Assembly: GCA_016795155.1 (NCBI GenBank)
Contig: JAEUIE010000020.1
Location: 1 to 34,086 of the forward strand
DNA: 34,086 bases
Direction: 5' to 3'
Source: Planctomycetia bacterium
GTDB taxonomy: Bacteria > Planctomycetota > Planctomycetia > Gemmatales > HRBIN36
Shown here one piece after another: positions 1 through 34,086 of this stretch. The notes under the pieces were generated by a model that saw only the letters and a list, made by a program, of their open reading frames with translations, had not been told where the DNA came from and did no database searches. Position numbers and translations under genes: made by a program. Position 1 is the stretch's first letter, and every line of letters starts with the position of its first letter.

Positions 1-66
1 CTTGGGAACCGGTAACAATGGTTCAATCAATGCCCAGAGTTGATCATCCAAAATCGGTTTGGCCAT
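1..66 (-). CDS. IS5-family (DUF4096) transposase, N-terminal fragment cut by window edge
   Basis: Starts MAKPILDDQLWALIEPLLPV, the N-terminus typical of IS5-type transposases with a DUF4096 domain, which bind the element ends before the DDE catalytic domain. Only 22 codons are inside the window. The peptide is identical to the start of the right-hand copy, although three neighbouring codons (L, P, V) differ synonymously, so this is a second, slightly diverged copy and not the same sequence seen twice. An AAGGAG ribosome site lies seven bases before the ATG. Confidence 0.85.
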   Translation of the reverse strand, partial: MAKPILDDQLWALIEPLLPVPK

Positions 67-142
67 AGCAGTGCTCCTTGCTCGCCAAACTTATAGCCTG
101 ACTGGACGAGAAGCACTAGCTCATTTTGTTAGATGCTCTAAG
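1..142 (-). mobile_element. IS5-family insertion sequence, 5' end only (left copy)
   Basis: This is the reverse complement of the right end of the window (33810-33951) with only four mismatches that I could find (near 7, 9, 12 and 92). It holds the outer end of the element, a leader of about 75 bases and the first codons of the transposase; the rest lies beyond the window. Similarity between the copies stops at base 142, which sets the element boundary to within a few bases. Target duplication cannot be judged because the far end is missing. Confidence 0.85.
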
Positions 143-170
143 TAGTTAGTTTTGCGAGCTTACTTAGGCC

Positions 171-318
171 GTGGCAGGGGTCAGCGGAGGCGAGTGATAA
201 ATGCTCGCGCGAAAAACGTGTGCCGCTGCCCCTGCAAACAGATCGCGGAACAGCAGGGGGCAACGGCACAACGTTACAGCGAGAACACCAGAGATTGCAA
301 TCCGTTGACCCCTGCCAC
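171..318. repeat. Repeat family A, full copy 1 (148 bp, inverted ends)
   Basis: Begins GTGGCAGGGGTCAGCGGA and ends with the near-reverse complement TCCGTTGACCCCTGCCAC, giving 18-bp terminal inverted repeats. Inside, each half folds on itself: GCAGGGG..AGCGG pairs with CCGCTGCCCCTGC near 222-235, and GCAGGGGGCAACGG near 253-266 pairs with the right end. Matching elements lie at 33215-33360 and 21060-21205, and a half copy at 22615-22678. It carries no plausible gene and sits just outside the left IS copy. Confidence 0.85.
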
Positions 319-347
319 AATTTTCTTCGGGCTCATCAAATGAGAAG

Positions 348-456
348 CCCCTGGCATTCTGGGGGAAAGAATGGCCAGGGGCAGCGGGGGGAGAATGCTT
401 CTTTTTATTGAGGGGGAAGCCTCACTCCCGTACGGGGGGACGTCGCGGGAGTGAGG
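348..456. repeat. Two GC-rich hairpins downstream of the 68-aa gene
   Basis: CCCCTGGCATTCT at 348-360 pairs with AGAATG-G-CCAGGGG at 368-381. CCTCACTCCCG at 420-430 pairs exactly with CGGGAGTGAGG at 446-456, an 11-bp stem. The second hairpin lies 14 bases beyond the stop of the minus-strand gene at 470 and could stop or protect its transcript, although no clear U-tract follows. Otherwise I see nothing in 319-469. Confidence 0.5.
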
Positions 457-469
457 CGGAGGGGGCTCG

Positions 470-676
470 TTAATTCAGCGAGGGCCAGGTGGCTCGCTGA
501 CGGATTTCGCGTTGGTGTTCTCGTCGGCAATCTTCAATATCGCTCAGCATTCGCTCGGTCAGATAGATCACGAAGGGGGCTCCCTCCGAAAGATCGATAT
601 CCTGATATTTCTCCAGGATCATATCCAACTTGGTGCGAAGGCGATTAGTTTCCAGTTGGCGCGGGGTAACTTGCAT
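470..676 (-). CDS. Small hypothetical protein (68 aa)
   Basis: Encodes a 68-residue charged, mostly helical-looking protein beginning MQVTPRQLETNRLRTKLDMI and ending in RATWPSLN. It has no signal peptide, membrane segment or motif that I recognise. The start at 676 is well supported: a strong GGGAGGAG ribosome site lies just upstream. The frame stays open far upstream, but that extension runs antisense to pssA and is unlikely to be coding. The gene is divergent from pssA across an AT-rich gap of about 260 bases. Function unknown. Confidence 0.7.
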   Translation of the reverse strand: MQVTPRQLETNRLRTKLDMILEKYQDIDLSEGAPFVIYLTERMLSDIEDCRREHQREIRQRATWPSLN

Positions 677-937
677 GGTGCGCTCCTCCCTAAGGGTTAA
701 ACGTTTGGTTGAGAACGAAGAAATGTAATGCATGTACCGTGCCAGAAGTATCGAATTTACTGGAAACAATTCGCAACTAATTGCAATTAAACGCTTTACG
801 GCAATATCGGCATTTCGATTATGATTCGCATCCCTCTTGTAAATCTTGGAAAAACTTTCAAATGAAGGTATCTTGAGAGAAAGTTTACAAAAACTGATGT
901 TTTTTGTTACAAAAGTATGACTTGCGAAGGAGCACCC
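677..937. promoter_or_regulatory. AT-rich divergent intergenic region
   Basis: About 260 bases between two divergent genes, clearly richer in A and T than the flanking coding DNA. It probably carries the promoters of both the 68-aa gene and pssA. I could not pick out convincing -35/-10 pairs, and planctomycete promoters are poorly conserved. No repeat-family member is present. Confidence 0.4.
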
Positions 938-1819
938 GTGAAAGGCTTTCATTGGCGTCGGCAATCCGTGCGACCCAGAAATACGATGTTTACCCGCATG
1001 CGCAAGGTGGCAATTCTCCCCACCCTGTGCACACTCGCTAATGGCATGTGTGGCGTGACAGCCATCATGTTCATCACGCACATCGGCCCATCGGTGAATG
1101 TGGAACCTGCCTTGGCCCGCTATGTCGCAGGCTGGTTGATTTTTCTTGCCATGCTCTTTGATGTGCTCGATGGCTACCTGGCCCGGCGTGCCAACCAGGC
1201 CAGCCAGTTTGGCGCAGAACTCGACAGCCTTTGCGATGCCATCAGCTTTGGTGCTGCACCTGCCATTTTTCTGGTTCAACTGGCAGCGGCCGTCGAATGG
1301 AAAAACGTCCGCGATCTGATCTACGTCATCGGCTTGCTATACATGTGCTGTGCCATTCTTCGCCTGGCACGATTTAACGTAACCACCACGCTCGATGACA
1401 AGAGCCATCGATACTTCCAGGGTTTGCCTTCGCCAGCTGCAGCAGGGTGTATCGCTTCGCTCGTCGTGCTTCGTTACAACTTTACCGATCTGCAATGGGT
1501 ATCAATTCCTACTGCTGATCTCATCATGTCCATCGCATCGCCACTGGCCGGCCTGGCGGTTGCGCTCCTCATGGTCTCCCGCATCCAGTATGTCCACATG
1601 GCTAACCGAGTGCTGCTTCGCCGGAAGAATTTCAGCAAGGTGGTGCAAGCGGTGATGGTGATGCTGATGGTCATCATGTTCCGCGAACTCGCCCTGGGAC
1701 TCATCTTCTGGGGCTACGCTCTCTATGGCCCAGTACGTTACTTCTGGTCCCGTTGGCAACGAACTAATACGCCAGAAGTGATCACTGCACCCGTGGATAC
1801 TACTCCTTCTACGAATTAA
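938..1819 (+). CDS. pssA: CDP-diacylglycerol--serine O-phosphatidyltransferase
   Basis: Integral membrane enzyme that joins CDP-diacylglycerol and serine to make phosphatidylserine, the precursor of phosphatidylethanolamine. The CDP-alcohol phosphotransferase signature is complete: DGYLARR, then GAELDSLCD, supplying the DGxxAR..G..D..D metal and substrate ligands near residues 78-100. Several hydrophobic segments follow. The protein is 293 aa from the GTG at 938, chosen because AAGGAG lies five bases upstream; an in-frame ATG at 917 has no such site and would add seven residues. The product could be another CDP-alcohol transferase, but the length and the LCTLANGMCG start fit PssA. No phosphatidylserine decarboxylase gene is adjacent. 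Confidence 0.88.
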   Translation: MKGFHWRRQSVRPRNTMFTRMRKVAILPTLCTLANGMCGVTAIMFITHIGPSVNVEPALARYVAGWLIFLAMLFDVLDGYLARRANQASQFGAELDSLCDAISFGAAPAIFLVQLAAAVEWKNVRDLIYVIGLLYMCCAILRLARFNVTTTLDDKSHRYFQGLPSPAAAGCIASLVVLRYNFTDLQWVSIPTADLIMSIASPLAGLAVALLMVSRIQYVHMANRVLLRRKNFSKVVQAVMVMLMVIMFRELALGLIFWGYALYGPVRYFWSRWQRTNTPEVITAPVDTTPSTN

Positions 1820-1904
1820 AGCCAACTCTGGCGTTCTTGGCGCTCCTTGGCCTCTTGGCGGTTTAAATTCTAATTTACCGCGTAATCGTACATAGAATCA
1901 AGAA

Positions 1905-2996
1905 ATGCCCGATGATGATTTGCTCCTGACTGACGATGCCGAGTTGGAAGAACTGGAAGCCCCAGAAGAACCCAAGCTTGTCTTCGCGCCGCGCCCCGTC
2001 CATGAAGTCCTCGTACCCGGAGTCAGGCAGCAGGTCTATGGCCGGCTCGATCATTACCTCGTCGATACCTTTCCAGGCCACAGCCGATCTGCGTTTCAGG
2101 AAGCAATCGACCAGAAACTGGCCCTGGTTAATGGCAAGCCGGTCAAAGCCAGCTACAAGGTCCGGGCCGGCGATGCCATCCAGGTAACCCTGCCCACCAC
2201 TCCACACCTGTTGCCTCAACCGGAGAACATTCCGCTCGATATCATCCTAGAAGATGAATACCTGGCAGTCATCAACAAGCCTGCCAACATGGTGGTGCAC
2301 CCAGCCAAGGGAAACTGGTCAGGCACTCTGGTGAACGCACTCCGATACCATTTCCAGCACCTCTCCGGCATCAACGGCGATTATCGTCCAGGCATCGTCC
2401 ATCGACTCGATCGCGATACCACCGGCGCCATTCTGATTGCCAAGGAAGAAAAGACGCACCGGATGCTCGGCATGCAGTTTGAAGAACGCAAAGTCTACAA
2501 GGAATATCATGCCCTGTGCCAGGGTGTGCTCGCTCGCGATAGCGACTATGTCGAGAAAGCCATAGGCCACGATCCACGCGACCGAACCAAGATGGCCGTG
2601 TTCAACTATGTTGATGAAGCGAAAGACATCAAGCCTGCCTGCACGTTCTATGAAGTGATTGAACGGTACGATGGCTACTGCTATGTGAAGGCCTATCCCA
2701 AAACCGGCCGAACGCATCAGATTCGCGTGCACCTTGCCCACTTAGGTTGCCCCATCCTTGCAGACAAGGCATACAGCGGACAAAGCCAGTTCAAACTTTC
2801 GCAGCTGAATCACAAGCTATCGCCCGAGGATGATTCCATTCTGCTCCATCGACAGGCACTGCATGCCCATCTGCTGCGATTTCAGCATCCCATCAAAGGT
2901 CATTGGGTAGAAGCAGTCGCCCCGTTGCCCGAAGAAATGATGCACACCAGACAACTACTGAAAGAACATCGTCCCTTAGGAAAAATCCGAAGATAA
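1905..2996 (+). CDS. rluD: RluD/RluA-family 23S rRNA pseudouridine synthase
   Basis: Converts specific uridines to pseudouridine, in the RluD branch in helix 69 of 23S rRNA. An S4 RNA-binding domain covers about residues 40-98, followed by the synthase domain with the HRLDRDTTG motif at about 166-174, in which the Asp is the catalytic nucleophile, and a C-terminal KTGRTHQIRVHL block. At 363 aa it is slightly longer than Escherichia coli RluD because of an acidic N-terminal tail (DDDLLLTDDAELEELE). A TTGGCG-rich stretch after pssA (about 1829-1863) separates the two genes. Exact target sites cannot be told from sequence, so the symbol marks the subfamily. Confidence 0.88.
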   Translation: MPDDDLLLTDDAELEELEAPEEPKLVFAPRPVHEVLVPGVRQQVYGRLDHYLVDTFPGHSRSAFQEAIDQKLALVNGKPVKASYKVRAGDAIQVTLPTTPHLLPQPENIPLDIILEDEYLAVINKPANMVVHPAKGNWSGTLVNALRYHFQHLSGINGDYRPGIVHRLDRDTTGAILIAKEEKTHRMLGMQFEERKVYKEYHALCQGVLARDSDYVEKAIGHDPRDRTKMAVFNYVDEAKDIKPACTFYEVIERYDGYCYVKAYPKTGRTHQIRVHLAHLGCPILADKAYSGQSQFKLSQLNHKLSPEDDSILLHRQALHAHLLRFQHPIKGHWVEAVAPLPEEMMHTRQLLKEHRPLGKIRR

Positions 2997-3000
2997 TCAA

Positions 3001-3091
3001 CTTCTCCCCTCTCGCCTGGCGAGAAAGGGATTGGCGGTGAGGGACTTTTTCTACCCTCTCTCCTGGAGGGAGAGGGGTGGGGGTGAGGTGG
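3001..3091. repeat. Repeat family C (CCCTCTCC/GGAGAGGG) pair
   Basis: Contains TTCTCCCCTCTCGCC and then CCCTCTCTCCTGGAGGGAGAGGGG with GGGGTGAGG at the end, an inverted purine/pyrimidine-rich unit. Related units are at 25231-25269, 25338-25381 and 33029-33071. It starts four bases after the rluD stop, so it may serve as a transcript end. Similar CCCTCACCCC..CCCTCTCCC repeats are widespread in planctomycete genomes (general knowledge). Confidence 0.65.
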
Positions 3092-3113
3092 AACAGGTGA
3101 AGGTGTTAAAACC

Positions 3114-3452
3114 ATGCTGAAACCAATCAAGCCAGAACGACTCCTGATTCGCATCCGCTCGCTCTCCACGCCGGAACTGCTGGACCGTGTAACGATTCTG
3201 CGCGATCATATGGACGCAGATGCTCTGGAAATGCTTCATGCTGAACTCGCCGGTCGAGGCATCGGCCCGGATGAAATTGGCGAACACCTGCGTGTCATGA
3301 AAATCAAGATGATCAATCATCGCGATGGCATGCCCGCACAATGCGCACGCTGTCATCGCGTCGCAGTCATTTCAAGAACCGACTGGCACCGCATCTGGGG
3401 CTACATTCCCCTCTTTCGCCGAGTGTTTTATTATTGTGATGATCATCGGTAG
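3114..3452 (+). CDS. Hypothetical protein with zinc-ribbon-like cysteines (112 aa)
   Basis: A 112-residue soluble protein. The first half is helical and basic (LLIRIRSLSTPELLDRV). The second half has CARCH at residues 77-81 and CDDH at 108-111, a CxxC/CxxH arrangement that could hold one zinc ion. A short aromatic run, IWGYIPLFRRVFYY, lies between the two pairs. I do not recognise the family. The start is the first ATG after the family C repeat; no strong ribosome site is seen. It could be a small regulatory or ribosome-associated protein, but that is speculation. Confidence 0.65.
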   Translation: MLKPIKPERLLIRIRSLSTPELLDRVTILRDHMDADALEMLHAELAGRGIGPDEIGEHLRVMKIKMINHRDGMPAQCARCHRVAVISRTDWHRIWGYIPLFRRVFYYCDDHR

Positions 3453-3510
3453 AATAGTCAGCAGCAGGACATTCCGAAAAAGTATGCTGCACGTGCGGCC
3501 GTGATGTCCT

Positions 3511-3650
3511 ATTTAGCCCCCCACTCTTTAAGTGGGGGGCGGGACCGCGCGATGACTCTATATTGTCAACTCTCAACTCATGTGTCTCCGTATCAGAATG
3601 CTCAATCCCGCGCGAACCCGCCCCCGGCTTAAAGAGCCGGGGGCTAAATG
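3511..3650. repeat. Repeat family B, paired element 1
   Basis: Two inverted arms facing each other. The left arm (3511-3551) folds as GCCCCCCACT-CTTTA-AGTGGGGGGC and the right arm (3608-3650) as GCCCCCGGCTT-AAAG-AGCCGGGGGC. Both outer edges read ATTTAGC/GCTAAAT and both inner edges carry CGCGCG. The roughly 56 bases between them are unlike the arms. Upstream (3453-3510) and downstream (3651-3825) I see no gene. Confidence 0.9.
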
Positions 3651-3667
3651 AACATTGGTAAATCTGG

Positions 3668-3704
3668 CTGCCATGGTTCGTCTGTATCCACGCTAACCAT
3701 GCAT
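3668..3704. repeat. Degenerate hairpin related to the one at 12077-12112
   Basis: TGCCATGGTT is followed after about 16 bases by AACCATGCA, preceded by CCACGCT. This resembles the perfect hairpin at 12077-12112 (TGCCACGGTT..AACCGTGGCA) with compensating A/T changes in the stem. It is probably a decayed member of the same small repeat family. Confidence 0.4.
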
Positions 3705-3825
3705 ATCAACCTTGAGGCCCATCCTGTGCTTGGGTGATGGAAAAGTCAATTTTTCTGAGATGGCGTTATTTCACAGCAGCATAGTCAAACGGACTTACCG
3801 GCAGACTATGGACACGTGCGACTTG

Positions 3826-4200
3826 TTAGCTGGATTCGACCGGGACCCGTTCGCCGCTCCAACGTCGAAACTCCAAGGACTCCTCTGCTGCCTTATATTT
3901 GTACTCGTATCTTGGATCTTCCGTGGGCCATACTTCCCGAACTTCACCGTTTACGCGAGAAACCACAATGACCTGCACGCCTCGGATGATGCATTCCACA
4001 AACTGCCGGATCGCATCGCTCTCTGGCAGGCCTGAGAGCGACCTAAGTATATCACCGTGAGTGTGCCACCTGTATCCATCAAAGCTCACTGCGACATCGC
4101 CATCGCTTTCTCGCGTGACAATCAACCGCAAGAAACCGTCCGGGCTGCGATGCTCCTCAATGATGTTCATAGCCAGCCAACCAGAATTATCCAGAACCAT
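3826..4200 (-). CDS. Hypothetical protein (124 aa)
   Basis: A soluble protein of about 124 aa with blocks such as NIIEEHRSPDGFLRLIVTRE and FDGYRWHTHGDIL. This looks like a small family of planctomycete proteins that I recall only loosely; no function is known to me. It follows the coiled-coil gene on the same strand with about 20 bases between, so the two may be cotranscribed. The start is uncertain: ATG at 4200, TTG at 4209 or ATG at 4170; none has a good ribosome site. The well-formed mixed sequence over the whole frame is the main reason to accept it over the antisense frame. Confidence 0.65.
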   Translation of the reverse strand: MVLDNSGWLAMNIIEEHRSPDGFLRLIVTRESDGDVAVSFDGYRWHTHGDILRSLSGLPESDAIRQFVECIIRGVQVIVVSRVNGEVREVWPTEDPRYEYKYKAAEESLEFRRWSGERVPVESS

Positions 4201-4220
4201 TTCTGCCAATTATTAAGGCA

Positions 4221-5960
4221 TCACTTCCCCGGCGCAAGGTTCTTGTAGAAATCCGTCACCACGCTCTTTTGCGCCTGCGAAATCTTCTGTTGCTTGAGCG
4301 CTTCGCTCGCCTGCTGCTTGGCCTGATCGAGTTCTGCAGGCGATAGTACCATCCGTTCCTTGACCTGGTCTTTGCCTGGCTTGCCCTGCTTCGGGCCATC
4401 GCCCACCACGGTCAGCTTGCCTTTGTTGGTCGATTGCGTCTTGGCATTGGTGTCTTCGGATTTTGTATCATCGATGGTTTCATTGCGTTGTCCACCTTCC
4501 GATTCATCATCCCGCTTGTCCCCTCCCTGCCCTTGGCCGTCGCCATCGCCGCCTTGTCCTTTCTCTTCGCCATCCCCCTTCTGATCCCATTGATCTTTCT
4601 TGCCGCCACTCTTCCCACCTTTACCTTTCATACCGGCAATCGCATTCTTCAGATCTTCCATATCACCTTCCGTCAGTTTCAGTTCACCCATTTCCGATTC
4701 ATTCATCTCCATTTCCTGCAATTCCTGCATCATCTTTTCAATTGCTTCCCGTGCACCTTCCGGGTCACCCTTCTGCAACTCCTCAGCAGCTTCTTTCATT
4801 TTCTGGGCAAGATCAGCCAGGTCTTTCAGCTTCTCCATTTCCTGCTCGATTTTGGCCTTCTCTCGTGCTTTGGTTTCGGGATCGAGATTCGATTTCTCCA
4901 GCGCTTCCAGCTTTTCCTTTTGCTGGGCAATCTCGTCGAGTTTCTCCTTCAGATTGTTCATCTGCTTGGCGAGTTCTTTCATCTCCTCTTTCGACATCTG
5001 CCCGTTCTTGAGTTTCTCCGCCAGCTTGGCCGCTTCCTTGCGAGCTTTATCGAAATCCGCCTTGGCCAATGCCTTGTTGAAATCTTCCGCAGGGCCTTTA
5101 TCGTTGGCCAGCTTTTCACTTAGCTCCAGCTTGAGTTGCTTCTTGATGTCATCAATCTTTTCCTTGATGCCTTCCTGCTGTCGAATTTTCTCCGTCAGCC
5201 TGGTGACATCCTCCAGTGACATCTTGGCTTCTGCACTGCCTTGCTGAGTCTTTTCCAGTTTCTGAAGCAGTTGATCGATCTCCTTCTGCAGTTCATTCAA
5301 ATCAGCAGAGCCAATCTCTTTCAGCCGTTTTTTGCGTTCCTCGTTAGCCTGCTTGAACGCTGTCACATCGATGGGTTTTTGCTCTATCGTTTTGGCGTTC
5401 AGCAATTTATCCTTGGCTGATTCTGCATCAGCACGGGAAAAGAGACCGGTTACAGGGAATAGTACCGCAAGCACCAAGGCAATCAGTGCACCGAGTGGTG
5501 CATACCACGATCGCTTGTTGCTGCGTAATGGGAATCGCTCAGCCACCGTCACATCGTTGACATGTGCCTGCAACTGCGTTGCCAGCAACTGGGCTGCTTC
5601 CAACTGATGTTGTTCCGGCTTCAGCGTACTCACCGTAACAATGCGTTCCTGCAACCCACAGGCCTGGTCGAGTGCCAGTGCTGCTGCAGTATGGCCAGGT
5701 CGTTTACACCAAGCCAACAGGCAGGTGACCGCCAGCCCCACTAGAATACTTCCCGCAATAATCCACATGCCCCATGCTTCGATCTGGATACCAACTAAAG
5801 GCAAACTGATGGCAAGGATCAACCCCAGCAGCAGACTCAACGAAAGAGTTAAAGGCAACCAGGACACAGCCAGTTGCAAGCCCTGTCGACGTTGTGTCTG
5901 TCTGATCTTGTTTTCAACCAGTTGCAGTAGTGGTGCGAGTGCGGGAATCATGGCAGGCAC
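4221..5960 (-). CDS. Membrane-anchored coiled-coil protein (579 aa)
   Basis: The N-terminus has two hydrophobic segments (about 35-58 and 63-84) and a third near 153-175, followed by a long Lys/Glu-rich coiled coil from about 195 to 440. Next come a Gly/Lys/Asp low-complexity linker (about 445-500) and a short C-terminal helix. The likely layout is a membrane anchor with a long rod. It recalls the DUF4175-like proteins that accompany MoxR/DUF58/von Willebrand modules in planctomycetes, and a MoxR gene does lie in this window, but 26 kb away. Function unknown. The start could be ATG 5960 or 5951. The strong composition bias creates long false open frames on the opposite strand. Confidence 0.85.
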   Translation of the reverse strand: MPAMIPALAPLLQLVENKIRQTQRRQGLQLAVSWLPLTLSLSLLLGLILAISLPLVGIQIEAWGMWIIAGSILVGLAVTCLLAWCKRPGHTAAALALDQACGLQERIVTVSTLKPEQHQLEAAQLLATQLQAHVNDVTVAERFPLRSNKRSWYAPLGALIALVLAVLFPVTGLFSRADAESAKDKLLNAKTIEQKPIDVTAFKQANEERKKRLKEIGSADLNELQKEIDQLLQKLEKTQQGSAEAKMSLEDVTRLTEKIRQQEGIKEKIDDIKKQLKLELSEKLANDKGPAEDFNKALAKADFDKARKEAAKLAEKLKNGQMSKEEMKELAKQMNNLKEKLDEIAQQKEKLEALEKSNLDPETKAREKAKIEQEMEKLKDLADLAQKMKEAAEELQKGDPEGAREAIEKMMQELQEMEMNESEMGELKLTEGDMEDLKNAIAGMKGKGGKSGGKKDQWDQKGDGEEKGQGGDGDGQGQGGDKRDDESEGGQRNETIDDTKSEDTNAKTQSTNKGKLTVVGDGPKQGKPGKDQVKERMVLSPAELDQAKQQASEALKQQKISQAQKSVVTDFYKNLAPGK

Positions 5961-6108
5961 CTGCTGAAATAGAGGTATGTGTGTATCATACTGCTAATCC
6001 AGCGTTCACGCGAGAGATAAGTAGAACTGTGCATCCGCGATTACGCTGGTATCTTAACTCTTGATACGGTAATCTGTTGCGTCCCGCCTTTTCAGACTGA
6101 GATTTCGC

Positions 6109-7488
6109 ATGTCAACATCTTTGCCTTCAGTCACCAGGCCATGGTGGTCGGAAATGACCCGCTACCACTGGTTCGTCTTCGTTGTTGCAGCGGTAGGCTG
6201 GCTGGCTGACTGCATGGATCAGCAACTCTTTGTACTGACCCGCAACAACGCTTTAGCTGAACTGATGGGAAAGCAACCCAGCGACCCCGAAGTGAACCAG
6301 GCGGGTGGTTACGCCACTGCTATCTTCCTCATGGGTTGGGCGGTCGGCGGTCTGGTATTTGGCGTGATGGGAGATCGCATTGGCAGAGTAAAAACGATGT
6401 TGATTACCATCGTTCTTTACTCGGTCTTTACCGGCATCTCCATCTTTGCCACCGGCTTCTGGGATTACGCGTTCTATCGTTTTCTGACTGGCTTAGGGGT
6501 AGGCGGTGAGTTTGCAGTAGGTGTTGCCCTGGTGGCGGAAGTCATGCCGGATCGGGCCAGACCCTACACCTTGGGCTTGTTGCAAGCCTGCTCAGCCATC
6601 GGCAACTGTACCGCAGCCCTGGTCTACATCATCCTCGGCATGCTGGAGATGCAAGGCAGCCTGGAAGGATTAACTCTCTTCGGCTTACCGATGACAGCCT
6701 GGCGCATTGCTTTCCTCTTCGGAACCATTCCCGCATTGATTGCTCTCGTGGTACGGCGACGATTGAAAGAACCAGAACGCTGGGCCGAAACCAAAGGTCA
6801 GAAGCGTGGCTCGTATCAGGAAATGTTTGGCGACCCTCGTTGGCGTTACCATGCCTTCATTGGATTGATCATTGGTTTTGCTGCAGTCGTTGGATTATGG
6901 GGCATCGGATTCTTCGGTGTGCAACTAGCCATGAGTGTGATCCGGGAAGACTTTGTTGCCCAAGGTTTGGTCGGCGCTGAACTCGGCGGCAAAGTGAAAA
7001 TCTGGGGTGGCATCTATGCGTTTTTCCTGAACCTTGGTGCTGCTTTTGGCATGATCTTCTTCGGCTACCTGGCTCAGCGACTCAACAGGCGCACTGCATT
7101 CTTTCTTTCTTTTATGGCTGCTATGCTCTCAACCGCGGCAACCTTCTGGACCTTTGACAGGATCAGCATGGTCTTCTGGCTGACACCACTCATGGGCTTT
7201 TGCCTGCTGTCGCTCTTCGCAGTGCTCGCCATCTACTTCCCTGAACTTTTCCCGACACGCATCCGTTCTACCGGCACCAGTTTCTGTTACAACGTGGGGC
7301 GGTTTGTCGCAGCAGTAGGCCCCTTTATGTTTGGCTTCCTGGTGAGCGATGTCTTTTCCAAAACCCAAGGCTACACGCCCATCGAAGGTCTACGCTACGC
7401 CGGCGTAGTCATGTGCAGCGTATTCCTGATCGGCATCGCGGTGCTGCCATTCGCACCGGAAACCAAGGGAAAACAATTGCCTGAGTAA
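6109..7488 (+). CDS. MFS transporter, metabolite:H+ symporter type
   Basis: A 459-aa inner-membrane protein with about 12 hydrophobic segments. The family signature between segments 2 and 3 is clear (GDRIGRVKTM), and a matching FGYLAQRLNRR lies in the second half. The central loop (RRRLKEPERWAE) and the PELFPTRIRSTGTSF block resemble sialate/aromatic-acid:H+ and sugar-type symporters. It probably imports an organic acid or sugar with protons; the substrate cannot be read from sequence. The gene diverges from the coiled-coil gene across about 150 bases and stands alone, so context gives no substrate hint. Confidence 0.85.
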   Translation: MSTSLPSVTRPWWSEMTRYHWFVFVVAAVGWLADCMDQQLFVLTRNNALAELMGKQPSDPEVNQAGGYATAIFLMGWAVGGLVFGVMGDRIGRVKTMLITIVLYSVFTGISIFATGFWDYAFYRFLTGLGVGGEFAVGVALVAEVMPDRARPYTLGLLQACSAIGNCTAALVYIILGMLEMQGSLEGLTLFGLPMTAWRIAFLFGTIPALIALVVRRRLKEPERWAETKGQKRGSYQEMFGDPRWRYHAFIGLIIGFAAVVGLWGIGFFGVQLAMSVIREDFVAQGLVGAELGGKVKIWGGIYAFFLNLGAAFGMIFFGYLAQRLNRRTAFFLSFMAAMLSTAATFWTFDRISMVFWLTPLMGFCLLSLFAVLAIYFPELFPTRIRSTGTSFCYNVGRFVAAVGPFMFGFLVSDVFSKTQGYTPIEGLRYAGVVMCSVFLIGIAVLPFAPETKGKQLPE

Positions 7489-7531
7489 GTCCTCCGCAGG
7501 ATACGTTCGTAAGTTACAATCGTGACCTATC

Positions 7532-7927
7532 TCAGAGTTTGTACTTCTTCGGTGATGCTACCCGTTCTTCTTCGTTTTCCGGGATTGGTGCTGTCAGCCG
7601 ATCGGGCATGGGGATGCGAGGCGACTGGGCGAGCACCATCAAGGCACCGACGCCAATCACCAACAGTGGAATTTCGATATTGAGTGTCAGCCAACCAGTC
7701 TGGCGAAAGACGGAGAGCACACTCGCGAGCAGAAAGAACGGGCCGATCACCACACTAAACTTGTCGATGCCTGCCATGACCAGTGTCAGAATGCCTGCTG
7801 CAGCCAGGCCGATGGTCCAGAGCCAATTGACATCAGGCACATAACTCAAGGCAGACAACAACCAGCCGATGCCAACAGCCATCACGAGAAGCGGAATGAC
7901 GAGGGAAGACTTTTGTTTTGCATTCAT
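7532..7927 (-). CDS. Small membrane protein, four TM segments (131 aa)
   Basis: Encodes MNAKQKSSLVIPLLVMAVGI and about four hydrophobic helices, then a polar tail (IPENEEERVASPKKYKL). The architecture resembles LiaI/LiaF-type or DUF5668 membrane domains, but I cannot assign it. The start at 7927 is chosen because GGAG lies seven bases upstream; the open frame extends 28 codons further without such support. It is convergent with the MFS gene, 43 bases apart. Confidence 0.72.
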   Translation of the reverse strand: MNAKQKSSLVIPLLVMAVGIGWLLSALSYVPDVNWLWTIGLAAAGILTLVMAGIDKFSVVIGPFFLLASVLSVFRQTGWLTLNIEIPLLVIGVGALMVLAQSPRIPMPDRLTAPIPENEEERVASPKKYKL

Positions 7928-8062
7928 CCTGAAACTCCACATTACGGCCAATGCAGTTCGGTATCGTATCCGGCGGTGGGATTGCAGACAAGCGGAGAAT
8001 GTGACGGGCAAATAACATTTGCGGCAAGCGACTGTGGCAGACTATAGTAGTCAGCGTGCAGA

Positions 8063-8818
8063 ATGATGAGCGGATTAATCATGCCAGAACTGTATCGTGT
8101 GATTCGAGGAATCGGCATATTTTTGTTAATCCTGACGCCGGGACTGATTCCTGCGGGCATCATGGGTTTGAGTGCGGGAATTGGCGGGAAAGGCCCACGG
8201 GCAACGCTGAACTTCATACCGATTACTTTTTACGTTACGACGATGTTCTATCCAGTGCTTTTTGGCATCTGTTGGTTCTTCGCTTCACTGTGTGAGGAAT
8301 CCAAAAACTATGGGCTGGCGATCACTTTGCTGTTGATTCCGCTTGTCATTCCACTGATTCTGTTTCTTCTCATGACTAGATTGCCACCGCGCTTGTTTGA
8401 GAAACCCGACATGGATGTGACTGCTGATCCCCAGTACAACTTTCAGCCACTTGTCGGCACTGTGTGGAAAACGAAGATCAAGATGGCACTGGCCAATATT
8501 GCGGAAGAACAGTGGAAGAATGAACTCACATTGCTTGAGCCGCAGGCATTTGACCGGGCACATCGGAAATATACGCCCCCGCCGTACATGAAAAAAATTG
8601 ATGCCGAACTTCCGATTGGAACACGGCTCCGCATCGAACGGCTCATGTTGACTGATACGGGGAATGTCAACTATCTGCGTATTGCCGCTTCGCTCGATGA
8701 TGGCAAGAAAATATATCTCAGTAAGTGCATGAATGAAAAGAACAAGTTTGACAGGCGAGTTAAGTCAGAATCGAATGAATGGAAATTGAATCCTGTCATG
8801 TTTGAGAAGGGGGAATGA
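8063..8818 (+). CDS. Hypothetical membrane protein (251 aa)
   Basis: Three hydrophobic segments in the first 115 residues (IGIFLLILTPGLIPAGIMGL; ITFYVTTMFYPVLFGICWFF; LAITLLLIPLVIPLILFLLM) are followed by a soluble domain of about 135 aa rich in charged residues. I know no family for it. The start may be any of the ATGs at 8063, 8066 or 8081; no ribosome site decides. A single family B arm begins 20 bases after the stop. Confidence 0.65.
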   Translation: MMSGLIMPELYRVIRGIGIFLLILTPGLIPAGIMGLSAGIGGKGPRATLNFIPITFYVTTMFYPVLFGICWFFASLCEESKNYGLAITLLLIPLVIPLILFLLMTRLPPRLFEKPDMDVTADPQYNFQPLVGTVWKTKIKMALANIAEEQWKNELTLLEPQAFDRAHRKYTPPPYMKKIDAELPIGTRLRIERLMLTDTGNVNYLRIAASLDDGKKIYLSKCMNEKNKFDRRVKSESNEWKLNPVMFEKGE

Positions 8819-8837
8819 GCCGTTTGGCGTTTTATTG

Positions 8838-8880
8838 CCGCGCGCACCCGCCCCCGGCTTGAAGAGCCGGGGGCTAAATG
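8838..8880. repeat. Repeat family B, single right arm
   Basis: CCGCGCGCACCCG followed by the stem CCCCCGGCTTGAAGAGCCGGGGG and GCTAAATG. It is the right arm only, with no left partner within 300 bases. It sits 20 bases after the stop of the plus-strand membrane protein. Confidence 0.88.
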
Positions 8881-8909
8881 GCATACCGATGACACGTGAA
8901 ACGCTTTGA

Positions 8910-9236
8910 TTACGCGTCAGAATTTGTCGGCACAGCAGAACTGGAAGATTCAGAAACAGCGATTGAGTTTGTTGTGGTGGCATCTTTCTTATTCTGATGA
9001 TCAAAATAGCGACTGATAAAGAAGATAATGCCAACCCATATCCCGAATCCGACAATCACGCCCCCGACTAACGTCACAACGAAGTTGAATAGTCCGCGAC
9101 ATAGAAATGCTACGGCCAGCGGGCCAAACATGACCAACAGAATGAACAATCCTTCAGGCCAGTTTTTTATATAGTGCATAGTTGCCGAGAATGAGGTTGT
9201 CCAGCACCAACATGCCATTTCCACCATTTTTGCCAT
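8910..9236 (-). CDS. Hypothetical small membrane protein
   Basis: Two hydrophobic stretches (GLFILLVMFGPLAVAFLC and FVVTLVGGVIVGFGIWVGII) and a Ser/Thr-rich polar tail (ATTTNSIAVSESSSSAVPT) suggest a two-TM protein. The start is uncertain: ATG 9236 (109 aa) or ATG 9179 (90 aa, beginning MHYIKNWPEGLF); neither has a good ribosome site. The gene is flanked on both sides by family B repeats. It could be a decaying gene, but the hydrophobic pattern argues for coding. Confidence 0.5.
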   Translation of the reverse strand: MAKMVEMACWCWTTSFSATMHYIKNWPEGLFILLVMFGPLAVAFLCRGLFNFVVTLVGGVIVGFGIWVGIIFFISRYFDHQNKKDATTTNSIAVSESSSSAVPTNSDA

Positions 9237-9290
9237 TGATCTGGAGAAGTGCAATGTGATTCAGTGAGGATCAGATGCCCGATGCATCAT

Positions 9291-9424
9291 ATTTAGCCCC
9301 CCACTCTTTAAGTGGGGGGGCGGGTGCGCGCGACGGCAAGGTACTTTCACGAGGTTATCCCCTCAAACACAACACTCACCGCCGCGCGAACCCGCCCCCG
9401 GCTTGAAGAGCCGGGGGCTAAATG
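9291..9424. repeat. Repeat family B, paired element 2, entering the ligase stop codon
   Basis: The left arm is GCCCCCCACT-CTTTA-AGTGGGGGG and the right arm CCCCCGGCT-TGAAG-AGCCGGGGG, separated by about 50 unrelated bases. The outer ATTTAGC edge of the right arm is read on the minus strand as ATT TAG, which is the last codon and stop of the DNA ligase gene. Confidence 0.9.
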
Positions 9425-11031
9425 GATTTTTGGGTGTTAGCCAGTTGTTTCAGTGCATCCACCGTGTCGGCCTGGTTGGGCTTTTTGTCCTGTCTCCAGC
9501 GGGCCATGCGGGGGAAGCGGACTGCTACTCCAGATTTGTGTCGGGAGGATGCCTGCACGCCTTCAAAGGCGAGTTCAAAGACCAGTTCCGGCTTCACGAC
9601 ACGCACCGGGCCGAAACGTTCCAGGGTGTTCTCTCTGATAAAGTGATCCACCTGCTTGATCTCTTCGTTGCTCAAGCCCGAATACGCCTTGGCAACGGGC
9701 ACCAGTTCGCCCTGATGCCAGACAGCAAAGGTGTAATCGGTAAACAGGCTGGCCCGCTTGCCGGAGCCGCCTTGGGCGTAGACCAGCACTGCATCAATGT
9801 GGAGTGGCTCCACTTTCCATTTCCACCAGTCGCCCCGCGGCCTGCCAACACCGTACGCGGAAGTTTTGCGTTTAAGCATCAGCCCTTCGGTATGAAACTC
9901 ACGGGAACGCTGTTGCCAGGTAGTTGCTTCCTCCCAGCTTTGCACATCGAGCTTCGGCGACAGCCTCAATTTGTCGCGATCCTGCTGTTGATGCCATTGT
10001 TCCAACAGAGCTCTGCGCTCCGATAAAGGTTGCTGGCGGATATCGTGCCCCTGCCATTCGAGCAGATCGTACGTCAAAAAGACGATGGGAATCTCATTCA
10101 TGAGCCGGGTAGAGACTTTTTTTCTGCCGAGTCTGCGCTGCAGTTGTGCGAAAGGGAGCGGCTTGTCATCCATCCAGGCGAGCAGTTCACCATCGAGGAC
10201 GGTGCCTTCAGGAACTGCCATGTCTGCAGCTCGCACGACTTCAGGGTAGCCTTCGGTGATGAGTTCTTCGCCTCGCGACCAGATCAGCAGTTCATCCTGC
10301 CTGCGGATGAGTTGAGCGCGGATGCCATCCCATTTCCACTCGATTTGCCAATCGTGCACGTCGCCCAATTCGGGCAACGAATCAGTCAGGGGTGATGCGA
10401 GAAAGAAGGGGTAAGGCTTGCCCGACTTCACCTCTTCCGAATGTGCATCAGAAACAGGCTGCATCAATTTCTGGAACGCGGCAACCGTGGGTTCCCACTC
10501 GCCCATCATGCGGTAGGTCATCTCAGCGGGTGCAATGCCAGCGACCTGAGCGAGTGCCTTGATGACGAGAGTGCGGGCGACGCCGACCCGCATGCTGCCA
10601 CCCATCATTTTGTGGAAGAGGAACCGTTGCCGGGCATCGAGTTCCTTCCACGATTGCTCCACCACCTGGCGACGCCGTTCATCGTGCCATTTTTTCATGG
10701 GGAGCAAACGCTCTTCGATGAACTGCGACAGCCGGGGCGGAGTTACCACCTGCGGTTCGGGTAAGAGGAGTGCGATGGTTTCACTTTGATCACCCACGGC
10801 TTGGTGGCATTCATCGAGCAGCCAGAGGGGCAATTGTGCCGCTTCGCAAGCCCATTGGCGAAGTGTCGGGCTGTTGACTACACGAGGCAAGCGGCGGCCG
10901 GTGAAGAAATAGAGCGCCCAGAGTGCGTCTTCGGGAGGAGTTTCGCGGAAATACTTCACCAGGGCAGCGACCTTGGCGTTGGTGCTGGTGGTGGAATCGA
11001 GGTCATCATAGAGTTGGGTGAATCGCAGCAT
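9418..11031 (-). CDS. ATP-dependent DNA ligase (exonuclease/helicase-associated family)
   Basis: Seals DNA nicks with ATP, probably in repair. The adenylation motif KWDG is at residues 233-236 (K233 is the expected AMP acceptor), preceded by a DNA-binding N-terminal domain of about 200 residues (FTGRRLPR..). Downstream are the family blocks DGELLAW, EGLMLKR and WWKWKVEP, then an OB-fold C-terminus. At 537 aa it matches the bacterial family found beside a ligase-associated exonuclease, an Lhr-like helicase and a phosphoesterase. It follows the exonuclease gene by three bases, so the two are surely cotranscribed. The stop codon lies within the family B repeat. The Lhr-like helicase and phosphoesterase are not in the window. 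Confidence 0.92.
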   Translation of the reverse strand: MLRFTQLYDDLDSTTSTNAKVAALVKYFRETPPEDALWALYFFTGRRLPRVVNSPTLRQWACEAAQLPLWLLDECHQAVGDQSETIALLLPEPQVVTPPRLSQFIEERLLPMKKWHDERRRQVVEQSWKELDARQRFLFHKMMGGSMRVGVARTLVIKALAQVAGIAPAEMTYRMMGEWEPTVAAFQKLMQPVSDAHSEEVKSGKPYPFFLASPLTDSLPELGDVHDWQIEWKWDGIRAQLIRRQDELLIWSRGEELITEGYPEVVRAADMAVPEGTVLDGELLAWMDDKPLPFAQLQRRLGRKKVSTRLMNEIPIVFLTYDLLEWQGHDIRQQPLSERRALLEQWHQQQDRDKLRLSPKLDVQSWEEATTWQQRSREFHTEGLMLKRKTSAYGVGRPRGDWWKWKVEPLHIDAVLVYAQGGSGKRASLFTDYTFAVWHQGELVPVAKAYSGLSNEEIKQVDHFIRENTLERFGPVRVVKPELVFELAFEGVQASSRHKSGVAVRFPRMARWRQDKKPNQADTVDALKQLANTQKSI

Positions 11032-11034
11032 GTG

Positions 11035-12036
11035 TTACTCTTCCGCGGCATCCCCTTGGAAACGTGTCTCCAGGGCGAATGCATCGACTCCTTTTTCGTG
11101 AAAGTATTTGACCAGTGTGTTGACGTAGCCATGCGTGATGCCGATGCGCTGGGCGCCGGTGGCCTGCACGGTTTCCATGATGCCTGTCCAATCGACATGG
11201 TCGGATAGAACAAAACCAGCATCGACATTCGCACGCCGTTTCGGGCCACGGATGGTCATCCAGCCGGAAGCGCTGGCGGTGGCAACATCGCCCCACTTGC
11301 CAACCCACGGTGTGCCGTTAGCGGAAGGCGGAGCCAGGATCATGCCACCCTTCTTGAACCGCGAGACCTGCTCCTTGTTGCTGGTATCGACCTTTTCCCA
11401 TGCGGGGAATTTCACGCCCGCTGCTTCATACGCCGGAATGAGCGACGCGATAGCGCCATGCAAGCCGATAGGTCCCAGGGGTTGCAGCTCAGCCAAAATG
11501 CGTTGCGATTTACCGAGCGAGTACCCAAAGATGATGCTGCACCGATTCTCCTCCCGGTTGCTTTGCCACCAGCGATGGATGTCTTCAAAGATGAGGTGGC
11601 TTGGCTTCCAGCGATAAATGGGCAAACCGAACGTCGATTCCGTGATGAACACATGACAAAGCACCGGCTCCATAGGCTGACAGGTTTTATCGTGCTGAGC
11701 TTTGTAGTCGCCACTGACAACCCAGACTTCATCACGATGCTCCACCCGCACCATGCAGGAGCCGAGCACATGGCCAGCCGGGTGCAGGCTGACTTTCACG
11801 CCGTTGATTTCGATGCCGGTGCGATATGGAATACCGGTGACCTTGATGTCATCACCCAGGCGATGCTTCAATAGGCCAACACCATCGATGGGGACCAGGT
11901 AGGAATGAGCGCCGCGCCGGGCATGATCGCTGTGGGCATGGGTGACGACGGCACGATCGACACTTCGCCACGGGTCGATGTAAAAATCGCCCGCCTGGCA
12001 AAAGAGGCCATTGGCTGTGTGTTCGATAAGAGGCAT
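11035..12036 (-). CDS. Ligase-associated MBL-fold exonuclease
   Basis: A metallo-beta-lactamase fold protein of 333 aa with the metal motif HAHSDH at 33-38 and later ITESTFGLP, GYSLGK and a C-terminal ITHGY block, as in the beta-CASP-like putative exonucleases paired with the bacterial ATP-dependent ligases. The nuclease role is inferred from the family and from the neighbouring ligase; similar folds also process RNA 3' ends. It is the first gene of the two-gene repair unit. Confidence 0.88.
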   Translation of the reverse strand: MPLIEHTANGLFCQAGDFYIDPWRSVDRAVVTHAHSDHARRGAHSYLVPIDGVGLLKHRLGDDIKVTGIPYRTGIEINGVKVSLHPAGHVLGSCMVRVEHRDEVWVVSGDYKAQHDKTCQPMEPVLCHVFITESTFGLPIYRWKPSHLIFEDIHRWWQSNREENRCSIIFGYSLGKSQRILAELQPLGPIGLHGAIASLIPAYEAAGVKFPAWEKVDTSNKEQVSRFKKGGMILAPPSANGTPWVGKWGDVATASASGWMTIRGPKRRANVDAGFVLSDHVDWTGIMETVQATGAQRIGITHGYVNTLVKYFHEKGVDAFALETRFQGDAAEE

Positions 12037-12076
12037 GACAGCGAAATCATCCTGCCAAGGTAACTATGCGGCGAAT

Positions 12077-12112
12077 TGCCACGGTTAGCGTGAGTACACG
12101 CAAACCGTGGCA
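12077..12112. repeat. Near-perfect hairpin between exonuclease and trpA genes
   Basis: TGCCACGGTT-A-GCGTG-AGTA-CACGC-A-AACCGTGGCA: ten and five base pairs interrupted by one A/A mismatch, with a four-base loop. It lies between trpA (ending at 12147) and the exonuclease start (12036), both on the minus strand. It could be a terminator for trpA, although no U-run follows, or a mobile palindrome; a degenerate relative is at 3668-3704. Confidence 0.7.
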
Positions 12113-12146
12113 CCCGCCCCGAATGATTTTATGCGTGAGCAGTTCG

Positions 12147-12938
12147 TTACTTGAGTTTCAACTCACGTGCCAACGCACCGATTTCTGCCAGCTTCTCATC
12201 GAAGGGTTTATCCCCTTCCAGGCAGCGAACCAGGGCACTACCCACAATGATACCGTCTGCGTGCCCAGCTAATAAGTGTACATGTTCCGATTGGCTGATG
12301 CCGAACCCGACGCACAAAGGCAACTTCGTCATCTGGCGAAGTTCTGCCAACTGGTTTATGAGTTCTGCAGGCAAAGCAGTGCGAGTTCCGGTAATGCCTG
12401 TCACGCTAACCACATAGACAAACCCGGTGGACGATTGGCAGATAGCCTGGGCACGGTCGCGAGGCGTGGCGGGCGTTACCAGTTGCACCAGGGCCAACTG
12501 CCTGGCTGTTGCTTCGCTGGAGAGTTTGCTGGCTTCCTCGAAAGGCAGATCAGGAATGATCAAGCCGGTGAGGCCTGCTTGCCGGGCTGCATCGAAAAAT
12601 GCTGAAACACCTTTGCGGAACACCAGGCTGAAACTGACCATGCCGAGCATCGGTGTTTTAGGATGCTTCGATGTCCACTTACTAATATGAGCAAAGATGT
12701 CATCAAGTTTGATGTGCGTAGCCAAAGCGCGGGTGTAACTCGCCTGGATCACCGGACCATCAGCGAGCGGATCGCTGTAGGGAAAACCGATTTCGATGAC
12801 ATCGGCACCGGCATTGATGAGGACATCAATCACGCGGCCGGTGCCTTCGAGCGAAGGATCACCGGCTGTGACAAAGGGAATAAGCGCTGGCTTGCCTTGT
12901 GCCTGACGCTGCTGCAAGGCATCAGACAACTGCGACAT
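12147..12938 (-). CDS. trpA: Tryptophan synthase alpha chain
   Basis: Cleaves indole-3-glycerol phosphate to indole and glyceraldehyde-3-phosphate and passes the indole to the beta chain. Catalytic Glu49 and Asp60 are present in IEIGFPYSDPLADGPVIQ. Phosphate-binding and loop blocks follow (PDLPFEEA; VTGITGTR; VGFGIS; GSALV). The length of 263 aa is standard. trpB is not adjacent; instead a tiny gene overlaps the start by one base in TAATG, so translation of trpA is probably coupled to it. Confidence 0.95.
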   Translation of the reverse strand: MSQLSDALQQRQAQGKPALIPFVTAGDPSLEGTGRVIDVLINAGADVIEIGFPYSDPLADGPVIQASYTRALATHIKLDDIFAHISKWTSKHPKTPMLGMVSFSLVFRKGVSAFFDAARQAGLTGLIIPDLPFEEASKLSSEATARQLALVQLVTPATPRDRAQAICQSSTGFVYVVSVTGITGTRTALPAELINQLAELRQMTKLPLCVGFGISQSEHVHLLAGHADGIIVGSALVRCLEGDKPFDEKLAEIGALARELKLK

Positions 12939-13144
12939 TATTGAGACACACTCAGGGCGTAGTCTGGGGTGTAGGGGGTGACGGTGTAGCCGTCGAGCAT
13001 TTCAGCCAGTTGAGGCCGATCGGGTGATGGGTCGCCCAGCATCACCACCACGTGAGCTTTGGCGCCAGCCAAGGCTTCCGGCGCGGTAATTTCAATCCGT
13101 CCATCGGGCGAAATGGTGACTTCACGTTCCATGACGATCGACAT
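12938..13144 (-). CDS. Small hypothetical protein coupled to trpA (68 aa)
   Basis: Begins MSIVMEREVTISPDGRIEIT, with two predicted beta strands that recall AbrB-like antitoxin or swapped-hairpin proteins; the rest (LAEMLDGYTVTPYTPDYAL) is unfamiliar. The start at 13144 is supported by GGGAG six bases upstream. The stop overlaps the trpA ATG as TAATG, so the two genes form one transcript with translational coupling. A link to tryptophan synthesis is unproven, and the AbrB-like reading is only an impression of the N-terminus. Confidence 0.65.
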   Translation of the reverse strand: MSIVMEREVTISPDGRIEITAPEALAGAKAHVVVMLGDPSPDRPQLAEMLDGYTVTPYTPDYALSVSQ

Positions 13145-13294
13145 GGCCAACTCCCAGCGACCAGATTCAGAACCTGAACTTAGTGGGGATTCTAACAGTG
13201 ATAGAACGAATGTCACGACAATTATGGAAGAATGATGAAGATCATGTGGAGAATGAAAAGTGAGGCGGGGTGATTAGCTTCGAAGAGGCGTCGG

Positions 13295-13343
13295 ATATTA
13301 GCCAGGGGTGCAGCGAATGAAGTGAGCAAGCCCCTGGTAATAT
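13295..13343. repeat. Palindromic repeat (family F)
   Basis: ATATTAGCCAGGGG..CCCCTGGTAATAT: a 14/13-base inverted pair around AGCGAATGAAGTGAGC. It lies in the gap between two minus-strand genes. This motif type is common in planctomycete genomes (general knowledge); only one copy is in the window. Confidence 0.65.
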
Positions 13344-13362
13344 GCAACATAGATTATCCTGG

Positions 13363-13386
13363 CACTCTGAAGGAGTGTTTTTATTC
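13363..13386 (+). terminator. Possible intrinsic terminator, plus-strand sense
   Basis: CACTC-TGAAG-GAGTG followed by TTTTTATT looks like a short Rho-independent terminator reading rightward. There is no plus-strand gene just upstream, so it may instead be part of the repeat tract or block rightward read-through into the convergent minus-strand gene. Confidence 0.4.
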
Positions 13387-13388
13387 AA

Positions 13389-14045
13389 CTAATGCTGTTT
13401 ACCAACCTTCTCTGCAGTGAGAACTGAGATGCGATAGAAGTCTCCGCTATCATGGCCCATAACAACTGCACGGATTGCTGCGTTGCCCAACAAATTCACC
13501 CGCATCGGGCCATGGCACCAATGGGATACCACAAGTGCTATGTAGCCGTGACACAAGAAAGCCTCGCCAAGATAACTGACTTGATTCTTGCTAATTGTCT
13601 CCACAGGCCGGTACAACTCCGTCAACACTTGTGATGACGAGTATCGACCTTTTGGCATCCACGTAAGCTGGCATACCCATTCGTTTGAAGTTGAATTTGG
13701 ATTAAACCCTGTTGAACCACCAACATACATTTGGCAACTTACTTCACCATCATCAAGTTCAGGGTTGAATAGTCCGAACCACAGACCGTTGACTTTGTCT
13801 TGCGGCGGCTCCTTTCTCAATAGACGCTCAAGCCACTTTGTCAGATTCGCTGAATCCTTTTCGAAATCAAGTTTTCGTAGCCGTTTCCATAGCGATTTCT
13901 GGTCAGGTGCGACTTTGTCACAGTAATCGAACCAAAGGTCCATGCCCGAAACAAGTGGTAGTGGATGAGCAGCGATATCGACAATCATCTTTGCAGATTG
14001 AGCGAACATTTTGGTGGTATCTACCATGTCTTTGATCCGTTTCAT
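13389..14045 (-). CDS. Hypothetical protein (218 aa)
   Basis: A soluble-looking protein beginning MKRIKDMVDTTKMFAQSAKM. It contains aromatic- and Cys-rich stretches (NGLWFGLFNPELDDGEVSCQ; SNEWVCQLTWMPKGRY; HWCHGPMRVNLLG) and has no signal peptide or clear membrane segment. No family recognised. Start ATG at 14045 without a good ribosome site. Neighbours give no hint: an unrelated tiny gene lies downstream and a repeat-rich gap upstream. Codon structure is even throughout, which supports coding. Confidence 0.65.
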   Translation of the reverse strand: MKRIKDMVDTTKMFAQSAKMIVDIAAHPLPLVSGMDLWFDYCDKVAPDQKSLWKRLRKLDFEKDSANLTKWLERLLRKEPPQDKVNGLWFGLFNPELDDGEVSCQMYVGGSTGFNPNSTSNEWVCQLTWMPKGRYSSSQVLTELYRPVETISKNQVSYLGEAFLCHGYIALVVSHWCHGPMRVNLLGNAAIRAVVMGHDSGDFYRISVLTAEKVGKQH

Positions 14046-14218
14046 TTACAACGTGAGCTAACAGAATCGCGTCGAGAAGTTGTTCATCGTGAAACGATTC
14101 CTACACCATTCGCTGCATTTACTTGAGCCATATTCGCTGTGTAACACACAGCCGTCAAGTTGTAATCTCTTTATCACTTTGAAAATGGTTGCGGATGAGG
14201 GTTTCTCCAGCATCACAG

Positions 14219-14349
14219 TTAGCCCCGCACTCGTTAAGTGCGGGGCGGGTGCGCGCGGTATCATTGCACTGTCACGTTGGTTCATCACAGAGTAAGCACA
14301 CTCACTTCCGCGCGAACCCGCCCCCGGCTTGAAGAGCCGAGGGCTAAAT
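14219..14349. repeat. Repeat family B, paired element 3
   Basis: The left arm is GCCCCGCACT-CGTTA-AGTGCGGGGC and the right arm CCCCCGGCT-TGAAG-AGCCGAGGG. The left stem differs from other left arms by C-to-G and matching G-to-C changes, so pairing is kept. The middle 50 bases share patches with those of the element at 31497 (TCATTGCA, then ATC.CAGA). The surrounding gap 14046-14391 holds no gene that I can support. Confidence 0.88.
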
Positions 14350-14391
14350 TGAATTTCCATAAAATGAACAACACCTTTTAAAGGAGTGAAC

Positions 14392-14922
14392 ATGAAACAC
14401 CTGCGATATCTGATGGCCGCCAGTTTGTGCCTGGTTCTTGCACTGGGTTCCGTTGCACAGGCGGATACTAAAGTTGAATTGAAGAACGTCCACTTGTGCT
14501 GCTTTGCCTGCGTGGGAGCAGCTAAGCAGATTCTCAAGAAAGTGGAAGGAGTGAAAGCTGAGGTCGAACAGGAAGAGGGGAAGATCAGCATCACTGCTCC
14601 TGACCGCGAGACGGCTCAGAAAGCGCTTGATGCCCTGGCGGCTGGTGGATTTCATGGCGACACGGGTGACAAGGATCTGGCCATCAAAGACGACAGTGGA
14701 GCCAAGGCGGGAAAGGTTGAGAAGGTCAAAGTGGTGGGCATTCACAATTGCTGTGCGACCTGCACCAAGGATATCAAATCGGTGCTGAAGAAGGTTGAGG
14801 GCGTCAAGAAGGAGACGGTGACTCTTCGCAAGACGAGCTTTGAAGTGATGGGTGACATTGATGCTAGCAAGGTCATCAAGGCACTGAATGATGCTGGGTA
14901 TCATGCCAGGATTGAGAAGTAA
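14392..14922 (+). CDS. Exported protein with two HMA-like domains and CCxxC motifs (176 aa)
   Basis: A Sec signal peptide (MKHLRYLMAASLCLVLALGS, cleavage after VAQA at 24) precedes two tandem domains that look like heavy-metal-associated ferredoxin folds. In each, the usual MxCxxC site is replaced by three cysteines: HLCCFAC (C36, C37, C40) and HNCCATC (C120, C121, C124). Each is followed by a helix ending KKVEGVK and a strand ending GGFHG or AGYHAR. A periplasmic copper or other soft-metal binding role is a reasonable inference. The start at 14392 is fixed by AAGGAG five bases upstream. A family B pair lies just before and a single arm just after the gene. Confidence 0.85.
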   Translation: MKHLRYLMAASLCLVLALGSVAQADTKVELKNVHLCCFACVGAAKQILKKVEGVKAEVEQEEGKISITAPDRETAQKALDALAAGGFHGDTGDKDLAIKDDSGAKAGKVEKVKVVGIHNCCATCTKDIKSVLKKVEGVKKETVTLRKTSFEVMGDIDASKVIKALNDAGYHARIEK

Positions 14923-14946
14923 TCACTGCGATATGCGAAACATCCA

Positions 14947-14988
14947 CCGCGCGAACCCGCCCCCGGCTTGAAGAGCCGGGGGCTAAAT
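14947..14988. repeat. Repeat family B, single right arm touching the folE stop
   Basis: CCGCGCGAACCCG and the stem CCCCCGGCT-TGAAG-AGCCGGGGG, ending GCTAAAT. The folE stop codon (14990-14992) begins two bases beyond. The arm therefore fills the convergent gap between the HMA gene and folE. Confidence 0.88.
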
Positions 14989-14989
14989 A

Positions 14990-15571
14990 TTATGGCTGTT
15001 TGCCGTAGATGAGTGACATGAGTTCCATGCGGGTGGAGTGGTTGGCTTTGAAGCCGCCGCGCATGGCGCTGGTGATGGTTTTGCTGCCTGGTTTGCGCAC
15101 GCCGCGCATGCACATGCAGAAATGTTCCGCTTCGAGCACCACAGCAACACCTTTGGGATGTAGCTCTTTTTCAATGAGATCCGCCACGGTTTCGGTGATG
15201 CGTTCCTGCACCTGGGGTCGGCGGGAAACCACTTCGATCACGCGAGCCAGTTTTGACAAGCCGACAATCTTGCCATCAGGCAGGTATGCTACATGGGCCC
15301 TGCCGATGAAAGGCAGCAGGTGGTGTTCGCACATGCTTTCGAAGGTGATGTCCTTCACCAGCACCATTTCATCGTATTTCTGCGTGAAGGTTTTCTGCAG
15401 GTGATGGGCCGGGTCTTCCTTGATGCCTGAAAAAACTTCAGCATACATGCGGGCAACGCGAGATGGCGTTTCTTTCAACCCCTCACGGTCGGGGTTCTCA
15501 CCGACAGCAAGGAGGATTTCCCGCACGGCCCGTTGAATACGATCATGGTCGATATCCGCCATGGAAGGCAT
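14990..15571 (-). CDS. folE: GTP cyclohydrolase I
   Basis: Opens the guanine ring of GTP to form dihydroneopterin triphosphate, the first step of folate (and queuosine/pterin) synthesis; cytoplasmic homodecamer with zinc. The zinc and active-site blocks are intact: [12 protein letters not shown], then [20 protein letters not shown] and [14 protein letters not shown]. Length is 193 aa from the ATG at 15571 ([12 protein letters not shown]); an alternative ATG is at 15562. A frame extension of 12 codons upstream lacks support. It is divergent from the glycan operon across about 190 bases. Confidence 0.94.
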
Positions 15572-15758
15572 GACTGCATTTCCTCGCCAGAAACTTCTCC
15601 CCTTCACAAGGGGGATAACTCATGTCACCATTCAATTTACGCACTATCTCTTCCAGTTGATTCAAAAAACCATGCAACTTGGAAGTTCTTGAGGGAAATC
15701 CATCCTAATCTCGTTATAACTATGAGCATTCGGCTGATGCACCATTTGGTTTTACTCC

Positions 15759-16973
15759 ATGAAAGTCATTCTGCTTACCCTGCATGGTGCCCGTCTTGAT
15801 GCATTTGGTGCATATGGCGGGACGTTGACTGCCACCCCTCATTTCGATGCGTTTGCTTCGCAGGGAATCGTTTTCGATCAGCATTTTGCCAGCCGACTGT
15901 TTACCAGCACCGATGCGGAATCGGAAGAGGATCAGCGTTTTGTCACGCTTGATGAATTGACTGCAGAGCTGACCAATAACGATGGCAGCTCGGCTTACTT
16001 TGCAGATCAGCGGGTGATGCAGTCGCTGAGCTACTCAGCAAGCTGGAAGCACGTGACGCTGGTAACCGAGCGCGACCTGGCTGCAATGGAACAGCCTACG
16101 CTCAGCGATGGCGTATTGCAGCATGGCATCGACTGGCTGCAGCAGTATGGCCATCATTACGACCGCTGGCTCTTGAACCTGGAACTGGGCGCTTTGCTTC
16201 CACCCTGGCGTGAAGAGGAAATTGCACCTGCGAAAGAAGCAACTGCGGGTGAGGAAAGTGTTGACCCGGTTTTGGACTATGAGCCAGGCAGCGGCGAGCC
16301 GGATGAACGTCGGTTTGCCTGGCGGGCTACCTACGCAGGCGTGGTGCGTTATCTCGATGATCTGCTCGGCCAGTTTGTCAAGCTGCTCGATGAACTGGAA
16401 CTGACCGGACAATGCCTGTTCGTCATTCAAAGTTCGGAAGGCCAGCCTCTGGGTGAATATCGGCCGGGTGTGGAGGCCCATCAAGGCATTGAGGAGGCCC
16501 GGCATCATTTACCGCTGATGATCCGGTTTCCGAAAGGCGCCGGTGCAGGCCGACGGGTGCATCACTTTACGCACCCTGAAGATGTGCTGGCTACCATCTA
16601 TCAATGCCTGCTGGGCCAAGCTCCTGCAGATTTGCCGGGCGATCATCTGGTACGGTACACACAAGGGTCCGCAGGGCGATATCGCGATTATGCCGTCACC
16701 GAGTTGTTTGATGATCGTGAACAATTGCTGGAAGCAGCACTGCGGACGCAATACTGGAACGCGGTGATTCCGCTGGATGACAGTGACCGTACTGTGCAGT
16801 TGTTCCGCAAGCCCGAAGATCGCTGGGATATGAACAACGTGACCAGCGAACATGCCGATGTTGTGGAACATCTGGAACTGACGCTGCGGCGATATCTGGC
16901 GTGGAAAAGCGCAGGCAGGCAAGGCGACGCCCCGGCATTGCGTGATGAGTTGGTGAAGGTCTTGGCTCGGTAA
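15759..16973 (+). CDS. Sulfatase/alkaline-phosphatase-fold protein lacking catalytic residues
   Basis: The frame of an arylsulfatase-type protein is recognisable: an N-terminal LTLHGARLDAFGAYG block, TPHFDAFASQGIVFDQHF, a late block SSEGQPLGEY, then LPLMIRFP and the C-terminal NNVTSEHADVVEHLE. The first metal Asp is replaced by His (LHGAR instead of a IDTLR-like site), the C/S-x-P-S-R nucleophile motif is absent, and the metal-binding SDHG is SSEG. No signal peptide. So it is probably a non-catalytic member, perhaps a binding or scaffolding protein for the amidotransferase and glycosyltransferases that follow it 21 bases downstream. Length 404 aa. Confidence 0.75.
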   Translation: MKVILLTLHGARLDAFGAYGGTLTATPHFDAFASQGIVFDQHFASRLFTSTDAESEEDQRFVTLDELTAELTNNDGSSAYFADQRVMQSLSYSASWKHVTLVTERDLAAMEQPTLSDGVLQHGIDWLQQYGHHYDRWLLNLELGALLPPWREEEIAPAKEATAGEESVDPVLDYEPGSGEPDERRFAWRATYAGVVRYLDDLLGQFVKLLDELELTGQCLFVIQSSEGQPLGEYRPGVEAHQGIEEARHHLPLMIRFPKGAGAGRRVHHFTHPEDVLATIYQCLLGQAPADLPGDHLVRYTQGSAGRYRDYAVTELFDDREQLLEAALRTQYWNAVIPLDDSDRTVQLFRKPEDRWDMNNVTSEHADVVEHLELTLRRYLAWKSAGRQGDAPALRDELVKVLAR

Positions 16974-16994
16974 CGAAATGCATATACTGACACC

Positions 16995-18860
16995 ATGTGC
17001 GGACTTGCAGGCATTCTGGGACAATCCGACGAAACGGTGATGAAGCGCATGCTGACGGCGTGTCAGCACCGTGGGCCGGATGCCTCGGGTGTGTGGATCG
17101 CGCCGGATCAGACCATCACTTTCGGCCAGGCCCGGCTCGCCATTATCGACCTTTCGCCAGCAGGCAGACAACCGTTATCTAACGACGATGGCACTGCGTG
17201 GATCACCTACAACGGTGAAGTCTACAACCATGCCGAAATTCGCAAAGAACTTGAATCGCTCGGCCACCGTTTCCGGACTGCCACCGATACGGAAGTGATT
17301 CTGCATGCCTACCTGCAATGGGGCGAAGCAAGTTTATCCCGGCTACGGGGCATGTTTGCTTTTGCCATCGCTCACCAAAAGCAACCGGGCGGGGCGTGGG
17401 AAGTGTTCCTCGCTCGTGATCGGCTGGGCATCAAGCCACTGTACCTGGCTCAAGGCAGCAATGGTACATGGTACTTTGCTTCCGAGCTTACCACACTGCT
17501 GGCCACTGGTCACATTGCCAGAAGACTGAACTGGCAAGCTGCGTTTGATGTGCTGGCGACCGGCTCGGTAATTCAGCCTGGCACCATTCTGGAAGGTGTG
17601 ACTGCCCTGCCCGCAGGCCACTGCTGCACCTGGAAACAGGGAACGCTGAGCACACCCAGGCGGTGGTGGTCGCTCGAAGAATCGGCTGCGAACAAACAGG
17701 CCGAGTTGGCTTCGCTATCATTTGAAGAACAGAGCAGCCGACTGCTGAGCATGTTGCAGGAAGTGACCCGGTATCATTTGATCGCTGATGTTCCGGTGGG
17801 AATCTTCTTGAGTGGCGGCGTTGATTCAACCGCGGCGGCGGCGCTCATGTCGAAGCTGGTCACCTATCCGGTGCACAGTTTTTCAGTCGGGCTCGACAGC
17901 GATCATCAGGACATGGATGAACTGAACGCTGCCCGCATTGCTGCCCAGTCGATTGGCACCGTGCATCACGAGCATGTGATCCGTGAAGCTGATGTGCCTG
18001 GCGTGTTTGTAGATTTCGTGCGGAAGGTGGATCAGCCTTCGGAAGATGGCGCCAACACGATGGTGGTTTCCCAACTTGCGAAAGAACATGGCCTCAAAGT
18101 TGTGCTCTCCGGCGTGGGTATGGATGAACTGCTCGGCGGGTATCCCAATCATTTCCTGGTGCAGAAATTGGCGTGGTTCCCGGGATTAGCGTGGAAGCCT
18201 GCCCAGTGGGGCATCCGCTCACTGCATGAACTGCGGCCTAACCGGTACAGTATGGCCATGCTGGCTGCTATCACTCCGCGAGGCGAACGCAACCGTCTGC
18301 TGCGTGAACATCTTTCGCTGGGTGAAGTGCGACAAGCCCTGCCCTGTTCCGGGTCATGTGCAACATCAAGGCCATCGCTCTGGCCTACCAGCAGCGATGC
18401 TCTGAACGATTACCTCCGGCAGGAAGTGCAAGGCTACCTGGCGAACACGCTGCTCCGCGATGCCGATGTGATGACCATGGCCAGTTCGCTGGAACTTCGT
18501 CCACTGTTTCTCGATCATCACCTGGTTGAGTTCTGTGCAGCGCTTCCCAGTACCTCGAAATGTCGCGAGGGCAAAGGCAAAGCAATCTTCCGCCATGCGA
18601 TGCAGGGAATACTGCCTGAATCAACGCTGACCCGTCGCAAGCAGGGCTTTGGTTTGCCGAAAGACCGTTGGATGAATGGGCCACTACAAAAGCAATATGA
18701 AGCTCTAATTCAAAGTGCTACTGCCAAGCAACTTCTGACACCTGCCTGGCGGGAAAAGGAGCTGGCCCGGCTGCACCAGCGTCAGTTGAAATGGACCAGT
18801 TGGACGGTTGCCACGATGCTGGCTTATGTTCAGCATCATCGGCTTGAGGTGGCCAGTTGA
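16995..18860 (+). CDS. asnB: Asparagine synthetase B-type glutamine amidotransferase
   Basis: The N-terminal class II glutaminase starts MCGLAGILG with the nucleophile Cys2, followed by HRGPDASG and YNGEVYNHAEIR. The synthetase domain has the ATP pyrophosphate loop LSGGVDST near residues 272-279 and GMDELLGGYPNH. Length 621 aa is normal. In free form it makes asparagine from aspartate, glutamine and ATP, but inside glycan operons such proteins often amidate sugar acids. The setting (sulfatase-fold gene before, two glycosyltransferases after, with overlapping stop/start) makes the second role at least as likely. The stop TGA overlaps the next ATG. Confidence 0.88.
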   Translation: MCGLAGILGQSDETVMKRMLTACQHRGPDASGVWIAPDQTITFGQARLAIIDLSPAGRQPLSNDDGTAWITYNGEVYNHAEIRKELESLGHRFRTATDTEVILHAYLQWGEASLSRLRGMFAFAIAHQKQPGGAWEVFLARDRLGIKPLYLAQGSNGTWYFASELTTLLATGHIARRLNWQAAFDVLATGSVIQPGTILEGVTALPAGHCCTWKQGTLSTPRRWWSLEESAANKQAELASLSFEEQSSRLLSMLQEVTRYHLIADVPVGIFLSGGVDSTAAAALMSKLVTYPVHSFSVGLDSDHQDMDELNAARIAAQSIGTVHHEHVIREADVPGVFVDFVRKVDQPSEDGANTMVVSQLAKEHGLKVVLSGVGMDELLGGYPNHFLVQKLAWFPGLAWKPAQWGIRSLHELRPNRYSMAMLAAITPRGERNRLLREHLSLGEVRQALPCSGSCATSRPSLWPTSSDALNDYLRQEVQGYLANTLLRDADVMTMASSLELRPLFLDHHLVEFCAALPSTSKCREGKGKAIFRHAMQGILPESTLTRRKQGFGLPKDRWMNGPLQKQYEALIQSATAKQLLTPAWREKELARLHQRQLKWTSWTVATMLAYVQHHRLEVAS

Positions 18861-19951
18861 TGCCGCCGCGTCGATTACTGTTCCTGCTTTACGAACTGTC
18901 GTTTGGCGGCGTGGAACGCCAGGCCCAACTGCTGGCCGAGGCTGCAAAGTCCCAGGGGCATCATGTCACTCTCTTAGTGCTGGGCGGCGATGGGCCGGCA
19001 CATCCCCGTTTCACACCTATCTGCGAGCAGATCATTATTCTGCATGCTCCTGTCAATCGCGACATGGCACTGCATCAGGCCATTCGGCAAGCTGTTCAGC
19101 CTTTGCAGCATGATGCGGCGTTCCTGTTCAGCACTGCCAAGTTGCCTGTGATTTCCCATGCCCTGCGATCGCGGATACCGATGCAGATCATGCATGTAGG
19201 CAACCCGACACGCTGGAGCTGGATGGAGTACTTCAAGCAGTCGGTACGCTCGCTCTACTTCAGACCCTCCCGTCAATTGTTCCTGGTAGCCAATTCGCGG
19301 TACACGCTGCAGAGCCTGAATGATCATTTTTACTATCAGCCTTTTCCGCTCTCCTTTTCTCTGAACTGTGTCCGCATACCTGACACACCAGTGTCAATCC
19401 GGGAAACCTGTGAGCCGCTTCGCATCGGCATGGTGGCCCGGCTCGATCGCATCAAGGATCATGCAACGCTGCTGCGTGCGGTGGCCCTGGCACGAAAGCA
19501 GGGTGTCAACGTGGTGTGTGAACTGCTGGGCCGAGGCGAACTGGAAGAGGAACTGAAAAAACTCAGCGTGGAACTGGGATTGGAACAGGCTGTGCGTTTC
19601 ATCGGCTGGTCTGCCGATGTCGATAGCACTATGCGACAGTGGGATATTTTTGTTTTCTCAACGACAGAGCAGGAAGGCTTTGGCAACGCAGCCGCCGAGG
19701 CGATGGCTGCCGGGCTACCCTGCATTCTCACTGACATTGGTCCTTGCCGGGAAGTGGGTGGCGATGCGGTACGTTATGTGCCCTTTGCGAATCCACAGGC
19801 ATTGGCTGATGCAATTATAGCGTTGCAATCGCCTGTCATTCGGCGTGATTTGTCGACACGGGCGCGGGCCCGAGCTCAGAAATACTTCCGGGCGGATCGC
19901 AAGCTGGCTGACTTTCTTCGCATTGCCTTCGCGAGCCGGGGTGCAGCATGA
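18860..19951 (+). CDS. GT4 family glycosyltransferase (363 aa)
   Basis: Transfers a sugar from a nucleotide donor in glycan assembly. The fold is GT-B: an N-terminal LLFLLYELSFGGVERQAQLL acceptor domain and a donor domain with RIGMVARLDRIKDHATLLRA, LLGRGELEEEL and the EQEGFGNAAAEAMAAG E-x7-E motif. No membrane segment. The ATG overlaps the asnB stop as TGATG, and the stop overlaps the next gene as ATGA, so the operon is translationally coupled. The specific sugars are unknown. Confidence 0.88.
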   Translation: MPPRRLLFLLYELSFGGVERQAQLLAEAAKSQGHHVTLLVLGGDGPAHPRFTPICEQIIILHAPVNRDMALHQAIRQAVQPLQHDAAFLFSTAKLPVISHALRSRIPMQIMHVGNPTRWSWMEYFKQSVRSLYFRPSRQLFLVANSRYTLQSLNDHFYYQPFPLSFSLNCVRIPDTPVSIRETCEPLRIGMVARLDRIKDHATLLRAVALARKQGVNVVCELLGRGELEEELKKLSVELGLEQAVRFIGWSADVDSTMRQWDIFVFSTTEQEGFGNAAAEAMAAGLPCILTDIGPCREVGGDAVRYVPFANPQALADAIIALQSPVIRRDLSTRARARAQKYFRADRKLADFLRIAFASRGAA

Positions 19952-21072
19952 ACCACCCGCCCGGCATTCTGCATGCTCTGTATTCGTTGCGTGCCGAGGG
20001 GTGTCCGCGGCTCGCTTACGATTTGCTCGATCAGGAAATGAAGCAGACCGGCAGGCGGGGGTTTGTCACGCTGCTTGACCCGCAGGATGATCTCCGCCGG
20101 GATTATGATCAGCTGGGCATTCCGGTGCATCAACTGATATGGAAGCGGAAGAATTACATCTCAATTTATCAGCAGTTTCTCAAAGTGCTACATCAGTGGA
20201 AGCCTGCAGGCGTGGTGCTCTACCCGCTGGGCGCTCATATTTCCCTGTCGCTGGCCTGCCGGAAGCTGAAGATACCGCATGTGGTGCACCTGGCATGCTT
20301 GCCCCCCTGGCGGGATTTTTCCGCATTGCAAAAGTTGCGCGTGCAGATGTGGACCGGGCAAGTGACCACCGCTGCCTACGCTGCATGTTCTGAACGGGTC
20401 AGGCACGATTGCATCCGGGCGTATCGCTTGCCACCGGCATTGGTGCAAACGGTTTACAATGGCATCGCGCTGGATCGCTTTGATGCACTGCGAAGTCAGC
20501 GACAGCCGTGGACACCACATTCAGGCAAGCCTCTGATCATCGGTATGACCGGAAGCCTGGAACTCTCCAAGGATCATCCCACGCTGCTGCGGGCGGTTGC
20601 ACTACTGAAACAGCAGGGGCATAACCTTCGTTTGCGATTGGTGGGCGGAGGCACCCAGGCTGTTGCACTCAAGCAGCTAGCTTCGGAGCTGCAAATCAGC
20701 GATATTGTTGACTGGACCGGTTCTGTTCGCAATGTGCTGGCGGAGTTAGCTCGTTTTGATGTTTATGCTTTTTCCGCCAAGCCTGAAGAAGGCCTGGGCA
20801 TTGCTCTCATTGAAGCAATGGCGAGCGGCATGCCGGTGCTAGCTACGGATATTCCAGCCGTTCGCGAAATTTTCAAGCATCATCCGCATGGCGTCAAAGT
20901 ACCCTTTGGCGATGCTAAAGCGATGTCTACAGGAATTCTGAATGCCGCCCAACAACCAGCCGCCCCGCGCGAAGCGTTGACACCTTTTGATGTTGCACAG
21001 ACATTTCGGGAGTATGAAGACATTCTGGCATCACAGCGGCAAGATGGTTTCAGAAAGTTGTGGCAGGGGTAA
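19948..21072 (+). CDS. GT4 family glycosyltransferase (374 aa), ending inside a repeat
   Basis: A second GT-B enzyme, related to the one before: SLRAEGCPRLAYDLL N-terminal block, PLIIGMTGSLELSKDHPTLL, and the donor motif KPEEGLGIALIEAMASGMP. It is the last gene of the operon. Its final residues W-Q-G and the TAA stop are encoded by the first 13 bases of a family A repeat (21060 onward), so the repeat has defined the protein's C-terminus. The original end probably lay close by, as the length is ordinary. Substrate unknown. Confidence 0.86.
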   Translation: MNHPPGILHALYSLRAEGCPRLAYDLLDQEMKQTGRRGFVTLLDPQDDLRRDYDQLGIPVHQLIWKRKNYISIYQQFLKVLHQWKPAGVVLYPLGAHISLSLACRKLKIPHVVHLACLPPWRDFSALQKLRVQMWTGQVTTAAYAACSERVRHDCIRAYRLPPALVQTVYNGIALDRFDALRSQRQPWTPHSGKPLIIGMTGSLELSKDHPTLLRAVALLKQQGHNLRLRLVGGGTQAVALKQLASELQISDIVDWTGSVRNVLAELARFDVYAFSAKPEEGLGIALIEAMASGMPVLATDIPAVREIFKHHPHGVKVPFGDAKAMSTGILNAAQQPAAPREALTPFDVAQTFREYEDILASQRQDGFRKLWQG

Positions 21073-21205
21073 GCGGCCACGATACATATGTGCTCGTGCT
21101 GACAAGAGAGTAGCTTACCCCTGATGCCGTCACTGAACCCCAGGGGGCAGCGGCACTCTAACTACGCGTGGACTCTTACGATTGCAATCCGCTGACCCCT
21201 GGCAC
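21060..21205. repeat. Repeat family A, full copy 2, overlapping a gene end
   Basis: Starts GTGGCAGGGGTAAGCGGCC and ends TCCGCTGACCCCTGGCAC, with internal pairing GGTAAGC/GCTTACC (arm 1) and CAGGGGGCAGCGG/CCGCTGACCCCTG (arm 2). It closes the glycan operon and stops eight bases short of the PII-like gene's stop codon at 21213, so it fills the whole convergent gap. Confidence 0.88.
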
Positions 21206-21212
21206 GGATTTT

Positions 21213-21527
21213 CTAAAACTCAATCGCCTCGGGCCAACTCGCGTCAATGGTGACAATCTTTCCATCGCCCATGAGGCCGGTGTGAGCCACCTTGGCGATG
21301 GCTTTCGCTAGCACTTCTGCCACCTCATCTCTGGCCCAGATGGTGATTTCGACTTTGGGCAAAAAGGCCAGGTTGTATTCACTGCCTCGGTATTGCTCCA
21401 GATTATTTTTCTGCCTGCCGTACCCTTTCACTTCATCAACAATGCAGGCTTCCACTTCGTGCTGGGCCACGAGTTCCAGAACAGCAGTAGCCTGGAAGGG
21501 CTTGATGATAATCAAGAGTTGTTTCAT
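21213..21527 (-). CDS. PII-like nitrogen regulatory protein with altered C-terminus
   Basis: A 104-aa trimeric signalling protein of the GlnB/GlnK family by sequence: MKQLLIIIKPFQ start, DEVKGYGRQKNN, T-loop YRGSEY with Tyr51 (the uridylylation position in GlnB), FLPKVEI, and TGLMGDGKI with Lys90. In GlnB, Arg101 and Arg103 hold the ATP phosphates; here these positions are Ala and Glu and the chain ends at 104. ATP binding may be altered or lost. Its ATG overlaps the stop of a one-TM protein gene as ATGA, so the two are coupled. No glnA or amtB is nearby. Confidence 0.85.
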   Translation of the reverse strand: MKQLLIIIKPFQATAVLELVAQHEVEACIVDEVKGYGRQKNNLEQYRGSEYNLAFLPKVEITIWARDEVAEVLAKAIAKVAHTGLMGDGKIVTIDASWPEAIEF

Positions 21528-21952
21528 GGAGTGATTATAGCCTGATCCAGCGATTGCTTAAGCTGCTTGCTGTTTCCGCCACGATAATATGTTCTGCTTT
21601 CAAAGTTGGTGCCTGCAGCAAATGCTCCAACGCCTTCTACGCTGAAAAGTGATATGTGGTAACTGTTCCCGTTCTTCAAGGTTATGTCTAAATCCCCCAT
21701 TACAATCCACTTTGCAGGTGAACTATCACGCCTGGCAGGCAGGAGTGATTCCCAGATAGCAGGCCAGTGCTTGTCGGCAATCTCATGTTTTCCGGTTGAA
21801 GAAACATATTCGATCCGGGAGATGTCGTTCAACGCAGGAAGTGGCGAACGGAGAAGATACCAGAACGAGAGTACGATGATCGCAAAGGCAACGCCAGCTA
21901 CCGCCAGTTGTGTCCTGGTGATTCTGACGAATGCACTCGGTCCGGTGATCAT
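21524..21952 (-). CDS. One-TM protein coupled to the PII-like gene (142 aa)
   Basis: One hydrophobic helix (about 16-36, LAVAGVAFAIIVLSFWYLL) follows a short basic tail, then a polar domain of about 105 residues with IEYVSSTGKHEIA, WIVMGDLDITLKNG and TYYRGGNSKQL. The N-terminus is probably cytoplasmic with the domain outside the membrane. No known family. The start at 21952 has a GGAAG site six bases upstream. The stop overlaps the PII-like start by four bases, a pattern seen when partner proteins are made together, but interaction is only inferred. Confidence 0.72.
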   Translation of the reverse strand: MITGPSAFVRITRTQLAVAGVAFAIIVLSFWYLLRSPLPALNDISRIEYVSSTGKHEIADKHWPAIWESLLPARRDSSPAKWIVMGDLDITLKNGNSYHISLFSVEGVGAFAAGTNFESRTYYRGGNSKQLKQSLDQAIITP

Positions 21953-22053
21953 GTTAAACTTCCTTCATTCCACAATTTCTTGTTGGTGCATGTCCAGATT
22001 CAGTAACACTGTTCGTTTCCATGGTATAACACCACTATTCTAAGGAGTTATCC

Positions 22054-22581
22054 ATGAACGCAGCACGAATCTTCGCTATCCTGGCATGTCAATTAGTGTT
22101 GGTTTCTGCAAGCATCGCTCAGGAAAAAAATACCGAGCATACCATGAAACTCGCCGCAGGACAGAAATCGCCTGCAGCTACCATTGAGGATATGGCATGG
22201 TTTGCTGGCCGCTGGGTGGGCGACGGCATGGGTGGAAGCAACGAAGAACACTGGGGCCCGCCAAACGGTGGCATCATGCTAGGCACCTTCCGCCACAATA
22301 ATAAAGAAGGCAAGCCGGTTTTCTACGAGTTCATGAACCTTGCCGAGCGCGAAGGCACCATCTCGCTGCGGCTCAAACATTTCAACCCCGACATGACAGG
22401 CTGGGAAGAGAAAGCCAAATTCGTCGAGTTCAAACTGGTCGCCAAGAAAGACGGCGCAGTCTATTTCGAAGGACTGACCTTTGTACCCAAGGGAAAAGAT
22501 GAAGCAGTTATCTACTTGGCTATGCGAAGCAGAGACAAGGTGCGTGAAGAAGTGTTTCAACTCAAGCGGTTGAAGGAGTAG
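22054..22581 (+). CDS. Secreted DUF6265-like protein (175 aa)
   Basis: Signal peptide MNAARIFAILACQLVLVSAS with cleavage after IAQ, then a lipocalin-like domain: MAWFAGRWVGDGMGGSNEEHWGPP is the WF..GRW..EE.W pattern of the DUF6265 family, followed by GGIMLGTFRH and FYEFMNLAEREG. These proteins are of unknown function and lie in the periplasm or outside. AAGGAG is eight bases before the ATG, a good start. The protein matches the family's usual size. A half copy of repeat A follows 33 bases after the stop. Confidence 0.8.
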   Translation: MNAARIFAILACQLVLVSASIAQEKNTEHTMKLAAGQKSPAATIEDMAWFAGRWVGDGMGGSNEEHWGPPNGGIMLGTFRHNNKEGKPVFYEFMNLAEREGTISLRLKHFNPDMTGWEEKAKFVEFKLVAKKDGAVYFEGLTFVPKGKDEAVIYLAMRSRDKVREEVFQLKRLKE

Positions 22582-22614
22582 GTTGGAGTCTTGACAGAAT
22601 GTCATGCCGCATCA

Positions 22615-22678
22615 GTGGCAGGGGTAAGCGGCCGCGAGGAACAAGTGATCTCCGCTTCGCGAAAATAGCTTACCCCTG
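22615..22678. repeat. Repeat family A, half copy
   Basis: GTGGCAGGGGTAAGCGGCCG at the left and TAGCTTACCCCTG at the right, equal to the first arm of the copy at 21060. The second arm is missing. The ends pair as CAGGGGTAAGC/GCTTACCCCTG. The rest of the gap up to 22813 shows no gene. Confidence 0.8.
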
Positions 22679-22813
22679 TTCACCGCGCGGCATATCTAAA
22701 ACATAGACACTCAGCATTCTTCTTGGATTGTCAGTGACCTTATGCTACCTTGCTGTCTGCAACATTAAGGTTAGAAGTTGGTTTATCGTCTCGGAAGGTT
22801 GAACGGAATTAGT

Positions 22814-23269
22814 ATGCGATTCTTCACGAAAGAATGGCTTACTGGTGAACTCAGTGACGAGGCCTTCGATGCCATACCGGACGCTTACAGCATTTATCTT
22901 GCATCCCTCAAACTGCCATCAGATGTATTTGCACTCTCTAAAGTTGACATTCACGATGGCCGGTTGCTTGACGTAAAATACAATTCAGAATCTGCACAAT
23001 TGTTACTTCGGCTTCGATGTGGTGATCAACAAACTGGCTACTATGATCTTCACATCACATACTCAGATTTAGTATTGGACAGCGCATCCCTTTCAGTTCT
23101 AAATGTTGCAATGCGAGCCCCGAAAGATGAGTTTCTTTATGATGAGATAGACCGTACAGGTGACAACTTTGAACATCGTTGTATTCTTGCCTCGCACAAC
23201 GAAGTGCGAATAAAGTTTTCGCATGTAGTGGTGAATTCATGCCCACTAGACAGCCGTGAATCGCCTTAA
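22814..23269 (+). CDS. Hypothetical protein, possibly DUF4085-like (151 aa)
   Basis: Starts MRFFTKEWLTGELSDEAFDA, a beginning I associate with DUF4085-like proteins of unknown function, then a mainly beta-strand region (ISTYLASLKLPSD-like; DVKYNSESAQLLLRLRCG; YYDLHITYSDLVLDSASL). No signal peptide. The ATG at 22814 is preferred; the frame is open 12 codons upstream from a TTG but without a ribosome site. It has lower GC than its neighbours by eye. Confidence 0.62.
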   Translation: MRFFTKEWLTGELSDEAFDAIPDAYSIYLASLKLPSDVFALSKVDIHDGRLLDVKYNSESAQLLLRLRCGDQQTGYYDLHITYSDLVLDSASLSVLNVAMRAPKDEFLYDEIDRTGDNFEHRCILASHNEVRIKFSHVVVNSCPLDSRESP

Positions 23270-23324
23270 GGCCAACAGTGCCAGGGGTGCGGGAGAAATA
23301 CGAATCAATACCGCCCTGCCTTTC

Positions 23325-23594
23325 TCATCCATTCAATTGCTGCTCAGGCAGCCACTCATCAGGATACGGCTCGTAGTCCCATGGTTCGCTGGTCGTGTAT
23401 TTCTCTCGACCAAGATAGTTGTGATAGATAGTCATGGCCTCGAAATGGCTACCTGCTTTAAAGGTAGTCAGCAGACGGGCCCCCGGTTCCAAGAATGCTC
23501 TTTGGCCATCACCACGCGGTCCGGCCATAGCGCAGCTATGCAGGACCATGCCGTCGCTAACCTCCTCCCATATTTCGTGAATCAAAATGGCCAC
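23325..23594 (-). CDS. Hypothetical protein (89 aa), GTG start
   Basis: Encodes a small acidic protein with the blocks CAMAGPRGDGQRAFLEPGAR, TFKAGSHFEAMTIYHNYLGR and EPWDYEPYPDEWLPEQQ. This looks like a small conserved family of bacteria such as planctomycetes and cyanobacteria, function unknown. The start is GTG at 23594, which lies inside the 3' end of the preceding minus-strand frame (13-base overlap). It may once have had its own spacing, changed by the repeat inserted just upstream. Confidence 0.68.
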   Translation of the reverse strand: MAILIHEIWEEVSDGMVLHSCAMAGPRGDGQRAFLEPGARLLTTFKAGSHFEAMTIYHNYLGREKYTTSEPWDYEPYPDEWLPEQQLNG

Positions 23595-23938
23595 GTCAAC
23601 ATGCCCTTTGTTCCTGAGTTACAAATCTCATAGCCGCATGAACCCGCCCCCGACTTGAAGAGTCGAGGGCTAAATGGTGTTGAACCGCACGTCCGCTGGC
23701 AGGCTGGCCATAGGCGCGCTTTTACTTTCTTGATGGAATCCTGCCACATCTCTTCAGAGGCTTCGACAAACCCGCTCGCATCAGCTTCTTCCATGTCTTT
23801 CATCAGCTTGGCTACTGCCATTCTTTTTTTCTCTTCTTGCAAAACCTGAGCAATGTAGGCTTCTTCATTCTTGTAGCCAAGCGATGCTGCCTGCTTTGCA
23901 ACCCACTTTTGTAATAGTTTATCCAAGTTTAGCGTCAT
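23582..23938 (-). CDS. Small ribbon-helix-helix-like protein with repeat-encoded tail
   Basis: The first 80 residues (MTLNLDKLLQKWVAKQAASL..YIAQVLQEEKKRM) look like a ribbon-helix-helix antitoxin-type protein: short strand, then two helices. GGGAG lies eight bases before the ATG at 23938. From about residue 88 the frame reads through a family B arm, giving FSPRLFKSGAGSCG, and ends 16 codons later inside the next gene. The natural end was probably near residues 83-90. Whether the extended protein is stable or functional is unknown. No recognised toxin is adjacent; the 89-aa protein does not resemble one. Confidence 0.6.
   Translation of the reverse strand: MTLNLDKLLQKWVAKQAASLGYKNEEAYIAQVLQEEKKRMAVAKLMKDMEEADASGFVEASEEMWQDSIKKVKARLWPACQRTCGSTPFSPRLFKSGAGSCGYEICNSGTKGMLTWPF
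23634..23675. repeat. Repeat family B, single right arm inside a reading frame
   Basis: CCGCATGAACCCG, then the stem CCCCCGACT-TGAAG-AGTCGAGGG and CTAAAT. The stem differs from the standard GGCT/AGCC at paired positions (GACT/AGTC), keeping complementarity. Its frame relative to the gene at 23938 gives sense codons rather than the ATT TAG stop. Confidence 0.85.
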
Positions 23939-23964
23939 GTGTCAGTCTCCCATCAAGCCAGGCT

Positions 23965-25161
23965 TCACCGATCAATCTCACCCATCATAATATCCAGGCT
24001 GCCTAAAATCGAGGGGACGTCGGCGATGAGGCAGCCCTTGCATAGTTCGTGAATCACACTGAGGTTGGCCATGCACGATGATCTGGCTCGTACTCGCAGG
24101 GGCACACCATCACGGGCGGGGCGGCCGACGACGTAGAAACCCATTTGCCCGCGGGGGCATTCGGTTTCTACGTAACATTCACCTGCACTCAGATAGCGGG
24201 GTGGTTCGATGCGATGGCTGCCTGCTGCGGCGGGATAGCGATCGAGCGCCTGGCGGATGATCTTGATGCTCTCCATCACTTCGAGCATGCGGACGTAAAA
24301 CCGATGCCAGTTGTCGCCGATGACTGCTTCTCGGGGTGCATCCTTGAAGGGTGGAATGATGGCCTGGAAATCGTACCGTTCGTAGCCAGAGTAAGGTTCG
24401 ATCTTGCGTAAATCCCAGGCGGTATCGTGATTGCGACTATCCAGCGAAGCGCGAAGCACCGGGCCGGAGCAGCCGTAGGCCAGGGCCATTGCTTTGCTCA
24501 ACACGCCCAGGTTTGCTGTCCGCTTGATGAAGATGTGGTTTCGCGTCAGCAGCGTGTGATATTCCTGAATGTGCGGCACGAACTCATCGAGAAACGCCCG
24601 GCACTGTTCGATCCAGTCAGTAGGCAGGTCATCATGCACTCCGCCAATAGTGATGTAGGAATAGGTGAGCCTGGCGCCGCAAAGCTGTTCAAAGAGCGTC
24701 AGAATTTTTTCCCGCTCGCGGAATGCATAGAGGAACGGTGTAAAGCTGCCAAGGTCAAGTCCGTAAGCGCCCATACCTAAGAGATGGCTGGCGATTCGAT
24801 TGAGTTCGACAGCGATGATGCGAATGACCTGGGCTTTTTCGGGAATCTGCATGCTACAGAGTTTTTCGATGGCCAGGCTGTAGCCCAGGTTCATGTTCAT
24901 CGCTGCAATGTAGTCCATTCGATCTGTGTAGGGGATGAACTGGACAGGCATGACGTATTCGCCGATTTTCTCGGCACAGCGATGCAGATAACCCAGATGT
25001 GGCGTCACTTCGGAGACGACTTCGCCATCAGTTCGAAGCACCAGGCGCAACACGCCATGCGTACTAGGGTGCTGTGGCCCCATGTTGACGAGCATCTCAT
25101 CGGTGCGCACATCCATTTCAACCAGTGCAGGATCGGTCTCAGGCGGCAACAATACAGACAT
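23965..25161 (-). CDS. nuoD: NADH-quinone oxidoreductase subunit D
   Basis: 49-kDa-type subunit of complex I, part of the peripheral arm next to the quinone site. Full-length at 398 aa with NMGPQHPSTHGVLR, HLGYLHRCAEKI, YTDRMDYIAAM and the C-terminal GVPLRVRARSSCM..LSVIHELCKGC and DIMMGEIDR blocks. The ATG at 25161 is chosen because AGGAG lies eight to nine bases upstream; a start six codons earlier would include that site in the coding region. No other nuo gene is in the window, so it lies apart from its usual operon. Confidence 0.95.
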   Translation of the reverse strand: MSVLLPPETDPALVEMDVRTDEMLVNMGPQHPSTHGVLRLVLRTDGEVVSEVTPHLGYLHRCAEKIGEYVMPVQFIPYTDRMDYIAAMNMNLGYSLAIEKLCSMQIPEKAQVIRIIAVELNRIASHLLGMGAYGLDLGSFTPFLYAFREREKILTLFEQLCGARLTYSYITIGGVHDDLPTDWIEQCRAFLDEFVPHIQEYHTLLTRNHIFIKRTANLGVLSKAMALAYGCSGPVLRASLDSRNHDTAWDLRKIEPYSGYERYDFQAIIPPFKDAPREAVIGDNWHRFYVRMLEVMESIKIIRQALDRYPAAAGSHRIEPPRYLSAGECYVETECPRGQMGFYVVGRPARDGVPLRVRARSSCMANLSVIHELCKGCLIADVPSILGSLDIMMGEIDR

Positions 25162-25230
25162 GCAGGCGGTCTCCTGCATGTATTATCGGAAGTTGGCAGG
25201 GCGTTGTCATGTTGAGTGGTTTATTAGAGT

Positions 25231-25381
25231 TCCCTCTCCCCCTCAGGGAGAGGGTTAGGGTGAGGGGTTCTTCCTCCTGGCGCAGCCCTGCAGTTTATGG
25301 TTTTACCTACATCACGATGGGCTTCGCCATTAGAAAAGCCCCTCACCCCCGGCCCCTCTCCCCGAGAGGGAGAGGGGAGAA
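25231..25381. repeat. Repeat family C, inverted pair between nuoD and the foldase gene
   Basis: CCCTCTCCCCCTCAGGGAGA (25231-25250) with GGGTGAGGGG after it, and CCCCTCACCCCCGGCCCCTC (25339-25358) with GAGAGGGAGAGGGG after it. The two face each other across about 70 bases. They fill most of the gap 25162-25393. Confidence 0.7.
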
Positions 25382-25393
25382 GATTGTTTCCAA

Positions 25394-26560
25394 TCACTGA
25401 TTCTTATCCAGCATTTCGATGTAGGCTTTTTCTTTGATCTGCTTGCTGAGGCGGGTGAACTCGGCTTGATAGATGCGGTCTTCCATCTTGCGTTTGAGAT
25501 CGTTGCAGACTTTTTCAAAGCTGATCATTTCTTCGGGCGTATGTTCTATCACACGGAAGAGGTGGTAGCCTCGCGAGGTTTCCACCAGTGGCCCCTGCCC
25601 GCCTGTCGGTTGATCGAAAACAAAGCGTTCCAGTTCGGTTGGCCTGATGTCGCCACGGAAGTTGCCTTCACCTGATCCGCTGCGTGCCTTGGAGATGCCA
25701 TCAGCATATTTTTCGACAATGTCGTTGAATTCCTTGTCGGTCTTCGCGTTGCGGAGCAGTTGCCAGGCGGTTTCCGCAACCTTCCTGGCAGCCTGCACGG
25801 AACTGTACCGGTCGACATCGATATAAATGTGCTGCCAGACGACCCGTTCCTTCTTGAGAAATTCGTTGGGGTTGGCCCGGTAGTATTCGAGCAATCTTTC
25901 GCGGGTGGTTTCCGTATCGCTCTTGTCGCGGCAGAGTTCGCGAATCCACTGGGTGGCAATGAAGCTGCGGACGAATTGCCTGCGCATCAGGTCGATGGAT
26001 TTGCCCTGGTTGTTGAAGTATTCCTTAATCTCATCTTCGGTTTTCAGCTTTACCACTTCCTTGTCGCGACGCATGATCTTGTCGAATTCCTTGTTCCCCA
26101 CTTCCTGAATGTTCTTCATGGCAGGAGGAGGAATCTTGATGGCGGCATCCTGAATGATGGCCTCTTCGGTCACCAGATCATCCAGTGCTTTCTGCGACAG
26201 TTCACGTTCGAGCTGAGCCCAGTATTGCTGGGCGATACGTTTCTTCGCTTCGTTCATCATCATGTTGGTGGCAGAGATGATTTCCTCTTCCAGAATGGGT
26301 GAACCATTGACACGGGCAATGACTCGCGATTTCACGGTGCCTTTGGGCAGCGTGTTGCTGGTCTGTTGAATAGCTCCGCTAGGTTGTTGCATGGCCGGTG
26401 CATTGGCAGTACGCGCTGGTGGATTGCCGGTGCCTTGTGGCAGCGACCCGGCTGGCGGGAACAGAAGATCGGCCTTGCCCTGGGCTACCAATGACGGTGC
26501 ACCGTGGCAACCCAGCAACATGATACAACCGCACATGATCCATCGCTGGCTGGTCTTCAT
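25394..26560 (-). CDS. PpiC-type (SurA-like) peptidyl-prolyl isomerase, probable lipoprotein
   Basis: Helps envelope proteins fold outside the cytoplasm. The N-terminus (MKTSQRWIMCGCIMLLGCHG) is a signal sequence with a possible lipobox LLGC; an alternative cleavage is after LVAQ. A Pro/Gln-rich linker follows, then a SurA N-like helical domain (VIARVNGSPILEEEIISATN) and one parvulin domain near 240-345 (QHIYIDVDRYSSVQAARKVA; FRGDIRPTELERFVF; GYHLFRVIEHTPEEM). The start ATG 26560 has GGGAG six bases upstream. It has one isomerase domain where E. coli SurA has two. It is separated from nuoD by family C repeats. Confidence 0.85.
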   Translation of the reverse strand: MKTSQRWIMCGCIMLLGCHGAPSLVAQGKADLLFPPAGSLPQGTGNPPARTANAPAMQQPSGAIQQTSNTLPKGTVKSRVIARVNGSPILEEEIISATNMMMNEAKKRIAQQYWAQLERELSQKALDDLVTEEAIIQDAAIKIPPPAMKNIQEVGNKEFDKIMRRDKEVVKLKTEDEIKEYFNNQGKSIDLMRRQFVRSFIATQWIRELCRDKSDTETTRERLLEYYRANPNEFLKKERVVWQHIYIDVDRYSSVQAARKVAETAWQLLRNAKTDKEFNDIVEKYADGISKARSGSGEGNFRGDIRPTELERFVFDQPTGGQGPLVETSRGYHLFRVIEHTPEEMISFEKVCNDLKRKMEDRIYQAEFTRLSKQIKEKAYIEMLDKNQ

Positions 26561-26750
26561 AACCAACTCCCATCCCTGAGACAGACTCTCCGAAGTGTAT
26601 GGACGATACCCATACTTGGGAAAATTGCAAGCTCAGGAAGATGGGGAAGGGAGGAAGACTGGTCAATGACCAGTAATTTAAGCTATGCATTCTTTGGAAA
26701 GTATATCTGCATTCGGCCCGAACCTGCCCAGGGCAAAATGGGGACTCGGG

Positions 26751-29639
26751 TTATGAATCCTTGCTGATCACCTGCCCAGCCAACAACTTTACTGGGTGCA
26801 ACGCAACCTGTCCGGTGAAATCCTTCCATTGATGTCTGCAGGAGGTGCCATTGGCGACTACGATGGCGAAGGTGTGAGGCTTGAACATTGGCAACCAGGT
26901 TTGCTGGGCGATTTGCTGGCTCAGGGAGTAGTGTTCTTTTTCGTAGCCAAACGCACCAGCCATGCCGCAGCAGCCGGTATCGAGCAGGGTGACTTGGCTT
27001 TGAGGAATCATGCGTAATGCCGCGGCGGTGTCCTCCATACCGATCAGCGCTTTCTGATGACAGTGGCCATGCACCACTACGGGTTGCTGTAATGGGTTGT
27101 AATCCATCGACTGTTGAAGCAACCAGCTTTCGAGCATGCTGGCGTGGCGGGCGATGTGTTTCGTCGCAGTGCCCGGCACCAACTGTGGCCAATCGTCTAC
27201 CAATGTCAGCAGGCAACTCGGCTCCAGACCTAAGAGCGGAACATCCGCGTTGATACGTTCAGCCAACTTCGTGGCTTGGCGTTGAATCAGCAGCTTGGCC
27301 TGGGTCAAATATCCCTTGCTGATCAACGGCCTACCACAGCAGATTGGCTCTACCAACTCAACTCGTGTGCCAGCGGTTTCGATGAGCTGCACCGCTGCCT
27401 GGCCAATTTCGGGTTCGGTGTAGGTGGTGAAACAATCATCCCAGAGCAGCACTTTGCTGGCAGATTCCAACCGGCGGTGTTTCCTGAACCAGCGGCGAAA
27501 GTGGTGAAAATGGAAGACAGGCAGACTCCGACCACGGGCCAATCCGCCCCAGCGGTCGAGTGCCCAGCGCACCAGCCACCAGCTGCCAACCGTGTTCATC
27601 ATCGGAGCAAGGTTGGAACCGAGCTTCAGGTAGCTGGGCAGGAACCGTTGGATTCGATCAGACAACGGTCTGCGATGATGCTGATAATACTGCTGTAAAG
27701 CTTCAGCTTTCAGCTTGGCCATATCCACATTGCTGGGGCATTCGGCTTTGCATGCTTTACAGGCCAGGCACAGATCAAGTACTTCCTTCACTTCCGATTG
27801 TGCCAGTGCATCCATTGGCTCGTGCTGCTGAAACGCCAGGCGGAGAATGTTAGCCCGGCCGCGAGTGCTGTCTTTTTCATCAAGCGTTGCCCGGTACGAT
27901 GGGCACATGGTGCCAACCGAGGTGCGCCGACAGACACCCGTGCCGGAACAAAGTTCGATGTGCTGCCTGATGCCACCTTCCTCGGCATAGTCAAACGACA
28001 ATGCAGGCAGCGATTGTTTCTGCTGGCTGGCAACTTGATAACGCAACTGTTGATCCATCGGCTGTGGATTCACGATCTTGCCGGGATTGAACAACCCTTC
28101 AGGATCGCACGCCTGCTTTACCTGCTGAAAGGCATTGCAGATTTCCGGGCCAAACATTTTCGGCAGCCATTCGGAACGGGCCAAGCCATCCCCATGCTCG
28201 CCCGACAGGCTGCCCTGGTATTTGAGCACCAGGCTGCTGACTTCGTCGCTGATCTGCCGCATGGTCTGCACGTCGGCCTGCTGACTTAAATCGAGCACCG
28301 GGCGAATGTGCAGACAGCCCACGCTGGCATGGCCATAGATGGCGCCGAAGGTGCCGTGCCGCTGCATGATCTCCTGAAACACAGCAACGAAAACAGGCAG
28401 ATGTTCGGGGCTGACGGCAGTATCTTCCACGAAGGTGATCGGCTTGCGTTTGCCCGGCAGCCCCATGAGTAAAGGCAGGCCCGATTCGCGGAGCCGCCAG
28501 AGTGGTTCGCGCTCGGCATCGTCGAGCGTTTTGACCACATGAGTAACGCCGGGGCTTCGCTGCAGTGTACCGTGCAAGCGTGTCAGTTTGTGTTCCACTT
28601 CATTGATGTCGTTGCCACTGATTTCGACGAGGAAGATGGCAGCAGGTTGGCCAACGATGTTCTGCATCCTCCTTTGCAGCGACAGGTTCCTGCGTGCCAG
28701 GTCGAGAATCATCTGATCCATCAGTTCCACCGCGGAAGGCTGAACTGCCAGGCAGACATCGAGCGTTTCGAGTGCTGCGGTCATACTGGAAAAATGTGGC
28801 ACGAGCAACCCGCGATAGCGAGGCTTCTCCACCAGTTTCACAACAGCTTCGGTGGTTAACGAAAGGGTACCTTCGGAGCCGGTCATGAGTTCGGCGAGAT
28901 TGAGTGATCCCTGTTCCCAACCTTTAAGCATCCGATCAAGGTTGTAGCCTGAAACACGCCGCAGAATCTTGGGGAAACGCTCGCGGATAGCCTGGTGATG
29001 CTGCGTGATGATCTGGCGGATGGCCCGATACAGTTGTGCGGTTCTGCTGGTGCTGCGATCCTGCATCAGGATATGCTGCAGCGATTCACTTCGCAGTTTA
29101 GCAGTGGTTCCATCGCTGAATACCACATCGAGACTTTGCACATGGTCAACGGTCAGGCCGTGAACGATGGAATGGGAGCCGGCAGAATTGTTGCCTATCA
29201 TGCCACCAAGAGTAGCGCGACTGGCGGTGGAAACATCGGGGCCGAACATCAGCCCGTGCTGTGCTGCCTGCTGATTCAGATGTTCGAGCACCACGCCAGG
29301 CTGGACACGTGCCGTGCGATGCGTGGGATCAATGTCAAGCACTTTCCGCAGGTGTTTGCTGGCATCGATAACCAGCCCGGCACCGATGGATTGCCCCGAC
29401 AGGCTTGTTCCACCGCCTCGCGGAATGATGGCAGTGTGATGATCGCGACAAATCTGGACGGCACAACGTAAATCTTCGGCAGTGCGTGGAAGAAACACTG
29501 CAACAGGTTCGATCTGATAAATGCTGGCATCGGTGCTGTAAAGTTGCCTGTTTACCACATCAGCATGTACTTCCCCGTTCGTCTCCTTGCGAAGATGGCG
29601 AGCCAGTGCCTGTCGTTTCAGTTCCAGAAAATCGTGCAT
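26751..29639 (-). CDS. Fused FAD-binding and Fe-S oxidoreductase (GlcD/GlcF-like, D-2-hydroxyacid dehydrogenase)
   Basis: A single 962-aa protein. Residues about 45-185 form the FAD-binding domain (IIPRGGGTSLSGQ; GGMIGNNSAGSHS), about 230-520 the FAD oxidase C domain (YGHASVGCLHIRP; SGEHGDGLARSEWL). About 565-640 have ferredoxin-like clusters (CSGTGVCRR..MCPSY; CLACKACKAECP), and the end has two CCG-type cysteine blocks (CCGRPLISKGY; TGCCGMAGAFGYEKEHY). This is the GlcD-GlcF or Dld-II type fusion that oxidises D-lactate, glycolate or a similar 2-hydroxyacid and passes electrons to the quinone pool. The substrate is not fixed by sequence. No permease or regulator is adjacent. Confidence 0.9.
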   Translation of the reverse strand: MHDFLELKRQALARHLRKETNGEVHADVVNRQLYSTDASIYQIEPVAVFLPRTAEDLRCAVQICRDHHTAIIPRGGGTSLSGQSIGAGLVIDASKHLRKVLDIDPTHRTARVQPGVVLEHLNQQAAQHGLMFGPDVSTASRATLGGMIGNNSAGSHSIVHGLTVDHVQSLDVVFSDGTTAKLRSESLQHILMQDRSTSRTAQLYRAIRQIITQHHQAIRERFPKILRRVSGYNLDRMLKGWEQGSLNLAELMTGSEGTLSLTTEAVVKLVEKPRYRGLLVPHFSSMTAALETLDVCLAVQPSAVELMDQMILDLARRNLSLQRRMQNIVGQPAAIFLVEISGNDINEVEHKLTRLHGTLQRSPGVTHVVKTLDDAEREPLWRLRESGLPLLMGLPGKRKPITFVEDTAVSPEHLPVFVAVFQEIMQRHGTFGAIYGHASVGCLHIRPVLDLSQQADVQTMRQISDEVSSLVLKYQGSLSGEHGDGLARSEWLPKMFGPEICNAFQQVKQACDPEGLFNPGKIVNPQPMDQQLRYQVASQQKQSLPALSFDYAEEGGIRQHIELCSGTGVCRRTSVGTMCPSYRATLDEKDSTRGRANILRLAFQQHEPMDALAQSEVKEVLDLCLACKACKAECPSNVDMAKLKAEALQQYYQHHRRPLSDRIQRFLPSYLKLGSNLAPMMNTVGSWWLVRWALDRWGGLARGRSLPVFHFHHFRRWFRKHRRLESASKVLLWDDCFTTYTEPEIGQAAVQLIETAGTRVELVEPICCGRPLISKGYLTQAKLLIQRQATKLAERINADVPLLGLEPSCLLTLVDDWPQLVPGTATKHIARHASMLESWLLQQSMDYNPLQQPVVVHGHCHQKALIGMEDTAAALRMIPQSQVTLLDTGCCGMAGAFGYEKEHYSLSQQIAQQTWLPMFKPHTFAIVVANGTSCRHQWKDFTGQVALHPVKLLAGQVISKDS

Positions 29640-29795
29640 GAAGATACGTTAGCAGGATGGCGAGGCAAGCGAAAGAGGGGACAAGGGTGAGGGGGTGATC
29701 ATGAAATATTACGATGTTGGAATACGAAAGAACGACACCCATTCCCGCCCATATCGCTTCCAACATCAAGAAACGGTGGTACAATCGGATTGCTT

Positions 29796-30422
29796 TCACA
29801 CCTTTACTGAAAATCTACCATAACAGAGCATTCGCAGTATGGGGCGGGGACGCAAGTACCAGCTTGCCCATGAGAGGGGTGTGTCGCCAAAGGCATCGCG
29901 AACTTCCTTTTCAGCTCCTGCATCCAGCAACATTTGGATAGCATCCGCGTCGCCGAAGGCGGCGGCACGGTGCAATGGCGTTTCCCCTTTCGTACGGCAA
30001 TCACGCATGAATGAATCAGTCTCAACGCCTTCTTTCGTGGCCACATTTGGATTCGCACCGTTCGCCAGCAACACCTTGAGAACGGGATTGTAGACCGTGT
30101 GCTCGGTCTTGCAGAGTGCTGAATGCAGCGGCGTCTCGCCCGTGTCTGGCATCGGGTGATTGACATCGGCACCGTGCTCAATCACAAACTCGCACAACTC
30201 CTTATGCCCGTGAAAGACTGCACCATTGAGATCGAGATTCGATCCCAATTCCTGTAGCGAGGCACCACGCGAAACCAGAAACCGGATGGCACTTACATCA
30301 CCGTGGTAAGCACACCACTGAATAAGCGAAACGCCATCGTCGCCTCGGCAACTCGCGGAGTTGCCCTGGGCAAGGTAATCGAACACCAGATCAGTACGCC
30401 CATCGGCAATCTGCTGACGCAT
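29796..30422 (-). CDS. Ankyrin-repeat protein, cytoplasmic (208 aa)
   Basis: About five ankyrin units, seen as DGVSLIQWCAYHGDVSAIRFLVSRGA, GAVFHGHKELCEFVIEHGAD, TGETPLHSALCKTEH..VLLANGANPN, KGETPLHRAAAFGDADAIQMLLDAGA and DAFGDTPLSWAS. No signal peptide or catalytic domain. Ankyrin arrays bind partner proteins; the partner is unknown. ATG at 30422. The related exported protein is encoded 108 bases upstream on the same strand, so the two may share a transcript. Confidence 0.82.
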   Translation of the reverse strand: MRQQIADGRTDLVFDYLAQGNSASCRGDDGVSLIQWCAYHGDVSAIRFLVSRGASLQELGSNLDLNGAVFHGHKELCEFVIEHGADVNHPMPDTGETPLHSALCKTEHTVYNPVLKVLLANGANPNVATKEGVETDSFMRDCRTKGETPLHRAAAFGDADAIQMLLDAGAEKEVRDAFGDTPLSWASWYLRPRPILRMLCYGRFSVKV

Positions 30423-30530
30423 GATAGCCTGCCTTGGAACTTTTCCCTTATGGTATGGTTCGATTAATAGTCTAACACTGATTCATGACAAATCACAACC
30501 AGTAAATGTGATGAACAGTATCGCAAATGT

Positions 30531-31370
30531 TTAGTTGCCGATGGCCTGCAGGGTTAATGTGGGAACACTTCCCTGGATAGTCAGTGCGGCTGCCTTTTCG
30601 TTTTCGACTTTGAAGCGGATGCGGACACTTGGCACACCTGCCGGGAAAAACGCATCGTCCCCCAGATAATGAATGAGGCGGCCTGTGGATTCTGATTCGC
30701 CAGCGCGAAAATCGACGACCAGTCGTTTTGCGTTGTTGAGTTTGCAAACAGCTTTGACATCAGGCTGTTTGGAAACGAACTCACCCAGGTATCGCTGCTT
30801 ATGTCCCTCTTCCAGCGTTACTACTTTCAAACCCAGATCGGCATTACCAAGGGTTTCCAGGTAGGCAACGGTATCGGCAGCCTGCTTTCCGCCTGCCTTG
30901 GCATGGGCCAACAGGGTAATGCCGTGTGGTCCAAGCGTACGCTGAATGCCCGGCTGCAGCTTCACAAAAGCTATGACTACATCGGTGAAGCCCAGCATGG
31001 CCGCTGCAAAAATGTCGATACGAGCCCCTTGCCCGAGAAGGTATTCAGCGATGCCCCGATGGCCGACGTGCGACGCTGCACCCAGAGGCGACTCCCAGTC
31101 GCCAAACCCCCAGTCCCACCAGGCATTCACAAGTTCCGGGTATGCTTTCACCAGTTCCTTAACTCGTTGCTCGTTGAAGTGAGACGAGCCTACCACCTCA
31201 GCCACTAGTTTCTGATTTTGCCTGGGGTAGCCCGTCCAGAGTGACATCGAGGAAGTTGCAAGCGTTTCTGCACAGACTGTTGAAGTGGAAACTCCTGTCA
31301 GAATGCCAGTGGCCAGTCCCATGGCTGGTACGGATTGCATCAAGTCACGACGTGAAAATGAAAACTTCAT
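30531..31370 (-). CDS. Ankyrin-like protein with a Tat signal (279 aa)
   Basis: The N-terminus MKFSFSRRDLMQSVPAMGLA has a twin-arginine motif (SRRDLM) before a hydrophobic stretch, so export in folded form is likely. Middle residues hold two or three degenerate ankyrin-like units (GFGDWESPLGAASHVGHRGIAEYLLGQGARIDIF; GFTDVVIAFVKLQPG). The C-terminal 100 residues are a beta-rich domain of unknown type (LGEFVSKQPDVKAVCKLNNA; RLIHYLGDDAFFPAGVPSVR). Start ATG at 31370 is chosen for the GGGGGAA site upstream and because the signal begins there; the frame is open 15 codons further. Some planctomycete proteins of this kind are annotated as ankyrin repeat proteins. Confidence 0.78.
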   Translation of the reverse strand: MKFSFSRRDLMQSVPAMGLATGILTGVSTSTVCAETLATSSMSLWTGYPRQNQKLVAEVVGSSHFNEQRVKELVKAYPELVNAWWDWGFGDWESPLGAASHVGHRGIAEYLLGQGARIDIFAAAMLGFTDVVIAFVKLQPGIQRTLGPHGITLLAHAKAGGKQAADTVAYLETLGNADLGLKVVTLEEGHKQRYLGEFVSKQPDVKAVCKLNNAKRLVVDFRAGESESTGRLIHYLGDDAFFPAGVPSVRIRFKVENEKAAALTIQGSVPTLTLQAIGN

Positions 31371-31496
31371 GACGAACTTCCCCCGTGAGCATCTGGACGA
31401 TAATACCACTCTCAAGACGTCGCCAATGTGCTACTGGTTTTCATATGCCGGAAAGTAGTCATCTTGCTTTAATATGTTGAAAATCCACATTGCAGA

Positions 31497-31625
31497 TAGC
31501 CCCGCACTCTTTAAGTGTCGGGCGGGTACGCACGAAGTCATTGCATTAAACTCGATGCGTTATCTCAGAATATGAAGATCAGCAGTGCGCGAACCCGCTC
31601 GCGACTTGAAGAGTAGGGGGAAAAT
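31497..31625. repeat. Repeat family B, paired element 4, decayed
   Basis: The left arm is TAGCCCCGCACTCTTTAAGTGTCGGGCGGG and the right arm CGCGAACCCGCTCGCGACTTGAAGAGTAGGGGGAAAAT. Both stems carry unpaired changes, unlike the other copies, so this element is older or no longer under constraint. It lies upstream of the Tat-ankyrin gene. Confidence 0.75.
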
Positions 31626-31710
31626 GAGATGCGGTAAGAATCTACATACTTCTACACACGTTTGAACACATTAACAAAGTTTGTCGACCCGGCTTCGCTT
31701 TTGAATTCGG

Positions 31711-31984
31711 TTGGCCGCGTGTTGCCTTTTGGTCGAAGCGGGCTTTCGTGGTGTCGCCTTCGATTACTTAGATGCCAACGAAGTTTTTCAATTGGTCACC
31801 AGGCTGGGTGTAGGTCTTCTACTCCAAGCGGTGTCAGGGTCGTGTGGTACTCGGCTCGACCCTGATGTCGCGCTAGGAAGTAACCTCTTGAGAATCAGGG
31901 GGGAGCATGATTACATTCATTGACCTGCCACCACTTATCAAACTCAAAATGATCCGGGAGCCAGATTATTTGCAGGACGCAACA
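31711..31984 (+). pseudogene. Possible frame-shifted remnant of a nucleotidyltransferase-like gene
   Basis: Two plus-strand frames follow each other: 31711-31923 (VEAGFRGVAFDYLDANEVFQLVTRLG..TRLDPDVALG) and, from 31907, MITFIDLPPLIKLKMIREPD then YLQDATLG. The second peptide resembles the end of small minimal-nucleotidyltransferase proteins, which often have a DLP.LI.LK..R..DL.D segment. It runs into the antisense of moxR, and the frames are broken between about 31890 and 31907. This is a weak call based on pattern memory. Confidence 0.3.
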
Positions 31985-32983
31985 CTAGGCCGCATCCTTA
32001 AGTTGTTCCGGCGTGCCTGTGAGAATCTGTTGTAACAGTGAATCAGGATCAACCGATTCCGCTTGGGCATCAAAGTTCAGCAGAATACGATGTCGCAGGG
32101 CAGGCAGGTAGGAAACTCGGATATCTTCCAGACTCACATTGTACCGCCCTGCCAGGAGTGCCCGTACCTTGGCGGCCAGGACGAGTGATTGGGCGCCGCG
32201 TGGGCTGGCGCCGCAGCGGATGTACTGGTTTGCCAGGGCATGGGCATAGGGGCCTTTGGGGTGTGTCGCAAGGATTAATCGGATGGCATAGTCCTGGATG
32301 GGTGGTGCGATCAGCACTTCCTTGACCAGGTTCTGGTATTTCACAATGGTTTCCCCATCCATGACTTTTTCAGGCTGGGGAGATTCGCTGCGTGTGGTGC
32401 GGTCGAGAATAAACCCAATCTCCTCACGCGAGGAATAGTTGACGACGAGTTTGAAAAAGAAACGATCCAGTTGCGCTTCGGGAAGCGGGTAGGTGCCTTC
32501 CTGTTCGATGGGGTTTTGAGTAGCCATGACGAAGAATGGTTCTTGCAAACGGTGTTGAGTACCTCCCACGGTGATGGAGTGTTCCTGCATGGCTTCCAGG
32601 AGAGCTGATTGCGTTTTGGGCGTGGCACGATTGATTTCGTCAGCCAGTACGATCTGGGCGAAAATGGGGCCTCGCTGGAACTGGAAGTTACGTCGGCCCT
32701 GGTCATCTTCCAGCACGATGTTGGTACCGATGATGTCGCTGGGCATGAGATCAGGGGTGAACTGAATGCGGTTGAATTTCAGATCCAGTACCTGAGCAAG
32801 TGTGCGAACGAGTAAAGTCTTGCCCAGCCCGGGTACGCCTTCGAGCAAAGCGTGCCCGCCTACAAAAAGACATGTGAGTACACCTTCGACGATGTCTCGA
32901 TGACCAACGATGACTTTGCCTATTTCTGTCTGTACATGCTGAAAGGCCTGACGAAATTCCTCAGCCCGTTTTTCCAGGGACAT
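31985..32983 (-). CDS. MoxR-family AAA+ ATPase
   Basis: A 332-aa AAA+ ATPase with Walker A GVPGLGKTLLVRTLAQ, Walker B LADEINRATPKTQSALLEAMQE, and sensor motif FFVMATQNPIEQEGTYPLPEAQLDRF, closing with the MoxR lid (AGRYNVSLEDIRVSYLPALRHR). MoxR proteins act as chaperones that mature metal enzymes or complexes, usually with DUF58 and von Willebrand proteins. These usual partners are not next to it here, although the coiled-coil membrane protein at 4221 is of a type found with them. Start ATG 32983 without a clear ribosome site. Confidence 0.92.
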   Translation of the reverse strand: MSLEKRAEEFRQAFQHVQTEIGKVIVGHRDIVEGVLTCLFVGGHALLEGVPGLGKTLLVRTLAQVLDLKFNRIQFTPDLMPSDIIGTNIVLEDDQGRRNFQFQRGPIFAQIVLADEINRATPKTQSALLEAMQEHSITVGGTQHRLQEPFFVMATQNPIEQEGTYPLPEAQLDRFFFKLVVNYSSREEIGFILDRTTRSESPQPEKVMDGETIVKYQNLVKEVLIAPPIQDYAIRLILATHPKGPYAHALANQYIRCGASPRGAQSLVLAAKVRALLAGRYNVSLEDIRVSYLPALRHRILLNFDAQAESVDPDSLLQQILTGTPEQLKDAA

Positions 32984-33028
32984 AGTTTACACCGATGATG
33001 AGAAACGAAGTGTGCCTCACGCCAAGAA

Positions 33029-33071
33029 CCCCCTCACCCCCAACCCCTCTCCCTCCAGGGGAGAGGGGAGA
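33029..33071. repeat. Repeat family C, single unit
   Basis: CCCCCTCACCCCCAACCCCTCTCCC then CAGGGGAGAGGGG, the same plan as 25338-25381. Lies upstream of moxR. No gene is evident in 32984-33214. Confidence 0.65.
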
Positions 33072-33214
33072 AAAGGAAGGTTCATATTGTTCAAGGCATG
33101 AATGAGATCGCAGGTAACAGGATATCGTGGGTATCGATAGGATGCCAATGGATTTCAAGTCTGGTCGCCTTTTCTTGAACCGAGACTGAACAACACAAAT
33201 GATACCAGAAAGTC

Positions 33215-33360
33215 GTGGCAGCGGGTCAGCGGATGCGCGAGATAGGTGTTCTCGCGGGCCCCATGAGCCGCTGCCCCCTGCACGCGGCGAAACAGCAGGG
33301 GGCAACGGTATATAGTTACATCGAGATCACCAGTGCTTGCAATCCGTTGACCCCTGCCAC
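33215..33360. repeat. Repeat family A, full copy 3
   Basis: GTGGCAGCGGGTCAGCGGA at the left, ATCCGTTGACCCCTGCCAC at the right, and the internal CAGCAGGGGGCAACGG found in the copy at 171. Length 146 bp. Like copy 1, it lies about 30-450 bases inside an IS copy. Confidence 0.87.
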
Positions 33361-33440
33361 ATCAACTTTTGGCTGCCTGCTGATACCGATTGCAGTTGCG
33401 CTATGGCTGCTTGGGCAACGGCCTGTAGCGCTGAACTCCG

Positions 33441-33533
33441 TCACCCCTGCCGGGGTGAGAGTTTCACTTTTCTCTTTTCCAGGGGTTGCGCTTCGCTTAC
33501 CCCTGGCTACCAGCCATTGCCCCTCCGGGGCAA
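33441..33533. repeat. Cluster of three GC-rich hairpins (family D)
   Basis: TCACCCC-TGCC-GGGGTGA (33441-33458), CCAGGGG..CCCCTGG (33479-33506, around GCGCTTCGCTTA) and TTGCCCC-TCC-GGGGCAA (33517-33533). Three short perfect stems in 93 bases, ending 11 bases before the stop of the next minus-strand gene. Probably a composite of small palindromic repeats; it could end that transcript. Confidence 0.65.
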
Positions 33534-33543
33534 GAGCCACCAG

Positions 33544-33762
33544 TCATGATTGATCCCCATGACGTGATCCGAGAAGAAACGAAATGGCGATCAATACAAC
33601 ACCGACGGTTGGAAGCAGGAAATGGGCTAGAATCTTATTCGTAGTACGATCAGCAATCGACGAAAGTTCCATCCCGCAACCGAAAGGGATACTCATTATC
33701 AACAAGATGAACCCAGCCAGAAATGTAAAGAACCCAAGCTTATTCCATCTTTTACGCTGCAT
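33544..33762 (-). CDS. Small two-TM protein (72 aa)
   Basis: MQRKRWNKLGFFTFLAGFILLI begins with a basic stretch and a helix, then a polar loop (ELSSIADRTTNKILAHF) and a second helix (LLPTVGVVLIAISFLLG). The pattern is typical of small inner-membrane proteins of unknown function. It lies between hairpin cluster D and the right IS copy. Start ATG 33762; ribosome site weak. Could be a chance frame, but two well-formed helices with correct positive-inside bias favour a gene. Confidence 0.55.
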   Translation of the reverse strand: MQRKRWNKLGFFTFLAGFILLIMSIPFGCGMELSSIADRTTNKILAHFLLPTVGVVLIAISFLLGSRHGDQS

Positions 33763-33809
33763 AAATACCTCACCATCCAGTTCGGAAAACTCCGTAAGGT
33801 ATCAAGCTT

Positions 33810-34086
33810 CTTAGAGCATCTAACAAAATGAGCTAGTGCTTCTCGTCCAGTCAGGCTATGAGTTTGGCGAGCAAGGAGCACTGCTATGGCCAAACCGATT
33901 TTGGATGATCAACTCTGGGCATTGATTGAACCATTGTTGCCTGTACCCAAGAAGCGTCGAAAGCGTTATCCGGGCCGTAAGCCGATCAGCAACCGGCAAG
34001 CCCTCTGTGCCATTCTCTTCGTTCTCAAGACCGGCATTCCCTGGGAATCGTTGCCCCAGGAACTGGGTTGGGGAAGTGGCATGACA
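33810..34086 (+). mobile_element. IS5-family insertion sequence, 5' end only (right copy)
   Basis: Inverted relative to the copy at 1-142. The shared sequence begins CTTAGAGCATCTAACAAAAT at 33810; left of that the two differ. The element continues past the window. The two copies face outward from the 34-kb segment. Confidence 0.85.
33886..34086 (+). CDS. IS5-family (DUF4096) transposase, N-terminal fragment cut by window edge
   Basis: 67 codons: after the start shared with the left copy come PKKRRKRYPGRKPISNRQAL and CAILFVLKTGIPWESLP, the DUF4096 pattern of IS5-type transposases. The DDE catalytic region is beyond the window. An AAGGAG site at 33873-33878 lies seven bases before the ATG. No frameshift is seen in the part present. 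Confidence 0.88.
   Translation, partial: MAKPILDDQLWALIEPLLPVPKKRRKRYPGRKPISNRQALCAILFVLKTGIPWESLPQELGWGSGMT

Follow-up and report, generated by a model that had tools for sequence, protein, structure and literature searches.

The window, by which we mean the whole 34,086-nucleotide stretch analysed here, carries on its reverse strand a gene with an ATG start for a PII-like protein of 104 residues (21213..21527) that is without Arg101 and Arg103. Upstream of it on the same strand lies the gene for a 142-residue protein with one transmembrane (TM) segment (21524..21952), whose stop codon shares the four bases ATGA (21524..21527) with the PII start codon, an overlap that might permit translational coupling and that is found in the window genome only. 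Divergent from this pair, on the forward strand, is a gene (22054-22581) for a protein with a strong DUF6265 domain and a probable signal peptide. The window is also threaded by an interspersed inverted repeat built on CAGGGGTMAGCGG (175-314, 21064-21123, 21141-21201, 22619-22678 and 33268-33356), with 24 matches at three or fewer mismatches against 8.4 expected and not one of 100 shuffles containing as many. One exact inverted pattern has just two copies in the genome, both of them in the window and on either side of the segment that holds the PII, TM and DUF6265 genes, and the repeat resembles REP elements.

The PII-like protein scores 48.4 bits against the Pfam P-II profile PF00543 (cut-off 25), while the NCBIfam equivalog models give it 83 bits, against cut-offs of 181 and 202. 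Its best match among solved structures is GlnZ, with a gap-free alignment over residues 1-97, GlnB and GlnK structures being matched as well, and the top Foldseek matches listed for its AF2 model (pLDDT 83.7) are all PII proteins, with E down to 2.8e-9; the model is a monomer, and the PII nucleotide site sits between the subunits of a trimer. The open reading frame and GlnB numbering bear out the residues reported in the earlier note, with Tyr51 and Lys90 kept, Ala at 101, Glu at 103 and the chain ending at 104 in the sequence WPEAIEF. The 2-oxoglutarate ligands Gln39 and Lys58 are present alongside the T-loop Tyr51. The same protein has further changes that went unmentioned there, namely T29I, W64, F92V, G41N, Y42N, R82H and R85L, the last two at positions where the other orthologues have invariant arginines. 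The earlier note had named orthologues with normal arginines as the sign of a sequence error, and this is not what the orthologues show. Orthologues of 103-104 residues and 47-61% identity, spread across the order, lack both arginines too and have the same short tail, so that a sequencing error or frameshift is ruled out.

The overlap with a gene for a single-pass protein was likewise described correctly, and prediction gives the upstream product a single TM helix (residues 12-33) followed by a compact outer domain (44-140, pLDDT mostly about 90 or more) for whose fold no significant match was found in the PDB. The protein belongs to a sporadic planctomycete family with the conserved motifs P.KW...G.L and G.F..G....R.YYRGG. 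The further suggestion that the PII variant is tied to this membrane partner failed on co-occurrence. None of 60 relatives has a homologue of the TM protein at E < 0.008, although 56 of them carry the PII variant; 298 genomes of the class hold five homologues at E < 1e-5 besides that of the window, and at the four of these loci that were examined no PII gene lies within about 1.5 kb. The overlap is hence a local arrangement, in which PII has the one-TM protein as a neighbour particular to this lineage and not as a conserved partner. A general pairing of the two genes across genomes is refuted, and the narrower idea that they form a functional signalling pair, which the ATGA overlap and a likely common transcription in the window genome would favour, appears highly improbable in the face of these absences. 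A different small membrane protein conserved in other genomes was also considered; the genes upstream of PII vary, and no common TM partner emerged.

The loss of Arg101 and Arg103 is the mark of a conserved clade, which strongly supports the suggestion in the earlier note that this is a PII variant. Strong orthologues (E < 1e-19) occur in 57 of 61 Gemmatales-type whole genomes, a set made up of the window's own and the 60 relatives; the search found none in G003, G043, G047 and G052. We compared 44 Gemmatales sequences with 27 others from the clade, and none of them has the RxRTGE tail. The 40 sequences taken from Gemmatales loci are 103-104 residues long and all but one end in Phe; with four more distant sequences added, the terminal Phe is found in 42 of 44 and the length ranges from 103 to 106. 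Among these 44, position 101 is commonly P, A, V, E or S, position 103 is Glu in 33, at least 40 have V, A, I, S or L in place of Thr29, and Trp64, whose presence accompanies these losses, is found in 36. Phe92 is usually retained. In the same set K58, Q39, R38, E50, G87, G89 and K90 are invariant, Tyr51 is kept in 41 and Ser49, which is a phosphorylation site in cyanobacterial PII, in 40; the 2-oxoglutarate ligands K9 or R9, Q39 and K58 are retained across the clade.

Outside the Gemmatales, the clade extends into the Pirellulales, where it is represented by named-record loci (L004-L006), by loci from a phylum search (L085-L088, L085 being near-identical to L005) and by 20 further sequences from many families. 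These 20 have no R.RT motif; 18 have Trp64, and all have Q39, E50, Y51, K58, R82, R85 and K90. Gemmatales and Pirellulales members stand behind one branch (SH-aLRT 99), separate from canonical PII, in a tree from a quick search over 96 columns, with the C-terminal columns excluded and most inner forks unsettled. Another set of short planctomycete PII proteins (L089-L099) lies on the canonical side of this tree and is also without the arginines, so tail loss may have occurred more than once. We conclude that the window protein is a member of a conserved planctomycete PII clade in which several nucleotide-gripping residues have been lost. The full-text literature that we searched, a body that misses most subscription journals, returned no description of the clade or of a ferredoxin-PII pair.

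The window copy itself is divergent. Its end branch measures 0.56 against a median of 0.16, and the family-invariant Arg82, Arg85 and Tyr42 have changed. For this copy alone, such features would fit a PII paralogue decaying under relaxed selection, an account that we nevertheless regard as improbable, given an intact reading frame, a chain length that is nearly fixed over many genera of Gemmatales and the many positions invariant in the clade (P10, K34, G35, R38-K40, E50, P57, K58 and G87-K90). The ancestral neighbours described below have been lost around it, with no ferredoxin homologue in the genome at E<=1e-8 and the reductase orthologue on another contig, and it may represent the function of the clade less well than its relatives do.

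PII is the textbook integrator of ATP/ADP and 2-oxoglutarate. In solved structures the nucleotide is contacted by T29', the backbone of 64', F92, G87, K90, R101' and R103', and 2-oxoglutarate by residues 9, 39, 41 and 58 (PMC8395244, PMC7919409). The canonical GlnB/GlnK nucleotide ligands Thr29, Arg101 and Arg103 are absent from the window protein and, save for a few occurrences of Thr29, from the whole clade. Set against the residues of the clade, these contacts indicate that the output loop and most 2-oxoglutarate ligands are retained and that several nucleotide side-chain ligands are gone. The ordinary PII paralogues of the same genomes stand in sharp contrast: all 16 that were read, including L001 of the window's genome (G000:C2:8829-9155), have T29, R101 and R103, with Ala or Gly at 64 and, in place of the lost Tyr51, commonly L, F, I or V. 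L001 itself has Phe at 51 and a short insertion preceding GQIGDGK. No ammonium transporter was matched in the window's genome, and the adjacent amtB of a GlnK-AmtB pair is accordingly missing.

It might be argued that the clade is simply ordinary PII, still sensing ATP/ADP and 2-oxoglutarate, with other basic residues such as Arg82 and Arg85 in place of the lost arginines. Neither of these two varies among 40 Gemmatales members and 20 others, G87, G89, K90, R38, Q39, K58 and usually F92 are kept, and the adenine contact at residue 64 is made through the backbone (PMC7919409). Since several of the contacts are thus backbone or retained residues (G87, G89, K90, R38 and Q39), ATP may still bind. 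Against this explanation stand the joint loss of the side-chain ligands T29, R101 and R103, the replacement of R103 by an acidic residue, Glu, in three quarters of the Gemmatales members (33/44), the retention of all three ligands by the ordinary paralogues in the same genomes, and the window copy, which is also without R82, R85 and F92. We therefore hold it to be possible but on the unlikely side.

Recurring neighbours of the clade were sought after the TM pairing had failed and were not predicted beforehand; for this, the positions of the PII variant, ferredoxin and GlnE were compared over the class sample already used for the TM protein. Outside the Gemmatales, 75 genomes have a strong match to the PII variant and 34 of them also a strong match to a [2Fe-2S] ferredoxin. 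In 31 of these 34, Pirellulales-type genomes representing 25 genera and 11 families, the ferredoxin gene lies directly upstream of PII on the same strand; the median gap is 48 bp, and 28 of the 31 ferredoxin genes lie within 150 bp. The ferredoxin clears the Fer2 cut-off by a small margin and has a CxxxxCxxC-type motif and further cysteines. The same ferredoxin is found about 0.9-1.8 kb upstream of PII in the Gemmatales genomes G001, G023 and G524. Of 45 Gemmatales loci, 10 have a FabG-like reductase gene upstream of PII, two of these at a distance of several hundred bases. In 12 Gemmatales loci, L046, L051, L056 and L075 among them, the region of the reductase and PII genes is also adjoined by a metallophosphoesterase-like gene that runs on the other strand.

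GlnE lies within 6 kb of the PII variant, mostly in convergent orientation, in 17 of 68 genomes from 10 genera and 5 families, eight of the 17 being supplied by one genus; the linkage was not seen in the Gemmatales loci examined. Estimates of how often such linkages would arise by chance are rough and take no account of kinship among the genomes. PF08335 matches in the 61 Gemmatales-type genomes come two per genome, mostly within one frame of about 1,000 residues; since GlnE domains are present in the Pirellulales homologue, we take this frame to be GlnE. This GlnE-like double-domain gene is present in 57 of the 61. G003 and G043 have neither GlnE nor any PII match, and the near-complete genomes G009 and G016 have the PII variant without a GlnE match, so that GlnE would be either not the sole target of the variant or no target at all. 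No separate GlnD was seen among the PF08335 matches, and classical GlnD control of Tyr51 may thus be absent; other modifiers of Tyr51 or Ser49 are possible.

We suggest, with a probability that we put roughly at 0.55, that the clade is a subtype of PII in which the nucleotide site has been remodelled and which acts in nitrogen assimilation. The clade-wide loss of R101/R103 and T29, together with the usual Trp64, makes altered handling of nucleotide or ligand plausible, and the other ligand suggested in the earlier note would be a plausible form of it. The protein would be a T-loop switch of the PII type whose most likely point of contact is the control of glutamine synthetase through GlnE, and in which ATP/ADP would no longer be read in the standard way. 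Two arrangements of the site can be envisaged. Nucleotide could bind weakly through backbone contacts, Lys90 and perhaps the family-conserved Arg82 and Arg85, or the phosphate site could be filled by the acidic C-terminus, that is, by Glu103 and the terminal carboxylate. The ferredoxin would suggest a redox input, or a supply of electrons, to the same pathway. A more specific version, in which a ferredoxin-PII operon conserved in Planctomycetia encodes a redox-linked PII whose T-loop is set by the Glu103/Phe104 carboxylate or by ferredoxin, and not by ATP, and whose output is GlnE-controlled glutamine synthetase, is speculative, and we consider it rather unlikely as it stands. As recurring neighbours, ferredoxin and GlnE give the clade named candidate partners.

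Several known systems invite comparison. PII-NG (Sant'Anna et al. 2009) is likewise a divergent PII branch tied to a gene context, and it reportedly keeps RIRTG and lies near metal efflux genes or pumps, neither of which was seen in the clade described here. SbtB, PstA and CPII are PII-like proteins with altered ligands, and they share with the clade the PII fold and an effector site that has been modified. In contrast to these, the clade has a sequence near that of true PII and a T-loop of the PII kind, and none of the three names occurs among the chains listed in a PDB sequence search with the window protein. With canonical PII (GlnB/GlnK/GlnZ, PF00543) the clade shares the fold, the core sequence, T-loop residues Q39, E50, Y51 and K58 and the B-loop G87-K90, and in structure matches the identity of the window protein reaches 45%. 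It departs from canonical PII in the loss of T29, R101 and R103, in the usual Trp64 and in a C-loop without RxRTGE. A clade that has kept the output loop and the 2-oxoglutarate ligands while dropping nucleotide ligands, beside an ordinary paralogue that retains the nucleotide ligands and has lost Tyr51, amounts to a natural experiment on which parts the PII switch requires.
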